NCBI GenBank assembly: GCA_015069135.1
Contig: SVJE01000009.1
Coordinates: forward strand, 1 to 64,000
Source of the DNA: Oscillospiraceae bacterium
GTDB lineage: Bacteria > Bacillota > Clostridia > UBA1212 > SIG427
DNA: 64,000 nt
Direction: 5' to 3'
The number at the start of each line of letters is the position of its first letter. Position 1 is the first letter of the stretch. Below, piece by piece: positions 1 through 64,000 of this stretch. Under the pieces are notes generated by a model. That model had not been told where the DNA came from, made no database searches, and was given only the letters and a program-made list of their open reading frames with translations. The translations under genes were made by a program, and so were the position numbers.

Positions 1-83
1 TCGATTCTTCTCACAATACCTGTTGCTTTCATATATAATAGCACTCCGGATAATTTTCAGACAAATAATTACTATACTTCAAC

Positions 84-112
84 TTTACTTCTTAAATACA
101 TACTGATACAAT
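84..112 (+). promoter_or_regulatory. Probable promoter of ribokinase gene
   Basis: The -35 box TTTACT (84-89) and the -10 box TACAAT (107-112) are separated by 17 bases. The start codon follows at 154 behind an AAAGGA ribosome binding site. Bases 1-83 hold no gene I can recognise. Confidence 0.5.
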
Positions 113-153
113 TAAAGCCATAACACAAAAGATTTCGTAAAGGACTTATCATT

Positions 154-1050
154 ATGGCAAATAAAATTATAGTTATAGGAAGCGCAAATGCAGATCTGGT
201 CATTCACTCTGAACGAATGCCTGAACTCGGAGAAACCCTTAATGGCAGCAACTTTCAGATAAATGCCGGCGGTAAAGGATTAAATCAGGCTATTGCTATA
301 TCTAAACTAGGTGGCAATGTTTCTTTTTTAGGTGCTGTTGGAAATGACGCCAACGGCAAAATGCTATTAGATGAATTACATAAAAACAATGTCTCTTTTG
401 AAGGTATAAAAACAGAAAATGCACCTACAGGAATTGCTATGATAACTGTTGTAAATGGGGATAATTTCATCATATTAAATTCAGGGGCAAATGATATGCT
501 TACAGCTGATGTAATTGAGCAATTTTCTGATATGATTAAAGAAAGTGATTTCTGTGTTATGCAGCTTGAAATTCCTATGGAAACTGTACTAAAAGTATGT
601 GAAATTGCCAAAGACAACAACACAAAAATAGTACTCAACCCTGCTCCATTTAAGAAATTACCTGAAAGTTTATTTCCTCACATAGATTATCTTATACCAA
701 ATGAGCACGAGGCTTTCAGTCTTACAGGAATTTATCCTGACAACGAAGAAAACTGTAAAAAGACAATTTCCAGGTTAAAAGAACTTGGAACTAAAAATGT
801 TGTTATAACCCTTGGAGAAAGAGGATGTGTTTATACTAAAGAAGAAAATATTTTGTTCTGCCCCGCATTAAAAACAAATGTTGTAGATACCACCTCCGCA
901 GGTGATTGCTTTATAGGTGCATTAGTATCAAAACTATCTGCAGGTGAGAACATGGAAAAAGCTATAGCATTTGCCACAAAAGCTTCTGCTATAGCTGTAA
1001 GTCGTGAAGGTGCTTCAAAATCTATTCCTTTTGCAGATGAATTAGAATAA
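154..1050 (+). CDS. rbsK: Ribokinase (PfkB family sugar kinase)
   Basis: The 298-residue protein has the usual length for ribokinase. It carries the N-terminal PfkB signature with NAGGKGLNQA at residues 37-46 (sugar-binding glycines) and the C-terminal signature DTTSAGD at 245-251, where the last Asp is the catalytic base. Ribokinase phosphorylates D-ribose at O5 with ATP in the cytoplasm, feeding the pentose phosphate pathway. No ribose transporter or RbsD lies next to it in the window, so the gene stands alone and faces a convergent dockerin gene 6 bases away. Another PfkB sugar or nucleoside kinase is possible, but the signatures fit ribokinase best. Confidence 0.85.
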   Translation: MANKIIVIGSANADLVIHSERMPELGETLNGSNFQINAGGKGLNQAIAISKLGGNVSFLGAVGNDANGKMLLDELHKNNVSFEGIKTENAPTGIAMITVVNGDNFIILNSGANDMLTADVIEQFSDMIKESDFCVMQLEIPMETVLKVCEIAKDNNTKIVLNPAPFKKLPESLFPHIDYLIPNEHEAFSLTGIYPDNEENCKKTISRLKELGTKNVVITLGERGCVYTKEENILFCPALKTNVVDTTSAGDCFIGALVSKLSAGENMEKAIAFATKASAIAVSREGASKSIPFADELE

Positions 1051-1056
1051 ATATCT

Positions 1057-2760
1057 TTACTGATAATTAAAATTAACTGTGGAAACCTTGTATATATACA
1101 AGTTACTGTTAACATAATCCACAGGATAATAAATATCCAGAAGTTCATTATACAAGAAACCTTTTACAGTATCTGTCTGCCAGGATTCATTAGAACCTGT
1201 TGCTATAGACTGGAATACAGAGCCATCCGCAAAACTTCCTATGCCTTTTACCTTTTTAAGAGTCAGGCCAATATCAGACGGAACATCGGATACCGTTCTT
1301 GTATTTGAATCAAAGATATACACCTTTGAGCCCGTAGTAATCCAGTATTTGCCCGGCTGTCCGTAAACAGGCTTAAAGTCATGAGCATTATCTGTCGCAA
1401 GTATAACATCATCATACTTCTGAGTAACTGTTATCACTTTATTTGTTAATGTTACTTCATATCCACGAATAATCTTTTTACCGCAAGCCCAGAGCACATT
1501 GTTTTGAGGATCCCAGATTACTCCATGAGCATCCGTAAGTTCTATTTTCACTCGGTTTGAATGACTTCTTGTTGTTACATCAAAAAATGTAATAGCATTG
1601 CCACTTGATCCTGCTACAGCAATAACACCATTTGGCATAAGTTCTATGGCATGTCCGTTGTAGTTTCCTGTATCGCTACTAAGATACGGATAAGTACAAC
1701 TCCAAAAGGTTCTACCGGTATTATAATACATCATCGCGCCATTATTTGTGGAGGTAGCAAGAACCACTTTATTACCTCTGTATTCCCTGAATCTGAATCC
1801 GGCTGCTGCACTATTGTATTCTGCCAAAGATTTTGTAATTCCACCATCTGCCACATTATAAATCTTTATTTTATTTTCATTTTGGTCAGTTACAGCTATA
1901 GGGTAAAAATATGAATTAGTATATAAATAATCTGATGTCAGGTTCATATTATGTCCGTCTGTCGCTGCTTTACAGAATTGTGACATTGCAAGAGATACAG
2001 CATATTCATCAGCACCTGAAAGAATAACCTTACTTCCTTCCGACTTAACCTGGTATTCACCACTTTCAAGATTTTCTTTGTTAAGACCTATAAGTATCTC
2101 ATGTTCTTCTGCAACATAATTCTGGTCATAACTTACAGCCGGAAGTGTGCAACCGGTTTTTTCTTTAATAACATTTACAAAAGCATTTATCGTTTTGTCG
2201 CTGACACTATTCCCGTAAACAAGTCTATATTGACTTATACTATTCTCTATAATACTCATATTCTCACTTTCCGCTTTTGCGTATAAATCATATTTATTGA
2301 CAAAATATCCTTTTACAACCATATAATCGGAGCTTGATATCCTACCGTTATCATCTATATCAGCTGCAGCAAGTATAATATCCTCAACCGAAGTTTCAGT
2401 GTACTTTTTCATCATAAAGTAATCTACAGTTGTTACTCTGCCATCTCCGGAAACGTCACCCTTTATAACTATTTGAGCTTCAGCAGACTTTACATTGTTT
2501 ATATACTTAGTTACTACAGCGCCGGTGGCAATTGAATCCACCACAACATTTTGACCATACGCAAGATTAGACAGAAATACGTCAACTGAAGTTTTTTCTG
2601 TAACACCGCATATATATTCTTTTTCGTTCAGGTAATACCCTGAGTCCTGTAAAAATTCCACACTGCCTTTTTGTGTATCAGTAGCAAAAATATCTATCAA
2701 CGAAAACAAAGCTATAGTTGCGATTAACACTATAAAAAAACACAGACCCCTCTTAAACAT
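1057..2760 (-). CDS. Secreted dockerin protein with predicted beta-propeller domain (DUF6528-like)
   Basis: The start at 2760 follows GGAAGGTGATTTCA, a better site than the upstream in-frame GTG. The 567-residue protein opens with a signal peptide (about 1-27), a short module ending in a T(T/S)xxxFLSNL motif (about 35-98), and a type I dockerin with two calcium-binding repeats (101-156; GDVSGDGRVT and ADIDDNGRIS). The rest (about 170-567) has repeated W/Y/G-rich strands such as GRTFWSCTYPYL and HAIELMPNGVIAVAGS, typical of a six- or seven-bladed propeller, probably DUF6528. Its N-terminal layout matches the dockerin gene at 12 kb, so the two belong to one secreted family. No cohesin or scaffoldin is seen here. 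Substrate unknown. Confidence 0.75.
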   Translation of the reverse strand: MFKRGLCFFIVLIATIALFSLIDIFATDTQKGSVEFLQDSGYYLNEKEYICGVTEKTSVDVFLSNLAYGQNVVVDSIATGAVVTKYINNVKSAEAQIVIKGDVSGDGRVTTVDYFMMKKYTETSVEDIILAAADIDDNGRISSSDYMVVKGYFVNKYDLYAKAESENMSIIENSISQYRLVYGNSVSDKTINAFVNVIKEKTGCTLPAVSYDQNYVAEEHEILIGLNKENLESGEYQVKSEGSKVILSGADEYAVSLAMSQFCKAATDGHNMNLTSDYLYTNSYFYPIAVTDQNENKIKIYNVADGGITKSLAEYNSAAAGFRFREYRGNKVVLATSTNNGAMMYYNTGRTFWSCTYPYLSSDTGNYNGHAIELMPNGVIAVAGSSGNAITFFDVTTRSHSNRVKIELTDAHGVIWDPQNNVLWACGKKIIRGYEVTLTNKVITVTQKYDDVILATDNAHDFKPVYGQPGKYWITTGSKVYIFDSNTRTVSDVPSDIGLTLKKVKGIGSFADGSVFQSIATGSNESWQTDTVKGFLYNELLDIYYPVDYVNSNLYIYKVSTVNFNYQ

Positions 2761-2823
2761 TGAAATCACCTTCCGACTCTTATTTGCTGATTTGATTGTA
2801 TCACTTTTTTATGTGTTAGTCCA

Positions 2824-2856
2824 TAAAAAAAACTGACCCGGCTTAAGCCAGGCCAG
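2824..2856 (-). terminator. Terminator after pyrE
   Basis: Ten-base arms at 2833-2842 and 2847-2856 enclose a TTAA loop. On the minus strand they are followed by an eight-base T tract. It lies just past the pyrE stop codon. Confidence 0.8.
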
Positions 2857-2876
2857 TAATAAGTAATTTTATCTTA

Positions 2877-3509
2877 TCAAAGTTCCATCCAGGAAGGATC
2901 TGAAGGATTACTTCTGAATGCACGAAGTTTCTTTTCCTGCTCAGGAAGAATATAATTTTCCTCAATAGCAGCCTCAATAAGAGCGTCGTAGTTAGAAAGA
3001 GATACATTCTTAACCTCTGCTTCTGCAAGTCTCTTTAAGCCTTTTTCGAGGCCGTAAGTAAATATTGAAGCTATGCCAAGAACTTCTGCACCTGCTTCAC
3101 GAAGAACATTTACAACATCAATACAGGAACCGCCTGTGGAAATAAGGTCTTCAACAACCACCACTTTTGTACCAGGATCAACTTTACCTTCAATTTGGTT
3201 GTTTCTTCCGTGATCTTTTGCAGAACCTCTTACATAAGCCATAGGCAAATCAAGAATATCTGCAACCAAAGCTGCATGAGCAATACCTGCTGTAGATGTA
3301 CCTGCAACCAACTCACATTCCGGATAGTACTTCTTAATATTTTCAGCAATGCCCGCCTCTACAATCTTTCTTGTTTCGGGATAAGAAAGAATCAATCTGT
3401 TATCACAATAGATAGGAGATTTAATTCCACTTGCCCATGTAAAAGGATTTTCAGGACTTAAAAACACTGCTTTAATTTTTAATAATTCTTTTGCTGTTGT
3501 TTTTTCCAT
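2877..3509 (-). CDS. pyrE: Orotate phosphoribosyltransferase
   Basis: The 210-residue protein shows the PRPP-binding motif [13 protein letters not shown] at about 116-128, with the acidic pair at 120-121, and the OPRT-type N-terminus ([16 protein letters not shown] at 23-38). It converts orotate and PRPP to OMP in pyrimidine biosynthesis. A good ribosome binding site (GGAGGAAAACAAAA) precedes the start. It lies 19 bases downstream of the MscS gene on the same strand and ends in its own terminator; pyrF and the other pyr genes are not nearby. Confidence 0.95.
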
Positions 3510-3528
3510 TTTTGTTTTCCTCCATTAA

Positions 3529-4395
3529 TTACTCAGCTTTCAATATTTCAAGTTTGTTATATGGAATAGACAGATTATTATCAGCAAAAGCTTCTAATAC
3601 GCACTGTCTGATTTCTCTTTCAACTACTACCTGATCAGGTTTCTTCACTTTTGCAACTATTCTCAATACTATAGCGGAATCAGCAAACTCTACAACACCG
3701 ATAACAGTTGGCTTTTCAATAAGTTCAGCTTTCCCGGAAGAATATTTATCCATTGCTTTTTCAAGAACAGAAGTTACTTCTTCCACTGTATTCTCATAAG
3801 GCATAGGTACGTCTACCACAGCTGCCACAGCACCTCTTGTATAGTTTGTTACGTTTGTAATATTTCCGTTTGGAATAGTATGCAACTCGCCGGAAACTGC
3901 TCTTAATTTTGTAGTACGAAGCTGCATATCTTCAACAACACCTGTAAGACCTGCAACAGTAATAACATCTCCTATCTGAATCTGTCCCTCAAAGATAAGG
4001 AACAAACCGCTGAAAAAATCTTTAATAAGACTCTGAGCGCCAAAACCAATTGCAACACCACCAATACCGGCTGTTGCAAGTAGTGAGGAAACTGTCTTAC
4101 CAAGACCTACTGCACTGAGTATTGCACAAATAGCCACAAACCATACCACAATCTTACCAATATATACTATTAAAGATTGTATCGTTTCCAGACGTTTTCT
4201 GTCTTTATTATGTTTCTCAATATTTTTTGCAAACACGGTTGTAATTATTTTGGTTACAACAGAAACCACTATTTTAGTAACAACCAAGATTATAACAATA
4301 TCTAAAACAGCTGTCAGAACACCATAAAAGCCGCCTAAAGTGCCGGATAAAATCTCTTCAAATTTAGGTATAAGGGAAATAATACTCTTAGTCAT
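3529..4395 (-). CDS. Small-conductance mechanosensitive channel (MscS family)
   Basis: I chose the start at 4395 because AAAGGAGAGC sits just upstream; a longer reading to 4452 would begin upstream of the probable -10 box. The 288-residue protein has three predicted membrane helices, with the Gly/Ala-rich pore helix GLGKTVSSLLATAGIGGVAI followed by GFGAQSLIKDFFSGLF, the hallmark of MscS TM3. The beta domain (GDVITVAGLTGVVEDMQLRTTKLR) and a C-terminal alpha/beta domain follow. It is a plasma-membrane safety valve opened by hypo-osmotic tension. It has its own promoter and is probably co-transcribed with pyrE. Confidence 0.9.
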   Translation of the reverse strand: MTKSIISLIPKFEEILSGTLGGFYGVLTAVLDIVIILVVTKIVVSVVTKIITTVFAKNIEKHNKDRKRLETIQSLIVYIGKIVVWFVAICAILSAVGLGKTVSSLLATAGIGGVAIGFGAQSLIKDFFSGLFLIFEGQIQIGDVITVAGLTGVVEDMQLRTTKLRAVSGELHTIPNGNITNVTNYTRGAVAAVVDVPMPYENTVEEVTSVLEKAMDKYSSGKAELIEKPTVIGVVEFADSAIVLRIVAKVKKPDQVVVEREIRQCVLEAFADNNLSIPYNKLEILKAE

Positions 4396-4430
4396 AAAAG
4401 CTCTCCTTTTGCATATATATATTTTTTTGT

Positions 4431-4459
4431 ATTGTAACATAGGCAACAACAAAATGCAA
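4431..4459 (-). promoter_or_regulatory. Probable promoter of mscS-pyrE
   Basis: On the minus strand TTGCAT (4454-4459) and TACAAT (4431-4436) are separated by 17 bases, about 35 bases before the MscS start codon. Confidence 0.55.
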
Positions 4460-4460
4460 A

Positions 4461-4551
4461 AAAGAACAGTGTTACATTATTCATAATATCAATGTAGCAG
4501 CAACCATTTCACAACTTTTTAAATATAATTTTTCGCTTTAATGTAACACTG
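4461..4551 (-). terminator. Long-loop terminator of the Tad/FHA operon
   Basis: A perfect 13-base inverted repeat lies at 4539-4551 and 4467-4479 (minus-strand 5' arm CAGTGTTACATTA). On the minus strand a TTCTTTTTT tract follows. The 5' arm is inside the last codons of the FHA gene and the loop is 59 bases. The 3' arm could instead pair with a nearer TACATT at about 4491-4496. Confidence 0.5.
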
Positions 4552-5543
4552 TAATTATACTCCCCTCCAAAGCATATAGTCTGCTTTGGAAACACTTCCA
4601 CCTCCTCTCCCGAGGCAAGCCTTTTTCCATCCACATACGTACCATTTGTTGAAAAAAGATCGCGGACAAAAAGACTTTCTCCATTTTGTATAATCACTGC
4701 ATGTCGGCGGCTTATTATCAGATTATCAATATAATAATCAGCCCATTTTTCATCCCGCCCTACAGTAATTTCCTCCTTATCCATACCAGGTCCATCCTTC
4801 AGATAGCAAAATTTGTATATTTGCAGAAATTCAAGTTTAACGGGAGCCGTTAATAAAACTGCTGCAACTGAAGAAATCAACCATAACAACCATATTATAA
4901 GGCTATCTGAAACTATCCAAAAAGCTATTGCAACTACAGAAGAACACCCTACGGCAATAACAAAGTTCTTCCATTCACGAAACATTTTTACCTTTGGTAC
5001 AATTTCAGTAACAAACCCCGGGAAAGGTTCTTCCGTTTCTTCCCAAATTCCTATTTTTTCGACAGCGTTCTCGATGCAATCAAACACTTCTGAATTATCC
5101 GAAGAACATTGTATCAGTAAAATCATAAGCATATCCCTTACTGAATTATTATATTTGTTAAGTTTTGCTCCCGGAAGATATATAAATTCCATATTACTAT
5201 CGGGACTATCCATAAATATTGCATCATAGTCAAAAAGAAAATTGTAAAACGATAAATTTGATTGCGCTGAAAGTCTCCATAATTCCTGTAAAGAATATAG
5301 CAAGTTACAAATCAAATTCTTGTCAATTTTTTCTGATTTCAGATAGTCTTTAACAGAAATTTTTCCTCGTATATGCAGTCCGTATCCATCTGCTTCTTTG
5401 GTTATCCCCCCCGGAATATATGTATATGCACCTATTTTTTCAACTTTTTCAAAAGATTCTTTAATCTGTAAGCCTGAGAATGAAGATTTTACCCTGATAC
5501 GAAGACCTTTTCGTTCTCTGTTTAATACATATTCTTTGTCCAT
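4509..5543 (-). CDS. DUF6382 and FHA domain membrane protein of the Tad operon
   Basis: The 344-residue protein begins with a DUF6382-like cytoplasmic region (about 1-180). Two adjacent membrane helices follow (about 195-235), then a C-terminal FHA domain (about 256-330) with the expected motif GR...SRRHA...STNGTYVDG. FHA domains bind phosphothreonine peptides, so the protein probably senses or scaffolds a phosphorylated partner at the inner face of the membrane. No Ser/Thr kinase is present in the window. It is the last gene of the operon, 3 bases after the prepilin gene, so a role in pilus assembly or its control is inferred from context only. Confidence 0.8.
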   Translation of the reverse strand: MDKEYVLNRERKGLRIRVKSSFSGLQIKESFEKVEKIGAYTYIPGGITKEADGYGLHIRGKISVKDYLKSEKIDKNLICNLLYSLQELWRLSAQSNLSFYNFLFDYDAIFMDSPDSNMEFIYLPGAKLNKYNNSVRDMLMILLIQCSSDNSEVFDCIENAVEKIGIWEETEEPFPGFVTEIVPKVKMFREWKNFVIAVGCSSVVAIAFWIVSDSLIIWLLWLISSVAAVLLTAPVKLEFLQIYKFCYLKDGPGMDKEEITVGRDEKWADYYIDNLIISRRHAVIIQNGESLFVRDLFSTNGTYVDGKRLASGEEVEVFPKQTICFGGEYNYSVTLKRKIIFKKL

Positions 5544-5546
5544 AAA

Positions 5547-5723
5547 TCACAGTCCCGAAACCGCAGAACCTGCATTCTGCTCTATTTTACTGAAAATATC
5601 CTTTGCCAAATCTATAATAAATTCCTTAAATATCAAAGCCAGTGCCACAAGTACTGCAATGATAATTACAACCTCGATAGTTCCCATACCTTTACAATCC
5701 TTAATAAATCGGCTAAACAACAT
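5547..5723 (-). CDS. Flp1-type prepilin (type IVb pilin)
   Basis: The product is a 58-residue prepilin if translation starts at 5723, which lies behind AAAGGATGTGGACACTT. An upstream ATG at 5759 would add 12 residues but has no ribosome binding site. The leader MLFSRFIKDCKG ends in Gly, is followed by MGTIE with Glu at +5, and then by a long hydrophobic helix (VVIIIAVLVALALIF), the classic cleavage site of a prepilin peptidase. It would be the structural subunit of the Tad pilus. No TadV/CpaA peptidase gene is nearby, so processing must rely on an enzyme encoded elsewhere. Confidence 0.8.
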   Translation of the reverse strand: MLFSRFIKDCKGMGTIEVVIIIAVLVALALIFKEFIIDLAKDIFSKIEQNAGSAVSGL

Positions 5724-5748
5724 AAGTGTCCACATCCTTTCTGTAAAA

Positions 5749-6438
5749 TCAAACCACATTAAGCATCATCATAGCCGGTGCAAACAACATGAGAAGTATG
5801 GCTAAAAACACCATTGCCGACGGAATCAACAACAGATTTGAAACCCTGTTTCCCATTTCTTCTGCCATAGCTTTTCTTTCTTGTCTGCACAGATTACTTT
5901 GAAGTCTTAACACTGAAGCCAACTCCTTCTCTCCTTTTTTGGAATTTTGCACAATAGAACTTACCACCGCACTGACAGCCGGAATCTTTAATTCTTCCGC
6001 CAAAAGTTGAAGCAGAATTTCCGGATTTCCGTTTACATCCATCCCTATATTTTTTGCAAAAATCTGTCGCATTCTTTTGCATATAAGAGATTCTCCCATA
6101 CCAGAAGCACATTCCACTGCATACCATAAAGGTTGTCCTGCTTCCAGAATCAATGCCACAACATCAATAAAATCCGGGATTCCCAGTTTATACTCCATTT
6201 TTCTTTCTTTGCTTTTTTGTACCAGAAGCATTTCCGGAACCGGCCATATAAGTCCCCAGGTTAGAATCACCATGCCGACGCATCCTGTCAATTTTACACC
6301 TATCGCATAACCCAATATCGGTAAAATTACTATCAATGGCGATAAAACCTTTTTCAAGGACTGTCTTTTTTTCATAATTGTTTCTGCCGTTAATTTTCCG
6401 TACAAGAAAACATACAGTTCTTTTTTCATAAACTTCAT
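5749..6438 (-). CDS. tadC: Tad pilus inner-membrane platform protein (TadC-like, GspF family)
   Basis: The 229-residue protein has two membrane helices near residues 30-70 and one or two at the C-terminus (about 205-225). The central cytoplasmic part, GIPDFIDVVALILEAGQPLWYAVE, is typical of the type II secretion system F domain in TadB/TadC. The start at 6438 follows GAGGAAAGAAT. It partners the TadB-like protein just upstream to form the membrane base on which the CpaF ATPase acts. Confidence 0.8.
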   Translation of the reverse strand: MKFMKKELYVFLYGKLTAETIMKKRQSLKKVLSPLIVILPILGYAIGVKLTGCVGMVILTWGLIWPVPEMLLVQKSKERKMEYKLGIPDFIDVVALILEAGQPLWYAVECASGMGESLICKRMRQIFAKNIGMDVNGNPEILLQLLAEELKIPAVSAVVSSIVQNSKKGEKELASVLRLQSNLCRQERKAMAEEMGNRVSNLLLIPSAMVFLAILLMLFAPAMMMLNVV

Positions 6439-6459
6439 ATTCTTTCCTCTTCTTCATTT

Positions 6460-7206
6460 TTAAAACCTCGTTTTACCTATTTTCTCTCCCAACAACCAGG
6501 AGCCCGCTATAAGCACAGCAACCGCAACCATAATCCCTCTACCGGGCCAAGAGTACAATGATTTTATGTATTCCGGAGACATTGTTTTTAAGATAAAAAC
6601 AAAAGCAAATGGCATTACAGACATTATTCGGTGATTCATTTTAGGCGCTGACAATATTCTCTTTATTTCCATCTCTGTATCTTGTTTAAGTCTCAACGCA
6701 CCCACACCACTTTGAAGAAGCCTTATTACATTTCCGCCTACTTCCGACGTACAGGCTAAAGCTGCCGCAATCTTTTTAATATCTTCGCTTCCACTTCTGA
6801 CAGCAAAAGCCGAAAATGCATCCCTGCTGTCATAATTAAGGCAAATCATACGATCTATAATGTAGTACTCTTTTTTCATGATGCTTTCCTCAGAAGACAC
6901 TGAATCTGCCACTTCCCTGAATACATTTTCAAAAGTTGTGCCTCCGGCTAAAGCGGCCACAGTAAGTTGCATAAACCGGCAAAATTCTTCCTCCAAAGAA
7001 TTAATGCGTCTATCTCTTAAATATGCAGATAGTTTTTTATAAAACAGCGGAAGTAATACCAAACCCAATACAACACCAAGCCACCATATATCAAACATTA
7101 ACTCTATCACCAGGACAGCCCCTATAACAAAAACACTTCCATACAACAACAGCTCTTTTTTATTCAATCTATATTTTCTGTAATCAGTATATTTTTCTTT
7201 TCTCAT
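6460..7206 (-). CDS. tadB: Tad pilus inner-membrane platform protein (TadB-like, GspF family)
   Basis: This 248-residue protein has two N-terminal helices (about 18-55), a cytoplasmic four-helix region with EEEFCRFMQLTVAALAGG, and two C-terminal helices, the layout of TadB. Its start overlaps the CpaF stop by 4 bases (ATGA), which points to translational coupling. It is expected to anchor the secretion ATPase and transmit its motion to pilin assembly. Confidence 0.8.
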   Translation of the reverse strand: MRKEKYTDYRKYRLNKKELLLYGSVFVIGAVLVIELMFDIWWLGVVLGLVLLPLFYKKLSAYLRDRRINSLEEEFCRFMQLTVAALAGGTTFENVFREVADSVSSEESIMKKEYYIIDRMICLNYDSRDAFSAFAVRSGSEDIKKIAAALACTSEVGGNVIRLLQSGVGALRLKQDTEMEIKRILSAPKMNHRIMSVMPFAFVFILKTMSPEYIKSLYSWPGRGIMVAVAVLIAGSWLLGEKIGKTRF

Positions 7207-8375
7207 GATAATTGTCGCTCCGTTTTATGTTTCTTCTTTGTAAGAGTACCAACTCTTATACCCTGCCGAAATAAACAATTAAGGACAACCTGGCCATTTG
7301 AATATTCAGCCACTTCCGATATTTCATGTACATACCTTTTCATATTTTTGTCTCTTTTCAGTTGAACAATCAGGTCAACGCCCATAGCAATCTGTCTTCT
7401 TACCGCTTCACTGCTGATGTGACCTTCCCACAAGGCCATAGTTTCTAATCTTACAATCATATCCCCTGTTGAATTTGCATGACCCGTAGACATGGACCCA
7501 TCATGTCCTGTACATAATGCCTGTAACATATCCAGAGCACTTTCATCTCTTACCTCGCCAATGATTATACGATCGGGTCTCATTCTTAAAGAAGATTTTA
7601 TAAGCTGTCTCATGGTTACCCCGCCCACGCCTTCAGCATTGGGATTTTTTGTTTCAAGTCTGACTATATTTTTGTTGTTAAGTCTCAACTCCGCTGAATC
7701 TTCAATTGTTATAACCCGCTCATCTGCCGGTATAAAATCAGATAGCATATTGAGAAAAGTTGTTTTACCGGTAGATGTACCGCCTGACACAAAAATATTC
7801 ATGCCACAGACAACCATCTGTTTAAGAAATTCAGCTTCTTTCCCGGTCATAGTTCCGGACGAAACCATATCTTCAGCCGTAAAATTGTGTTGAGGAAATT
7901 TGCGTATTGTAACCACAGGACCATTCAGAGCCACCGGATACAAAACAGCATTAATGCGGGAACCATCATCCAGACGACCATCCACAATAGGGGAACTTTC
8001 ATTGACAGTACGGTTAGACAAGGCAGCCATAGTCTTAATAACATTATAAAGACTGTCACGATTACGAAATCGCTCTCCTGTATTTATGATACGACCTGAT
8101 TTTTCTATGTATATCTCGTCCGTACCATTAATCATTATTTCATTAACTGATATATCCTCAAGGAAAGGTTGAATAACTCCATATCGTCTTCGTCCGTTAA
8201 AAATTCTTCTCACTATGTACAGTTTTTCTTCCTCTTTCAAAGACGTTCTTTCAAAGACTTTCTCTCCGCAAGCTTCTATAATCTCCTTTAGATTACTATC
8301 ACTTATGTCATTTCCGGCATCAATTTTTTCAGTTACCTGTTTGTCAATTATGTCTGCGATATAGTCCAGATTCAT
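7203..8375 (-). CDS. cpaF: Tad pilus assembly ATPase (CpaF/TadA)
   Basis: The 390-residue protein belongs to the type II/IV secretion ATPases. The Walker A motif GGTSTGKT lies at 198-205, followed by ITIEDSAELRL (Asp box), and MRPDRIIIGEVRDESALDMLQAL (Walker B) with TGHDGSMSTGHAN (His box). It hydrolyses ATP at the inner membrane to drive pilin polymerisation. The start follows AGAGGTGGTTTTAC. It heads the five-gene operon; TadZ/CpaE, TadE/F and a prepilin peptidase are absent from this locus. Confidence 0.92.
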   Translation of the reverse strand: MNLDYIADIIDKQVTEKIDAGNDISDSNLKEIIEACGEKVFERTSLKEEEKLYIVRRIFNGRRRYGVIQPFLEDISVNEIMINGTDEIYIEKSGRIINTGERFRNRDSLYNVIKTMAALSNRTVNESSPIVDGRLDDGSRINAVLYPVALNGPVVTIRKFPQHNFTAEDMVSSGTMTGKEAEFLKQMVVCGMNIFVSGGTSTGKTTFLNMLSDFIPADERVITIEDSAELRLNNKNIVRLETKNPNAEGVGGVTMRQLIKSSLRMRPDRIIIGEVRDESALDMLQALCTGHDGSMSTGHANSTGDMIVRLETMALWEGHISSEAVRRQIAMGVDLIVQLKRDKNMKRYVHEISEVAEYSNGQVVLNCLFRQGIRVGTLTKKKHKTERQLS

Positions 8376-8452
8376 GTAAAACCACCTCTTTTCTTTATTT
8401 AATTTTTAAGGTGGACACATGCTAACACTGTAAAAACCGGAGGTCAATACTT

Positions 8453-9739
8453 TTAACACAGTAATGTTCCGACACTTTCCGATGGTTCCTGACATCGTTC
8501 GATATCTGCACCAAGTTTTTCGAGTTTTTCTGACAGATTATGATATCCTCTGTCAATATGATTAAGACCAAAAATTTTTGTTTCTCCCCTGGCACATAAG
8601 GCACCTATCACAAGAGCGGCCCCGGCTCTTAAATCTTTTGCTGTTACAGAAGCTCCCGTAAGATGGTTACAACCTTCAATTATGGCACTTCTGCCCTCAA
8701 GCCTTATGCCTGCCCCCATACGGCAAAGTTCTCCTATATGATTAAATCTGCTTTCAAAAACTGTTTCAGTTACAACCCCAGTCCCTGTGGTAGTAGACAA
8801 AAAAGCTGTAATCTGGGCCTGTAAATCCGTTGGAAATCCCGGATAAGGCAAAGTCTTTACATCTACCGAATGAGCCTTTCTGTCGGATTCAACCTTTACA
8901 GAATTTATGCCTTCAGAAATTTTCACACCACTTTCCCGTAATTTTGCACAAATAGGTTGTAGTAAAAAAGGTTCTATTCCGGTTATTTCTACATTTCCTC
9001 CCGTTGCTGCAACTGCCAGCATATATGTTCCTGCTTCAATTCTATCCGGAAGAACACTGTGCACTGTGCCCTTTAGTTCCGACTGACCTTCTATAAGAAT
9101 ACACTCTGAATCAGGCATTTTAACCACCGCGCCCATTTTACAAAGAAGAGCTGCCAGGTCTCTCACCTCAGGCTCCTGGGCACAATTAAAAATCAAAGTC
9201 CGACCCTTGGCCAGACAAGCCGCCATCATAATATTTTCCGTAGCACCTACACTGGGAAAATCCAGATATATTTCAGCGCCATTAAGACCTGACGGTGCAT
9301 ATGCTTCCACGAAACCACTGTCAAAATTAATACAGGCTCCCATTTTCTCAAAACCCTTAAGATGAAGATCAATAGGCCTGGTGCCGATGTTGCATCCACC
9401 GGGAAGAGAAATTTTCATTTTCCCGAATCTGGCCAGCATGGGACCGGCAAATAAAAAAGAAGTCCTAAGCTTACATGCACTTTCGTAAGGAATTGTTTTA
9501 TTGGTAAAATACTGTCCATCCAATAAAAGGCTTCCTTTGTTATAATCACACAATCCCCCTGCCAACCTGCATATTGCCCCCATATTTCTCACATCTGAAA
9601 GATATGGCACATTAATTAATTTAACTGGTTCTTCGGTAAGCATTGCCGCTGCAATTTCAGGAAGGACAGCATTTTTTGCTCCTTCGGTCTTAATTGTTCC
9701 GTATAGTGGTTTTTCACCTTTAACTCTATAAAAATCCAT
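8453..9739 (-). CDS. murA: UDP-N-acetylglucosamine 1-carboxyvinyltransferase
   Basis: The 428-residue protein has the family length and the EPT fold signature. The PEP-binding Cys is at 116 in PGGCNIGTRPIDLH, the N-terminal K22-N23 pair is in EGAKNAVLPE, and YPGFPTDLQAQ lies near 304. It transfers enolpyruvate from PEP to UDP-GlcNAc, the first committed step of peptidoglycan synthesis, and is the fosfomycin target. The start codon lies only 5 bases past the base of a terminator-like hairpin, and the only Shine-Dalgarno candidate (AGGG) is inside that hairpin, which could limit expression. Confidence 0.95.
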   Translation of the reverse strand: MDFYRVKGEKPLYGTIKTEGAKNAVLPEIAAAMLTEEPVKLINVPYLSDVRNMGAICRLAGGLCDYNKGSLLLDGQYFTNKTIPYESACKLRTSFLFAGPMLARFGKMKISLPGGCNIGTRPIDLHLKGFEKMGACINFDSGFVEAYAPSGLNGAEIYLDFPSVGATENIMMAACLAKGRTLIFNCAQEPEVRDLAALLCKMGAVVKMPDSECILIEGQSELKGTVHSVLPDRIEAGTYMLAVAATGGNVEITGIEPFLLQPICAKLRESGVKISEGINSVKVESDRKAHSVDVKTLPYPGFPTDLQAQITAFLSTTTGTGVVTETVFESRFNHIGELCRMGAGIRLEGRSAIIEGCNHLTGASVTAKDLRAGAALVIGALCARGETKIFGLNHIDRGYHNLSEKLEKLGADIERCQEPSESVGTLLC

Positions 9740-9740
9740 A

Positions 9741-9790
9741 ATAAAAAAGGTCCCTTCGGCATTTTAATCTGCCTTTATTATGGACCTTTT
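9741..9790 (-). terminator. Terminator after mscL, abutting the murA start
   Basis: The outer arms AAAAGGTCC and GGACCTTTT (9782-9790 and 9745-9753) enclose an inner GGCA/TGCC pair. On the minus strand a TTTTTT tract follows and the murA ATG comes at once (9739). It can end mscL transcripts and also lies over the murA translation start region. Confidence 0.8.
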
Positions 9791-9825
9791 CTTTTTCAAT
9801 AATTCTCTATAAAATTTTCCGTTTT

Positions 9826-10275
9826 TTATTCTTCAATTGTTTCTTCAGTATTTTCACCGTACTGTGATTTCATCATGTCTCTGATTTCAGCAAGCAAATC
9901 CTCTGTGGTAGGTTTTGCAGGAGCTGGCTCCGGAGCAGGTTCTTCTTTTTTCTTGTGAAGCTTTGAAATCAATTTCACAAATAAGAAAATTGAAATTGCA
10001 ATCAGTAAGAAATCAATTACGTTCTGAATAAAAGCACCGTACAAAATAGCAGCTTCTTCTTTAACAATATTTCCTGCCGCATCAATTTCAGCAGGGCTCA
10101 TAACCCATTTAAGTGTAGAAAAGTCCACACCACCGGTTAACATACCCAGGGCAGGCATTACCAAATCATTTACAACAGATGTTACTATTTTACCAAAAGC
10201 ACCACCTATAATAACACCCACAGCCATATCAATTACATTACCTTTAAAAGCAAATTTTTTAAACTCTTGCCACAT
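9826..10275 (-). CDS. mscL: Large-conductance mechanosensitive channel
   Basis: The 149-residue protein starts with the MscL signature [27 protein letters not shown] (two segments at about 5-31). A second helix lies at about 85-105 and the C-terminal helix contains LLAEIRDMM. An AP-rich stretch ([13 protein letters not shown]) precedes the C-terminal bundle. The homopentamer opens under extreme membrane tension. It has a strong ribosome binding site (TTAGGAGGCGC) and its own promoter. With the MscS gene at 4 kb, two osmotic valves lie within 6 kb. Confidence 0.95.
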
Positions 10276-10310
10276 AAAAAGCGCCTCCTAAACTTCATTC
10301 AATTGTGTTA

Positions 10311-10339
10311 ATTATATATTAAAATAAAAACTGTGGCAA
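10311..10339 (-). promoter_or_regulatory. Promoter of mscL
   Basis: On the minus strand TTGCCA (10334-10339) and a perfect TATAAT (10311-10316) are 17 bases apart, 36 bases before the mscL start codon. Confidence 0.7.
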
Positions 10340-10349
10340 TAAGGAAACC

Positions 10350-10378
10350 TTGACACCCCTCTTTCTCAGGAATATACT
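10350..10378 (+). promoter_or_regulatory. Promoter of the metal ABC transporter
   Basis: A perfect TTGACA (10350-10355) and TATACT (10373-10378) are separated by 17 bases. Transcription should start near 10385, leaving a leader of only about 10 bases before the ATG at 10395. I do not see an obvious Zur or MntR box. Confidence 0.7.
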
Positions 10379-10394
10379 TAATCCTGGTGATAAA

Positions 10395-11123
10395 ATGTCT
10401 TTATTAACTTGCGAAAATTTAACATTGGCATACAATAATGTGCCTGTAATTAAAAGCCTTGATTTTACCGTAAAACAAGGCGATTATCTTTGTATAGTCG
10501 GAGAAAACGGTTCCGGTAAGAGTACTTTGGTAAAGGCTCTTTTAGGACTTAAGAAGCCTTCTGAAGGTTCTATAGAATTTGCTAAAGACTTAACACAGAA
10601 AGAAATAGGATACCTTCCTCAGCACAAGGATACAAATAATGACTTCCCCGCTTCTGTATGGGAGGTTGTTTTGTCCGGTTGTCTTAATCAGCGAGGATGG
10701 AAACCCTTTTACAGTAAATCACAAAAAAGCATGGCCCTTGAAAACATCAGGAAACTTGACATCGAACACATAAAGAATAAATCTTTCAGAGAACTTTCAG
10801 GAGGACAACAACAAAGAGTTTTATTGGCAAGAGCCCTTTGTGCCACAAAAAAGCTTCTTCTTTTAGATGAACCTGTGGCAGGTCTCGATCCTGTTGTTAC
10901 AACACAACTTTATAACATAATCAAAGAAATCAACAACGAGGGAATTACAGTTGTTATGGTATCTCACGATATATCTGCTTCTGTAAAATACGCTTCTCAC
11001 ATACTGCACATAAACAACCAGGAAAAGTTTTTCGGAACTTCCTACGATTATCAGCACAGTGAACTTGGCCACGCCTTTCTTTGCGGATGTGACTGTCATA
11101 AGGAGGAACATGGTCATGAGTGA
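10395..11123 (+). CDS. znuC: Zinc/manganese-type ABC transporter ATPase (ZnuC-like)
   Basis: The start at 10395 (MSLLTCENLT) lies after the promoter; a longer in-frame reading back to 10350 would overlap the -35 box and is not plausible. The 242-residue ATPase has Walker A GENGSGKS at 36-43, Q-loop QHKDTNNDFPASVWEVV, signature LSGGQQQR and Walker B LLLLDEPVAGLD. The region QHKDTNNDFPASV and the partner permease type place it in the metal (ZnuC/MntB/TroB) family. The C-terminus is Cys/His-rich (CGCDCHKEEHGHE), consistent with metal sensing or handover. No ZnuA binding protein is adjacent. Confidence 0.85.
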   Translation: MSLLTCENLTLAYNNVPVIKSLDFTVKQGDYLCIVGENGSGKSTLVKALLGLKKPSEGSIEFAKDLTQKEIGYLPQHKDTNNDFPASVWEVVLSGCLNQRGWKPFYSKSQKSMALENIRKLDIEHIKNKSFRELSGGQQQRVLLARALCATKKLLLLDEPVAGLDPVVTTQLYNIIKEINNEGITVVMVSHDISASVKYASHILHINNQEKFFGTSYDYQHSELGHAFLCGCDCHKEEHGHE

Positions 11124-11928
11124 ACTTATTGAAATGTTATCCTTTCCTTTTATGCAAAAAGCCATAATAGCAGGTGCATTGGTTGCCCTGTGTGCAGCAC
11201 TTCTTGGTGTAAGTCTGGTTCTTAAGCGCTACTCCATGATAGGTGACGGACTTTCTCATGTTGGTTTTGGCGCTTTGGCACTGGCAGCAGTGCTTAATGC
11301 CACCCCTTTACTTATTGCAATACCTGTAGTTATTGTGGCAGCTTTCCTTTTACTTCGAATAAAGGATTCATCAAAAATTAAAGGTGATGCAGCCATAGCT
11401 GTAATTTCCACAGGTGCTTTAGCAATCGGCGTACTTTTGGTCTCCTTAAGTAACAGTGGAAACGTGGATTTAACTAACTACATGTTTGGTAGTATTCTTG
11501 CTATGACTGACAGTGACGTATGGCTAAGTATTATACTTTCAATTGTAGTGTTAGCTGTATATATTATTCTTTACGGTAAAATTTTTGCCGTAACCTTTGA
11601 TGAAACTTTTGCCAAGGCCACCGGTGTAAAAACAAATGCCTATAACACTGTGCTTTCTGTACTTACTGCTGTAACCATTGTACTTGGCATGAGACTTATG
11701 GGTGCCATGCTTATTTCAGCCCTTATAATATTCCCACCTCTGACATCCATGCGAGTGTTCAGAAGTTTCCGCAGTGTAGTCATTTCATCTGCCGTAGTAG
11801 CAGTAGTAAACCTAGTTGCAGGAATTATTCTTTCATACTTTTTAGGACTTCCTACAGGAGCCTGTATCGTGTGTGTAAACATAGTAGCACTATTGATTTT
11901 TAGTTTGATCGGTAAAATTAAAAATTAA
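11116..11928 (+). CDS. znuB: Zinc/manganese-type ABC transporter permease (ZnuB-like)
   Basis: Two ATGs lie after AAGGAGG. The second (11116, MSELIEML) has the normal 9-base spacing, while 11110 is only 3 bases away. The gene overlaps the end of the ATPase gene, so translation is coupled. The 270-residue protein has about eight membrane helices and the ABC-3 family motif SMIGDGLSHVGFGALAL near residue 40. It forms the channel for a divalent metal ion, most likely zinc, with the ATPase above. A solute-binding lipoprotein must come from elsewhere. Confidence 0.87.
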   Translation: MSELIEMLSFPFMQKAIIAGALVALCAALLGVSLVLKRYSMIGDGLSHVGFGALALAAVLNATPLLIAIPVVIVAAFLLLRIKDSSKIKGDAAIAVISTGALAIGVLLVSLSNSGNVDLTNYMFGSILAMTDSDVWLSIILSIVVLAVYIILYGKIFAVTFDETFAKATGVKTNAYNTVLSVLTAVTIVLGMRLMGAMLISALIIFPPLTSMRVFRSFRSVVISSAVVAVVNLVAGIILSYFLGLPTGACIVCVNIVALLIFSLIGKIKN

Positions 11929-12025
11929 CAAAAAAGCTAAACTTATTATATATTTTACTTTTTCTTTCATGTTAAACTGAATACAGTTTATTTTAGTTCT
12001 AAAAAAGAATATAGAGGTGGTCTTT

Positions 12026-14929
12026 ATGAAAAAATCCTTAAAAGTTTTGTCTTTTACTATTTTATTTTTAGTAATATTCACTTCAGCCATTACTGTTTCT
12101 GCCAGAAAAAGCGAAATCAAGTTTGTAGAAAACAGTGGTATTACTATGGTAGATAATATGTATTTTACCGGTATTCCCGAAGAAACCACGGCATATAATA
12201 TTTTGAGCCGTCTTGTTGACCCTTCTGACATCGTAGTAAGAAACAATTTTGGAACAAACTGTGAAGATAACCATATTATAGGTACGGGAAGCTCTATTTC
12301 TTTGATTCAATACAATGTGATTAACAAAAAACTTATAGCTGTTGTGCCCGGTGATACTTCCGGAGATGGAAAGGTTGCCACTGCAGACTATATTAAAATA
12401 AAAAAAGCTCTCGCAGGAGTTCATTTTCTTTCTGGTGCATATTTTATAGCTGCAGATATTAATGAAGACGGGAAAATTTCTTCTGCAGACTATATTCGTG
12501 TAAAGAAACATATCACCAATGACTATAACTTGCACACTCCCCTTCCGGAAATAACTCCGGTTGTTCCACCTTCTGCTACAGCAAATCCTAATAAATTAGG
12601 AAATTCTGTTGAATTTGCAAATCAGGTGAAAAATCAGGTGAATGTGTATTATTCGGACGAAGACAGAACTTCTGTTATTTATGAAAATGCTACTATGAAG
12701 TTAACCCATGGACTTATGGGTAATGGCGAAAAACAGGTACAGGAATTTGCCAACAAAGACGGTGGGGTATATTTTACAGATACTTTTGTGCCATACCTTC
12801 AGTTCCAGGATAAAACTATCTATCTTAAAGACGGGGCTGATACCACTTCAAACGAAGGCACTCCTGCTATTCGTTTTGGTTATTACTATTATCAGAACGA
12901 AATTAGAAATGTAAATTTTGTTACTTTCAGAACTGCTAAGGTAAGTGAAATATATAACGTATTGCCTGACAGTCTTCGTGTAAATCAGAAACTTATTGTA
13001 GAAAACAACCTTAATACATCCTATGAATATACATACGGCAACGAACTTAAGATTGCTATCGACACTGTAAATGCTTTGGAAATCAAGGATGCTTTGGGCA
13101 CATATACAGAAATCAATGATTTTTCTTCTAACTCTGTGGAATATGTGGCTTTTGATATAAAAGAAGCCGGTGTTGCAGCCCTTATTTTTGCTACTGATAC
13201 TCTTTATGAAAATGTAAACATTACTGTTGAAGACAGTTATTATGTAATAAGAAGTTCCATGACTATACCTTCCTTTACAGCCGGACAGATATATAACGTA
13301 GCTATGCAACTTTACAATGATACCACTCATAGCTTTGAAGGTGTAAGAAATGCTGCTTACTTAGAAAGAAATCCTGTTACAATTACTACAGGAGATCACA
13401 CGTTACTTATTCCTTTACAGACTCCATTTTACGATAGCACTACAGGTCTTTATAAAGTAAGAGCCACCTATGAAAGCGGAAATAAATACGCTTTTGAAAC
13501 CCGTACTGCTACTTTAAATGTAACAGCATCTAACGACGAAAAGGAAAGACCTATTTATATTCAGATTAATACCACAGGCGAAGCAGGTATGGCTACAGGT
13601 GTTTTGAGAGATGATAGTGGTGTCCTGGCTGCTATACCGGCAGAGTTTTGCAGGAATTTTACCGGTGATGATGCTGCTTATGAAGCAGACGTGGGCTATG
13701 GTGATATGATATATCCTCTTTACCTGGAAGAAAATCAGGAAATAACTACAATTCCAACAATTTTTTGGAACAACTGGGGTAAAACTTCTCTTATTCAATT
13801 TTCTTCAATACAGTATTATTGTATGTATACTCACTCCTCTAAAAACACCAGTGAAACTACTTGCATCAAGCCTACCGGTGGCGGTATAGGCGGTAATATA
13901 ATTGCAGACTTCCGTGGTGTCTCAGGAGATGTATGGCCTGGCTCTAACCCACAGTACAACCATGCCGGCAGCTTCTATTTTGTAAATGAGAATAATGTTT
14001 ATTGGAACAGTATGTATCGTGGCATGGATATTGATTCTGCCGGTCATAACTACATTGATGTAACACTTGACTATGTTGCCGACAGCGGAAATTATAAATA
14101 CAGTCTTATACACAAAGAGTTCCCTTATGATGATGAGACCAGAAACTATTACACAATAGACATTACATTCCTTAAGGATGTAAAATACACTGATGCCACA
14201 AGAAACTTTCAGATTCTTCAGTATTATACCAGTATGGGTGACTACACTCGTATGGCCTGGAGAGATGCAGATGGTATAGTGCAGGAGAAAAACCCCAGAT
14301 ATACCACTGTTTCTTTGGATTCTGATGGTGCATTCTTTACATTTTACAATAACACTAATACCGGAACAGAAAATGTTGGTGTAATTATAAAAGACTACTC
14401 TGTAACCATGAATGGTGAAAATGCAGATCTTCCTATTGGCATGTATGTAATGGGAAGAAGTCGTGCTGCCCTTGTATTAAACCAAAAAACATTAAGCTTT
14501 AAAGCCGGAGACAGAGTTACTTTTGATGTGATTTTGTTACCATACGGAAACCCTCAGCAAGAGCATTATGACAATGTGCTGAATGTATTCAATGATTCTG
14601 TGGTAGATCCTGTTAAAACAATTGTAACTAAAGGTACTCTTACAGAAGATGCTTTTGTACCGAAGGTTTATGCTGATAATAACCAGGCCGAATTTGTTCT
14701 TAGTGGTGGTGCTGATAATGTAGCTGTTCGTATTGACGGATTTTCATCTGATAAAGTGCCTGTTATAGAGGAATATGTTGACGGTAGCTGGGTACCCTAT
14801 ATGTACTATTCTGATTTAGGTTATGATGGTTACAGCATTTACTATAACGATGATAACACTTACGGCTTTACCTATACAATTCCTATGGAAACTGAAGGTG
14901 CTTCGAGAAAATTCAGAATAAGCCAATAA
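12026..14929 (+). CDS. Very large secreted protein with N-terminal dockerin
   Basis: The start at 12026 follows AGAGGTGG. The 967-residue protein has a signal peptide (about 1-26), the same short N-terminal module as the dockerin gene at 1.1-2.8 kb (ETTAYNILSRL, GTGSSI), and a type I dockerin at 109-166 with repeats GDTSGDGKVATADY and ADINEDGKISSADY. A Pro/Thr linker (173-190) leads to about 770 residues that I do not recognise, rich in aromatic and Asp/Asn beta-strand sequence. The size and secretion suggest a cell-surface or cellulosome-type polysaccharide-binding or degrading protein, but I see no catalytic motif I can name. No transmembrane or sortase signal is visible at the C-terminus. 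Confidence 0.75.
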   Translation: MKKSLKVLSFTILFLVIFTSAITVSARKSEIKFVENSGITMVDNMYFTGIPEETTAYNILSRLVDPSDIVVRNNFGTNCEDNHIIGTGSSISLIQYNVINKKLIAVVPGDTSGDGKVATADYIKIKKALAGVHFLSGAYFIAADINEDGKISSADYIRVKKHITNDYNLHTPLPEITPVVPPSATANPNKLGNSVEFANQVKNQVNVYYSDEDRTSVIYENATMKLTHGLMGNGEKQVQEFANKDGGVYFTDTFVPYLQFQDKTIYLKDGADTTSNEGTPAIRFGYYYYQNEIRNVNFVTFRTAKVSEIYNVLPDSLRVNQKLIVENNLNTSYEYTYGNELKIAIDTVNALEIKDALGTYTEINDFSSNSVEYVAFDIKEAGVAALIFATDTLYENVNITVEDSYYVIRSSMTIPSFTAGQIYNVAMQLYNDTTHSFEGVRNAAYLERNPVTITTGDHTLLIPLQTPFYDSTTGLYKVRATYESGNKYAFETRTATLNVTASNDEKERPIYIQINTTGEAGMATGVLRDDSGVLAAIPAEFCRNFTGDDAAYEADVGYGDMIYPLYLEENQEITTIPTIFWNNWGKTSLIQFSSIQYYCMYTHSSKNTSETTCIKPTGGGIGGNIIADFRGVSGDVWPGSNPQYNHAGSFYFVNENNVYWNSMYRGMDIDSAGHNYIDVTLDYVADSGNYKYSLIHKEFPYDDETRNYYTIDITFLKDVKYTDATRNFQILQYYTSMGDYTRMAWRDADGIVQEKNPRYTTVSLDSDGAFFTFYNNTNTGTENVGVIIKDYSVTMNGENADLPIGMYVMGRSRAALVLNQKTLSFKAGDRVTFDVILLPYGNPQQEHYDNVLNVFNDSVVDPVKTIVTKGTLTEDAFVPKVYADNNQAEFVLSGGADNVAVRIDGFSSDKVPVIEEYVDGSWVPYMYYSDLGYDGYSIYYNDDNTYGFTYTIPMETEGASRKFRISQ

Positions 14930-14943
14930 ATAACAATACTTAG

Positions 14944-14974
14944 TTAAGGGGACGGCTTTGTTCCGTCCCCTTAA
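14944..14974. terminator. Bidirectional terminator / REP-like palindrome
   Basis: Perfect 12-base arms TTAAGGGGACGG and CCGTCCCCTTAA flank a 7-base loop between two convergent genes. The GGGGACGG word resembles the REP-type hairpins scattered in many Firmicute genomes, so this may be a repeat used as a terminator. Confidence 0.7.
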
Positions 14975-14985
14975 CCTTTGTTCCA

Positions 14986-15558
14986 TTAATAGAACTTTTT
15001 TGACGCCTGTATCTCCTGTACCTTTGACAAGGCTTCTCCGAACCTCTGGAAGTGTACCACTTCTCTTTCCCTCAGGAATCTTAAAGGATCCAGAACATCA
15101 GGGTCATCAATCATATCTATAAGATACTCGTAAGTTTTACGCGCCTTCTGCTCTGCTGCCATATCTTCATAAAGGTCAACAATAACATCACCCTTTGACT
15201 GAAGGTATGAAGCCGTGAAAGGAACACCAGCGGCATTTTGAGGATAGATACCAAGACCATGTTCCACATAATCCGGGTCAAATCCTGCTTCCTTCAACAT
15301 TTTACAGTCAGCGCCTTTAGTAAGCTGATGACAAATGGTACCTATCATCTCTAAGTGGGCCAACTCTTCACTTCCTATGTCATTAAGAATAGCTCGGGTT
15401 TCCTCTGTAGGCATAGCAAATCTTTGTGAAAGGTATCGCAGTGACGCAGCCAGCTCTCCATCTGCACCACCGTACTGAGTAATAATAAGCTTTGCTATTC
15501 TTGGGTTAGGCTTTTTAATTTTAACCGGATATTCTAACTTTTTCTCATACACCCACAT
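14986..15558 (-). CDS. cotJC: Spore coat protein CotJC (manganese-catalase fold)
   Basis: The 190-residue protein is a Mn-catalase-like ferritin-fold protein. It has GGADGELAASLRYLSQRF, the metal ligands in SEELAHLEMIGT (about 64-75) and EREVVHFQRFGE near 163-174. CotJC is incorporated in the inner spore coat. The start at 15558 follows GGGAGGTGTTAACAG. It is the last gene of cotJABC and indicates a sporulating organism. Catalase activity in vivo has not been settled for the family as far as I know. Confidence 0.93.
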   Translation of the reverse strand: MWVYEKKLEYPVKIKKPNPRIAKLIITQYGGADGELAASLRYLSQRFAMPTEETRAILNDIGSEELAHLEMIGTICHQLTKGADCKMLKEAGFDPDYVEHGLGIYPQNAAGVPFTASYLQSKGDVIVDLYEDMAAEQKARKTYEYLIDMIDDPDVLDPLRFLREREVVHFQRFGEALSKVQEIQASKKFY

Positions 15559-15561
15559 CTG

Positions 15562-15828
15562 TTAACACCTCCCGTCCTTGGGTTTATTCCATGGCCAAGG
15601 GTTCTCAATCCAATCCCATGTGGAATCAGAATTCACATATCCTCTTGGATCAATAGGACCAAACATTGTCTCATAACTCTTAACCAATTCTGTCCGCTTC
15701 TTAGAAATTACATTGTAAAGCTCAATGGAATCTTTATCATCAGGATGAGTATCCAGATACAAATTAAGGTCTGTCCCCGCAAAATCCAAAGCCATAATTT
15801 CATACAGCATAGTTTCTCTATCAATCAC
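15562..15828 (-). CDS. cotJB: Spore coat protein CotJB
   Basis: The 88-residue protein starts at a GTG (15828) behind AAGGAGGTTGTCACT. It shows the CotJB sequence LYEIMALDFAGTDLNLYLDTHPDD and ends in the usual tryptophan-rich tail (STWDWIENPWPWN). It overlaps the end of cotJA by 8 bases and lies 3 bases before cotJC. It is needed with CotJA and CotJC for normal coat assembly in Bacillus. Confidence 0.92.
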   Translation of the reverse strand: MIDRETMLYEIMALDFAGTDLNLYLDTHPDDKDSIELYNVISKKRTELVKSYETMFGPIDPRGYVNSDSTWDWIENPWPWNKPKDGRC

Positions 15829-16045
15829 AGTGACAACCTCCTTCCGACTTCATATCCAATTTACACTCATAAGGTTTATCCAAAACAGGATAAATAGTGC
15901 CTCTGTTTAAGCCTTCGCAGGCAGAATACATTTCGCTGCCCACACTCTGCTTTGGAACCCAAGCCTGAGCAATGCGCCACTCGGAAGATGACTCATTCTT
16001 TGCTTTAAGTTTCTTAAGTTCTGACAACGGTATATCACAAACCAT
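15821..16045 (-). CDS. cotJA: Spore coat associated protein CotJA
   Basis: The 74-residue protein is the first gene of the operon and starts after GGAGGAAAAGCTGT. The core WRIAQAWVPKQSVGSEMYSACEGLNRGTIYPVLDKPY (two joined segments at about 23-59) is characteristic of CotJA. It ends in a Cys-rich GGCHC tail. Mother-cell sigma-factor control is expected from the family, but I did not identify a sigma-E type promoter with confidence, and the upstream gap is filled with hairpins. Confidence 0.9.
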   Translation of the reverse strand: MVCDIPLSELKKLKAKNESSSEWRIAQAWVPKQSVGSEMYSACEGLNRGTIYPVLDKPYECKLDMKSEGGCHCD

Positions 16046-16117
16046 ACAGCTTTTCCTCCGTTTAATATTTTACAGTAATATACTATTCGACAGATTTTGA
16101 TATTGTGCATCAAAAAC

Positions 16118-16283
16118 AAAAGGAACCCAATCTTAATAAAAACAGCGTATTGGATTCCTTTTATTATGTTATTCCTATAAAAAAACAAGAAAAAAGGAAC
16201 CCACTGCTGTAATATTTCCGGACATTGGGTTCCCTTTTTACAGAAAAATACACCCAAAAGACTGCTTTTTCTTACAATGGGTG
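16118..16283. repeat. Alternating inverted-word hairpin array (GGAACCCA type, copy 1)
   Basis: Six copies of one word alternate in orientation: AAAAGGAACCCAAT (16118-16131), ATTGGATTCCTTTT (16149-16162), AAAAAGGAACCCA (16191-16203), TTGGGTTCCCTTTTT (16225-16239), CACCCA (16251-16256), TGGGTG (16278-16283). Each pair can form a hairpin with an unrelated 17-21 base loop. The first two hairpins have an A run before and a T run after, so they could end transcription in both directions. The trkH terminator (ACCCGGA/TCCGGGT) continues the pattern. This array fills most of the 307-base gap between trkH and cotJA; I see no gene in that gap. Confidence 0.8.
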
Positions 16284-16294
16284 CCTGCCTTTAC

Positions 16295-16329
16295 AAAAAA
16301 ATACCCGGACCTTACTATGAAATCCGGGT
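16295..16329 (-). terminator. Terminator after trkH
   Basis: Arms TCCGGGT/ACCCGGA (16323-16329 and 16303-16309) have a 13-base loop. On the minus strand an ATTTTTTT tract follows. It lies 23 bases past the trkH stop. Confidence 0.75.
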
Positions 16330-16352
16330 GGTAAAATACCAATATTCTTTTA

Positions 16353-17795
16353 TTACTTTTTAGACCAGACAGCCGGGGACAGTGCCAAAAGCAAAGGAAA
16401 AATTTCCAATCTTCCCAAAAGCATTGCTCCGGACAGTACAATTTTGGACAATGATGAGTATATGCTGTAATTTGCAGCCGGGCCAACTAAACTAAGACCG
16501 GGGCCGATATTATTAAAGCAAGCCGTTACTGCGGAAAAATTTGTTTCAATGTCAAAAGATTCAAAGCACAACAAACCAAACATGATACCAAACAACACAA
16601 CATATAAGGCAAAATAAACTAAAACTCCGTTTTGCATTTTTTCATCAACTTTTTTACCTTCCATTTTTACGGCACCTACAGATCTTGGATGTATCATGCG
16701 CTTAAGTTCTTTCTTTATAATCTTAAACAAAAGCATTAACCTTGAAACCTTCAGACCTCCTCCTGTGGAACCGGCACATGCTCCCACAAACATAAGAAGC
16801 ATTAACACAACCTTGGAAAGTCTGGGCCATAAATCAAAATCCGCTGTAGCAAAACCTGTTGTTGTAATAATTGAAGAAACCTGGAAGGCTGATAGTCTTA
16901 AAGAATCAGCTATGTCCTGATATATAGGATAAATATTAGCAGTAATAACTGCAATAGAAGTTCCCACTATTCCAAAGTAGCACCACACTTCACTACTCTT
17001 GAACACCGACTTGAAATGTCGAATTAACAATAAATAGTAAATATTAAAGTTCACACCAAACAGCAACATAAATATGGTAATAACCCACTGGAGGTAGTTG
17101 CTGTAGCCGGCAATACTGTCTGCTTTAATGCCAAAGCCACCGGTACCTGCAGTACCAAAAGAATGAACAACACTATCAAAAAAGGGCATTCCGCCACACA
17201 GCAATAATATTATTTCAATAACTGTCATGGCAACATATATAAGATACAGAATTTTAGCCGTATCTTTCATTCTCGGCACCAACTTGCCTACCACCGGACC
17301 GGGAACCTCTGCACGAAGCAAATGAATTGAACGGTCTGAGAAGTTAGGAATAATGGCCATAACAAATACAAGAACACCCATACCGCCTATCCAGTGTGTA
17401 AAGCTACGCCAGAAAAGAAGGCCTTTACTCATAGCTTCCACATCTGTAAGTATAGAAGCACCTGTAGTTGTAAAACCGCTTACTGTTTCAAAGAAGGCGT
17501 CGATATATGAAGGAATCTCACCGCTTATGTAAAAAGGCAATGCACCGATAAGAGACATAGCTATCCATGCACCGGCAACTATCACAAAACCTTCTTTTGC
17601 ATAAATAACACGGTTTTCAGTACGGAAAAGAATCATAAGCAGTCCCCCGACCGCTAACGCAATTCCTATGGTTATAATAAAATCCATAGAACAACTTTCT
17701 CCGTATATAAAAGAAACAATCAAAGGCAACAATAACATTGTCGCCTCTGCCATGATTATTTTACCTATTGTGTAAAACACTCTCTTACGGTTCAT
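16353..17795 (-). CDS. trkH: Trk potassium uptake system membrane subunit
   Basis: The 480-residue protein has about ten membrane helices and the repeated K+ filter segments of TrkH/KtrB, for example SGFTTTGASIL, GTAGTGGFGIK, ITTTGFATADF and the C-terminal CFNNIGPGLSLVG. It forms the K+ channel-like pore and works with the cytoplasmic TrkA gate encoded just upstream. The start follows GAGGTAGACT and the gap to trkA is 14 bases, so trkA-trkH is an operon. Confidence 0.93.
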   Translation of the reverse strand: MNRKRVFYTIGKIIMAEATMLLLPLIVSFIYGESCSMDFIITIGIALAVGGLLMILFRTENRVIYAKEGFVIVAGAWIAMSLIGALPFYISGEIPSYIDAFFETVSGFTTTGASILTDVEAMSKGLLFWRSFTHWIGGMGVLVFVMAIIPNFSDRSIHLLRAEVPGPVVGKLVPRMKDTAKILYLIYVAMTVIEIILLLCGGMPFFDSVVHSFGTAGTGGFGIKADSIAGYSNYLQWVITIFMLLFGVNFNIYYLLLIRHFKSVFKSSEVWCYFGIVGTSIAVITANIYPIYQDIADSLRLSAFQVSSIITTTGFATADFDLWPRLSKVVLMLLMFVGACAGSTGGGLKVSRLMLLFKIIKKELKRMIHPRSVGAVKMEGKKVDEKMQNGVLVYFALYVVLFGIMFGLLCFESFDIETNFSAVTACFNNIGPGLSLVGPAANYSIYSSLSKIVLSGAMLLGRLEIFPLLLALSPAVWSKK

Positions 17796-17809
17796 AGTCT
17801 ACCTCATAA

Positions 17810-19168
17810 TTAACTCTCAAAGATGTCTGAAAGCTCACGAATCTTTTTATCCGTAGCCACCACGATCACTCTGTCGTTTGGTAAAATAACATCGTTACCG
17901 GAAGGAATCACGGGCTTGTTACGAATAATTCCTCCTAAAAGTATATTTTCCTGTATTCTTAAGTCTTTAATAGGAATATTTGTATACTTAAAGTCAGGAC
18001 CAACTTTAAACTCTAAAGCTTCAGCCTTACCATCCATAAGCTTGTATAGAGTTTCAACTTTGCTGTCCATAGAATTTTCCAAAGCTCTTGCATATCTTAC
18101 AAGAATATCAGAAATTATCTTTTTAGGTGAAACTATACAATCAAGACCAAGTTTTTCTGCCATGGAAGAAAGTTCGTTACGATTTACCTTTGAAATAACA
18201 GTAGGAACACTATGGCTGGCAGCAAATATGGAAATAAGTATGTTTTCCTCATCCATACCTGTAAGTGCAACAAAAGCATCCAACGAATCAAGACCCTCTT
18301 CCATAAGAAGTTCCTGCTGAGCACCATCACCGTGGATAATAACAGCTTTAGGAATGGCTTCACTTAAAGCATCACAACGCTCTCTTCGTTGCTCTATTAT
18401 TTTAACAGAGCTACCACCGTTAATAAGTCTTCTTGCCAAATAAAAAGCAGTACGGCTACCACCTAATATCATTACATTCTTAGCCTGTTTCTGGAATATA
18501 CCCAACTCCTTAAAGAACTTCTGAAATTCAGTAAGTTCTGCAGTAATTCCAATCTTGTCACCACTTTTAAGCACAAAATTACCGTCAGGAATATATACCT
18601 TGTCATCTCTCTGAACAGTACAAATCAAAATTTTTGATTTGTATTTGTGACGAAGCTGCATCAAAGACAACCCGTCCAGAATAGAGTCAGGCTTCAATTT
18701 GATTTCTATCATTTCAAAGTTTCTGTGAGAAAATGTTTCTATTTTAACTGCAGAAGGAAACTTTAATATGTTATATAGCTCATGGGCTGCCAGAAGTTCA
18801 GGATTTATTGCCATAGAAAGACCTAAATGCTGTTTCATAAACACCAGGCTGTTATCATTATACTCAGGGCTTCTTATTCTCGCAATCGTGTGGGCTGCTC
18901 CCATTTTGCGGGCAATAAAGCAACTTAACATATTAAACTCGTCAGAACCTGTAACTGCCACAAAAAGTTCTGCTTTATCAACACCGGCATCAGATAAAGC
19001 ATCTGTGTCGGCACCATTACCGCAAACACCTATTACATCATAAATGTTAGTAATTTCGTCTATTATGTCAGGGTTACTGTCTATAGCAACCACATCATGC
19101 CCTTCTGCAACTAAACTTGCAAGAATTGTTGTACCTATCTTACCTAAGCCAGCAATTATGATTTTCAT
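17810..19168 (-). CDS. trkA: Trk potassium uptake system NAD-binding protein
   Basis: The 452-residue protein contains two RCK units. Each has a Rossmann glycine motif (GLGKIGTTILASLV near residue 7 and LGGSRTAFYLARRL near 235) and a following RCK-C domain (about 140-220 and 370-450). TrkA binds nucleotides and gates TrkH from the cytoplasm. It is the first gene of the trkA-trkH operon. The full-length double-RCK form is as in enterobacterial TrkA rather than the single-domain KtrA. Confidence 0.93.
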   Translation of the reverse strand: MKIIIAGLGKIGTTILASLVAEGHDVVAIDSNPDIIDEITNIYDVIGVCGNGADTDALSDAGVDKAELFVAVTGSDEFNMLSCFIARKMGAAHTIARIRSPEYNDNSLVFMKQHLGLSMAINPELLAAHELYNILKFPSAVKIETFSHRNFEMIEIKLKPDSILDGLSLMQLRHKYKSKILICTVQRDDKVYIPDGNFVLKSGDKIGITAELTEFQKFFKELGIFQKQAKNVMILGGSRTAFYLARRLINGGSSVKIIEQRRERCDALSEAIPKAVIIHGDGAQQELLMEEGLDSLDAFVALTGMDEENILISIFAASHSVPTVISKVNRNELSSMAEKLGLDCIVSPKKIISDILVRYARALENSMDSKVETLYKLMDGKAEALEFKVGPDFKYTNIPIKDLRIQENILLGGIIRNKPVIPSGNDVILPNDRVIVVATDKKIRELSDIFES

Positions 19169-19263
19169 TACTATCTTCCTCTGATACTCAAAATTTATAT
19201 CAGGCTTATTATACTAAATAATATCTGATAATGCTATACCTATTGTAATATCTTAGCCAGCCC

Positions 19264-19824
19264 TTAACCGAAAGATATTATTTTTCCGCCACACTTTGTA
19301 GCTTCATCCTCATTATGGGTAACCATAATCACAAGATTTTCTTTAGCATACTCTTTTATTATTCCATACATATTGTGCTTCAATTCTTCATCCAGGCCAT
19401 TAAAAGGTTCATCCAGAAGTAAAATACCACCTCTTGCTATAGCCCTTGCCAAAGAAACTCTTCTTTGCATACCTCCGGAAAGCTGATCAGGGTATAGATC
19501 AGAATCAGCCAAAAGTTCCATTTTACCAAGTAAATCCTGTGCTTTCTTTTCTGAAACACCTGCAATCTCTGTTATATTCTCCTTAGCTGTAAGCCATGGG
19601 AAAAGTAAAGAATCCTGGAATAAAAAAGATATTTTATCACCGATTGATATTTTACCGCTGTCGGGCTTTTCCAAGCCTGCAATCAATCTTAACAAGGTAG
19701 TTTTACCGTAGCCTGAAGGAGCCATTAAAGCAAAGACCCCACTCTCCGGAAAATCAAGAGAAATATTATCAAGCACCATTTTACCGTCAAAAGTTTTTGT
19801 AACATTTTTAAGTTCTATGCCCAC
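19264..19824 (-). CDS. ABC transporter ATPase (SsuB/TauB-like)
   Basis: The 186-residue protein is a short ATPase with Walker A APSGYGKT (35-42), Q-loop FLFQDSLLFPW, signature LSGGMQRR, Walker B GILLLDEPFNGLD and switch His in MVTHNEDEA. It lacks the C-terminal extension of longer SsuB/TauB proteins but all catalytic elements are present. It overlaps the permease gene by 17 bases and ends the crp-SBP-permease-ATPase operon. The substrate cannot be read from the ATPase. Confidence 0.87.
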   Translation of the reverse strand: MGIELKNVTKTFDGKMVLDNISLDFPESGVFALMAPSGYGKTTLLRLIAGLEKPDSGKISIGDKISFLFQDSLLFPWLTAKENITEIAGVSEKKAQDLLGKMELLADSDLYPDQLSGGMQRRVSLARAIARGGILLLDEPFNGLDEELKHNMYGIIKEYAKENLVIMVTHNEDEATKCGGKIISFG

Positions 19825-20578
19825 GGACAGCCACCACCTTTCTGATTATGTATGCCAGTAATTTTTCGATTATAAAGCTAAGTACAATAACCACCAATGT
19901 CCATGCAAACACATCGGTTGTTTCCAGATAAATTTTTGCTGAATATAGCTGCTCCCCTATAGAATTTTTAGGGGTACACAATACCTCTGCCGCAATTCCG
20001 GCCTTCCATCCAAGTCCAAGACCAGTAAGTAAGGCAGATGAAAAGAATGGAAGTACAGAAGGTATGTAAAGTTTTGAAATTCGCTTTGATAAAGGCATTT
20101 CGTATACTTTAGCCACCTCTTTAAGGCCTTTATTAACTTGCTTTATACCTTGATGAACATTTCCCCACACTATAGGAAACACCATAAGAAAAGATGTGAA
20201 AGAAGGTATGTTTCCTTTATCAATCCACACAAGGGCAAGTATTATAAAAGAAGCTACCGGTGTTGCCTTAATAACTGCTGTCAATGGTGAAAAAAGTGCA
20301 TTCACAGTTTCTAACCTAGAAGTTAGACACGCCATTAAAGTTCCGGCCAAAACTGCCAGAATAAAACCAAACAGTATACGAAGCACTGAGGTTCCGGTGG
20401 ATATCCAGAAATCACTTGTGGCACCCAGGTCTAAAAGCCTTTTTACCACTGTAAAAGGATCTGCTACCAAAACCTCCTTATTGACAGCAAGGGCTGCTAT
20501 CTCCCAGACAGCAACCCAAAAAACTGCAACTATAAAACCTTTTAATATTTTCTTAGCCCATGTAGTAGAACGCTTCAT
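19808..20578 (-). CDS. ABC transporter permease (SsuC/TauC-like)
   Basis: The 256-residue protein has six predicted helices and the BPD_transp_1 coupling motif (EVAKVYEMPLSKRISKLYIPSVLPFF near 168-193). The family covers nitrate, sulfonate, taurine and pyrimidine-precursor importers. It starts within the last 26 bases of the binding protein gene, behind AGGAGG, so translation is coupled. Confidence 0.87.
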   Translation of the reverse strand: MKRSTTWAKKILKGFIVAVFWVAVWEIAALAVNKEVLVADPFTVVKRLLDLGATSDFWISTGTSVLRILFGFILAVLAGTLMACLTSRLETVNALFSPLTAVIKATPVASFIILALVWIDKGNIPSFTSFLMVFPIVWGNVHQGIKQVNKGLKEVAKVYEMPLSKRISKLYIPSVLPFFSSALLTGLGLGWKAGIAAEVLCTPKNSIGEQLYSAKIYLETTDVFAWTLVVIVLSFIIEKLLAYIIRKVVAVRGHRT

Positions 20579-21560
20579 CAGGCATTGTTCCTCCTATGGA
20601 TTTAGGATCTGCATCAAACATTACCTTTAAGAATCCCCCTGCAGCAGACTTCATTTCATCTCCTGCCATAAATGTCATATTACATCCCGGGATAGCTTTT
20701 TTAGCCACCGGCGCTGCAGGAATAATACCATGCTTTGCTACAAGCTGGGAACCCTTTTCCACATCACCGTTTACATAGTTTATTGATGCCTCGTACTGTT
20801 TAAGGAACAAATCCAAGTCATCTTTATGATTCTCAGCAAAATCCTTGCTTACTATAATACAACCCATTGTAAGTTTACTGTTATTCTCAGCCACCTTGTC
20901 CCACTCATCAGAAAGATCAATAGCGTCTCTTACTTCTGCATTTTTAGCTATTGTCTGTGTTACGAAAGGTTCCGGTAAAATGCCCAGGGTTACATCTCCT
21001 GAGATCATCTGAGCAGATAATTCAGCGTGTTCTGAAAGATAAACTATCTCAATGTCTTTTGCAGGATCAATACCATTTTGGGTAAGAATATAGTTAAGTG
21101 CATATTCAGGTGTAGACCCTTTACCTGTGTAATATACTGTCTTACCTTTAAGATCACTTATAGAATTTATCGTATTGCCTTTTTCAACAACGTGAAGTGT
21201 ACCCAATGTGTTAATGGCTGCAATTTTAATTTCACCTTTTGTTTTCTGATAAAGGGTAGCTGCTAAGTTTACAGGCACAGCAGCAATATCAACATTTCCT
21301 TTAATAACTTCAGGTGCAACTAGTGTAGGGTCTCCTACCAATTCGATTTCATAGCCGTCTTCCATTAACTTTGCCATGCCCATACCTGTAGGTCCTTTAA
21401 GAGCAATAATTTTTGCATCAACAGGTGTTGTAGGAACCGCTGTTGCCTCCGGTACACTTGTAGGTGCCTTTGTAGGGGCAATATCATCACCTGCTTTGTT
21501 ACAAGCAACAAAGCTTAATACCATAGCTAAAGCCAATACTAACATCAATACTTTTTTCAT
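20553..21560 (-). CDS. ABC transporter substrate-binding lipoprotein (NMT1/SsuA-like)
   Basis: The 335-residue protein has a lipoprotein signal peptide with lipobox SFVAC (Cys at about 20). A Thr/Pro linker precedes an NMT1/OMP-decarboxylase-like binding domain (LKGPTGMGMAKLMEDGYEIELVGDP..., ISDLKGKTVYYTGKGSTPEYAL). It would bind an unknown small anion or precursor outside the cell and deliver it to the permease. No sulfur or nitrogen metabolism gene lies next to it. Because the operon begins with a Crp/Fnr regulator, the substrate may be tied to redox or anaerobic state; this is inference. Confidence 0.82.
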   Translation of the reverse strand: MKKVLMLVLALAMVLSFVACNKAGDDIAPTKAPTSVPEATAVPTTPVDAKIIALKGPTGMGMAKLMEDGYEIELVGDPTLVAPEVIKGNVDIAAVPVNLAATLYQKTKGEIKIAAINTLGTLHVVEKGNTINSISDLKGKTVYYTGKGSTPEYALNYILTQNGIDPAKDIEIVYLSEHAELSAQMISGDVTLGILPEPFVTQTIAKNAEVRDAIDLSDEWDKVAENNSKLTMGCIIVSKDFAENHKDDLDLFLKQYEASINYVNGDVEKGSQLVAKHGIIPAAPVAKKAIPGCNMTFMAGDEMKSAAGGFLKVMFDADPKSIGGTMPDEAFYYMG

Positions 21561-21579
21561 TTTGTTTATCTCCTGTCTT

Positions 21580-22248
21580 TTATTGATTGTTTATTTTAAC
21601 GGTCTTACCATTTTTAATGGCAATCCCGTCATTTTCCAATTCTTCAAAGGCTCTGTATAAAGAAGCTCTGCCCATATTAAGACTTTCCGCCAATTGCTGA
21701 CAGCTTATTGGCAAAGTAACATCACCTTCTGATACATCCTGCTGCTCCGCCAAATTCATCAGATATCTTAAAAGTTTACTTTTAGCGCTGTCTGCAGTAT
21801 ATGTGGCAATCTTCTTATTAAGAAACCTTATTCTGTCAGATAGAAAAGTTACATAGTTAAGCATTGCTGCCCTTTCTCTGAAAAGCAAATCTTGTATAAG
21901 GCTTTCAGAAAAAAATATAACCTTACAGTCTTTACCTGCCACAACTTTACTACAGTAGGTATTCTCTCCCCCGAACAGTGATGCTAAACCAAAAACACCA
22001 TTTTCAGAAATTATGTTTATAAGAGAATCACTGTCCCCGCTGTAAGCTTTAATACTTCCTTCTGTAACTAAACCTAACTTCTTTTCAAAGCTGTCAGGTG
22101 AGAATATAACATCACCTTGGTTAAAGGTTTCTATACTGCATCCTTCTTTGCTCATATAGCTTCCAATGGTGTGTTTATCAATTCCCTTAAAAAGAAACAT
22201 ATGGGATACTTTGTCTATGTAGTTTCTGATTTCCGTTTCTGTTGTCAT
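21580..22248 (-). CDS. Crp/Fnr family transcription regulator
   Basis: The 222-residue protein has an N-terminal cyclic-nucleotide-type beta-barrel (about 25-125) and a C-terminal winged helix (QQLAESLNMGRASLYRAFEELENDGIA at about 186-212). It lacks the Fnr N-terminal four-Cys cluster, so a 4Fe-4S oxygen sensor is unlikely, though scattered Cys residues exist. It is the first gene of the operon with the SBP, permease and ATPase, 19 bases upstream of the SBP. A TGTCT-N6-AGACA site in its own leader suggests autoregulation. Confidence 0.85.
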   Translation of the reverse strand: MTTETEIRNYIDKVSHMFLFKGIDKHTIGSYMSKEGCSIETFNQGDVIFSPDSFEKKLGLVTEGSIKAYSGDSDSLINIISENGVFGLASLFGGENTYCSKVVAGKDCKVIFFSESLIQDLLFRERAAMLNYVTFLSDRIRFLNKKIATYTADSAKSKLLRYLMNLAEQQDVSEGDVTLPISCQQLAESLNMGRASLYRAFEELENDGIAIKNGKTVKINNQ

Positions 22249-22271
22249 TTGTTTATAGCCTTTTTAATTTT

Positions 22272-22321
22272 TGTCTCATTTAAGACACTTTTATTATATA
22301 TCTATTATTTAGCTTAGTCAA
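22272..22321 (-). promoter_or_regulatory. Promoter and putative operator of the crp-ABC operon
   Basis: On the minus strand TTGACT (22316-22321) and TATAAT (22293-22298) are 17 bases apart. Just downstream, at 22272-22287, lies TGTCT-N6-AGACA, which has the 5-6-5 layout of a Crp/Fnr binding site. Its position at or just past the transcription start would fit repression. Confidence 0.65.
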
Positions 22322-22331
22322 TACAAAAATG

Positions 22332-22373
22332 TTTCATCCCTGCTTTGCAGCTTTTTGTTTTTGAGGGATGAAA
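22332..22373. repeat. Hairpin between divergent crp and tetR promoters
   Basis: Arms TTTCATCCCT (22332-22341) and AGGGATGAAA (22364-22373) are perfectly complementary, with GCT/AGC pairing inside. The element lies upstream of both divergent promoters, so it is not an obvious terminator for either. Function unknown. Confidence 0.5.
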
Positions 22374-22399
22374 AAAACACCCCCAAAAAAGCAGTTTAC

Positions 22400-22462
22400 T
22401 TGACGAACACTGAAACATGATATATAATGTATGTTATATACCAGCTGTTATCCACGATAACA
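22400..22462 (+). promoter_or_regulatory. Promoter and palindromic operator of the tetR gene
   Basis: TTGACG (22400-22405) and a perfect TATAAT (22423-22428) are 17 bases apart. In the leader, TGTTATC-N3-GATAACA (22446-22462) is a perfect 7-base palindrome, a likely autorepressor site. An ATG at 22427 lies inside the -10 box and cannot be the start. Confidence 0.75.
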
Positions 22463-22510
22463 CGGGGCTTTCAGCTATATTTTACAGAAGAAAAAAGGAG
22501 CGGTTATTTA

Positions 22511-23104
22511 ATGCCCCCGGCACAGAAAATTACTAAAGAAGCAATTAAAGAAGAAGCTTTTCGAATAGTCCAAATGAATGGTGCTGATGCACTTAATGCA
22601 AGATTACTGGCTAAAAATTTAGGGTGCTCTACCCAACCAATATTCAGTTCATATCCAAATATGGAAGCTCTTTATGAGGATGTAATCAAAAAAGCAGAAG
22701 AACTTTACAACATTTATTTAGCAGAAGGTTTAAGAAGTGTAAACGCCCTTAAAGGTGTTGGACACTACTACATTTCCTTTGCTCAGGAAGAACCCTATCT
22801 TTTCAAGGCATTATTTATAGACGACAGTCGTGGTGAACTCCACGGAGTATTAGACGGTGATGAAAGTTACCGTAAAATTATTCGTTCCATAGAACACAAC
22901 ACAGGACTTCCCGTAGAAAAATGCGAAAGACTCTATTTTGAATACTGGATTTTTACCCATGGTATTGCCACAATGACAGCCACAGGAATGCTTAGTTTTA
23001 CAGAAAAACAGGCAGCAAGTGTATTAGATGATGCTTACACAGGTTTGTGGCAGAAACTATCAGGTATGTCTGAACCAGAAAACCCATACAAATATTCCAA
23101 TTGA
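22511..23104 (+). CDS. TetR family transcription regulator
   Basis: The start at 22511 follows AAAGGAGCGG and lies after the promoter and operator. The 197-residue protein has an N-terminal HTH (ITKEAIKEEAFRIVQMNGADALNARLLAKNLGCSTQPIFSSYPN in two stretches, about 7-50) and an all-helical ligand domain with a WHG-like C-terminus (EYWIFTHGIATMTATGML). It has no obvious target gene on the same strand; the next gene is convergent. It probably represses itself through the palindrome in its leader. Confidence 0.85.
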   Translation: MPPAQKITKEAIKEEAFRIVQMNGADALNARLLAKNLGCSTQPIFSSYPNMEALYEDVIKKAEELYNIYLAEGLRSVNALKGVGHYYISFAQEEPYLFKALFIDDSRGELHGVLDGDESYRKIIRSIEHNTGLPVEKCERLYFEYWIFTHGIATMTATGMLSFTEKQAASVLDDAYTGLWQKLSGMSEPENPYKYSN

Positions 23105-23133
23105 ATGAGAAAAACCTTCTATAAAGCAAAAAT

Positions 23134-23168
23134 ACCCGATGAGTCCTGAAAAGCTCACGGGTGTTTTT
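23134..23168. terminator. Bidirectional terminator between tetR and the GH2 gene
   Basis: Arms ACCCGATGAG and CTCACGGGT pair with one bulged A around a 10-base loop. A runs lie before and a TTTTT tract after the hairpin. Confidence 0.75.
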
Positions 23169-23171
23169 GTT

Positions 23172-24821
23172 TTATTTGAGAAAATCATCTTCGATCTTAA
23201 CAACTTTTCTATCGTAACTTATAAGTCCGTTAGTTTCATCTTCCACATCGGAAAGTTGTGTGTAAACAGCTGCACAAAGTCCTTTGGGAATAGCAGGATA
23301 AATTTCCTCATTATACAGTTTTTTAAGAGCTGCCTTAAATTCTTCTATTTCCTTAAAAAATCTGTAACCATATGTGTTTTCCTTATTAAACACATGGCCT
23401 TCCGGTTTATACGAATAACCGCCAAATTCAGAAAGTACCACAGGGCGTTTGCCACGCTTTGGCATCTTAAACTTCTTAAAATACACATGTAAACTTTCCA
23501 CATCACTTTCTCCACCGGAGAACCAACCCGAAGCAGAATCTATAAAACGGGAGCTATCCAAAGCCTTTAGTTTATGATACATTTCCGTACTTGAAAATTG
23601 TCCCCAACCTTCATTAAATATAGTCCAATAACAAATACAAGGATGGTTATATAAATCTTTTACCGTAGATTCCATAGCTTCACAAAAAGCCTTGCGGCTT
23701 TCAGGGTTAGTATGCATTTTCTTATCACACAAACGTTTCAGACCTATGGTGGGTAACGCCGTATCTCTTATAAATGAATACTTACCATTATTAACCATGT
23801 CCTGAAACACAACCATACCAAAGCGATCACAATCATAATAGAACTGCTCTGGTTCCACTTTAATATGCTTACGAAGCATATTAAATCCCAAAGATTTAGC
23901 AATCTTTATTTCACTTTCAAAACATACAGGATCTGCCGGGGTAAATATTCCGTCACTATAATAACCTTGATCCAAAAGACCGTTAAAGAAATATGGTTCC
24001 CCATTAAGACAAAGTCTCGGCACTCCATCAATTTTCTTTATTTCCAAAGTTCTGAGAGCAAAATACGACTCTACTCTATCCTTACCGCTTTCTAACACAA
24101 AATAGTAAAGATACGGATGCTCTGGTGACCAAAGACAAGGCTCCAAAATATCAACTTCGGCAACTCCATTTACCAGCTTGGAAACAAGGATACCTTGTGG
24201 CGTGGTGACAGATATTTTACCATCATACACACCATCAGCCCATATTCGCGCAAAGTCTGTCCCCACATCAATTTTGAGACTTTTTACATAGTGCTCAGGA
24301 ACACTTTCAATCCACACAGTCTGCCAGATACCGGACACAGGTGTGTACCACATTCCCCCACGTTTTAAAGTCTGCTTTCCGTAAGGTAAAATATTGTCTC
24401 CCAGGTTATCCCAGGCCTTAACTTCCAGCACATTTTCATCCTTTAAAAAGTCTGTTATCTCAAAGGTAAAATGCTCATACCCACCTTTGTGGTCGCCAAT
24501 AAATTCACCGTTCAGGTACACTTCACACTCCTGATCCACTGCTCCGAAATGAAGAAGTACCCTATCTTTCACAAAACCTTCCGGCAGAGTAAAATTTTTA
24601 CTATATTGCATAAGTGTCCCGGGGGGAATCTCCATATCAAGTCCTGACAACAAAGACTCCGGCGGAAAAGGTACATTTATTTCAAAATTCTTTTCATCAA
24701 CGGTAAAATCCCACAATCCATTTAGGTTGTAAAACGATTTTCTTTTAAGTTGTGGTCTCGGGTAAACCTGCCATGGCTGTCCCTGTAAAAGTTCACCTTC
24801 CGGTGTATATAACTTTTCCAT
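23172..24821 (-). CDS. Glycoside hydrolase family 2 protein
   Basis: The 549-residue protein has a sugar-binding jelly-roll (about 30-175), an immunoglobulin-like middle domain and a TIM barrel (about 260-549). The acid/base is Glu404 in TIFNEGWG and the nucleophile Glu465 in VVLSEFGG, both in the GH2 positions. It has no signal peptide, so it acts in the cytoplasm on a sugar brought in by the adjacent MFS transporter. It is shorter than LacZ and lacks domains 4-5, more like beta-glucuronidase-sized GH2. Exact specificity (galactoside, glucuronide or other) cannot be read. Confidence 0.87.
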   Translation of the reverse strand: MEKLYTPEGELLQGQPWQVYPRPQLKRKSFYNLNGLWDFTVDEKNFEINVPFPPESLLSGLDMEIPPGTLMQYSKNFTLPEGFVKDRVLLHFGAVDQECEVYLNGEFIGDHKGGYEHFTFEITDFLKDENVLEVKAWDNLGDNILPYGKQTLKRGGMWYTPVSGIWQTVWIESVPEHYVKSLKIDVGTDFARIWADGVYDGKISVTTPQGILVSKLVNGVAEVDILEPCLWSPEHPYLYYFVLESGKDRVESYFALRTLEIKKIDGVPRLCLNGEPYFFNGLLDQGYYSDGIFTPADPVCFESEIKIAKSLGFNMLRKHIKVEPEQFYYDCDRFGMVVFQDMVNNGKYSFIRDTALPTIGLKRLCDKKMHTNPESRKAFCEAMESTVKDLYNHPCICYWTIFNEGWGQFSSTEMYHKLKALDSSRFIDSASGWFSGGESDVESLHVYFKKFKMPKRGKRPVVLSEFGGYSYKPEGHVFNKENTYGYRFFKEIEEFKAALKKLYNEEIYPAIPKGLCAAVYTQLSDVEDETNGLISYDRKVVKIEDDFLK

Positions 24822-26117
24822 TTAAAATTCCTTCTTTTTTAACATTCTGAATAATGGCAATAAAACTACTACCAGAACTATTGTTGCAACCAAAGCTGCC
24901 GCATAAATATTTTCATTTGGCACAAAAGATTCTGTACCATCGTTATTTACTATTGTTTCTGCATTTTTAAGAACCAGAGATCCTATGTACGGACCTATTA
25001 TTCCCGGAATTAATACTTGTCCTACAATACGAAGGCCCTGGAACATTCCGGCTTTACCCTCCGGTGTATAGTCTCTTATCATTGCCCCGAAAACTGCCAT
25101 ACCTGATAAATATCCGCACATCATAAACAGGGAACCTACAAATACCATAGCTGTATTCTTAAACAAAAACAGTATGATAAATCCGCCGGCAAGCGCAAGA
25201 ACTGCCGGTATAACGGATATCTTAAAGCCTTTTTTATCGTAAAACCTTCCATAAAAAGCAGTTACTACCGAAGCAATTATTACAGCCGGTGCCATAATGA
25301 GAACATAGTTATCCATACCAAGGCTTACATTGTAGTAAAGAATCAGATAAGGCATGAAAATTTGTATTGCTATGCCGAAAACAGCAAAGGCCGCTAAAGT
25401 TACGTACAAAACCACATTACTTTTTACCACCGATAGTTTGAAACCGTAAAGAATGTTGTTAAAATAGTTGTTGTTTTCAGAACGTTTTACCACTGTATCT
25501 TTTATTAAAAATATACCAAGTATACCTATAACAGCCACAGCACCACCAATTACAAGAAATATGGTAGTCCAACTTTCTTCTTTATCAAGATTAAATGACA
25601 TAAAGCCACCGAAAACTGCCAGTATTGCAACCAAGGGCATCATGGCATTAATTCCCTCTGCCGCACCCCTGTTGGTAGAATCAGTTGAATCTGTAAGCCA
25701 GGCGTTAAAGCAGGCATCATTGGCGGTGGAACCTAAAAAGGTCATAACACAGTCCATGACTATAACTGTTGTAACGCCTATGGCCGCTACTGAAGTTGCC
25801 ATAGGAAACAAAGAACTAATTACATCATTTCTTATAAAGGCAAAGCTACCAATAGACATACCCCACAGAATATATCCGCCGCAAATAAATATTTTACGCT
25901 TTCCTAGTTTATCAGACAAAGCACCCATTATAATTGTAGTAAGTGTTGCAGCAACAGCACTGGCCGCTACCATAAGAGAAATATTCTCTGCACTTGCATT
26001 AAACATTTTATAAATAAAAACGTTAAAATACATATTTTCAACAACCCAGGCAATTTGTCCTGTTAAGCTAAATATGGTTAATGCCAGCCAAAAACCTGCA
26101 GATTTCTTTGTTTTCAT
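24822..26117 (-). CDS. MFS transporter, probable sugar or glycoside importer
   Basis: The 431-residue protein has 12 predicted helices and the MFS loop 2-3 motif GALSDKLGKRKIF. It starts at the TAATG junction with the TSCPD gene and is followed directly by the GH2 gene, so it probably imports the glycoside that the GH2 enzyme cleaves. The ribosome binding site AGGAGATGCTTA lies within the upstream gene. Confidence 0.85.
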   Translation of the reverse strand: MKTKKSAGFWLALTIFSLTGQIAWVVENMYFNVFIYKMFNASAENISLMVAASAVAATLTTIIMGALSDKLGKRKIFICGGYILWGMSIGSFAFIRNDVISSLFPMATSVAAIGVTTVIVMDCVMTFLGSTANDACFNAWLTDSTDSTNRGAAEGINAMMPLVAILAVFGGFMSFNLDKEESWTTIFLVIGGAVAVIGILGIFLIKDTVVKRSENNNYFNNILYGFKLSVVKSNVVLYVTLAAFAVFGIAIQIFMPYLILYYNVSLGMDNYVLIMAPAVIIASVVTAFYGRFYDKKGFKISVIPAVLALAGGFIILFLFKNTAMVFVGSLFMMCGYLSGMAVFGAMIRDYTPEGKAGMFQGLRIVGQVLIPGIIGPYIGSLVLKNAETIVNNDGTESFVPNENIYAAALVATIVLVVVLLPLFRMLKKKEF

Positions 26118-26380
26118 TAAGCATCTCCTGTTGTTTTGTTATAAGCTTCCCTTACTGCCATTGCCAATTGATCAGCACATGATGTAGGTCTTGGACCACA
26201 GGTATTACCTTTAAGCTTTTCTTCGATAGCTTCAACTGTCATGCCATCAACTAATTTCCCGATAGCTTTAAGATTGCCGTTACAACCGCCATAGAAAACC
26301 ACATTTGTTATTACGTTCCCTTCGATATCAAAACTGATTTCCATAGAGCAAGTACCCTTTGTTCTGTATTTGTATTCCAT
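26117..26380 (-). CDS. TSCPD domain protein (TIGR03905 type)
   Basis: The 87-residue protein has the TSCPD-type sequence GGCNGNLKAIGKLVDGM and the C-terminal TSCADQLA (67-74 region), with conserved Cys residues. The domain is known from the C-terminus of B12-dependent ribonucleotide reductases and as stand-alone proteins of unknown function, probably metal or redox related. Here it is the first gene of a TSCPD-MFS-GH2 operon, sharing one base of its stop codon with the next start codon. Why it is there is not clear. Confidence 0.85.
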   Translation of the reverse strand: MEYKYRTKGTCSMEISFDIEGNVITNVVFYGGCNGNLKAIGKLVDGMTVEAIEEKLKGNTCGPRPTSCADQLAMAVREAYNKTTGDA

Positions 26381-26413
26381 AGTAAAACAACCTTTCTGTA
26401 CATGTTATATAAC

Positions 26414-26430
26414 GGATTATATCATAATCC
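26414..26430 (-). promoter_or_regulatory. Palindrome over the -10 box of the TSCPD operon
   Basis: GGATTA-N5-TAATCC forms a dyad. On the minus strand it contains TATAAT, a likely -10 box about 40 bases before the TSCPD start codon. The -35 is weak, so the site may be an operator. Confidence 0.4.
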
Positions 26431-26504
26431 TGTTTATTTGACACCTGCTCTGTATATATACTAAAATTATACTTAAATAAAATACTATTTTAAGGAGCAA
26501 TTTT

Positions 26505-27239
26505 ATGGAATTCAATGTAAACAGTCCCATTTTATTTGTACTTGTTGCAATTATAATATTAGTCGTATTGGGACAATCTGTATTTTTTCTTGTTCGCGCT
26601 ATTAAAAGAGCAAAAGAAATAGGAATGGATATGACAGTTATCAAAAAGACAATTTCATCCTCAGCTGTATTTACTATTGCGCCAGCTATTTCAATTTTAG
26701 TCGGTGTAATTGCATTGTCAAAAAGTTTAGGAATTGCTATTCCCTGGATGAGATTATCTGTAATAGGATCTCTTTCCTATGAAACAATTGCCGCAGGAAC
26801 CACTTTAGAACAGGTAGGTTCAAGTGTCGGCACCGAAGTTACTGACCCTTCTATATTTATAACTGTTTTGTGGGTAATGACATTAGGTATTATATTAGGA
26901 CTTATTCTTACTCCTGTTCTCACGAAGAAAATACAGTCAGGAATGGTTAAAATAGAACAAAAAGACAAGAAATGGGGAGATATTCTTTCCAACGCCATGT
27001 TTTTAGGTATGATTTCCGCTTTCTTAGGTTATGTTTTCTGTGATGTTTCACTGGTATTTCAGGGGAACACAAAAGGACTTATTCCTGTTGCCGTTATGTT
27101 TGTATCAGCCGTGGTAATGGCCGTTCTCGGTATACTTTCCAAGAAACTTAATGTTCGCTGGATTACAGACTATGCCCTTCCATTAAGTTTGATTATAGGA
27201 ATGGCATCATCCATCCCGATTACAAACTGGTTAGGTTAA
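26505..27239 (+). CDS. DUF5058 family membrane protein
   Basis: The 244-residue protein has about five or six predicted membrane helices and I recognise it as DUF5058. The start follows AAGGAGCAATTTT. A long stretch between helices carries KPKDK-like charged residues (KIQSGMVKIEQKDKKWGD). It is the first of three genes on the plus strand (DUF5058, a second membrane protein, an M20 peptidase), with gaps of 19 and 12 bases. Its function is not known. The context suggests a two-subunit transporter for a peptide or amide that the peptidase cleaves. Confidence 0.8.
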   Translation: MEFNVNSPILFVLVAIIILVVLGQSVFFLVRAIKRAKEIGMDMTVIKKTISSSAVFTIAPAISILVGVIALSKSLGIAIPWMRLSVIGSLSYETIAAGTTLEQVGSSVGTEVTDPSIFITVLWVMTLGIILGLILTPVLTKKIQSGMVKIEQKDKKWGDILSNAMFLGMISAFLGYVFCDVSLVFQGNTKGLIPVAVMFVSAVVMAVLGILSKKLNVRWITDYALPLSLIIGMASSIPITNWLG

Positions 27240-27258
27240 GGAAAGGAGGAATTTTACC

Positions 27259-27924
27259 ATGAAAAAAGAAATGACTTATTTAGAAAGTGTACATAAATAC
27301 GGACGAATCTGGGGATTTGTAATTTTCACACTTATTATGCTCTTCCCTTTGGCACTATCTTTCATATTCCAGGCTATACCTGACTGGGCTGCTTTAGGTA
27401 AGGGTTTAATTTCTATTTTGCCTATGTATTGGGCGGTTGGTTTAGTTGAAGTATTTACTTATGTTCCAATGCTTGGTGCCGGTGGTGCTTACCTCTCTTT
27501 TGTTACAGGTAATATTGCCAACCTTAAACTTCCTTGTGCATTAGATGCCATGGAAAAAGCCAATGTTAAAGCTAACTCTGAAGAGGGTGAAATAATCTCC
27601 ACTATCTCAATTGCGGTTTCAAGTATTGTTACAACTTTGATTATAGTTGTAGGTGTTATTTTGATAGTACCCCTTACTCCTATCCTGGAAGCAGATGTAC
27701 TCAACAGCGCTTTTGACCAAATGCTTCCTGCATTATTCGGAGGTCTTGCTGTAGTATTTATTTCAAAGAATGTAAAGCTTGCAATTGCACCGATTATCCT
27801 TATGCTTATCCTCTTTATATTCGTTCCTTTCCTGAATGCTTCTACAGTTGGAATTATGGTGCCTGTAGGTGTACTTTTCACATTGGCAGTTGCCCGTATC
27901 CTATACAAAAAAGGTATTATTTAA
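27259..27924 (+). CDS. Six-helix membrane protein, partner of DUF5058 protein
   Basis: The 221-residue protein has about five or six predicted helices and no motif I recognise. The start follows AAAGGAGGAATTTTACC. Its helix count and size match its DUF5058 neighbour, as expected for two halves of one membrane complex. Segments such as VEVFTYVPMLGAGGAYLSFVTGNIANLKLPCALDAM are polar and conserved-looking, possibly a substrate path. No ATPase or binding protein accompanies them, so any transport would be secondary. Function unknown. Confidence 0.7.
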   Translation: MKKEMTYLESVHKYGRIWGFVIFTLIMLFPLALSFIFQAIPDWAALGKGLISILPMYWAVGLVEVFTYVPMLGAGGAYLSFVTGNIANLKLPCALDAMEKANVKANSEEGEIISTISIAVSSIVTTLIIVVGVILIVPLTPILEADVLNSAFDQMLPALFGGLAVVFISKNVKLAIAPIILMLILFIFVPFLNASTVGIMVPVGVLFTLAVARILYKKGII

Positions 27925-27936
27925 GGAGGTCTTGTT

Positions 27937-29376
27937 GTGACTTATGTTTTAATTGCTATATCCTCTATAGTTGTAATTTTCTTAAGTGTGGTACTTATCA
28001 GAACCCTTATGTTCACACCTAAGAAAAGTGCTGAAGTTTTTGATGAGGAAATAACTTTTGAAGAAGATAAGGCTATCACAAATCTTCAAAGACTTATTCG
28101 GTTCAAAACCATATCATACAACGATCCAAATTTAGAAGACGATGCAGAATTCAGGAAACTTATTGATGCATTACCGGAGCTTTATCCTAACGTTTTTAAA
28201 ACCTGTACTTTTACAGAACTTCCTGACAGAGCTTTACTTTTTAAATGGGAAGGTAAAAATCATACAGAACCTTCTGTTATGATGGCTCACTATGATGTGG
28301 TTCCGGTTAATGAAGATCAGTGGGATAAACCTGCTTTTGAAGGAATTATAGAAAATGATGTACTCTGGGGACGCGGTTCATTGGATACAAAAGTAACTTT
28401 TAACGGAGTTCTTTTTGCAGCAGAACATCTTATAGCGCAAAATTTTGTACCTGAAAACGACATTTACTTCGCCTTCTCCGGTGGTGAAGAAATAAATGGT
28501 CCCGGAGCATCTAACATTGTGGACTATTTTGAATCTAATAAAATCGAACCTGCCATTGTAGTTGATGAAGGTGGCGCCGTTGTTGAAAATGTATTCCCAG
28601 GTGTTAAAGAACCTTGCGGAATGATAGGCATTGCCGAAAAAGGTATGATGAATGTGGAATACACCGTAGCTTCACAGGGTGGCCATGCATCAGCGCCAAA
28701 GCCACACACTCCTGTAGGTATACTTTCACAGGCATGCTGTAAAATAGAAAACAACCCATTCAAGATGCACCTTACAAAACCGGTAGCGGAAATGTTTGAC
28801 ACATTGGGGCGTCACTCTACTTTTGTTTACCGCATGATTTTTGCTAACCTGTGGTGTTTCAAGTGGGTACTTGATATTATCTGTAAAACCAGTGGTGGTG
28901 AAATGAATGCACTTATGCGTACCACTGTAGCTTTTACTCAGATGGCAGGAAGTAGTGCTCCAAATGTAATTCCTCCGGAGGCTAAAATGGTTTCTAATAT
29001 AAGGCTTAATCCGGAAGATAATATTGACAGTGCTTTGGAATATCTTAACAAAGTTGTGGATAACAAAGATGTCAAAATAAAAACTCTTTACGCTATGAAC
29101 CCAAGTCGTATTTCTGAAACTTATTGTACTGCCTGGGATAAGGTAGCTTCCAGTGTAGTATCTACCTGGAAAGGTACAATTGCAACACCCTATCTTATGG
29201 TGCAGTGTTCTGACAGTCGCCATTACGGTCGTATTTCTGATAAGGTGTACAGATTCTCTGCTATGGATTTAACTTCTGAAGAAAGATCAACTATTCATGG
29301 TAATAATGAAAGAATACGTTTAAGTTGTGCAAAGAAAGCGGTTGAGTTTTATATAAGACTTATGAAACAATGTTGA
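27937..29376 (+). CDS. Membrane-anchored M20 family metallopeptidase (PM20D1/CPS1-like)
   Basis: Translation starts at a GTG (27937) behind AAGGAGGTCTTGTT. The 479-residue protein has an N-terminal membrane helix (about 5-26) and an M20 catalytic domain. Metal and catalytic residues are in MAHYDVVP (H118, D120), GRGSLDTK (D150), SGGEEINGPG (E184, E185), DEGG and the late CSDSRHYGR His. The sequence around these motifs is closest to the PM20D1/carboxypeptidase S type, which cleaves dipeptides or N-acyl amino acids. Whether it faces outside or inside is not decided by the sequence. Its operon partners suggest linked uptake or export. Confidence 0.87.
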   Translation: MTYVLIAISSIVVIFLSVVLIRTLMFTPKKSAEVFDEEITFEEDKAITNLQRLIRFKTISYNDPNLEDDAEFRKLIDALPELYPNVFKTCTFTELPDRALLFKWEGKNHTEPSVMMAHYDVVPVNEDQWDKPAFEGIIENDVLWGRGSLDTKVTFNGVLFAAEHLIAQNFVPENDIYFAFSGGEEINGPGASNIVDYFESNKIEPAIVVDEGGAVVENVFPGVKEPCGMIGIAEKGMMNVEYTVASQGGHASAPKPHTPVGILSQACCKIENNPFKMHLTKPVAEMFDTLGRHSTFVYRMIFANLWCFKWVLDIICKTSGGEMNALMRTTVAFTQMAGSSAPNVIPPEAKMVSNIRLNPEDNIDSALEYLNKVVDNKDVKIKTLYAMNPSRISETYCTAWDKVASSVVSTWKGTIATPYLMVQCSDSRHYGRISDKVYRFSAMDLTSEERSTIHGNNERIRLSCAKKAVEFYIRLMKQC

Positions 29377-29388
29377 TTATAACAAAGC

Positions 29389-29425
29389 AAAGGGAATGGT
29401 TCTGTTTTAAGGAACCATTCCCTTT
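29389..29425. terminator. Bidirectional terminator after the M20 gene
   Basis: Perfect 14-base arms (29389-29402 and 29412-29425) flank a 9-base loop, with A-rich and T-rich sides. It serves the M20 operon and the convergent AraC gene. Confidence 0.85.
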
Positions 29426-29437
29426 TTTATTTTACTC

Positions 29438-30340
29438 TCATTTTACACTTTCATTCGCTCTGAACTCACCAGGTGTCATCCCTGTCTTTTCTTTAAAAAT
29501 TTTGAGGAAGTTTCCGTAGTTTCCAAATCCACAAGAGCTTGCCACACCTTTAAGTGAATCTTTAAAATCACCAAGCATTTCACAGGCCATTTCAATTCTA
29601 TAATCTAAAAGATATTCATAAGGAGCCTGACCTAACTGTCTGTTAAAACACCTTGTGCACTCACTTTCACTCACTTCTCCGGCTTCAGCTATGTCTTTGA
29701 CCTCTATTTTACCGCTATAATTTTCTTTAATAAGCCCAAGCATCTGTTTTATTCTTTGTTCATCAGCGCAATGAATTTCAGGCTTTTTAGGAGCTACACG
29801 AACAACATTCATAAGTTCCAACCACAAATAAGCTAATTTTTCACGAGTTTTAATTTCATAAGCAAAATCTCTTTCTGTAAAAGTACTCTCTATATCTTGC
29901 ATCATCTCTATAATATCCTTAGCAAACTGAGAACCTGCCGGAAACTTGAGTACATCAATCCTTTTTTCATCAGTCACCGGTGACACATATTTCTTATCAA
30001 TGGCGCTTCCCTGCATACCCCCTATAAAATGAGGCATGAATATAAAAACTTTTTGTTTACATGTATCTTCTTTGTTACAACTTGTGTAATGCAAAAGTTC
30101 TGAATTCACAAAACCTGCATCACCTTTCTCAAATACATATATTCCTCTTGCAGTACGGTACTCCATTCTGCCTTCAAGCATATAAAAAAGCTCAACCTCA
30201 GGATGCCACTGCCACGAAATTCTATTATCTCTGTAATTATGTAAATCTCTCACAGAAATCATAAACGGCATTTCAGAAGTCATTTCCTGAATTGTTTCAT
30301 GTAACCCTATATCATTAAATATAATCGGCATATTTTTCAT
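29438..30340 (-). CDS. AraC family transcription regulator with cupin sensor
   Basis: The 300-residue protein has an N-terminal cupin-like domain (WHPEVELFYMLEGRMEYRTARGIYVFEKGD in two parts, about 43-75) and a C-terminal double HTH (about 205-295, ending ASSCGFGNYGNFLKIFKEKTGMTPGEFR). Such regulators usually sense a sugar and activate a neighbouring glycan operon. The nearest candidates are the TSCPD-MFS-GH2 operon at 23-26 kb or a distant gene. The ribosome binding site (AAAGGCAG) is moderate. Confidence 0.88.
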   Translation of the reverse strand: MKNMPIIFNDIGLHETIQEMTSEMPFMISVRDLHNYRDNRISWQWHPEVELFYMLEGRMEYRTARGIYVFEKGDAGFVNSELLHYTSCNKEDTCKQKVFIFMPHFIGGMQGSAIDKKYVSPVTDEKRIDVLKFPAGSQFAKDIIEMMQDIESTFTERDFAYEIKTREKLAYLWLELMNVVRVAPKKPEIHCADEQRIKQMLGLIKENYSGKIEVKDIAEAGEVSESECTRCFNRQLGQAPYEYLLDYRIEMACEMLGDFKDSLKGVASSCGFGNYGNFLKIFKEKTGMTPGEFRANESVK

Positions 30341-30380
30341 ATCTCATACTGCCTTTTCACGAATTTTCTTACTTTAATAA

Positions 30381-30409
30381 AGTATACCAAAAAAACAATA
30401 CACTAACAA
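30381..30409 (-). promoter_or_regulatory. Promoter of the AraC gene
   Basis: On the minus strand TTGTTA (30404-30409) and TATACT (30381-30386) are 17 bases apart, about 40 bases before the start codon. Confidence 0.6.
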
Positions 30410-30462
30410 TAGCAATAATATGTGTGTTTTATAATAATATTTTTTAATAATATATAATATAT

Positions 30463-30631
30463 GGGGTTTGACCCCTGTCTTTTATTTTAAAATGGGAAAT
30501 ACAACATTTTCGTAGTAATGCAACATACTTCAATACAAATAAGCTGTTTTTATGTCGAAAATAATAAAATTTGGGGAAATAGGGTCTGCCCCCCGTCTTG
30601 TGTTTTCAAGACAGGGGCAGACCCTATTTCC
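30463..30631. repeat. REP-like palindromic element with long hairpin
   Basis: GGGGTTTGACCCC (30463-30475) is followed by CTGTCTTTT. A longer hairpin has arms at 30575-30600 and 30607-30631 (core AGGGTCTGCCCC and GGGGCAGACCCT) around a 6-base TGTTTT loop, with one small mismatch. The GGGTCTGCCCC word resembles known REP-type intergenic repeats in Firmicutes. It occupies the middle of the 371-base gap between the AraC promoter and oppA; I see no gene there. Confidence 0.7.
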
Positions 30632-30660
30632 TGCTAAAACTTATTTCCTGTTTTCATCAA

Positions 30661-30693
30661 CAAAAAAAGGGCCGCTCTTTTAAAGCGACCCTT
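30661..30693 (-). terminator. Terminator after oppA
   Basis: Arms 30684-30693 and 30667-30676 (minus strand AAGGGTCGCT and AGCGGCCCTT) are followed by a seven-base T tract. Confidence 0.85.
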
Positions 30694-30711
30694 GAAACAG
30701 TCATATATTAA

Positions 30712-32481
30712 TTATTTAACTGTTGTATACATGAAGTATTTGTAACCGAGTGGGTTAGAATAGAAACCTTCGATGCTAGAATCGATCATGTACAAGTCTG
30801 TATAGAAGTACAATGGAACGATACATCCGGATTCCATCAACATATCCTCAGCAACGTGCATCATGTCATAACGCTTAGCTGCATCTGAACAACCCTTGAT
30901 TGTAGAAATCAATACGTCGTAAGTTTCAGCCCATGTACCATTTTCAACCTTTACATCATAACCAAATGAAGTAAGATCCAAATTGAACATAGCCAAATCT
31001 TTGTGAGCGCCTTTACCGAACTGAACGTCGTTGTTACCTGAAATAGATGTCCACATATCTAAGAAACAGATAGGATCATTGTAGTCAGCCAACCAACCGT
31101 TACGAGCGATAGAATAGTCACCATTCTTACGAGTGTTAAGGAATGTGTTCCACTCCTGTGTTTCAAGGTTCATTGTAATACCAACAGCTGCCAAAGCACC
31201 CTGGAGATATTCACCGATAGCCTTATGACCTTCACCTTCATTGTAAAGGTATGTCAAAGAAGGAACATTTGTAAACTTCTTTGTAGCATCATCATACTTG
31301 TAATATTTCTGCAATGTAGCAATAGCTTCGTCAAAGTTAGACTGCATAGCGTCTTTAGATACATCATAGTAACCATCAAACTTGTCACTAGAACCAGCGT
31401 TCTTATAGAACTCGGAACCATCTTCTTCAGTCATACCCATAGCTACGAAAGAGGAAGCAGGAACCTGACCACCCTGAGCGATAGCTTCAACAATGTGGTT
31501 TCTGTCGAACAACAATCCGATAGCATTACGGATTTCAGCCTTAGCCTTTTCAGCTTCAGCGCCTGTCTTTGTGCTGTCAGCTGGAAGAATATTTTCGTTA
31601 ACATTCCAACATACATAATATGTACCAATCTGACCAGATACTACAAATTCATCAGGATACTGTGTCTTAAGGTTAGCAATTTCGTTTGTAGGAACGTCGT
31701 CAATTAACAACCAGTCACCATTCTTGAAGTTAGATAACATGTTGTTAGCATCGTCAGAGAGATAGAATTCCAATGTTTCCATTGTAACGTCTGCCTTGTC
31801 GATGTAATTGTCGTTCTTCTTCAATGTGATAACACTGTCATGTTCCCAAGATGAAATTACATAAGGTCCGTTACATACATATGTAGCAGCCTCTGTAGCC
31901 CAACCTTCATCAGCAACAACATCTTCTCTTACAGGGAAGTATGTTGGGAATGCCAACAATTCATTCCAGTAAGCAACAGAGTTAGCCAATGTAACAACCA
32001 AAGTTTTGTCGTCAGTAGCCTTAACGTTCAATTCAGCGCCATAACCGTCAACAACTTCGAACATGTAACCATAGTCAGCACCGAGGTCAGCACTTGCAGC
32101 ACGTTTCCAAGAATATTCGAAATCCTTTGCTGTAAGATCCTTACCGTCGGACCACTTAAGGCCATCTCTCAAAGTGTAAGTGTAAGTTACTGTGCCGTCT
32201 TCGTTAACAACACCTTCAACCAATTCCTTTGCAGCATCAGCAACGATTTCCAATGTGCCATCTTCTTTCTGAGCCCATTTAGCAAGACCAGAGAACAAGT
32301 GAGCGATCATTGTAGCACCGTCAACTGCAGAGTTAAGTGCAGGGTCAAGTGTATCAGGCTCAGAAGCCAAACATACTGCCAAAGACTTAACTGTTTCTTT
32401 GTCGTCATCCTTGTTGTCGCCACATGCTGTGAAGCATACTAACATAACAACAACCAACATTAATGATAAAAACTTTTTCAT
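30712..32481 (-). CDS. oppA: Oligopeptide ABC transporter substrate-binding lipoprotein
   Basis: The start at 32481 has the right spacing to AAAGGAAG; an ATG 6 bases upstream is too close. The 589-residue SBP_bac_5 protein has a lipoprotein signal with lipobox CFTAC (Cys about 20), the motif LASEPDTLDPAL, YTYTLRDGLKWSDGKDLTAKDFEYSWKRAA (in two halves, about 92-122) and NAIGLLFDRNHIV. It binds peptides outside the cell. It is last in the oppBCDFA operon, 83 bases after oppF. Its codon use looks highly optimised (few rare codons), consistent with high expression. Confidence 0.93.
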   Translation of the reverse strand: MKKFLSLMLVVVMLVCFTACGDNKDDDKETVKSLAVCLASEPDTLDPALNSAVDGATMIAHLFSGLAKWAQKEDGTLEIVADAAKELVEGVVNEDGTVTYTYTLRDGLKWSDGKDLTAKDFEYSWKRAASADLGADYGYMFEVVDGYGAELNVKATDDKTLVVTLANSVAYWNELLAFPTYFPVREDVVADEGWATEAATYVCNGPYVISSWEHDSVITLKKNDNYIDKADVTMETLEFYLSDDANNMLSNFKNGDWLLIDDVPTNEIANLKTQYPDEFVVSGQIGTYYVCWNVNENILPADSTKTGAEAEKAKAEIRNAIGLLFDRNHIVEAIAQGGQVPASSFVAMGMTEEDGSEFYKNAGSSDKFDGYYDVSKDAMQSNFDEAIATLQKYYKYDDATKKFTNVPSLTYLYNEGEGHKAIGEYLQGALAAVGITMNLETQEWNTFLNTRKNGDYSIARNGWLADYNDPICFLDMWTSISGNNDVQFGKGAHKDLAMFNLDLTSFGYDVKVENGTWAETYDVLISTIKGCSDAAKRYDMMHVAEDMLMESGCIVPLYFYTDLYMIDSSIEGFYSNPLGYKYFMYTTVK

Positions 32482-32564
32482 ATACATCTTCCTTTCTAAA
32501 GATAAATATATATATCTAACACCCCGACGCTAGAACGTCTCCGCCGGCATGTTTGATACCAAAA

Positions 32565-33548
32565 TTAATTATTTGCTTTATCCAGATTGTGACAAGCAAC
32601 AAAATGTCCGGGCTTAACTTCTTTAAACTCAGGCATTGATTCTGCACAAGCTTCTGTTGCATAAGGGCAACGTGTACGGAACGGACAACCAGAAGGAGCA
32701 TTCAACGGACTTGGAATATCTCCGGAAAGTACAATACGCTGATTACTTCTTGCAACAACAGGATCCGGTACAGGTACTGCAGATAACAAAGACTGAGAAT
32801 AAGGATGCATCGGATTATCATATATTTCAGCTGCATCAGCAAGCTCAACCATTTTACCCAAATACATAACTGCGATTCGATCACTGATATGTCTTACAAC
32901 CAAAAGGTCATGAGCAATAAACAAATATGTAAGACCCAATTTATCCTGAAGCTCATCCAACATATTAATAACCTGGGCCTGAATAGACACGTCCAAAGCA
33001 GATACAGGTTCATCACAAACAATAAAGTCAGGCTCTAATGCCAAAGCTCTTGCAATACCGATTCTCTGTCTCTGTCCACCGGAGAATTCATGAGCGTAAC
33101 GTGAAGCATGTTCACTGTTAAGACCAACCTTCTCCATAAGGTCTAGAATCTTTTCCATTCTTTCTTTTTTATTAGCGTACATTTTATGTACATCCAAAGG
33201 CTCACCAATAATATCGGAAATAGTCATTCTTGGATTCAAAGATGAGTAGGGATCCTGGAATACCATTGTAGCCTTCTTACGGAAGTTTTTAATATCTTCC
33301 TTTGTCTTAATCTGTTTGCCATTGTACCACACTTCGCCGTCAGTTGGCTTATATAAGTGTAAAATGGTACGTCCTACAGTTGTTTTACCGCAACCGGATT
33401 CACCAACCAGACCTAATGTTTCACCCTTTTTAATAGCAAATGAAACATCGTCAACAGCCTTAAGTGGTTTGCTCTTGAACAAACCCATGTTTATGTTAAA
33501 ATACTGTTTTAAATTCTTAATTTCTATAAGTGGCTGACCGTTACTCAT
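32565..33548 (-). CDS. oppF: Oligopeptide ABC transporter ATPase OppF
   Basis: The 327-residue ATPase has Walker [10 protein letters not shown], signature [15 protein letters not shown] and Walker [13 protein letters not shown]. The C-terminal oligopeptide domain has four Cys ([14 protein letters not shown] and a later Cys), which in the family can hold an iron-sulfur cluster. It overlaps the oppD stop by 4 bases (ATGA). It pairs with OppD to drive peptide import. Confidence 0.93.
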
Positions 33549-34582
33549 TCTGCGTCACCCTCCTTTTCAACTTCTTCGTCAAGCTGACTACTCAATGTCA
33601 TGGAACCATCTTCCACACCTGCTTTAACATTCATCCAGCAAGCCGCCATATGATTTTCATTAATTGTCATACGCTGACAACGCTCATCCAGACAAATCTT
33701 CATAGCTGCGTCACATCTTGGAGCAAAAGGACAACCTTTAGGCATATTCAAAAGGTCAATAGGAGTACCTGTTATAGGCTGCAATCGCTGGCCTGCTGTA
33801 TTTGCAGTAGGAATAGATCTTAACAAGCCTTTTGTGTACTCATGTTTCGGATTATAAAAAATCTCATCAGCAGTACCCTGCTCACAGATAGAGCCAGCAT
33901 ACATAACAATTACTTCATCACAAAGCTGAGCCACAACACCCAGATCATGAGTAATCATAATAATCGCCATACCTAATTCTTTCTGCAAATCTTTCATAAG
34001 TTCAAGAATCTGGGCCTGAATTGTAACGTCAAGAGCAGTTGTAGGTTCATCGGCAATAAGGATATCCGGCTCACAAGCCAAAGCCATAGCAATCATTATA
34101 CGCTGTCTCATTCCACCTGATAACTCATGCGGATACTGCTTCATTCGTTTTTCCGGCTCATTAATATTAACGAGACGAATCATTTCGATTGCTCTTTCAC
34201 GAGCCTGTTGTTTATTTCTATTTGTATGCAACAAAATTGCCTCAGTTAACTGATGGCCAATAGTATATGTTGGATTCAAAGATGTCATAGGATCCTGGAA
34301 GATAATAGAAATTTTGTTACCACGGACGGTCTTCATAACCTTTTCACCGGAGTTAACCAGCTCTTCTCCATCTAACTTGATAGAACCACCTACAATCTTA
34401 CCTGTACTGGCAAGAATCTGCATTATGGAGTAAGCCGTAACTGATTTACCTGAACCGGACTCACCTACGATTCCTAATACTTTTCCTCTTTCCAAATTAA
34501 ATGAAACACCGTTTACAGCCCTAACCTCACCTGCAGGGGTGAAAAAGGATGTTCTTAAATCTTTAACTTCTAATAATGCCAT
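33545..34582 (-). CDS. oppD: Oligopeptide ABC transporter ATPase OppD
   Basis: The 345-residue ATPase has Walker A GESGSGKSV, signature LSGGMRQRIMIAMAL and Walker B ILIADEPTTALD. It also has the Cys-containing C-terminal extension (CPFAPRCDAAMKIC) of the OppD/DppD family. An acidic tail ([10 protein letters not shown]) ends the protein. It lies 20 bases after oppC. Confidence 0.93.
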   Translation of the reverse strand: MALLEVKDLRTSFFTPAGEVRAVNGVSFNLERGKVLGIVGESGSGKSVTAYSIMQILASTGKIVGGSIKLDGEELVNSGEKVMKTVRGNKISIIFQDPMTSLNPTYTIGHQLTEAILLHTNRNKQQARERAIEMIRLVNINEPEKRMKQYPHELSGGMRQRIMIAMALACEPDILIADEPTTALDVTIQAQILELMKDLQKELGMAIIMITHDLGVVAQLCDEVIVMYAGSICEQGTADEIFYNPKHEYTKGLLRSIPTANTAGQRLQPITGTPIDLLNMPKGCPFAPRCDAAMKICLDERCQRMTINENHMAACWMNVKAGVEDGSMTLSSQLDEEVEKEGDAE

Positions 34583-34602
34583 ACTTCTTCACTTCCTTTC
34601 AA

Positions 34603-35655
34603 TTATCTAAGTTTAGGGTCAAATGCGTCTCTTAATCCATCACCTAACAAGTTAAGTGAAAGAACTATAAGCGAAATAACAATTGCGGGGATGATAAGTC
34701 TTGAAGGATAAGACTGCAATCCGTTAAGTGCGTCAGATGCCAAAGAGCCCAAAGATGGCATTGGTGCATTTACACCTAATCCAAGGAAGGACAAATAGCT
34801 TTCTGTAAAAATAGCACTTGGAATCTGCAATGCAGTAGAAATAATTACCACACTGATACAGTTAGGAATCAGGTGCTTAGTAATAATCCAACGACTCTTA
34901 GCACCTACAGCCTGAGCTGCAAGTACATATTCCTGCTCACGTAAAGCCAAAATTTGACCTCTGATAAGACGGGACATGGAAACCCAATACAAAAGTCCAA
35001 AAACAATAAACAAACTAATCATGTTACTTCCAAGCTTAGCAAGTATAGTACCTTCAATAACCGGTTCCAATGTAGTCTTAAGCACTGTTGATAAAAGGAT
35101 TACCATCAGCATATCCGGCAATGAGTAAATAATGTCAACTAATCTCATGATTATAATATCCACTTTACCACCAATATATCCTGCCAAAGAACCTATGGTA
35201 AGACCAATGATAAGTACTATAATACTAGCAAAGAAACCTACGGCCAATGAAATTCTGGTTCCGTATACTACACGGATAAAATAATCTCGACCCTGATTAT
35301 CTGTACCAAAAACATGAGGAAATACATCCTCACCTGCATCAAGCATTGCCTGCTCTGTTGCACCGTATTCAAAAGGCCCCAGATTATTATATGAACTATC
35401 TACCGGTTTACCAGGTGTAATTCCCAACATGGTATCATACTGGTATGGCCAGAAAAAAGGAAGAATTATTGATGAAAGTGCAATTATTATCACAATAAAC
35501 AAACTTACTGTAGCCACTTTGTTCTTAAGGAGTCTCTTAATACCATCCTTAAGGAATGTAGATGACTCTCGCATCTGGACCATATATTTTTTATCATCTT
35601 CTGTTGCCGGAATAAAGGCATCTAAATCTGTATGCAGACTGAAAATTTTCTTCAT
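34603..35655 (-). CDS. oppC: Oligopeptide ABC transporter permease OppC
   Basis: The 350-residue protein has an N-terminal cytoplasmic extension (about 1-45), one helix, a long extracytoplasmic loop, and five more helices. The OppC region AGYIGGKVDIIIMRLVDIIYSLPDMLMVI and coupling motif EQEYVLAAQAVGAKSRWIITKHLIPN are clear. It forms the channel with OppB. Confidence 0.93.
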   Translation of the reverse strand: MKKIFSLHTDLDAFIPATEDDKKYMVQMRESSTFLKDGIKRLLKNKVATVSLFIVIIIALSSIILPFFWPYQYDTMLGITPGKPVDSSYNNLGPFEYGATEQAMLDAGEDVFPHVFGTDNQGRDYFIRVVYGTRISLAVGFFASIIVLIIGLTIGSLAGYIGGKVDIIIMRLVDIIYSLPDMLMVILLSTVLKTTLEPVIEGTILAKLGSNMISLFIVFGLLYWVSMSRLIRGQILALREQEYVLAAQAVGAKSRWIITKHLIPNCISVVIISTALQIPSAIFTESYLSFLGLGVNAPMPSLGSLASDALNGLQSYPSRLIIPAIVISLIVLSLNLLGDGLRDAFDPKLR

Positions 35656-35675
35656 AATAGCTCACCTCTCTTCGC

Positions 35676-36605
35676 TTATTCCAGATTGATTCTTGGGTCA
35701 ACAACCTTATAAAGAATATCACTTACAAGGTTCATAACCACAATCAGGATAGCCAATACAATAGTAGTTCCCATAATCATAGGATAGTCTCTGTCATTAA
35801 TACTGCTTACAAAAGCACGTCCGATACCCGGAACTGCAAAGATTCTCTCTACAACCAAAGAACCTGTAACTATATAGGCAAGCATTGGTCCGAAATATGT
35901 AATAACCGGAATCAAAGAATTCTTAAGAGCGTGTCCGAAGATAATCTTCCATTTAGAAACACCTTTTGCTCTCGCTGTTCTTATATAATCCTGACCAAGA
36001 ACATCCAACATGGAAGATCTGGTCAATCTGGTAATATACGCCATAGGATATAAGGCCAACGTAATAATCGGCAATATAAGTCCACCATCTGCTGCACCGT
36101 TAGCCGGTACCCAACCTAAGGTAACAGCAAACAACATTAGTAAAAGAACACCCATTACAAAAGAAGGCATAGATACAAACGCTGTTGTAATAACCATTAT
36201 AACCTTATCTATAATCTTATTACGACGAAGTGCCGCTACAGCACCTAACACAATACCTGTAATCAGTGCACTGAAGGCCGCAGTAAGACCCAAAGGAATG
36301 GAAGTCTCCATGCCGTCAACAATAATCTCAATTACGTCTCTACCACGATTTTTGATGGATGGACCAAAATCAAATGCAGTCACTATATCCTTAAGATATG
36401 TTGTATACTGTTCAAAAACCGGTTTATCCAAACCATATTTAGCTTCCAAAGCAGCCTGCGCCTCAGCAGAAATAGCTTTTTCACTCATAAAAGGACCACC
36501 CGGTATTGCACGTGTAACAAAAAACGTTACAGTGATAACTACCCAAACTGTTAATATTGCAAGTAACAACCTTTTTAAAATGTATTGCAATGTCTTACTA
36601 TTCAA
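35676..36605 (-). CDS. oppB: Oligopeptide ABC transporter permease OppB
   Basis: The 309-residue protein has six helices, N-terminal YILKRLLLAILTVWVVITVTFF and the coupling motif QDYIRTARAKGVSKWKIIFGHALKN. The start is a TTG at 36605; the nearest upstream site is GGCGGGA with a T run, a weak ribosome binding site. It is the first gene of oppBCDFA and follows a near-consensus promoter. Confidence 0.92.
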   Translation of the reverse strand: MNSKTLQYILKRLLLAILTVWVVITVTFFVTRAIPGGPFMSEKAISAEAQAALEAKYGLDKPVFEQYTTYLKDIVTAFDFGPSIKNRGRDVIEIIVDGMETSIPLGLTAAFSALITGIVLGAVAALRRNKIIDKVIMVITTAFVSMPSFVMGVLLLMLFAVTLGWVPANGAADGGLILPIITLALYPMAYITRLTRSSMLDVLGQDYIRTARAKGVSKWKIIFGHALKNSLIPVITYFGPMLAYIVTGSLVVERIFAVPGIGRAFVSSINDRDYPMIMGTTIVLAILIVVMNLVSDILYKVVDPRINLE

Positions 36606-36693
36606 AAAAATCCCGCCAATTCATTTAATAATATAATAATTCGTTCCGACCTGTTACATTACACACAAACCCGAACGATAATAATTCTCAACA

Positions 36694-36722
36694 ATTATAA
36701 TACAAATATGACTAAAAGGCAA
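36694..36722 (-). promoter_or_regulatory. Promoter of the opp operon
   Basis: On the minus strand TTGCCT (36717-36722) and a perfect TATAAT (36694-36699) are 17 bases apart, giving a leader of about 80 bases. The rest of the 320-base gap (36723-36925) is AT-rich and I see no gene, repeat or riboswitch in it. Confidence 0.7.
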
Positions 36723-36925
36723 ATTTTTTTTTACCACTTTAATGTGAAAAAATATTCTTCATTCAATACTCTCATTAAATTTAACCATATGTATAATAAT
36801 CTCGCTTTTGTCGTTTGTATTGAAAAAATTCTCTGAAACACCTTAATTTCCTTCCACTTCTTTTCAAGTTTTATGAAACCAGAGTATAGAAATTAATTTT
36901 ATTCGTTTACTTTCAATAATGTCCA

Positions 36926-37564
36926 CTAATTTTCAACCTTTGATTTTGGTAAACTCCATCTAAAATGTGCCGCAAGAAAACGCAAAACAATTACTACAAC
37001 ACTACCTGTAATCATAGCCAACACTTCTCCGGTAAAATTCCACACCAGGCAACAGACCAGAGCACCTATTATAGAGGCACAGGCATAAAAATGTTTTACA
37101 AATACATATGGAGTGTTGCCGGCCAGAATATCACGAAGAATTCCACCGCCCACACCGGTAATAACGCCTACAAAAACCAGAAGAAATATACTGTGGTCAG
37201 AGGACTGCCCGTAAGCAGTACGGATTCCTATTACAGTAAAAATTCCCAGTCCCAGAGAATCCATTATCAGCATTGTCAAATCATATATGCGATAATTTTT
37301 ATTGAACATTTTCTGGACAAAAGGAAAAAACACAATTATCGCCGCGCAAATGGCAACAAGGGCATAAGTCGGATTGCAGAAAGTTGCAGGTGGCGTAATT
37401 CCTAACACCAAATCTCTTATAACGCCACCACCAACAGCTGTAACAAGCCCCAGAAGAGTAACGCCCAATATGTCCATATTCTTTTTAAGACCGGTCATTG
37501 CACCTGACACAGCAAAAGCAATAGTACCAATTATTTCAAAAGCCAAAACCAAAGTTTCAAACAT
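36926..37564 (-). CDS. TRIC-type channel / YicG (UPF0126) family membrane protein
   Basis: The 212-residue protein has seven predicted helices in two related halves (GAMTGLKKNMDILGVTLLGLVTAVGGGVIRDLVLG and GVITGVGGGILRDILAG). These GGG-x-xRD motifs define the YicG/UPF0126 family, the bacterial relatives of eukaryotic TRIC cation channels. It probably conducts monovalent cations across the plasma membrane. The start follows AGGGGAATATA. It lies downstream of the asn operon but after a terminator. Confidence 0.9.
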   Translation of the reverse strand: MFETLVLAFEIIGTIAFAVSGAMTGLKKNMDILGVTLLGLVTAVGGGVIRDLVLGITPPATFCNPTYALVAICAAIIVFFPFVQKMFNKNYRIYDLTMLIMDSLGLGIFTVIGIRTAYGQSSDHSIFLLVFVGVITGVGGGILRDILAGNTPYVFVKHFYACASIIGALVCCLVWNFTGEVLAMITGSVVVIVLRFLAAHFRWSLPKSKVEN

Positions 37565-37631
37565 TATATTCCCCTGTTTTTCATAAATAATACAATAATA
37601 TAATATGACACAACCAGCCCTGAATCAATAT

Positions 37632-37661
37632 AAAAAAGAGACCTCCCACAAGAAGCCCCTT
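37632..37661 (-). terminator. Terminator after asnA
   Basis: Arms AAGGGGCTTC and GAGGTCTCTT (minus strand) pair over 10 bases with several G-U pairs and are followed by TTTT. Confidence 0.65.
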
Positions 37662-37672
37662 TGATAAACATA

Positions 37673-38680
37673 TTACAACAGTCTGATTCCGTTTTCTTTA
37701 CAAATTCTGTGGGTCTCTTCATCCCACAATGAAACCTGAACTTCCCCGATATGAGCCTTATCCAACAGTAACATAGAAAGTCTTGACTGACCAATACCGC
37801 CACCCATTGTTAAAGGTAACTTACCTTCCAGAAGTTGTTTATGGAAAGGAAGATTTCTTCTATCATCAGCACCGGCTTCCCTTAATTGTCTGTCCATGGA
37901 CTCTTCATCAACTCTTATGCCCATTGAAGAGATCTCCAATGCAGCATCTAATTTTTCATCCCAGAAGAAAATATCCCCGTTAAGTTCCCAGTCATCATAG
38001 TCAGGAGCTCTACCGTCATGCTTTTCACCGGAGCGAAGCACCTTACCAATCTGCATTATAAACGCAGTCTTGTGTTCCTTAACGTAAAGATTCTCTCTCT
38101 CCTTAGAAGTCTTATCAGGATACATATCCTCAAGTTCCTGTGCTGTGATAAATGATACTTCCCTTTCCAGATTAACATTCAACTGGGGATAACGACACTT
38201 TAAAATATCCAGTGTTTCGCAAATAGCACCTACAATACACTTTACAACATTTTTAAGATACTCTGTGTTACGGGTTTCTTTTGTAATAATTTTCTCCCAA
38301 TCCCACTGATCTGTATAAACAGAATGAGTATTATCAAGAACCTCGTCGCGGCGGATAGCATTCATATCTGCATATAAACCTTCTCCCGGACCAAACTCAT
38401 AATCTCTTAAAGCAATTCTCTTCCATTTAGCCAGAGAATGCACAATAACTGCAGGAATATCTGTTTCTTTAATGCTGAACTCAACAGGTCTCTCAACACC
38501 ACTCAAGTCATCATTCATACCTGTCGTGGGGTTTACAAACAAAGGAGCAGAAACACGCTTAAGATTAAGAGCCAGACAAAGCTTCTCTTCAAAAGTTCTT
38601 TTCAGTATACCTATAGCAGTCTGGGTATCATAAATATCCAGCACCGGCTTATAGTCCTTTGGTACATATACCTTACTCAT
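37673..38680 (-). CDS. asnA: Aspartate-ammonia ligase
   Basis: The 335-residue protein is AsnA: an enzyme with a class II synthetase fold, motifs FVNPTTGMNDDLSGVERPVEF, HSLAKWKRIALRDY, DQWDWEK and the C-terminal LTMGGGIGQSRLSMLLL. It makes asparagine from aspartate, ammonia and ATP. It lies 12 bases after asnS with AGGTCTT as ribosome binding site, so asparagine synthesis and its tRNA charging are co-expressed. Confidence 0.95.
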   Translation of the reverse strand: MSKVYVPKDYKPVLDIYDTQTAIGILKRTFEEKLCLALNLKRVSAPLFVNPTTGMNDDLSGVERPVEFSIKETDIPAVIVHSLAKWKRIALRDYEFGPGEGLYADMNAIRRDEVLDNTHSVYTDQWDWEKIITKETRNTEYLKNVVKCIVGAICETLDILKCRYPQLNVNLEREVSFITAQELEDMYPDKTSKERENLYVKEHKTAFIMQIGKVLRSGEKHDGRAPDYDDWELNGDIFFWDEKLDAALEISSMGIRVDEESMDRQLREAGADDRRNLPFHKQLLEGKLPLTMGGGIGQSRLSMLLLDKAHIGEVQVSLWDEETHRICKENGIRLL

Positions 38681-38692
38681 AAGACCTCCATT

Positions 38693-40069
38693 TTACAGGC
38701 TACCAACTGTTCTTGGGAACAACAATGTATCTCTGATGTTCTGAACACCTGTAATATACATAAGCATACGGTCAAAACCAAGACCGAAACCGGCGTGAGG
38801 AACACTACCGTATTTTCTGGTATCAAGATATTCCTGATACATTTCAACAGGCATGTTACGCTTCTCCATAGCTTCAATAAGCTTATCGTAATCAGCTTCT
38901 CTTTCGCTACAACCGATGATTTCACCAATTCCCGGAACCAGAAGGTCTGTAGCAGCAACTGTCTTTCCGTCAGGATTTTGCTTCATGTAAAATGACTTAA
39001 TGTCTTTAGGATAATTAACAACGAACACAGGTTTTTTAAAATGTTCTTCTGTCAGATACTTTTCATGCTCTGTCTGAAGGTCTGCCCCCCACTCAACAGC
39101 ATACTTAAAGTCCTGACCGGATGCTTTAAGAATTTCAACAGCATCTGTATAGTCTAATTTAACAAAGTCATTAGCAATAACTGTGTTAAGCTTATCTTTA
39201 AGACCTTTTTCAACCCACGCATCAAAGAAATCAATTTCTTCAGGACAGTTATCCATTACGTCCTTGATGATGTATTTAATAAAGTCTTCAGCAATTTCAA
39301 TAATATCGTTAATATCACAGAAACAAACTTCAGGTTCAACGTGCCAGAACTCCGCTGCATGTCTTGTAGTATTACTGTGCTCTGCACGGAATGTAGGTCC
39401 GAAGGTATAAATCTTACCAAGACCCATAGCAGCCATCTCGCCTTCCAGCTGAGCAGATACTGTAAGGCCGGCCTTTTTACCAAAGAAATCGTCAGCATAG
39501 TACTCATCCTCTTTTGTATACTCTGTTGCCCAAGGATGTGTTGTTACTCTGAACATTTCACCTGCGCCCTCACAGTCACTACCTGTGATAATAGGAGCAT
39601 GAATATACTTGTATCCGTTCTTGTGGAAATAATTGTGTATAGAAATTGAAAGCTGATGTCTTACAGCAAAAACAGCTTCAAAATATCTGGCTCTCACACG
39701 AAGATGAGGAATAGTGCGCAAATATTCCAATGTATGTCTCTTCTTCTGTAAAGGATACTCAGGAGGACAAGTCCCCAGCACTGTAATATCAGTGATGTTT
39801 ATTTCATAACCATTTTTAGGAGAAGGAATAAACACACCCTTTACACACAAAGATGTACCAACCATCAAAGCTTCCTTTAAATTATCAGTATTAACCTTGT
39901 CTTTTTCAACAATCAGCTGAATATTCTTTAGACAGGTTCCGTCATTAAGCTCTATGAAAGATATGCCCTTGGAGTCTCTCGCTGTTCTGACCCAACCGCA
40001 TACTGTTACATTCTTATTAACAAAATCTTCTGCTTTTTCAAAAAGTACTTTAACATCAATATGCTTCAT
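38693..40069 (-). CDS. asnS: Asparaginyl-tRNA synthetase
   Basis: The start at 40069 (MKHIDVKVLF) follows GGAGGTGCTTAAA; the ATG 15 bases upstream is inside that site. The 458-residue class II enzyme has an N-terminal OB-fold anticodon domain (VTVCGWVRTARDSKGISFIELNDG in two parts) and motifs FGPTFRAEHSNTTRHAAEFW (motif 2) and GFGLGFDRML (motif 3). Its presence with AsnA gives a direct route to Asn-tRNA. Confidence 0.95.
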   Translation of the reverse strand: MKHIDVKVLFEKAEDFVNKNVTVCGWVRTARDSKGISFIELNDGTCLKNIQLIVEKDKVNTDNLKEALMVGTSLCVKGVFIPSPKNGYEINITDITVLGTCPPEYPLQKKRHTLEYLRTIPHLRVRARYFEAVFAVRHQLSISIHNYFHKNGYKYIHAPIITGSDCEGAGEMFRVTTHPWATEYTKEDEYYADDFFGKKAGLTVSAQLEGEMAAMGLGKIYTFGPTFRAEHSNTTRHAAEFWHVEPEVCFCDINDIIEIAEDFIKYIIKDVMDNCPEEIDFFDAWVEKGLKDKLNTVIANDFVKLDYTDAVEILKASGQDFKYAVEWGADLQTEHEKYLTEEHFKKPVFVVNYPKDIKSFYMKQNPDGKTVAATDLLVPGIGEIIGCSEREADYDKLIEAMEKRNMPVEMYQEYLDTRKYGSVPHAGFGLGFDRMLMYITGVQNIRDTLLFPRTVGSL

Positions 40070-40119
40070 TTTAAGCACCTCCATTTAGTGTAAGAAGCAA
40101 TTTTACAATTTATCCTGTA

Positions 40120-40148
40120 ATTATATCCCTTTTTTATCCATAAATCAA
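40120..40148 (-). promoter_or_regulatory. Promoter of asnS-asnA
   Basis: On the minus strand TTGATT (40143-40148) and TATAAT (40120-40125) are 17 bases apart. The -35 overlaps the stop codon of the upstream gene. The leader is only about 44 bases, too short for a T-box. Confidence 0.7.
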
Positions 40149-41386
40149 CATTTTCTGAAGTAGCTATAGTAAAGCCATAACACAGTATATCTGTCCTTAA
40201 GATCTTTGGCATACAAAACACCATCTCTGATTTTACTTTCACCGTAAAATTCCTTGAATTTCTCAAAATCAAGATTCACCTTTTCAAGCATCGCCATAAC
40301 TTTTTCTGGTGTGGGTGCTTCCTGTAAAATAGCATAAATTTGTTTGCGTTTTTTCTTTATTGTTTCTCTATCATCCATTGTATACCAGCCCAATTTATTC
40401 TGAAGACTTATCACTCCCGGTGCAACCGGACCGTATATATTTTTAATAGCGGTTTCCCATTTTCCTTTTGAAAATTCCCGTTTAACAGGTTTGTTCTCTA
40501 AAATAGTCTGTCTTAACTCTGCAGTAATTACAGAAGAATATGCCACATCTATTCCATGAGGATAGTATTTCTCTCCATTAACAATTCCTGTAATCTCAAA
40601 ATAATGTGACAAATGATGTTCGCTTCCTGACGCAGGTCTGGAATTTCCTACATAGCTCATGGCAACACCAACATCCAAAAGAGCCTTCATAAGAGTTTCC
40701 ACACTTTCAGGATCTCTTTTCAGAACGCCTGCTCCTAAAGATTCAACTTTTTTCGCAGCTTCATATGTCATGTTATATATTTCCTCACAGAAATATTCTT
40801 CATTTATCAAGGCACTGAGTTTCCAGTCGTTAAGACACGAATATTTGCCAATTATATCTCCATAACCGGCCTGAAGCATCTCCATAGGAGCTTTCACAAG
40901 CACATCTGTATCGGCTATTACCACTAAAGGTGGCCTTGCGTTAAGGGTAACTTTCATACCTTCAAGAATAAGTGCTGCCCCAACAGAAACATAACCGTCC
41001 ATAGACGGGGCTGTTGCAACTATATAATATGGCAGATCATGCTGAAAACTTATGTGCTTACAAAGGTCGTTTATTACACCTGAGCCAACACCTACAATCA
41101 AATCTGTGTCAGTTTTTTCAAGTTCCGATTCCAGCTCTGCAATAGCTTTTTCATCCGGCACCAGGACTTTACCTTTATTGTAAAATGTATAATTATAAGC
41201 CAACTTGTCTTCCAACAAAGAAAAAACCTTTTTACCGCAAACCTCCCAAGTGTTTTCATCAGATACAAGAAGGATTTTACTATAATCTTTGCACAGTTCA
41301 TGAAGCTTAGCTAAAGCCCCTGCCCCTGTCTCAATATGTTCTACAGGGCATGTGTGTATCATACCGCAATTACATTTTTTTATCAT
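40145..41386 (-). CDS. egsA: sn-glycerol-1-phosphate dehydrogenase (EgsA/AraM family)
   Basis: The 413-residue protein is an iron-containing-alcohol-dehydrogenase-type enzyme. It has the NAD site IVGVGSGVINDLCKHIS (about 94-110), TAPSMDGYVSVGAALI, and metal ligands in GYGDIIGKYSCLNDW (Asp) and SEHHLSHYFE and HGIDVAY (His). It reduces dihydroxyacetone phosphate to glycerol-1-phosphate, the archaeal stereoisomer. Bacillus AraM is the known bacterial precedent. The start overlaps the propeller gene stop by 4 bases, so the two are coupled. The N-terminus (KKCNCGMIHTC) has three Cys residues. Confidence 0.85.
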   Translation of the reverse strand: MIKKCNCGMIHTCPVEHIETGAGALAKLHELCKDYSKILLVSDENTWEVCGKKVFSLLEDKLAYNYTFYNKGKVLVPDEKAIAELESELEKTDTDLIVGVGSGVINDLCKHISFQHDLPYYIVATAPSMDGYVSVGAALILEGMKVTLNARPPLVVIADTDVLVKAPMEMLQAGYGDIIGKYSCLNDWKLSALINEEYFCEEIYNMTYEAAKKVESLGAGVLKRDPESVETLMKALLDVGVAMSYVGNSRPASGSEHHLSHYFEITGIVNGEKYYPHGIDVAYSSVITAELRQTILENKPVKREFSKGKWETAIKNIYGPVAPGVISLQNKLGWYTMDDRETIKKKRKQIYAILQEAPTPEKVMAMLEKVNLDFEKFKEFYGESKIRDGVLYAKDLKDRYTVLWLYYSYFRKC

Positions 41387-42339
41387 TGTAACACCTCTGT
41401 AAAATTGCCATTTTCATATTTGTAAAGCTGCACGTTGGTACCGTACCCTTTTTCATTTTTAAAGTCTCTTGAAAAATAGAAATATCCGTCACCTAAAGAA
41501 ATCATACCTGTTGCACCATATGGAAAAAATGAACCCGGAATATTCTTTTTATCTGAGCTCCAATTTATATGGAACATTGTGTAATTAGGAAACTGTGGTT
41601 TTTCACCTCTGTATACGGCAGCAAACATGGTATCGGTATATGGGTCATACTCTAAGTTCTGAATACCATAAACAGTGTTTCCTGTGTAGACAAAATATTT
41701 ATAATCAGGTTTTTCAGGACCGGATTTATGCATAGCATTCTGATTAAGAGGTTTTGCATATTTGTCCCAGTTTCCCACGTCGTATTTCAGTATTATCTGA
41801 TTATCGTTATCATCACGGTTAACATCACCATAAATACCGTATGCAACATGAAGATACATTTTACCGTGAAGATTTCCCGGGTCAGGAGCAAAAGTTGTAC
41901 CGTCAATCCCACTACAACCATAACGGTGTCCATCTGCCAGATAGTCATCACATACTTCCTTTAAGTACACAGCTTTCATAACTCCATCTTTTTCAGCATC
42001 CATACCGGGACAATTAATTTTATCAACATCAAATATGGTCATATAGAAACCTTCTTCCGGTTTGGTTTCAAGACCTAGACCTGCAAGAATTCCGGCTCCG
42101 ATGCAATCATTTTTAAATTCCAAAGAGCCGTAAACTTTTCCATCGTCATAGTTATAGGCTATACAACCAAGATGCCCCACTAAACCTTCAACAGTACCTA
42201 TTATATTACCCTTCATATCTGTTTTAACCAAACAGGTGGTGAAAGAAAAATACATATATTCTCTACTTTTATCAATAGCAATTCCCTGAACATGACCGCC
42301 TTTAAAACCTTCAACTGTTAAATTGTTAATATATTCCAT
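41383..42339 (-). CDS. Predicted beta-propeller protein, partner of G1P dehydrogenase
   Basis: The start at 42339 follows GGGAGGGCTTTT; an earlier reading to 42417 would cross the -10 and -35 boxes. The 318-residue protein has repeated strand groups such as GHVQGIAIDKSREYMYFSF, GHLGCIAYNYDDGKVYGSLE and GIQNLEYDPYTDTMFAAVYRG, suggesting a beta-propeller. No signal peptide is visible, so it is cytoplasmic. I cannot name an activity; lactonase-like or regulatory roles are possible. It is translationally coupled to the G1P dehydrogenase. Confidence 0.7.
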   Translation of the reverse strand: MEYINNLTVEGFKGGHVQGIAIDKSREYMYFSFTTCLVKTDMKGNIIGTVEGLVGHLGCIAYNYDDGKVYGSLEFKNDCIGAGILAGLGLETKPEEGFYMTIFDVDKINCPGMDAEKDGVMKAVYLKEVCDDYLADGHRYGCSGIDGTTFAPDPGNLHGKMYLHVAYGIYGDVNRDDNDNQIILKYDVGNWDKYAKPLNQNAMHKSGPEKPDYKYFVYTGNTVYGIQNLEYDPYTDTMFAAVYRGEKPQFPNYTMFHINWSSDKKNIPGSFFPYGATGMISLGDGYFYFSRDFKNEKGYGTNVQLYKYENGNFTEVLQ

Positions 42340-42361
42340 AAAAGCCCTCCCGTATGTGTAT

Positions 42362-42408
42362 TTTATAACATCACAGAAAGGTAGTGTCAACTTTGTAACA
42401 TTAATGTT
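42362..42408 (-). promoter_or_regulatory. Promoter and palindrome of the propeller-G1PDH operon
   Basis: On the minus strand a perfect TTGACA (42385-42390) and TATAAA (42362-42367) are 17 bases apart. A perfect 12-base palindrome AACATTAATGTT (42397-42408) lies 6 bases upstream of the -35, a candidate regulator site. Confidence 0.65.
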
Positions 42409-42410
42409 TA

Positions 42411-42583
42411 CACCCAAAACGATAAAAAAACATCTTGGGTTCCCTTTTGGTCAAAAAATCGTTGATTTTGCTAAATTACAGGAACCCATACAAAACAATC
42501 CAGGGTGTTTGGATGCCTTTTTTTCTTTGTTTTTTTTAAAAAAGGAACCCAAAAGCCACTTTCTGTAACTATTGGATTCCCTT
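42411..42583. repeat. Alternating inverted-word hairpin array (GGAACCCA type, copy 2)
   Basis: Six words alternate in orientation: CACCCA (42411-42416), TTGGGTTCCCTTTT (42435-42448), AGGAACCCA (42480-42488), TTGGATGCC (42509-42517), AAAAGGAACCCAA (42540-42552), TTGGATTCCCTT (42572-42583). The words match the array at 16.1 kb, but the loops do not. The last pair, just after the DAG kinase stop, has a T run on the minus strand and probably acts as its terminator. The 42340-42592 gap holds this array and the promoter above; no gene is seen. Confidence 0.8.
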
Positions 42584-42592
42584 CAAATCAAA

Positions 42593-43441
42593 TCAATATC
42601 TTGCCGTATACTTTTGAACTCCAAGTATTGTCTCTCCGTCAATTTGTAATGCTCTCGGACTTGTAAACTCAACTGTTATTTCATGGCCGGTAATAACCTC
42701 TACCATCTTAGTGCGCTTAACATGTTCACCCTTAAATATCGAAGGAAAAACTATCAATGTTCTGAGTTTACCGCTGCCATGAAACATAACTAAAGAAAGT
42801 AGCTTATCACTGTTATTTCTTTTCTGTTCCGGAGCTGCATTCATACCACCGCCATAGAACCTTCCGTGCATAGTAGGAGCAATCCATACCTTTTTATACT
42901 TTTTGGTTACCCCATCTACAGTTACTACAGCATCTGTTGGCTTGTAACCATACAAAAGACCTTTAATTGCAATAGAAGTATAATTCACTTTATCAGCGCC
43001 TTCTGCTTTCAGCTTGTCACCAACTTCACAGCAATAACCATCTATGCCGTAACCTACTCCGTTAATAAAACGATATGTTTTTCCTTTGACTTCTACAGTT
43101 GGTAGATCCGTTAAGTATTCTTTGACAGAAAAAGGTGCACAAGCTTTTTTCTTTCCTAAATCCAAAGCAAAATCATTTCCTGTTCCTACAGGGAAATAAA
43201 GAATTTCACCTTTGTAATCTAGAGCTTCCGTATCGTTCACAAAACGATTTAATGTGCCGTCGCCTCCACAGATTATAATAAACTCATTTTCCTCAAGCCC
43301 TGACAAGAATACTTTATAGTTTGTAATTTTATTAATTTCAATATATTCAAGTTCTGCTTCCGTAAGAGTAGCCAGGGCTTTAATCTCTTCTATAACGTTG
43401 TTACCGGCCTTTGTGTTATAAAGTACATATCCTTTTTTCAT
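42593..43441 (-). CDS. Diacylglycerol/lipid kinase family protein
   Basis: The 282-residue protein has the DAGK catalytic motif IICGGDGTLNRFVND (about 57-71) and later NGVGYGIDGYCCEVGDKL and the C-terminal QIDGE (about 268). It belongs to the YegS/DgkB soluble lipid kinase family, which phosphorylates diacylglycerol or similar lipids at the inner membrane face to return them to phosphatidate. The start follows AAGGAGCAATTAAA, 1 base after the phosphatidyltransferase gene. Confidence 0.87.
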   Translation of the reverse strand: MKKGYVLYNTKAGNNVIEEIKALATLTEAELEYIEINKITNYKVFLSGLEENEFIIICGGDGTLNRFVNDTEALDYKGEILYFPVGTGNDFALDLGKKKACAPFSVKEYLTDLPTVEVKGKTYRFINGVGYGIDGYCCEVGDKLKAEGADKVNYTSIAIKGLLYGYKPTDAVVTVDGVTKKYKKVWIAPTMHGRFYGGGMNAAPEQKRNNSDKLLSLVMFHGSGKLRTLIVFPSIFKGEHVKRTKMVEVITGHEITVEFTSPRALQIDGETILGVQKYTARY

Positions 43442-43442
43442 T

Positions 43443-43982
43443 TTAATTGCTCCTTATCATTTCTATATTTCTTATTCCGTATAAAACTGCAGATGTAAGC
43501 ATCATAATCGTGCATAAAAATATACTAATGTCTGAAATTCTTTCTGGAATATTAAACCATACAATATGTAAAGCCATCATGGAATAAAGAAGTACTGTAG
43601 TCAGTTTTCCATGCCATACAGCGCCCATTACTTTCCCCGTTTTTCTTATAGTAATAAGCCCGGTGATTCCTGCAAAAAGCTCTTTTACAACAAGAATAAC
43701 CAAAGGAATTTTCATAAAAGAAAATCTTTTAACAAGACAAAACATAACCCCTATCTGTGTGAGTTTATCTGCCACAGGATCAAAGGCTTTACCGAAATCA
43801 CTTACCATGTTAAATTTTCGGGCGATGAAACCGTCTGCTACATCTGTAATACCTGACAAAACAAGTACCAACAACGTCATAAAATAATTCTCCTCATAAC
43901 AATAAAGCCATATCATTATCGGTATGAGAAGAAGTCGTAACAAAGACAGTATATTTGGTATGGTTAATATTTTGTGCTCCAA
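43443..43982 (-). CDS. CDP-alcohol phosphatidyltransferase (PgsA-like)
   Basis: The 179-residue protein has about five helices and the family signature D-x2-D-G-x2-A-R-x8-G-x3-D-x3-D, read here in SGITDVADGFIARKF and VSDFGKAFDPVADK. It joins CDP-diacylglycerol to an alcohol, most likely glycerol-3-phosphate. The start is a TTG at 43982, 12 bases after AGGAG, because the N-terminal MEHKILTIPNILSLLRL is needed for the family fold. It is co-transcribed with the lipid kinase. Confidence 0.87.
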   Translation of the reverse strand: MEHKILTIPNILSLLRLLLIPIMIWLYCYEENYFMTLLVLVLSGITDVADGFIARKFNMVSDFGKAFDPVADKLTQIGVMFCLVKRFSFMKIPLVILVVKELFAGITGLITIRKTGKVMGAVWHGKLTTVLLYSMMALHIVWFNIPERISDISIFLCTIMMLTSAVLYGIRNIEMIRSN

Positions 43983-44074
43983 CTTAGACTACATCTCCTG
44001 TTTAAGTTTACAAGAGAATTGTAGGAAACAATTTACAACCAAACTTCAACTATACTTCAATTTTTGTTGATTTT

Positions 44075-45118
44075 TTAGAAAATTATGGTAAAAAGGCAAC
44101 CGCCATCAAGAACATTCTCTGCCTTTATTTCACCACCTGTTATATAAAGAATTCTTTTTACCAAAGATAGCCCAAGACCATTACCTTCCTGTTTATGAGA
44201 ACTATCTCCTTGGTAAAATTTATCAAAAATATGCTTTTTAGCTTCATCAGACAGTCCGGAACCATTGTCTCTCACTGAAAAGAATATTTTACCATCTTGC
44301 TTATACAGTCTTATCTGTACTTTACCATTTTTCGGACTGAACTTAATAGCATTACCTATTACATTATCCCATACATGATGCATTAGATTTTCACTGCCAT
44401 AAAAATCCACATTTTCCAAATCTATATCAAATTCTATGTTTTTTGCACTCCACTCAGGTTCCAAAGCCAGAATAGACTGTCTGATTTGCTCATCCAGCCT
44501 GAACATGATTTTATTTGTATTTATTGTTTGGTTTTCTATTTTTGAAAGCAACAAAATATTTCCTACCAGAGAAGACAGCCTTTTGGTATTAAAAAGAATC
44601 TTTTCCACATACTCCTTTTGTTCCGGATCTCCACTGTAATCCTGCAACAGTGTGGCGTAGCCCTCTATGGCATTTATAGGGGTTTTAAATTCATGAGATA
44701 CATTAGAAACAAAATCAGACTGGAGTATTTCCGTTGCTTCCAGTTCCTGTACCATCATATTAAAACCGGCAAACATTTCCTGCATTTCCAATGAAGATGA
44801 CTTCGTCTGAAGTCTTACGGTAAAATCTCCTTCTGAAACCTTCCCCATTCCTTCTCTCAACTTCTTAACAGGATCAAAAAACACTTTCGCAAACAGCCTT
44901 GTAGCAATGGCCACAAATATCAGACTGAAAAAACCAATCTGAATAAATTCCGGCACTTTATGTAAAACAGGAAACAACCAACCAAGAAGTTGTACAATGC
45001 CAAAAGCTATTCCGAAGCTTAGCAAAAGTGCTACTGTAACTAAAACTGTAAGTCTGGCCTTAAGGGAAAACTTTATTTTTCTGTTTTTAAACTCATAGAA
45101 ATGGTCTTTCGCTTTCAT
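44075..45118 (-). CDS. Sensor histidine kinase
   Basis: The 347-residue kinase has two membrane helices (about 22-48 and 58-80) with almost no extracytoplasmic loop, a HAMP domain (about 80-132), HisKA with His142 in VSHEFKTP, and HATPase with GNAIKFSPKNG, RDNGSGL and GNGLGLSLVKRI. The short loop suggests it senses something in the membrane, such as envelope stress or an antibiotic, as intramembrane-sensing kinases do. It overlaps the regulator gene by 4 bases. Confidence 0.9.
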   Translation of the reverse strand: MKAKDHFYEFKNRKIKFSLKARLTVLVTVALLLSFGIAFGIVQLLGWLFPVLHKVPEFIQIGFFSLIFVAIATRLFAKVFFDPVKKLREGMGKVSEGDFTVRLQTKSSSLEMQEMFAGFNMMVQELEATEILQSDFVSNVSHEFKTPINAIEGYATLLQDYSGDPEQKEYVEKILFNTKRLSSLVGNILLLSKIENQTINTNKIMFRLDEQIRQSILALEPEWSAKNIEFDIDLENVDFYGSENLMHHVWDNVIGNAIKFSPKNGKVQIRLYKQDGKIFFSVRDNGSGLSDEAKKHIFDKFYQGDSSHKQEGNGLGLSLVKRILYITGGEIKAENVLDGGCLFTIIF

Positions 45119-45786
45119 ATTTTAACCACCTTATAGCCAACACCTCTCATGGTTACTATTTTGAAATCTTCATTTGTACGAAAGCGATCTCTCAGTCTTC
45201 CTATATGTACATCAACAGTGTGAGTATCACTGTCAGATTCATATCCCCACACATCATCCATTAGTTGTTGTCTGGTAAATATTTTACCGGGATAAGAAGC
45301 CATTTTGTACAAAAGCATAAATTCCTTCTGAGGCAGCACCACTGTCTCAGAAGGAGTTTTTACACTGAATGTGTCACACTCTAATATGGTATTTCCCATT
45401 GTAATTCTACGATCATTAATCATTTGTGCCCTTCTTAATAAAGCACCTACTCTAAGTACCATTTCGTTTACATTAACAGGTTTCACCATGTAATCATCGG
45501 TTCCGGATAAAAAGCCTAATCGCATATCATCAAAAGCATCTTTAGCAGTAATCATCATAACCGGAGTAGTATTTCCGGCATCTCTAAGACTTCTCACCAA
45601 TTCATAACCATCCGTTACCGGCATCATAATATCAGATATGATAAGGTCAAAATATTCTTTTTCTATAGCGTCGAGAGCTTCTTTACCATCTGCAACTTCA
45701 GTTACTATGTAACCTTGTTTAATAAGCACATGAGCAAACAGTCTTCTTAATTCGCGATCATCTTCTGCAATCAGTATCTTCAGCAT
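45115..45786 (-). CDS. OmpR family response regulator
   Basis: The start at 45786 follows AAGGTGACAACT. The 223-residue protein has a receiver domain with the phospho-acceptor Asp52 in LIISDIMMP, acidic pair EDD near 8-10 and Lys in YMVKPVN, then a winged-helix trans-reg-C domain (about 128-222). It pairs with the kinase just downstream. A palindrome at its own transcription start suggests autoregulation. Confidence 0.92.
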   Translation of the reverse strand: MLKILIAEDDRELRRLFAHVLIKQGYIVTEVADGKEALDAIEKEYFDLIISDIMMPVTDGYELVRSLRDAGNTTPVMMITAKDAFDDMRLGFLSGTDDYMVKPVNVNEMVLRVGALLRRAQMINDRRITMGNTILECDTFSVKTPSETVVLPQKEFMLLYKMASYPGKIFTRQQLMDDVWGYESDSDTHTVDVHIGRLRDRFRTNEDFKIVTMRGVGYKVVKI

Positions 45787-45796
45787 AGTTGTCACC

Positions 45797-45845
45797 TTTC
45801 ATGTTATCTACATGAAATGATACTTGTGACAAAAAAACATGTCAA
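45797..45845 (-). promoter_or_regulatory. Promoter and palindrome of the two-component operon
   Basis: On the minus strand a perfect TTGACA (45840-45845) and TATCAT (45817-45822) are 17 bases apart. A perfect 8-base inverted repeat TTTCATGT-N5-ACATGAAA (45797-45817) covers the expected start site. Confidence 0.7.
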
Positions 45846-47419
45846 GTCAAACCTTTATCTGCAAGAATACTTTCAGCTTTCATTCTGGGGAAAGTTATCT
45901 TCCAGATGGATTCGGTTGTTTCCTCTGTTTTATAGGTCGAAGCAATTAAATAAAGCTTGTTGCAAACTCGATTATAAACCCAGTCATCCTTATCTGCTTT
46001 TTTGTCTGTAAAATCAGTACCCTGTTTCTCATCATAATATTCTGCCAGTTTAATCATAGCCGGCACTGCAGCATCTCCCAGTTCATATAAAGATTCCACA
46101 TCTATAATATCTGTCTTTCCTGAAACATATCTTTCCACATTGTAATTTGCGATTATATTTTCCACATTGGAAAAGGCCAATCCTCCGAAAGCAACTATCA
46201 GAACAAGAACGGAAACAGCAATAACCTTAACTTTATTTACAAACTGCTTTATTACCAGCAAAACAAAAATCAAAGTCAGTACCAACATAAACCAGGTAGC
46301 ATAAATTCTCTTCTGAGTAAGTCCGTAAACATCAATATACAATACCATTTTAGAAATTGCAGTAGCAATTAAAATCAAAGTAAAAACGGAAAAAACAGTA
46401 ACCAGTACTTTCTGAATTATACTTGGCTTTGCAGTTTCGCGGCACATAAACATGGAGATTACAATCAGTATTATAAAATTAATTACAGAAACAGTGCAAA
46501 GTTGGAAAAATCCTTCTCTGGCATATTCTGCGTAAATTGTATCCACCGGTAAAATACCTTTGAATCCCGAAACATAGTATTGCCACTGAGAAATAAAGAA
46601 AATTATATAAACAATCAGAACAGGTAGTGTTGCAGCAATTATTGTACTTACAGGTGCTTTTTTTGCTTTCATTGAAGCATTGCGACAGCTTTCTGCTACC
46701 ATAATATCTTTTGTTTTATTTTCCACTGAAGAGAAAAATATTCCATACGCATACATTCCAACAGGAACACCAAATGTAATGCAAAAAATATCAGAGAAAA
46801 CATCCCAATCTGCAAATATCTTGTCAATTATATTACTGAAATTGCTGTCATAAGAAAGCAACACCACAATTACTACTGTAGGTATGATAGCAATAGCCAC
46901 ACCCAACAACACCTTAAGTACAACTTTGCCTCTACCTTTTTCACTGCTGGAAAAAGCCGCAGGGAATATATACCCTAAAGACATAAAAGGAACGATAAAC
47001 AGTATTTTAAAGAAGTCTATCAGTATAAGATCGCTTAACCCTTTTTCGGTCTGATTTCCAAAGGCTATATACATAAAATAGCCATAAGCTAACAGGCAAT
47101 ACATATATGAAAAAAACTGTATTGTAGCATTGGAAGTAACAACCATTGATGCAGACATGAGCAATGCTGACCCTGCTACCAAATAAGCATTTAAGCCTAA
47201 AGTAGCTTTTTTCACCTTAACAACCACAAAACTTGTAATAATTAAAGCTACTATAAACAAGAAAGCGCCTAAAGGATTTTCCGCTGCAGAAAAAACCTTA
47301 CAAAACCCATAACCTATTACAAAGCATAACCAAGCATAGGCTATTTCAACTTTTGAAAATTTGCGTACAGCTCCCAAGGACTGATGGTTCTCCTCCAGCC
47401 AAGTTACGTTATTGTCCAT
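45842..47419 (-). CDS. Multi-helix membrane protein (DUF4173/DUF4153-like)
   Basis: The start at 47419 (MDNNVTWLEE) follows AAGGAGTTGTTAAGA. The 525-residue protein has about 12 predicted helices in the first 430 residues and a soluble C-terminal part (about 435-525). It fits the DUF4173/DUF4153 family, whose role is unknown. It is the third gene after a DUF2975 protein and an XRE repressor, a recurrent Firmicute arrangement in which the regulator controls the membrane proteins. Confidence 0.75.
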   Translation of the reverse strand: MDNNVTWLEENHQSLGAVRKFSKVEIAYAWLCFVIGYGFCKVFSAAENPLGAFLFIVALIITSFVVVKVKKATLGLNAYLVAGSALLMSASMVVTSNATIQFFSYMYCLLAYGYFMYIAFGNQTEKGLSDLILIDFFKILFIVPFMSLGYIFPAAFSSSEKGRGKVVLKVLLGVAIAIIPTVVIVVLLSYDSNFSNIIDKIFADWDVFSDIFCITFGVPVGMYAYGIFFSSVENKTKDIMVAESCRNASMKAKKAPVSTIIAATLPVLIVYIIFFISQWQYYVSGFKGILPVDTIYAEYAREGFFQLCTVSVINFIILIVISMFMCRETAKPSIIQKVLVTVFSVFTLILIATAISKMVLYIDVYGLTQKRIYATWFMLVLTLIFVLLVIKQFVNKVKVIAVSVLVLIVAFGGLAFSNVENIIANYNVERYVSGKTDIIDVESLYELGDAAVPAMIKLAEYYDEKQGTDFTDKKADKDDWVYNRVCNKLYLIASTYKTEETTESIWKITFPRMKAESILADKGLT

Positions 47420-47435
47420 TCTTAACAACTCCTTT

Positions 47436-47639
47436 TTATTCTTTTATATATTCGATGATATCTTCAACTTTACAGTCAAGTGCTTCACATATGGCTTCTA
47501 AAGTTGAGAACCTTATAGCCTTAGCTTTGTTGTTTTTTAATATAGAAAGATTAGCAAGTGTAATACCTACTTTTTCCGACAATTCATTAAGAGACATTTT
47601 TCTTTTTGCCATCATTACATCAAGGTTAATCACTATCAT
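47436..47639 (-). CDS. Small XRE family (Cro/CI-type) helix-turn-helix protein
   Basis: The 67-residue protein is nearly all one HTH domain (KRKMSLNELSEKVGITLANLSILKNNKAKAIRFSTLEAIC in two parts). The YozG type is usually paired with a DUF2975 membrane protein, as here (11 bases upstream). It ends in KVEDIIEYIKE. It probably represses its own operon. Confidence 0.9.
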   Translation of the reverse strand: MIVINLDVMMAKRKMSLNELSEKVGITLANLSILKNNKAKAIRFSTLEAICEALDCKVEDIIEYIKE

Positions 47640-47650
47640 ACTCGCACCTC

Positions 47651-48109
47651 TCAGATGGTAAAATCATTTTCTGCTTTTATCCGTGTAGCTTCTTCAATTA
47701 CATTTTTCACTACTCTTAAACTTATTCCAAAGAATATACAGGCAAAAGATACAAAGAAGGAAATATAGAAATATATACCCAAAAGTGCGAACACGGGGCA
47801 AAGAATCATTGCACACCAGGAAATACATCTTATGTATGCAACACTCTTAACTGTGAAAACTTTGCCTTCCTTTACCAGTTTCAAAAGTCTGAACAAAAAT
47901 ACGTCCGCCAAGGCCATAATTAACAAAATCAAATAAGCAAGAACAATTATAAAAATTCTTGCACTCTGTGTTTCAACTTTATGAATCAAATCAATAAATA
48001 TATTTGCCTGTGTTGGCATTATAACTGCACCTGCTATAAGCACAATGAAAAAGAGCACTGACAAAGCAAGTGAAATCATAACTGATACTTTCGAAGGTAT
48101 TTTTAACAT
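47651..48109 (-). CDS. DUF2975 family membrane protein
   Basis: The start at 48109 (MLKIPSKVSVMISL) follows AAGGCGGTAATCTAT and lies after the promoter; an earlier reading to 48169 would cover the -35. The 152-residue protein has four predicted helices with the DUF2975 loop FRLLKLVKEGKVFTVKSVAYIRCISW. Function unknown; it is the first gene of the DUF2975-XRE-DUF4173 operon. Confidence 0.85.
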   Translation of the reverse strand: MLKIPSKVSVMISLALSVLFFIVLIAGAVIMPTQANIFIDLIHKVETQSARIFIIVLAYLILLIMALADVFLFRLLKLVKEGKVFTVKSVAYIRCISWCAMILCPVFALLGIYFYISFFVSFACIFFGISLRVVKNVIEEATRIKAENDFTI

Positions 48110-48140
48110 ATAGATTACCGCCTTTTGTATTTTCACGACT

Positions 48141-48169
48141 ATAATATACCATCTTTTTTTGTTTGTCAA
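48141..48169 (-). promoter_or_regulatory. Promoter of the DUF2975 operon
   Basis: On the minus strand a perfect TTGACA (48164-48169) and TATTAT (48141-48146) are 17 bases apart, about 32 bases before the start codon. Confidence 0.75.
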
Positions 48170-48197
48170 TACTTTTTTATTGTTTTTCGATAAATTT

Positions 48198-48935
48198 TTA
48201 TTTATTTACATATTCAACAAAGTCCTGACGACTTCCATTGAAGACATTCATGTCAATATATTTTTCCTCTCCGTTATAGCCACCCAAAGTTTCTCTGTTA
48301 GTATACTGCCAGAATGTCCACTTCTTTCCATCGGACAGTTTAGGTTTTGCCACCACATCTCTTATCCATATATCGTACTCTTTATAATCTTCCGAAAAAA
48401 ACTTCTCATAAAAATCTTCTGTAGTATAAATTATCGGCTTTTTATTGTAATGGTTCTCAAGAATATCTAACATAGATTTAAGCTCTTTTGAAAGATTCTC
48501 TCTGGTAGGAGTGTTTTTACTTTTGTAGTACTCCACATCTATCACCGGCGGCAACATGTCATCATAGCCTTCAACAGTATTTATAAAGTTCTCTGCCTGT
48601 GTCTCACCGGCACTGTCAAAACTGAAAAAGTGATATGCACCTGCATAAAGTTTTGTTTTTCTTGCTTCTTCATAGTTGTAGTCAAAACATATATCTTTGT
48701 GACTACTTCCTTCAGTAGCTTTTATAAATGCAAAATCAATGCCTTGGGAAGCCAAAACTTGCCAATCAATTTTACCCTGATAGCGGGAAACATCCACACC
48801 TCTTACCGGGTACTTATTCCTTGATGGATTATTAAGCTGAATTACGCCATTCCACAATAATACAGCCAATACGCCGCCACATACCGCTAAAGCAGTAAAA
48901 ACAATAAGCAATTTAAGCCACAGTTTCTTTTTCAC
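48198..48935 (-). CDS. GH25 family lysozyme (muramidase)
   Basis: The start is a GTG at 48935 behind GGAAGGAGAATTGAAT; a reading from 48968 would overlap the MATE gene. The 245-residue protein has an N-terminal membrane anchor or signal (about 4-27) and a GH25 domain with catalytic acidic residues in RGVDVSRYQGKIDW, KATEGSS and PPVIDVEYY. It hydrolyses the beta-1,4 bond between MurNAc and GlcNAc. It lies directly after the MATE gene, so it is probably co-transcribed. Role in wall turnover or spore function is not determined. Confidence 0.9.
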   Translation of the reverse strand: MKKKLWLKLLIVFTALAVCGGVLAVLLWNGVIQLNNPSRNKYPVRGVDVSRYQGKIDWQVLASQGIDFAFIKATEGSSHKDICFDYNYEEARKTKLYAGAYHFFSFDSAGETQAENFINTVEGYDDMLPPVIDVEYYKSKNTPTRENLSKELKSMLDILENHYNKKPIIYTTEDFYEKFFSEDYKEYDIWIRDVVAKPKLSDGKKWTFWQYTNRETLGGYNGEEKYIDMNVFNGSRQDFVEYVNK

Positions 48936-48937
48936 AT

Positions 48938-50329
48938 TCAATTCTCCTTCCGGTTTAAAGGATTCCATTTCCCTCTTACAAAAGTAATAAGATACATAAC
49001 AAACAGCAATAGATTATGTGCAATCATACAGGCCCAGGCAGAAATCAAATCCAGACCCAATAAGTTTATGCATATAAATGTGCCTATAATACGAATGCCC
49101 CACATACCTATAACATTATAAACAAAAGGCTGTCTAGTCTTTCCTACTCCCTGCATCATACCCTCAATTACAATAGGAAGTCCATAAAAAGGTTCTGATA
49201 CTGCCACCATTCTTAATACCGTTATACCCAAAGTCATAACTTCTTTGTTATCTGCAAAGAGACTTACAAGCCAAGGAGCCATAAAGAAAAGAGCAGCCCC
49301 TGATAATGTCATTAATATTATCTCTATAGGCAAAAACATATTTGCTATAGATTTCATTCGCTTGTTATCTTTTGCTCCGTATGCATTTCCGGTCAGTGTG
49401 GCTGCCGCAGCCTGCATTCCGTATCCCGGAATGTAAAATGCTGACTCTACTGTATTAGCCACTGTGTGGGCCGCTGTGGATACCTCTCCTAAAGAATTAA
49501 TCATAGCCGCGAAGGCAACATAGCCCAAAGTGGTGGCAAAACGCTGTAACATATTAGGAAGTGCTATTCTTAGACAGGGCTTTAATATGGTTTTATCAGG
49601 TTTTAAAGAGTATCCCTTAGGTGAAACCATTTTATGATTCCATAGAGCTACTGTAATCAATATACCACCAACAAAAAATGCTATGGCACTGGCTGTTGCC
49701 GCTCCAATTACACCAAAACCTGCTCCGGGTATTGTAACGAGAGCTGAAAAACATTTTACCGTTCGGGTTTCATATATAAGGAAGAAGTTCAATACCACGT
49801 TTATAACATTTACCAAAGCCCCAACTTTCATAGGTGTTTTAGTATCGCCTGCAGCTCTTAACACTGTGCCAAAAATAGCAGTAGCAGCCCTTGGCAGCAT
49901 TGGCATATATAATATAAAAAAGTATTGGGACGTTATAATTCTGATATTGGGGTCCACCTGCATAAGAGTTGGTATGTAGGGACTTACGCTCAATAGAATA
50001 ATAGTAAATAAAACCCCTGATATAAGAGTCACAAGTACTGATTGAGCTGTAGTTTTTTTAGCACTTTCCCTATCTCCTGCACCACATGCTTTGGCAATGT
50101 AAGAAAGAAAACCTATACCTAATGCCGTAGTTGTACTATTAACAAGCCAACCTAATGTGGTTGTAGCACCCACTGCCGCAGTGGCATAGGTACCTAAACT
50201 TCCCACCATTGCAGTATCTATATATTGAACCGCTGTTTGCATAACCTGCTCTAAAATAGTAGGCCAGGCCAGGGATAAAATTATACCAATAGTGGTCCAT
50301 TTGCTTTTTTCAGTAAAATTTTTATTCAT
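48938..50329 (-). CDS. MATE family multidrug efflux pump
   Basis: The 463-residue protein has 12 predicted helices and the MATE repeats, beginning SLAWPTILEQVMQTAVQYIDTAMVGSLG and with a matching second half near 245. It exports cationic drugs or metabolites in exchange for Na+ or H+. It has no Shine-Dalgarno, and a perfect TATAAT lies 7 bases before the ATG, so its mRNA probably begins at or next to the start codon. The hairpin-array words lie on its -35 region. Confidence 0.9.
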   Translation of the reverse strand: MNKNFTEKSKWTTIGIILSLAWPTILEQVMQTAVQYIDTAMVGSLGTYATAAVGATTTLGWLVNSTTTALGIGFLSYIAKACGAGDRESAKKTTAQSVLVTLISGVLFTIILLSVSPYIPTLMQVDPNIRIITSQYFFILYMPMLPRAATAIFGTVLRAAGDTKTPMKVGALVNVINVVLNFFLIYETRTVKCFSALVTIPGAGFGVIGAATASAIAFFVGGILITVALWNHKMVSPKGYSLKPDKTILKPCLRIALPNMLQRFATTLGYVAFAAMINSLGEVSTAAHTVANTVESAFYIPGYGMQAAAATLTGNAYGAKDNKRMKSIANMFLPIEIILMTLSGAALFFMAPWLVSLFADNKEVMTLGITVLRMVAVSEPFYGLPIVIEGMMQGVGKTRQPFVYNVIGMWGIRIIGTFICINLLGLDLISAWACMIAHNLLLFVMYLITFVRGKWNPLNRKEN

Positions 50330-50336
50330 GTGCTTA

Positions 50337-50364
50337 ATTATACAGGATTTTTTACACTGACAAA
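50337..50364 (-). promoter_or_regulatory. Probable leaderless promoter of the MATE gene
   Basis: On the minus strand TATAAT (50337-50342) is 7 bases from the ATG at 50329. The -35 region (about 50358-50364, TTTGTCA) is inside one copy of the array word. The -35 match is moderate with 15-16 base spacing. Confidence 0.55.
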
Positions 50365-50543
50365 AGTCTTTGTTTTTTAATTTTTGTCAGTAATTACACT
50401 GACTTGTATTCCAACATTTCATTGTTTAGCAGTGTAAAATCCGGAAAAACATAAATATTTAAGAGTTTTAAGGCTGTTTGGAATCAATTTACACTGACAA
50501 AGTTTTTACATCTAAGTTAAATATCAGTGTAATTACTGACAAA
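50351..50543. repeat. Alternating inverted-word array (ACTGACAAA type)
   Basis: The word TTACACTGACAAA and its complement alternate: 50351-50365 (forward), 50381-50391 (reverse), 50394-50403 (forward), 50430-50438 (reverse, partial), 50488-50502 (forward), 50524-50534 (reverse), 50535-50543 (forward). A perfect 20-base inverted repeat joins 50383-50402 and 50524-50543. Another pair, ATTCCAACA near 50409 and TGTTTGGAAT near 50475, pairs around the centre. The array fills the 249-base gap between the SLC13 gene and the MATE gene; no gene seen. Confidence 0.8.
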
Positions 50544-50578
50544 TCAATGCAAAAAACACAAAATAGCAGTAACAACTT

Positions 50579-51715
50579 TTACACACCGGAAACTATTTTT
50601 ACCAAAAACATCACACCCAGCAATAGAATCAAAAAACCATAATTAAATGCTGAAAACAAAAAAACATAGTGCCTTGATTTACCGGGATTATGACTCATAT
50701 ATTCACGATATGTAATCAAACTGGCAAGAGAAGCTATAAGACTTCCTACTCCACCAATGTTAACACCAATAAGCAAATCCCTATAATTTTCAGTAAACTG
50801 TGATAGCAACACTGCAGATGGTACGTTACTTATAACCTGGCAAGACAAAGTACTGAACAATAACGTACTCTTATTAAGTAAAAACGAAAACACATCCCTT
50901 ACCACATCAATACGGCTCATATTGCCGGCAAACACAAAGAAAAACACAAATGTAAGCAACAGCGGGTAATCCACCATTTTGAGGGCCCGCCAGTCCATGA
51001 ATAAAAGCACAACAGGAATCACAATCAAGCCTACTCCATATGGAATACCTCTGAATACAATTGCAATTGATAAAGCAAAAAGGATCAGATATATAATAGT
51101 TCTTGCCGGCGGAAGTTTTCTTTCTATAGGATTTATCTCTAATGCGTCCTTTTTCACAAAAACAAAGCAACACACTGTTATCAATAACACTGACACTGCA
51201 AAAGGAATTACCATTATTCCCATAAAGTCCATAGTGGGAATGTTAAATTTCGTATAAAGATAAAGATTCTGTGGATTTCCGAAAGGTGTCAACATCCCAC
51301 CTAAGTTAGCTGCAATATTTTGCATAATAAAGGTAAAAGCCATGTATTTTTCTTTTTGGGTAGAACTTAAGACAAAATATCCCAAAGGCAGAAAAGTCAA
51401 AAGCGCCATATCATTGGCAATAAGCATGGATCCTATAAAAGTTATGTACACCAAAGCAAGAATGCTCATACGTGCATTTTTAAAACATTTTACAATTTTC
51501 TGTGCAATCAGATAGAAGAATCTTATATTTTTAAGAGCACACACCACTGCCAATACGCAAAAAAGGCAGGTCAGCGTCTTAAAATCAAAATAGCCTAAAT
51601 ACTCCCTGTCAGGTGGTACGAAAAACATGGTTACGATCGCAGCCAGAAAGGCTATACACATTACCACGTTGGTTTTTATAAAGTTTTTGATAAAATTCAA
51701 AAATTTCATTTCCAC
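50579..51715 (-). CDS. SLC13/ArsB-like anion permease
   Basis: The 378-residue protein has about ten predicted helices and the citrate-transporter/ArsB fold, with IANDMALLTFLPLGYFVL, a conserved MLTPFGNPQNLYLY loop (about 153-166) and the second-half counterpart SNVPSAVLLSQF. It likely moves an organic acid, sulfate or another anion. The start is a GTG at 51715 (behind GGAGAATTT) or an ATG 6 bases later. It overlaps the end of the AAC(3)-like gene by up to 10 bases. Confidence 0.8.
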   Translation of the reverse strand: MEMKFLNFIKNFIKTNVVMCIAFLAAIVTMFFVPPDREYLGYFDFKTLTCLFCVLAVVCALKNIRFFYLIAQKIVKCFKNARMSILALVYITFIGSMLIANDMALLTFLPLGYFVLSSTQKEKYMAFTFIMQNIAANLGGMLTPFGNPQNLYLYTKFNIPTMDFMGIMVIPFAVSVLLITVCCFVFVKKDALEINPIERKLPPARTIIYLILFALSIAIVFRGIPYGVGLIVIPVVLLFMDWRALKMVDYPLLLTFVFFFVFAGNMSRIDVVRDVFSFLLNKSTLLFSTLSCQVISNVPSAVLLSQFTENYRDLLIGVNIGGVGSLIASLASLITYREYMSHNPGKSRHYVFLFSAFNYGFLILLLGVMFLVKIVSGV

Positions 51716-52488
51716 AAATTCTCCGGGATTTCTCTATGTTCTAAAAATATATCACTTTCTGCCCCAAGGAAGATTTTCAGAATTAAATCACGGCATTTAC
51801 CGGCATCCACTACTCTTACGATAGCATCTCCTATTTTACCGAAATACTGACAACCCATTTCAGTCAGAGGCCTATCAAAATTGGTAAAATACTGAGACAC
51901 ATCATCAGTCTCTGTACAATAGTGTGGTCTGTTTCTCACCCATTCTTCCTTACCGTGGGAATTTATAATTTTAACTTCATAAGCTTCTCCAATACGATTT
52001 GGAAGTTTCGCTCTTTCTTCCACAGAATGTATAAAAGTATTTTTGTTATTGCCAACACCAATAAGTAAAATCTTAGCACCAATATCTCCCAGCTTATCCC
52101 AGAAATATCCTACTGCTCCCGGGGTATGAGCATATTCCTCATTTTTAGTAAGCTCCTCAGCCATTTTACCATGCACCCATACAGAGTGCGTAGGATGAAG
52201 AGATCTTATGCCATCTTTACGGAAAGCTGCAGTACGTGGCACTACACCAATATTAGGAACAGTCTTTCTTACATCAAAAACATTGTTATCTTTATTAATA
52301 ACACCCCATGTATGGGTAGGTACTATAAAAGTACCCTCTGATAAATATTCGCAAAAAACATCAATAAAACCATCAGGACCCTCTTCTACGTCTCCCACTG
52401 CTTTGAAAGATGTGTGAATCAGTACTATGTCGTTTGGTAAAATTCCCAGTTCTTTAAGTTGTTTTTTAATTTCTGTCTTAGTAATCAT
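51706..52488 (-). CDS. Aminoglycoside N(3)-acetyltransferase family protein
   Basis: The start at 52488 (MITKTEIKKQ) is inferred; no Shine-Dalgarno precedes it, and a -10 CATAAT lies only 10 bases upstream, so the mRNA looks leaderless. The 260-residue protein has the AAC(3)/YokD fold motifs IVLIHTSFKAVG, GTFIVPTHTWG, RSLHPTHSVWVHGK and the late RNRPHYCTE. Family members acetylate aminoglycosides or unknown amines with acetyl-CoA. Many chromosomal homologues have no shown resistance role, so function should not be assumed. Confidence 0.85.
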   Translation of the reverse strand: MITKTEIKKQLKELGILPNDIVLIHTSFKAVGDVEEGPDGFIDVFCEYLSEGTFIVPTHTWGVINKDNNVFDVRKTVPNIGVVPRTAAFRKDGIRSLHPTHSVWVHGKMAEELTKNEEYAHTPGAVGYFWDKLGDIGAKILLIGVGNNKNTFIHSVEERAKLPNRIGEAYEVKIINSHGKEEWVRNRPHYCTETDDVSQYFTNFDRPLTEMGCQYFGKIGDAIVRVVDAGKCRDLILKIFLGAESDIFLEHREIPENLWK

Positions 52489-52498
52489 AACAGCAGTA

Positions 52499-52527
52499 AT
52501 TATGCCACAAAGAAGACATGGGTGCAA
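52499..52527 (-). promoter_or_regulatory. Leaderless-type promoter of the AAC(3)-like gene
   Basis: On the minus strand TTGCAC (52522-52527) and CATAAT (52499-52504) are 17 bases apart. The ATG follows after only 10 bases, leaving 2-4 bases of leader. Confidence 0.6.
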
Positions 52528-52541
52528 TAACCGCGGTGGAA

Positions 52542-52776
52542 TCGCCGACAAAATTAAAAAATTCGTAATTTGTCGGTGAAAGTATAAAAAACTCGCCGAT
52601 AATTACACTTGTACAGCATATTCGTCGGCGACTTTTTAGATAAAATTGGCTTTTTTAGCCCGTTTGTAACCCATACAAGCCAAAAGTCGCCGACAAAGTT
52701 CTCAATCATAATCGTCTGTCGGCGAAAAAATGTACAAGTCGTCGACAAGTCTGCAAAACTCTCTTTTTGTCGGCGA
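52542..52776. repeat. Alternating inverted-word array (CGCCGACAAA type)
   Basis: Eight copies of TCGCCGACAAA or its complement alternate strictly: 52542-52555 (F), 52567-52579 (R), 52593-52599 (F), 52624-52636 (R), 52682-52698 (F), 52717-52725 (R), 52738-52749 (F, degenerate), 52764-52776 (R). The central pair extends to a long stem, with TTGGCTT near 52647 and AAGCCAA near 52677 inside it. It occupies most of the 355-base gap between the divergent AAC(3)-like and GH36 promoters; no gene seen. Confidence 0.85.
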
Positions 52777-52784
52777 TTCTCGCA

Positions 52785-52813
52785 TTGACCCTACTTATAT
52801 GCCGTGATAAAAT
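52785..52813 (+). promoter_or_regulatory. Promoter of the GH36 gene
   Basis: TTGACC (52785-52790) and TAAAAT (52808-52813) are 17 bases apart. The start codon is at 52844. The last array word ends 9 bases upstream of the -35. Confidence 0.65.
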
Positions 52814-52843
52814 ATCCCCAGCATACAGATGAGAGGTTACATT

Positions 52844-54760
52844 ATGAATTACATACTTTCCGTGGAGCTTACAGATAAAAGTCCTGTGAAATTACATCTC
52901 ACCACAGAAGACAACTATCCTATAAAAATTTCTGTGGAAGAAATTGATTTTACCATTAAAAAATCAACCAACTACACATTACCTGAATACACAATTTCTT
53001 TTGTGCCACAAAAAAAAATCTCCATGTACGCTGTAAGGGTATTACTTCCCTATAATGAAAACAAGACAGGTGACACCTCTCCCATATATTTTTATGACAA
53101 CAACATCTGCACCAATGCATTTGCTGACATAAAGGAAATAGCAGCAGAAACACCCTACACCTACCGTTCCAGAGAAATTGTACTTGCTCAAAATAATAGT
53201 GGCAGACTTAATATTGCCTTTACAACATTCAACCGTTTCTACACGGAATTTGGCACCAACAAAAAAGATATAGCCGCTTCAATATATTTAGAAAACAAGC
53301 CTGTAAAGAAAGGTGAGTTATATACCCTTGAAACAATAGCCATGGATGACTCCACCCCTGGCTTGGAGTTTTTCGAAGAATACACTGAAATTCTCAGCAA
53401 AAAACACACTGTGGTTTTACCTGAATCAATTCCTGTCGGTTGGTCTTCCTGGTCATGTCTTTACGGTAGTGTTACACAGAACGAAGTACTAAAACAAGCC
53501 GGAGAGCTTGCAACCCATTGGAAAGAAAAAGGCGCTGACCTTATACAAATCGATGACGGATGGCAGGAAGGTGGTTCTTTTGCATCAATCTGGACAAATA
53601 ACAAAAACACTTTCCCGGACGACATTCCCCAGCTTAAAGAAGAACTTAACAAACTTGGACTTCGTCTTGGACTGTGGCTCTCTCCCGGATTGATTATAGA
53701 CAAATCAGAAGCCTTCGAAAACTTCCGCCCCTACATTAACACAGTGGACGGTAAAATGGTTAAACATTTCGGTGGAGATGACACTTTAGCAGCTGATATA
53801 AACGGTTCAGTTTACGGTTTACGCCTTGATGATAAGTATGTTCTTGATTATATAAAAGAAGTATTCCATAAATGTAAAGATGAATATGGTGCCTGCTATT
53901 TTAAGCTGGACTTTTTGATTAACCTTTTAATTCGTCTGGGAAATGGTGCATCAAGAGTTGAATATACCACCGGATATGCTGTAGAAGTATATAGAAATTT
54001 CATACATGAAATAAGAAAAACTGTAGGAGAAGATTCTTTTCTTTTAGCCTGTGGTTCACCTGTGGGCGAATCTATAGGAATATATGATTCCATACGTATT
54101 TCCAATGACATAACCTGGGAAGGAGCCGGAAATCCCGGTAGCATAAGCCCTTGGCTTATTATGTGGAAGGATGCTCAGAGTGCATTTTTAAGAAGCCCTT
54201 TCCACAAAAAGGTATTCATAAACGACCCTGATGCTTTGTTGGTAAGGGATTTTGACTCAGGTCATAACGACGGGCTTAATTTAACTTATGAGGAAGCAAA
54301 AATGTGGGCGACGGTAGTTGCTATGACAGGAGGACAGATTTTAATTAACGAAGAAATACACAAGCTTTCAGAAGAAAGAAAGGCTTTGATTGATAATATT
54401 TTACCGCCTCTAGGTCTGGCAGCCCGTCCTCGTAATTTCTTTGAATTCCCTAAATGTACAGAAACATTCATTAACTTTGATGAAAACTCACAACTTTGCG
54501 CTTTGTACAACTGGGACGAAGAAGAAATAACCAAAGAATTTAAGAATCCTTTTGAAAAAAAAGCCATAATGATAGATTGCTGGAGCCACGAAATAATTGG
54601 GGAAATTGAAACCACCTACACCTTTACCTTTCCGCCACACACCTGTAAAGCTATGTTGGTAAAACGCATTCCTTCTCCGGGTGAGTTTCTCTATAACGAC
54701 GGAAACTTTTATTTGGGACTGGGAGAAAGAAATGGAAAAGACTATTATTACAAAGCATGA
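52844..54760 (+). CDS. Alpha-galactosidase-like glycoside hydrolase family 36 protein
   Basis: The start at 52844 follows GAGAGGTTACATT. The 638-residue protein has an N-terminal beta domain (about 1-190) and a TIM barrel. The barrel shows GWSSWSCLYGSV, DLIQIDDGWQ, GLWLSPG, the nucleophile Asp356 in YFKLDF and the acid/base Asp422 in RISNDITW. GH36 enzymes remove alpha-galactosyl units such as those of raffinose and melibiose. It has no signal peptide, so it is cytoplasmic. It is a single-gene unit; the MFS-containing operon at 57-59 kb may supply its substrate. Confidence 0.87.
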   Translation: MNYILSVELTDKSPVKLHLTTEDNYPIKISVEEIDFTIKKSTNYTLPEYTISFVPQKKISMYAVRVLLPYNENKTGDTSPIYFYDNNICTNAFADIKEIAAETPYTYRSREIVLAQNNSGRLNIAFTTFNRFYTEFGTNKKDIAASIYLENKPVKKGELYTLETIAMDDSTPGLEFFEEYTEILSKKHTVVLPESIPVGWSSWSCLYGSVTQNEVLKQAGELATHWKEKGADLIQIDDGWQEGGSFASIWTNNKNTFPDDIPQLKEELNKLGLRLGLWLSPGLIIDKSEAFENFRPYINTVDGKMVKHFGGDDTLAADINGSVYGLRLDDKYVLDYIKEVFHKCKDEYGACYFKLDFLINLLIRLGNGASRVEYTTGYAVEVYRNFIHEIRKTVGEDSFLLACGSPVGESIGIYDSIRISNDITWEGAGNPGSISPWLIMWKDAQSAFLRSPFHKKVFINDPDALLVRDFDSGHNDGLNLTYEEAKMWATVVAMTGGQILINEEIHKLSEERKALIDNILPPLGLAARPRNFFEFPKCTETFINFDENSQLCALYNWDEEEITKEFKNPFEKKAIMIDCWSHEIIGEIETTYTFTFPPHTCKAMLVKRIPSPGEFLYNDGNFYLGLGERNGKDYYYKA

Positions 54761-54763
54761 GAA

Positions 54764-54793
54764 AAGCCCGGAGGCACATACGCTACCGGGCTT
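54764..54793. terminator. Bidirectional terminator between GH36 and hpt
   Basis: Perfect arms AAGCCCGG and CCGGGCTT surround a 14-base loop between convergent genes. The T tract on each side is short. Confidence 0.7.
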
Positions 54794-54804
54794 CTGAATT
54801 TCTG

Positions 54805-55356
54805 TTATTCACCATACTCTGCTATGTAAGGAAGATTTCTATACTTTTCTCCACAATCAAGACCATATCCGATTACAAAATGATCAGGAATCGTAAACAA
54901 TGAAATATCCGCTTTGAAATCAACCAATCGTCTGGATGGTTTATCCAACAAAGTTACCACACGGAGAGATATAGGATTTCTTGTCTTCAGCATATCAACC
55001 ACATCGTTAAGAGTTCTTCCTGTATCAATAATATCCTCAACAATAATTACATGATATTTGCTGATATCCTGATCCAGGTCCAGAGTTATCTTAACAACAC
55101 CTGTTGAAACTGTACCGCTAAAATAACTTTTAGCGCACATAAAACCTATTTCACAGGGAACTGTAATAGCCCGGCACAAATCCGCCATAAAAACAAAAGC
55201 ACCCTTAAGAATACTTACCAACAAAATGGGGCGACCATCATATGAATCACTTATTTCTTTGCCTGCTTTCTTAATAGCATCCTGAATTTCTTTTTCTGTA
55301 ATAAGTACTCTTTTTATCTTATTATCATATTCTTCAATACATTTAATAGGGTCCAT
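54805..55356 (-). CDS. hpt: Hypoxanthine phosphoribosyltransferase
   Basis: The 183-residue protein has the PRTase motif VIIVEDIIDTGRTL (about 98-111), the flexible-loop region CEIGFMCAKSYFSGT, and the C-terminal FVIGYGLDCGEKYRNLPYIAEY typical of HPRT. It salvages hypoxanthine or guanine with PRPP. It lies 37 bases after the DUF4091 gene, at the end of an operon of otherwise carbohydrate and lipid genes. Confidence 0.94.
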   Translation of the reverse strand: MDPIKCIEEYDNKIKRVLITEKEIQDAIKKAGKEISDSYDGRPILLVSILKGAFVFMADLCRAITVPCEIGFMCAKSYFSGTVSTGVVKITLDLDQDISKYHVIIVEDIIDTGRTLNDVVDMLKTRNPISLRVVTLLDKPSRRLVDFKADISLFTIPDHFVIGYGLDCGEKYRNLPYIAEYGE

Positions 55357-55393
55357 TATTTACAACGCCTCCTGCATTTATTCACCTTTTTTA

Positions 55394-56962
55394 TTATAAT
55401 AAATTTTCAATTAACAGTCTATATATTTCCTCAAATACATCTGTATCCGTATCGTAATCAGTAAATGATCTTACACATTTCTTAACTAACTCCATTGCTG
55501 TTTCAGGAGATTTTTCAGCTAACATCATTAAGAGCTCATAATCTTCTATACCGGAACGCATTGCCTCCAGCCGAACACTTCTAAGTACTATTTTACCCTT
55601 AGGATAAACGATGTGTGTGTCCCCTGCCGGAAGGATCTGCCCCATATGACCATCTACAAGGTCTCCTGCCAGCACAAAGGGGTTATCTCCGTTTGTATGA
55701 TAATAGCTGAAGCCCCAATGTAAATACCCGGTAAAACCATACAGATAATTAGCCCAGTGAAGATATCTTGTTCTTATTAAATCAAGATCAAGAAGACGAT
55801 TTAAGTATGTACCTCCCGGGAAACAACATGTATAGTACCAACATTCCATATCCTTTTTAAGTCTGTCATAGCCTTCCCTGTCATTTACATATCCTATAGA
55901 CTTCGGAACACAAATATCGATAGCTCCATCAATATTGGTGGTTTCCACTGCATCAACCAAAGGGATACCGGGGAGAATTTCTTTAAATATTTTTGCAAGT
56001 TTACAATAATCTTCTGCGCAGCCATCATGTGGTTCATCTGCCACATGTTGAGTAGCATTATCCAGCCAATTATTTTCCTTGAGAAAAACATACCACTGAG
56101 AGTAGTAACTTTTTATAAGCTTAAGTCCTTCTTCCGAAAGTGCCGGATATTTTTCTTTTCCCCAGCGAACCAAAAATTCCGAAGAACCCCAGTTGGCACG
56201 GCACACCATGGTTTCACCCTCAATGTTTGTAAAACCTTCAGACAAAAAAATCTCAATAAATCTTTTCGTTCTGGTAAAATCAAATACATACTCACCATCA
56301 GACGTTACCGTTCTGGTGGCCAACTTACAATGGGTCATAAAATCAGTTTGTCTGCAAACTCTCATGGTTTTTGCATATTCTTTAATCATTTCCCAGTGTT
56401 CTTCCGACCAGCGTTCTACACCATGGAAATCAGCCATATCATTTAAGTCGTACCAATTTGTTACTCTCAGCTTTCCATTTTCAGGCACAGACACAGCTGA
56501 AACATTTATTGTTACAGGAATTGTCAGAATTTCTTCGGGATTCGTAATAATGAGACATCCGCTATATTTTCCGGCGCCTATACCTTTGGTACACCATTTG
56601 ATATACAAAGCAGCTACTCTCTTTTCACCCGGTAAAATATTACCAGCTACAGGTTCCATAGGGTCAAAAACTTCAAAAGGAGCTTGTTTTGTAGCATGCG
56701 GCGCAGGTGTGCCCGGAGCCACAATAGTCTCCCACCCATCAGCACAATTTTTCTCCACTCTGACAGGTATCAGTTGATTTATTTCCGGCTCCAAGAAGGA
56801 ATCTCCTGACCATTTTACCGTCAGACTTTCAACACATTCACATAATACCTGAACACAGCCATAACTGTTTCCTACACAGTTAAGACTTATTTCTTTTTTT
56901 CCTTCTTTAGGATCAATATCCGGATATATCCATTGATTCTGACTAAAAACACCGTAATTCAT
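55394..56962 (-). CDS. DUF4091 domain glycoside-hydrolase-like protein
   Basis: The start at 56962 (MNYGVFSQNQWIYPD) follows GAAAGGTGAACAT. The 522-residue protein has an N-terminal beta-sandwich (about 1-155), a TIM-barrel-like centre with NIEGETMVCRANWG, VADEPHD (a possible acidic catalytic pair) and a C-terminal DUF4091 region (YLHWANYLYGFTGYLHWGFSYY and RLEAMRSGIEDYELLMML). DUF4091 proteins include glycosidases, but the specificity here is not known. It has no signal peptide. It lies in the MFS-GDPD-DUF4091-hpt operon. Confidence 0.8.
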   Translation of the reverse strand: MNYGVFSQNQWIYPDIDPKEGKKEISLNCVGNSYGCVQVLCECVESLTVKWSGDSFLEPEINQLIPVRVEKNCADGWETIVAPGTPAPHATKQAPFEVFDPMEPVAGNILPGEKRVAALYIKWCTKGIGAGKYSGCLIITNPEEILTIPVTINVSAVSVPENGKLRVTNWYDLNDMADFHGVERWSEEHWEMIKEYAKTMRVCRQTDFMTHCKLATRTVTSDGEYVFDFTRTKRFIEIFLSEGFTNIEGETMVCRANWGSSEFLVRWGKEKYPALSEEGLKLIKSYYSQWYVFLKENNWLDNATQHVADEPHDGCAEDYCKLAKIFKEILPGIPLVDAVETTNIDGAIDICVPKSIGYVNDREGYDRLKKDMECWYYTCCFPGGTYLNRLLDLDLIRTRYLHWANYLYGFTGYLHWGFSYYHTNGDNPFVLAGDLVDGHMGQILPAGDTHIVYPKGKIVLRSVRLEAMRSGIEDYELLMMLAEKSPETAMELVKKCVRSFTDYDTDTDVFEEIYRLLIENLL

Positions 56963-56966
56963 ATGT

Positions 56967-57770
56967 TCACCTTTCAAATATAGGGTACTCTTTAAGAGAC
57001 TCCGCTACTTTGTATTCATCGTCTCCTTTTACTGTCCATACAAATTTTACCGCCCTATGAAGACCGATGGCTAACTTAACAGGTAAGCGGTTTCTATCCA
57101 CTTTGTTGTAAGCAATAAAATCAGGTCTTGATATGAAATTAAATACCATAGCTGTCAGTAAAATGTTAATAACAGATTTTTTATTTTTTTCTCTGCAGAC
57201 ATTTGTATAGAGCTGTCCGTAAAATGCATCCGGCAGATATTTTTTCATAGTTTTGATAAGTAACGGATTAAAAGATTCAATGCAATAGGGGCCCTTGTAC
57301 GCTTTAAGTAAATTTGCTACCTTTACACAAAGCGATGTATTAAAATCTTCTCCTTTAAGTTCAACCAGCAAAGGAACCCTTCCGTCAACAAAACCCAGTA
57401 CTTCCTTAAATGTAGGAATCTTTTCATCAGTACCTGCTAATGAAAGCTGTTGTAACTCTTCTCCCGTTAATTCACAGACCTTCTTATCACTCTCTGTCAT
57501 ACGACCCAAAAGATAATCATGGTAAACCATAACCTGACCGTCTTTTGAAAGCTGTACATCCAGTTCAATACCATATTCCTCTGCCACAGCCTTTTCAAAA
57601 GCTGCCAGGGAGTTTTCAGGTATATTTCCACCATGTAACCCTCTATGAGCATAAGCTGTAAAAAGTCTTTCATCAGAAGGTATTCTTCCTCTTGGGGCCA
57701 CCAGAACAAAAACATACAGTCCCAACAGTACAAGTAGTATCAATAATATAATTAAAATAACACTCAGCAT
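56967..57770 (-). CDS. Membrane-anchored glycerophosphodiester phosphodiesterase
   Basis: The 267-residue protein starts at 57770 with a membrane helix (about 3-24) and a GDPD domain. Catalytic residues are in AHRGLHGG (H42, R43), PENS, IELDVQLSKDG (E69, D71) and VYHD (H84). It hydrolyses glycerophosphodiesters to glycerol-3-phosphate and an alcohol. The ribosome binding site is weak (GGATG), and it starts 2 bases after the MFS gene, so it may be coupled to it. Confidence 0.88.
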   Translation of the reverse strand: MLSVILIILLILLVLLGLYVFVLVAPRGRIPSDERLFTAYAHRGLHGGNIPENSLAAFEKAVAEEYGIELDVQLSKDGQVMVYHDYLLGRMTESDKKVCELTGEELQQLSLAGTDEKIPTFKEVLGFVDGRVPLLVELKGEDFNTSLCVKVANLLKAYKGPYCIESFNPLLIKTMKKYLPDAFYGQLYTNVCREKNKKSVINILLTAMVFNFISRPDFIAYNKVDRNRLPVKLAIGLHRAVKFVWTVKGDDEYKVAESLKEYPIFER

Positions 57771-57772
57771 AA

Positions 57773-59143
57773 TCAATCAACATCCATGTGCTCTAAAGCA
57801 CTTTTCTTTTCAACAGGAATAGAATCTCCGTGTTTAACAAAAAACATTGTAATAAATGAAAATACCACAAACAGGGCTCCAAATGTAAAGAATACATAAC
57901 GCATTCCCAATAAATCATACAAAATACCGGAAAGTATAGGTGCTACTATCTGTGCTGACATAGAAGCTGTGTAATAGTAGCCGGTATATTTTCCTACATC
58001 ACCATGTTTTGCAAGTTCAACAACCATAGGGAAAGAGTTTACATTTATTGTTGCCCAACCGATACCTGCCAATACAAACACAGGTATCATAATAACTTCA
58101 GGTGTTTTGGGAGTAATAAATATTCCGGCAGCAAATGCTGATGCCAAAATAAGCACACCTGCTAATATTGTTTTCTTTCTTCCTACTTTTGATGCAATAA
58201 TTCCCACAGGAATATATGAGACTATAGCTGCTGCCTGAGCAATTATTAAAGTAAAATTAAAATCAAACCCTAAAATATTTGATGCATATACAGAATATTT
58301 ACTGGTTATGGAGTTGTATCCAATAAACCAGAGCATTACTGAAGCAAGAATAAGTAAAAGTGATTTAAGTTCTGCCTTTGAAAGTTTGTTATTTGTTGTA
58401 GCTTCGTTGAAATTTTCCTCAACTAAACCCAATTCAACAGAATCCCTTTCCATCTCTTCAGCCCATTTTTTCTCTTTTACACAAAGGAGAAAAATAACGA
58501 AGCCTGCAAGCATAACTAAGCAAACAGCAATTACATAACCGGTGTATTCCATGTAAGGATTTTTTGATGTGGCAAATACCATACCTAAAACTAAAACTAT
58601 AATACCACCGGCTGTACCTGTAAGATTTATAATTGCATTTGCTTTGGAACGAAGTGGTTTCGGTGTTACGTCAGGCATTAATGCCACCGCCGGTGAACGG
58701 AAGGTTGCCATAGCAACCAACACTACTAAAAGGGTAGCTATGAAACCTATTAATGGTAAAGGATTGCTCAATGTTAGATCTAATGTTAATTTTCTTACTG
58801 ATTCTGAACCTGGTATACCTGCTGCAATTACTTTGGAAATCTGATAGTTGTCAACTAATGTGAGACCTATAAAAGAGATTACTGCAATAATTGTTCCAAA
58901 AAAAATAAATGGAGTACGCTTTCCGAATCTTGTATTCACTTTATCTGAAATCGCACCAAATATAGGAAGCATAAATACTGCCAATATGTTATCAAAAGAC
59001 ATTACCGCTCCTGAAATTGTCTGCGGAAGTCCGAAATGATTTGTAAGTATAAGTGGAACTATTGCATCATAAGCCTGCCAAAATGCACTTATAAGAAAGA
59101 ATGCCATTCCTACAAGCATAGTGCGTTTGTAATTAAGTTTCAT
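57773..59143 (-). CDS. MFS transporter, GPH/SLC45-like sugar importer
   Basis: The start at 59143 (MKLNYKRTML) follows AAAGGGATATACT; longer readings have no ribosome binding site. The 456-residue protein has 12 predicted helices, with FGAISDKVNTRFGKRTPFI in the loop 2-3 position and a second half with the same motif (ASKVGRKKT). The two conserved Asp/Arg-rich loops and the length fit glycoside-type transporters of the SLC45/GPH group. It heads the operon with the GDPD and DUF4091 genes and probably imports an oligosaccharide or a glycosyl-glycerol. Confidence 0.85.
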   Translation of the reverse strand: MKLNYKRTMLVGMAFFLISAFWQAYDAIVPLILTNHFGLPQTISGAVMSFDNILAVFMLPIFGAISDKVNTRFGKRTPFIFFGTIIAVISFIGLTLVDNYQISKVIAAGIPGSESVRKLTLDLTLSNPLPLIGFIATLLVVLVAMATFRSPAVALMPDVTPKPLRSKANAIINLTGTAGGIIVLVLGMVFATSKNPYMEYTGYVIAVCLVMLAGFVIFLLCVKEKKWAEEMERDSVELGLVEENFNEATTNNKLSKAELKSLLLILASVMLWFIGYNSITSKYSVYASNILGFDFNFTLIIAQAAAIVSYIPVGIIASKVGRKKTILAGVLILASAFAAGIFITPKTPEVIMIPVFVLAGIGWATINVNSFPMVVELAKHGDVGKYTGYYYTASMSAQIVAPILSGILYDLLGMRYVFFTFGALFVVFSFITMFFVKHGDSIPVEKKSALEHMDVD

Positions 59144-59235
59144 AGTATATCCCTTTCCCGGAAAAATTAAAATTATCTTATTGGTAAATATATCACATTT
59201 ATAGGTAATATTGCAATTTTTCTTTATACCTGTTA

Positions 59236-59264
59236 TTGATTTCAAATATATGTCACTGTAAAAT
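59236..59264 (+). promoter_or_regulatory. Promoter of the DUF5714 gene
   Basis: TTGATT (59236-59241) and TAAAAT (59259-59264) are 17 bases apart, about 35 bases before the start codon. Confidence 0.6.
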
Positions 59265-59299
59265 AAACTTAAAAGCATACTTTTTACGGAGTTATGATT

Positions 59300-59980
59300 A
59301 TGAAAGATGAATGTTTGATTTGCGGAGCACCACTTAAATATTTGGAAAACGACAAAGAGATGGAGTGCAGTATTTGCCATAAAAAAGGAAGAAGCAACAC
59401 TGTATGTGAAAAGGGGCATTATGTATGTGACCAATGCCACACCGGAGGTGTAGATGAAATTATTGGGACATGCCTTAGAGAAACCTCAAAGAACCCTGTT
59501 GAAATTCTGAAAAAACTAATGGAATTGCCTTTCTGTCATATGCACGGACCGGAACATCATATAATGGTAGGTTCTGCACTACTTACAGCTTACAAAAACT
59601 CCGGAGGAGATTTTGACCTTAATAAGGCGCTTTCTGAAATGCAGGCCAGAGGTAAAAAAGTTCCCGGAGGAGCCTGTGGTTTTTGGGGGGCCTGTGGAGC
59701 CGGCATCAGCGCCGGGATGTTTATTTCAATCGTTACAGGCTCAACACCACTGAAGAATAAAGAGTGGGGATTGTCCAACGCCATGACCTCAGAAGCTTTA
59801 GGTGCTATTGCTGCCTTAGGAGGTCCTCGTTGTTGTAAAAGAAATTCCTACACAGCCATTGTTAAGGCGGTGGAATTTGTCAAAGTCAATCTGGGTATTG
59901 AGATGGAACTTGGTAAAATACAATGTACTCATTCGGAAGAAAACAATCAGTGTATAATGGAAAGGTGCCCCTTTAAATGA
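59300..59980 (+). CDS. DUF5714 protein with Cys-rich N-terminus
   Basis: The start at 59300 has 8-base spacing from CGGAG; an ATG at 59294 is too close. The 226-residue protein begins with two CxxC pairs and a third Cys/His group (CLICGAPL, CSICHKK, CEKGHYVCDQCH), a zinc-ribbon-like region. DUF5714 follows (about 70-226) with HGPEHHIMVGSALL, GGACGFWGACGAGISAGM and CCKRNSY. The many Cys and His residues suggest metal or metal-sulfur binding. It overlaps the phosphatase gene by 4 bases. I know of no experimental function. Confidence 0.82.
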   Translation: MKDECLICGAPLKYLENDKEMECSICHKKGRSNTVCEKGHYVCDQCHTGGVDEIIGTCLRETSKNPVEILKKLMELPFCHMHGPEHHIMVGSALLTAYKNSGGDFDLNKALSEMQARGKKVPGGACGFWGACGAGISAGMFISIVTGSTPLKNKEWGLSNAMTSEALGAIAALGGPRCCKRNSYTAIVKAVEFVKVNLGIEMELGKIQCTHSEENNQCIMERCPFK

Positions 59981-60366
59981 AAAAAATAATAGCTTTTATA
60001 TGTGTACATAATTCTTGTCGTAGCCAGATTGCTGAAGCTTTGGGCAAATTTTTTTGTGGTGATAAATATGATTTTTATTCTGCAGGAACCGAAACCAAGC
60101 CCCAGATAAATCAAGACGCAGTACGTCTTATAAAACAGCTTTACGGTATTGATATGGAGAAAACACAGTATAGTAAGACCTTCGATAAAATCCCAACACC
60201 TGATATTGCAATTTCAATGGGTTGTGATGTTGGTTGTCCCTTTATAGGAAGAAATTTTGATGAAAATTGGGAGCTGTTAGATCCTACAGGTAATAGTGAT
60301 AAGGTTTTTATTCAGGTTATAAAAGAGATAGAGAAAAAAGTAAAGGGACTGTCTTATTTTTATTGA
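59977..60366 (+). CDS. Low-molecular-weight phosphatase / arsenate reductase-like protein
   Basis: The 129-residue protein has the P-loop CVHNSCRS (CX5R at 9-15) and a general acid Asp in LLDPTG. It is close to thioredoxin-coupled ArsC, with extra Cys residues near 80-90 (GCDVGCPF), but it could be a tyrosine phosphatase. It is translationally coupled to DUF5714. No arsenite pump or ArsR is nearby, so detoxification of arsenate is not proven. Its stop overlaps the stop of the convergent YD-repeat gene by 7 bases. Confidence 0.8.
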   Translation: MKKIIAFICVHNSCRSQIAEALGKFFCGDKYDFYSAGTETKPQINQDAVRLIKQLYGIDMEKTQYSKTFDKIPTPDIAISMGCDVGCPFIGRNFDENWELLDPTGNSDKVFIQVIKEIEKKVKGLSYFY

Positions 60367-61184
60367 TTCATATTCACCTTTACAAAATCTTTATATTCTC
60401 TGACTTCTTCCCTATCTTTTAAACCATAAGTATCGTAACTGACGGTTTCTTCTCTGACCAACCGATTAAGCTCGTCGTAATAATACGTACACTCCGAATT
60501 GCTTGTGGCTTCTCCACGCTCATTGTAGCTGGTTGTTTTGTCATGGATCAACTTGCCGGAATCATCATAGGTGTAATCTGTCTCAAATCCGATATAATAC
60601 AAATTGAATTCGCTCATATTAATCATTTTTTTCATTTTGATTAGTTTGTTTTCTAAGTCATACTCATATATGTATTCATGATTTATGTCTTCTTCTGCAG
60701 TACCATGAGAATAGTATTCAGTCTTTTTAATACAATTGTCACGGTCATCATATTCATATTTAAATCCGTCAGAGTTATTGTCTTTTTTGATTAACTGTCC
60801 TTTTTCGTTATATAAGTATTCATATTCCTTTTCACGGGTATAATGCTCGTCTGTAAAATTTGTAGAGAAATGTTCTTCCTTTATATATTCTTTTAATACT
60901 TTTCCATCTTCATCGAAAGTATATGTTGTGTCAAAACAAGAATCCCTTTCGTAGAACAGCTCCTTTGTATAGCATTGTTCTTTTATAATATTCCCATATG
61001 AATCATACTTGTATGTGTTTTTGTATTCTCCTTGAAAACCTCCGGAATCTTTAATGGTATATATTTCAGTCTTTGGTAAATATTTGTACCCTGAATCCGA
61101 ATCTAAGTTTTTGGGACTACAGCCAAAAAGTCCTGATAACATAATAAAGGATAAAATAATTAAAAATACTTTTTTAGCACACAC
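60360..61184 (-). CDS. Small lipoprotein with YD/RHS-type repeats
   Basis: The start is a GTG at 61184 behind AAAGGCGG. The promoter and a terminator of the upstream gene lie before it, which rules out the longer reading to 61280. The 274-residue protein has a lipoprotein signal with lipobox LFGC (Cys about 22). Seven repeats follow, of the form YDxxGxxIKEx (YDSYGNIIKE, FDEDGKVLKEY, YNEKGQLIKK, YDDRDNCIKK, YDLENKLIKM, YDDSGKLIHD, YDELNRLVRE). It has no toxin domain. YD repeats form beta shells that bind carbohydrate or wrap cargo; here the array is short and the role unknown. Confidence 0.75.
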   Translation of the reverse strand: MCAKKVFLIILSFIMLSGLFGCSPKNLDSDSGYKYLPKTEIYTIKDSGGFQGEYKNTYKYDSYGNIIKEQCYTKELFYERDSCFDTTYTFDEDGKVLKEYIKEEHFSTNFTDEHYTREKEYEYLYNEKGQLIKKDNNSDGFKYEYDDRDNCIKKTEYYSHGTAEEDINHEYIYEYDLENKLIKMKKMINMSEFNLYYIGFETDYTYDDSGKLIHDKTTSYNERGEATSNSECTYYYDELNRLVREETVSYDTYGLKDREEVREYKDFVKVNMNQ

Positions 61185-61205
61185 AATTACCACCGCCTTT
61201 ACTAC

Positions 61206-61234
61206 AGTGTAGCACGAAAAAATAAATATAGCAA
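61206..61234 (-). promoter_or_regulatory. Promoter of the YD-repeat lipoprotein gene
   Basis: On the minus strand TTGCTA (61229-61234) and TACACT (61206-61211) are 17 bases apart, about 20 bases before the GTG start. Confidence 0.55.
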
Positions 61235-61261
61235 AAAACCTCGTGCTTTCGTACGAGGTTT
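61231..61261 (-). terminator. Terminator after the second TetR gene
   Basis: Perfect arms AAACCTCGT and ACGAGGTTT surround an 8-base loop. On the minus strand TTT follows. It lies between the TetR gene and the YD-repeat gene. Confidence 0.75.
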
Positions 61262-61304
61262 CTTTGCTGTTACAAACCATTTAGATACCACTTTGGTTTA
61301 ACAT

Positions 61305-61823
61305 TTATCTGCCTCTATATTCCTGTTTTAGAACCGCAGCCATTTCTTCGGGAGCTTCCTGACAACCATTGGCAAGCCACAACTTAATAATAGCATTAAG
61401 ACCATTTCTAAAGAATTCAATATGATATTTGATGTTGCTATCAATATGTTCTTTTTTTGCTCGCCTTGTGTCGTATATTGAAACAAGGTGTTTGTCGTCA
61501 TAGCACAGCTTGAAATAAGTTTTGTAAAAAATTTGGTTTTCTTTAATGTGTTTGAACATTTTTAGCGCACCTGTGCGCTCATTAAAATAATCGTAATCTG
61601 CAAACAAATTGCTGAAATCATTTTCGAGTTTTTCTCTTGTCTTGTCCGCAAGATCAAATATATCAATATAATTTGCATAAAAAGTACTGCGATTAAGCCC
61701 TGTTGTTTTTATAAGATTTGAAACGGTAATGTCCTTAATTTCACATGTTTGTAGCAGTTCTATAAATGCCCGTTCGATTTTCTCTTGCGACTCTCTGCGT
61801 CGCTTGTTGTTCTTTACATTCAT
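61305..61823 (-). CDS. TetR/AcrR family transcription regulator
   Basis: The start at 61823 (MNVKNNKRRR) has the correct spacing to GGAG. The 172-residue protein has an HTH (ITVSNLIKTTGLNRSTFYANYIDIFDLADKT in two parts, about 35-65) and a short helical C-terminus. It faces away from the two membrane-protein genes at 62 kb, so it probably controls them and itself, the usual TetR layout. A perfect CCATCATGATGG palindrome lies in the divergent gap. Confidence 0.85.
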   Translation of the reverse strand: MNVKNNKRRRESQEKIERAFIELLQTCEIKDITVSNLIKTTGLNRSTFYANYIDIFDLADKTREKLENDFSNLFADYDYFNERTGALKMFKHIKENQIFYKTYFKLCYDDKHLVSIYDTRRAKKEHIDSNIKYHIEFFRNGLNAIIKLWLANGCQEAPEEMAAVLKQEYRGR

Positions 61824-61853
61824 AAGCATTCTCCATTATTCCAACATTTTTAG

Positions 61854-61936
61854 CCATCATGATGGTCACGTCTTCTTTTATTTCAACACTTGTCGTTTAA
61901 TTGTCGATTGTTTTGCTTTAGCACGAATATTATACT
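61854..61936 (+). promoter_or_regulatory. Operator palindrome and promoter of the divergent membrane-protein operon
   Basis: CCATCATGATGG (61854-61865) is a perfect 12-base palindrome. TTGTTT (61908-61913) and TATACT (61931-61936) are 17 bases apart and serve the gene at 61987. AGCAC(A/G)A appears three times between 61918 and 61967. Confidence 0.55.
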
Positions 61937-61986
61937 ATAAGCACAATAAAAGCACAATTGTTGGTTTAATAAAAGGAGATTTAAAA

Positions 61987-62355
61987 ATGAAAAAGAGTAG
62001 TTTTGTTGCATTGATATTAGGAACTGTAAGTGGAGTGCTTTTCGCGCTCGGAATGTGTATGGCACTTTTACCTGAATGGGATGCCTTCACAAAGGGTATA
62101 ATTTTCGGAGTTATCGGCATTGTGCTCAGCATTGTTACTGCACTTATTTGGTGCAAAATGGAAAATAAAAAGCTTCCAAAGATGAATGGAAAAAATGTAT
62201 TACGTATCATGTATGCCATTATTTCCGCTTTAGTTTTGGGCGTAGGTATGTGTATGTGCCTTGTGTGGCAGCAAATCATTTGGGGCACACTCGTCGGTTT
62301 GCTTGGTATCATTATGCTGATTGCTCTCATTCCGATGGTTAAGGGTATCAAATGA
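61987..62355 (+). CDS. Four-helix membrane protein with internal duplication
   Basis: The start at 61987 (MKKSSFVALIL) follows AAAAGGAGATTTAAAA. The 122-residue protein has four predicted helices in two similar halves: LFALGMCMALLPEW with FGVIGIVLSIVTALI, and LVLGVGMCMCLVWQ with VGLLGIIMLIALI. It looks like an old tandem duplication of a two-helix hairpin. The stop overlaps the next start by 4 bases (ATGA). Function not known; it is likely controlled by the divergent TetR protein. Confidence 0.75.
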   Translation: MKKSSFVALILGTVSGVLFALGMCMALLPEWDAFTKGIIFGVIGIVLSIVTALIWCKMENKKLPKMNGKNVLRIMYAIISALVLGVGMCMCLVWQQIIWGTLVGLLGIIMLIALIPMVKGIK

Positions 62356-63170
62356 AAGTATTAAATCTTGTAAGAAGTCCTTATACAAGCCTTGCGTTTA
62401 ATGTTACTTATGCGCTCGGCAACTGTATTATAGGTTTTCTTGCACATTCGTGGTGGTTTATTACAGTAGGTGCGTATTATACCGTGCTTGCAATCACAAG
62501 GTTTTCTGTGTTGCAGGTCAGACGAAAAGCAAGCGGCAATTATGATACCGAGCTTTTTGCACGGCGCATTACGGGAACTTTATTGGTTGTGCTTTCGTTC
62601 TGCATAGTAGGTGTAAACATAATGGCTGCTATTAAAGATAGAGGCACCGCCTTTCATGAAATTGTAATGATCACCATTGCCACATACACATTCACTAAAA
62701 TCACTATCGCAATTATCGGCATGGTGAAAGCAAAAAGTTCTGCTTCTCTGGTGCTAAAAACACTCCGTAATATATCTCTCGCTGATGCGTGTGTTTCCAT
62801 TTACACAATGCAAAGATCAATGCTTATGTCCTTTCCGGGTATGGAAGCTACGAAAATCTTATTACTAAACATATTTACGGGAACAACAGTATGGATTGTT
62901 GTACTGCTTCTCGGAATCAATCTGATTGGAGGGAAATATACAGATATGGCTAAATCAAAGATTGTAAAAGCAAATGAAAAAATCGCTGAAGTAGTAGCCG
63001 GCGGTTACAAGAAAATAGAAAAAAGAGTTGTAGACGGATACAAAAAAATCGAGCAAGGCGTTGTTGGTAGTTACACCAATCTCGAAGATAAGTTCGTTGA
63101 TGCTTACCTCACTAAAGACGGCGAAACCTTAGAGGAAGCAAAAGCAAGACTAAAAAAAGACAGCAAATAA
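62352..63170 (+). CDS. Membrane protein with 11-residue repeat tail (GYKKIE)
   Basis: The 272-residue protein has six or so predicted helices (to about 200) and a hydrophilic tail (206-272). In the tail an 11-residue unit repeats: VVAGGYKKIEKR, VVDGYKKIEQG, VVGSYTNLEDK, ending FVDAYLTKDGETLEEAKARLK. I recall similar VV-GYKKIE tails on unrelated Lachnospiraceae proteins. A hendecad pattern suggests a long amphipathic or coiled helix. It is translated with the upstream duplicated protein. Function not known; TetR-controlled export or signalling is possible. Confidence 0.75.
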   Translation: MKVLNLVRSPYTSLAFNVTYALGNCIIGFLAHSWWFITVGAYYTVLAITRFSVLQVRRKASGNYDTELFARRITGTLLVVLSFCIVGVNIMAAIKDRGTAFHEIVMITIATYTFTKITIAIIGMVKAKSSASLVLKTLRNISLADACVSIYTMQRSMLMSFPGMEATKILLLNIFTGTTVWIVVLLLGINLIGGKYTDMAKSKIVKANEKIAEVVAGGYKKIEKRVVDGYKKIEQGVVGSYTNLEDKFVDAYLTKDGETLEEAKARLKKDSK

Positions 63171-63172
63171 GC

Positions 63173-63218
63173 AACAGGGGGCTTTGGTAAAATCAATTAC
63201 TAAAGCCCCCTGTTTGTT
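63173..63218 (+). terminator. Terminator after the GYKKIE-tail gene
   Basis: Perfect 13-base arms AACAGGGGGCTTT and AAAGCCCCCTGTT flank a 16-base loop, followed by TGTTTG. It starts 3 bases after the stop codon. Confidence 0.8.
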
Positions 63219-63290
63219 TGATGCTATGCAAATAAAAATCCCAATTCTTGCGAACGAAAATTATTGACTGTTAGAACCATTTACATGCCA

Positions 63291-63476
63291 TTATTGCTTT
63301 TGGGCTTTCATTCGTTTTATAACAATAAGCCAAAGAATAATCGAAACGAAAATTAAAAAGGTAGCAATTACAGAAATTATTATATGTACATCGATAAAGA
63401 GTTCAACAATGTTGATAATCGAACCTATCAAAAGGCAAACCGAAGCCATCAAATCAACTACTTTTACTCTATTCAT
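63291..63476 (-). CDS. Small two-helix membrane protein
   Basis: The start at 63476 (MNRVKVVDLM) follows AAAGGCGGTGATAAGT. The 61-residue protein has two hydrophobic helices (about 8-30 and 33-55) and a basic C-terminus (KRMKAQKQ). I do not recognise it. It lies alone between the membrane-protein operon and the tRNA genes; the gap 63534-63700 shows only a weak RNA-like motif. Confidence 0.6.
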   Translation of the reverse strand: MNRVKVVDLMASVCLLIGSIINIVELFIDVHIIISVIATFLIFVSIILWLIVIKRMKAQKQ

Positions 63477-63700
63477 ACTTATCACCGCCTTTAACTCATT
63501 ATAGAGTAAAACTATAAATGAAACAATATACAAATGATTTCAATCTTTCGAATTCATCTTAACAGAGAATTTAAATGATATTGTACTTATGGCGTAGTAA
63601 TATTATATTCGCTGCCTGAACTGCCAAAATAGCTATATAAGTAAGCTTTATCCGAATATTACCGGAAAGGAAGATAACTCGCCGAAGGTGAATATAACTG

Positions 63701-63732
63701 AAAAAAGCACTCGCTATTGCAAGTGCTTTTTT
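63701..63732. terminator. Terminator after the tRNA genes
   Basis: Perfect arms AAAAAAGCACT and AGTGCTTTTTT flank a 10-base loop, symmetrical and active in either direction. It lies 3 bases past the tRNA-Tyr CCA end. Confidence 0.85.
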
Positions 63733-63734
63733 CT

Positions 63735-63819
63735 TGGTGGGAGAAGATGGATTCGAACCATCGAAGTCAGTGACAACAGATTTACAGTCTGCCCCCTTTG
63801 GCCGCTCGGGAATTCTCCC
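63735..63819 (-). tRNA. tRNA-Tyr (anticodon GTA)
   Basis: On the minus strand the 85-base gene has acceptor arms GGGAGAA/TTCTCCC, a CTGTAAATC anticodon loop with GTA, a long variable arm and an encoded CCA end. Its 5' end is directly next to the CCA of the tRNA-Thr gene. Confidence 0.95.
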
Positions 63820-63895
<76 letters not shown>

Positions 63896-63936
63896 ATACC
63901 AGCTAATTTTCAACGCCTTTTTCAAAGCGCTCGATT

Positions 63937-63965
63937 ATAATACCATGGTGGCAGAGTAATGTCAA
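63937..63965 (-). promoter_or_regulatory. Promoter of the tRNA pair
   Basis: On the minus strand a perfect TTGACA (63960-63965) and TATTAT (63937-63942) are 17 bases apart, about 40 bases before the tRNA-Thr 5' end. Confidence 0.75.
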
Positions 63966-64000
63966 TACCAAAATGAAAAAATTTTTCATCAAATTTTATA

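Follow-up and report, generated by a model that had tools for sequence, protein, structure and literature searches.

The intergenic arrays A and B of the window, i.e., the stretch of 64,000 nucleotides from an Oscillospiraceae genome (contig SVJE01000009.1 of assembly GCA_015069135.1) that was analysed here, are probably helically phased half-sites, each array serving one sequence-specific DNA-binding protein with a predicted nuclease domain. With fairly good confidence, they can be placed in an undescribed class of systems in which nuclease genes are paired with phased arrays of short words, with seven or more pairs in a single genome, where each protein would read only its own word and the two change together between species. 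Sequence comparisons establish one word per gene, whole-turn spacing and arms that are conserved in place while the loops drift, as well as the linkage of each gene to an own-word array and the co-divergence of word and protein. No description of such systems was found in a search of the open-access literature, subscription papers being outside that search.

Array A (50352-50572) has a MATE gene on one side and a CitMHS-like gene on the other; array B (52540-52778) is flanked by genes for an aminoglycoside acetyltransferase-like and a melibiase-like protein. The two arrays have different words and a four-unit layout in common, with about eight half-sites of alternating orientation in each. In each unit, two copies of the word, one forward and one reverse, enclose a loop, and units 1-2 and 3-4 bracket an unconserved centre. 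From 50352 to 50572 the half-sites of units h1-h4 of array A are oriented + - + - + - + -, with a centre of about 50 bp, and array B holds eight alternating copies of TCGCCGAC, starting at 52542, 52572, 52593, 52624, 52687, 52718, 52739 and 52769. Two arrays of a third word, C, were identified in the window using a de novo detector. The features of the window are:

16119-16300, no strand assigned: array of word C, GGAACCCAAT / ATTGGGTTCC, of the same class (de novo detector)
42410-42590, no strand assigned: second array of word C (de novo detector)
50352-50393, plus strand: array A unit h1, TTACACTGACAAA ... TTTGTCAGTAA (sequence; match to model R1)
50394-50437, plus strand: array A unit h2, TTACACTGACTT ... 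TTTAGCAGTGTAA (sequence; match to model R1)
50438-50488, no strand assigned: centre of array A, about 50 bp, unconserved among seven copies (alignment A3)
50489-50532, plus strand: array A unit h3, TTACACTGACAAA ... TATCAGTGTAA (sequence; match to model R1)
50533-50572, plus strand: array A unit h4, TTACTGACAAA ... TAGCAGTAA (sequence; match to model R1)
52540-52581, plus strand: array B unit h1, TCGCCGACAAA ... TTTGTCGGTGA (sequence; model match)
52591-52633, plus strand: array B unit h2, CTCGCCGATAA ... TTCGTCGGCGACTTTTT (sequence; model match)
52634-52684, no strand assigned: centre of array B with an unrelated inverted repeat, TTGGCTTTTTTAGCC, not common to copies elsewhere
52685-52727, plus strand: array B unit h3, GTCGCCGACAAA ... 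CTGTCGGCGA (sequence; model match)
52737-52778, plus strand: array B unit h4, TCGTCGACAAG ... TTTGTCGGCGA (sequence; model match)

Both arrays are thus found where the original prediction had placed them, with one layout and different words. The alternation of array B was reached in 0/300 dinucleotide shuffles of its gap and that of array A, when its gap was taken alone, in 8/300; the reality of array A is settled by its copies in the genome, where the exact 13-mer TTACACTGACAAA occurs 10 times vs 0 for the reversed control. The corresponding counts for TCGCCGACAAA are 16 and 3. Some details of the prediction need revision. The statement that both words end in GACAAA holds in part, as the arms of array A end in GACAAA, GCTAAA or GATAAA, and the opening hairpin proposed for both arrays is in array B not a separate element but unit 1 of 4. 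The reverse copies, said to have all changed to match the forward ones, reflect two separate word families rather than one array edited into another.

Arrays A and B are members of two word families that are dispersed over a genome of 1.9 Mb (92.7% complete, about half of which was read as stretches). Covariance models built from single units and run over this genome identified 7 arrays of family A (TTACACTGACAAA), and 8 arrays with at least two units together with three single units of family B (TCGCCGACAAA). Among the seven A copies the arm-core columns are 90% identical and other columns 39%, where 29% is expected at random. At least six further words, C-H, are found in the same genome, where the counts outside A and B rest on a sample of 0.86 Mb; among those from the de novo detector, which uses no prior word and, run strictly on 400 kb of Markov sequence, reports no array, are CCTACCT/CCAACCT, AACACTGTA and CCCCTGATAATA. 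With at least eight words in total, the presence of multiple words in one genome is notable, as remarked earlier. The grouping into word families superseded an initial view in which every array was spelled differently. At one locus (C7:125738-126405), word B forms a tandem series of 13 units, spaced by about 52 bp, in which alternate units have nearly identical loops. The arrays have unrelated housekeeping genes as neighbours; unit h4 of array A ends 7 bp from the stop codon of the CitMHS-like gene, and the second word C array 3 bp from that of the next gene.

The genes linked to the arrays belong to one family. The A-side and B-side genes (C4:195044-195787 and C6:49672-50418, respectively, both outside the window) were found to be homologous to each other, and the genome harbors seven such paralogs of about 250-270 residues each. 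All seven adjoin an array, each of a different word (A, B, D, E, F, G and H), and none of them is assigned to word C. No Pfam, NCBIfam or PHROGs family covers the seven paralogs, the best partial matches being endonucleases. The N-terminal approximately 130 residues are unlike any library family, while the C-terminal half displays a near-invariant pattern E, YE, PDF, E that resembles PD-(D/E)XK nucleases, with E143, E160, D173 and E188 near-invariant in the family alignment. The position of the catalytic lysine (E-x-K) reads E-[HFY]-x-G, and a nearby W-x-x-K is common, not invariant. From these conserved E, (P)D and E residues and from a modelled fold, the C-terminus is predicted to be a PD-(D/E)XK nuclease-like domain of the Vsr or homing-endonuclease type. 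The fold is that of a relative from a viral contig (L328), in which the nuclease core was modelled with a pLDDT of 80-92 and the N-terminal region poorly; it matches Vsr, homing-endonuclease (I-Bth0305I, TMt 0.67) and restriction folds and DUF2726, where solved structures are matched weakly (E = 1.5e-3 at best), and a sequence search of solved structures returned nothing relevant to the family. The same C-terminal domain ends helicase-like proteins and candidate defence proteins.

Upstream of six of the seven paralogs (L187, L188, L189, L190, L191 and C4:194987), CGACGGACA precedes a TATAGT-like -10 element by about 17 bp, and it occurs once elsewhere in the 864 kb sampled, inside a coding region; judged by this common upstream element, the paralogs look co-regulated. 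In genus g10 (G015 and G025) many paralogs have a different upstream element, GGGAAATAA ... TTATTTCCC (L228, L230, L231, L212 and L233). The word-G paralog adjoins a tyrosine recombinase gene (L189, 604-1458, contig C6).

The pairing of gene and array extends beyond this genome. Homologs were found in 17/31 genomes of the order and in 37/391 genomes sampled from the class. A strict detector placed an array beside 23/51 homologs in the order; the flanks of the others, read manually, hold own-word units at most of these loci and none at some. An unbiased flank alternation score of at least 6 was obtained for 15/62 full-length homologs as against 3/1000 random places (Mann-Whitney p = 1.3e-19), and for 0/5 remote homologs; owing to common ancestry, the homolog loci are in part not independent. 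Gene-array pairs were also found in further families of the order and class, in each case with new words, and the arrays reach 16-17 alternating copies at the class-wide extremes (CGAATAC, GTGATAC and CACGGAC), so that the absence of other arrays from related genomes, which would have spoken against the original prediction, is not what is seen. In the nearest relative, G001, the de novo detector identified arrays of other words, and three of the four words found before its genes were known equal gene-side words, i.e., AATCCAC (L122 / L223), GCCATTA (L120 / L224) and TACTACTA (L115, L121 / L239). Because a scan for word A of contigs from other species returned three scattered records of one stretch each, and model R1 had no match in 37 relatives, the words appear to be private to a species or genus. 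CGACAAA hairpins in relatives were few and not above the reversed control. Searches of plasmid and phage collections using tblastn returned no full-length relative; among viral contigs none was found with the first alignment and one array-bearing relative, L328, with a wider alignment. This relative (720-960, IMG/VR contig 3300010162_000048) has its own array, with the word TTGTATCGTCA.

The spacing of the half-sites relates the arrays to double-stranded DNA, the helical repeat of which is 10.5 bp. Same-orientation spacings cluster at 42, 52.5, 63, 73.5, 84, 94.5 and 105 bp, and over 39 word families they fall on multiples of 10.5 bp (R = 0.77-0.78), which is the best period in scans of 7-16 and 6-20 bp. 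When each family was shifted at random, 0/20000 family-level permutations matched the observed phasing, where the spacing values are partly related by descent and the permutation corrects for this only in part. The spacing fits a protein that would lie along one face of double-stranded DNA.

Selection on the arms is indicated by the sister species G015 and G025 of one genus, in which six pairs of arrays, five dispersed and one gene-side, occupy orthologous sites and agree in word. Here, the arms have changed at 11/177 positions (6%) vs 218/912 other positions (24%; Fisher p = 8.7e-9). The best reading of these substitution patterns is that the arms are under selection in place, and the earlier suggestion of selection on the words is in this respect supported. 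Units of GGRYACA in G015 (39 matches vs 0 for the reversed control) are almost all exactly 35 bp long, with loops that are fixed in length and free in sequence. An orthologous protein that is 86% identical between the two species has the same word in both, while at four gene-side sites with orthologous flanking genes the proteins are 56-65% identical and the word differs, e.g., CGGGTACA vs TGGACACA. Because CGGGTACA and TGGACACA are both dispersed as arrays in both species, the difference is a cassette or specificity change at the site rather than a genome-wide rewrite. A concerted switch of word across all arrays of a genome was considered and discarded, as GGGTACA and GGACACA are present in both sister species. 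For the GGACACA arrays of G015, no partner gene was found in its 91% complete genome.

In the proposed mechanism, a protein in which a unique N-terminal part precedes a C-terminal PD-(D/E)XK domain would read its own word as double-stranded DNA, recognition presumably residing in the poorly modelled N-terminal region. Binding to alternating half-sites on one face of the DNA would yield a nucleoprotein complex in intergenic DNA, often after stop codons, and the nuclease domain may nick or cut at the arrays. Such a complex, maintained by selection, is the likeliest role that can be proposed on the data at hand. The arms may persist because the cell benefits from the complex, e.g., as a transcription or supercoiling boundary; alternatively, the benefit could be that bound arrays restrain the nuclease. 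Individual genomes carry as many as seven paralogs or more; almost all intact ones adjoin an array of their word, further copies of which occupy other intergenic sites, and in the course of evolution the protein and its word change jointly. If this mechanism is correct, one small genome contains several separate DNA-addressing systems, each with a protein and its own word; dozens of matched protein-word pairs offer a natural series for working out a recognition code; and intergenic repeats are kept by selection in place, not by transposition, together with a nuclease family that is unnamed in protein libraries. A specificity change would be directly testable where the word has switched at one site between the sister species.

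The original prediction had offered two other explanations, selection for pairing and gene conversion of a binding word. Covariation between the arms of a unit is not above that of shuffled partners in either family A or B, contrary to the expectation that forward and reverse words change together, and the two arms mix freely (e.g., GAC with AGC). Because the arms of a unit pair no better than shuffled partners, it is the sequence of the arm that is kept and not the pairing; the spacing locked to the DNA helix also argues against selection for pairing. Gene conversion is disfavored by loops that are unrelated between copies and by orthologous arms that stay while loops drift. A function in RNA, where transcribed stem-loops would terminate, process or protect mRNA 3' ends, has some appeal: for about 13/28 arrays, the distance from a stop codon to the beginning of the array is no more than 25 bp, and runs of A and T flank the B and C units, as in bidirectional terminators. 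This explanation is nevertheless very unlikely given the pairing result, the 10.5 bp spacing, the combination of fixed loop length and free loop sequence, a compensated change in one of about four orthologous units with arm changes, and the absence of Rfam matches above the gathering threshold in 44000-58000.

It is also conceivable, but unlikely, that the linked nuclease spreads the arrays as selfish miniature elements, in a homing or REPIN-like manner, with arms that are conserved because this enzyme requires them. Each gene has an adjoining array and more copies elsewhere, near-identical tandem expansions exist (C7:125738-126405, L198 and L199) and the nuclease fold is like that of homing endonucleases; yet same-word loops and centres are unrelated except in identical tandem units (identity 0.39 vs 0.29 at random), six arrays occupy orthologous sites in two species, and no target-site duplication was seen by eye. 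Furthermore, dead copies should lose arms and loops equally, whereas the arms change four times more slowly. Slightly harder to sustain is a role in defence or addiction, in which the nuclease would attack foreign DNA or the chromosome, the arrays of the cell itself would sequester or restrain it, and loss of arms would be harmful. The C-terminus matches the candidate defence proteins PDC-S68/S69 (PADLOC) in 24-28 of 28 members, and the words of paralogs diversify within and between genomes like restriction specificities. However, the match is confined to the C-terminal approximately 110 residues, i.e., the nuclease domain alone is in common and no full-length match to PDC-S68/S69 was obtained; no defence neighbours were seen beside most paralogs; and with many redundant arrays per word, selection at each would be weak.

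Preferring phased half-sites for a dedicated DNA-binding protein, one may ask how the arrays relate to known systems. The closest parallel is provided by REP/BIME/REPIN repeats with RAYT (TnpA_REP), or "REPtrons", alternating palindromic repeats with a dedicated nuclease-type protein beside its own repeats (PMC2817692, PMC3116915, PMC8266576); as described for S. maltophilia, a single genome may harbor several such pairs of repeat and protein (PMC3733652). The arrays share with these systems the alternating palindromic intergenic repeats, the nuclease-type protein beside its own repeats, multiple pairs per genome, and co-evolution of repeat and protein. Unlike REP-RAYT, where the enzyme is of the Y1 HUH type, the arrays are found with a PD-(D/E)XK-like protein, their loops are unrelated between copies, they are static between species, and their whole-turn spacing points to double-stranded sites and, together with the lack of covariation above shuffles, argues against recognition as folded single-stranded hairpins. 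The GTAG/CGTC tag, which is not a rule here, is absent from the palindrome foot in A, B, C, E, F, G and H, and GTAG occurs within the arm of D only. A reading of the arrays as ordinary REP/BIME repeats mobilized by a RAYT (Y1 transposase) is scarcely credible: the genome encodes three PF01797 proteins, one of RAYT size, but the arrays are linked to a different protein family and most words lack the tag. A link to RAYT was rejected, as no arrays adjoin the RAYT-like gene. That gene (L028, 2535-3341; C1:120567) encodes a RAYT-sized Y1 protein and lies with a UvrD-like helicase gene, apparently inserted near a murA-like gene.

The array-linked family has its C-terminal nuclease fold in common with Vsr-like and I-Bth0305I homing endonucleases and with DUF559/DUF2726, but differs from homing endonucleases in the N-terminal approximately 130 residues without library match and in having many native intergenic array sites instead of one homing site. 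It shares the C-terminal domain with PDC-S68/PDC-S69 and with helicases ending in PD-(D/E)XK, and differs from these in lacking a helicase part, in its linked arrays and in being a short two-part protein. Like MITEs, the arrays are short, dispersed, intergenic and built of inverted repeats; in contrast to MITEs, the whole sequence is not common to the copies (arms 0.90 vs other columns 0.39, random 0.29), target-site duplications were not seen by eye, and the arrays occupy orthologous sites with arms that appear to be under selection. A separate inverted pair, AAGACGGGGGTCTGCCCCC / GGGGGCAGACCCCCGTCTT, surrounds a small gap elsewhere in the genome (L158, 8032-8150, contig C7).
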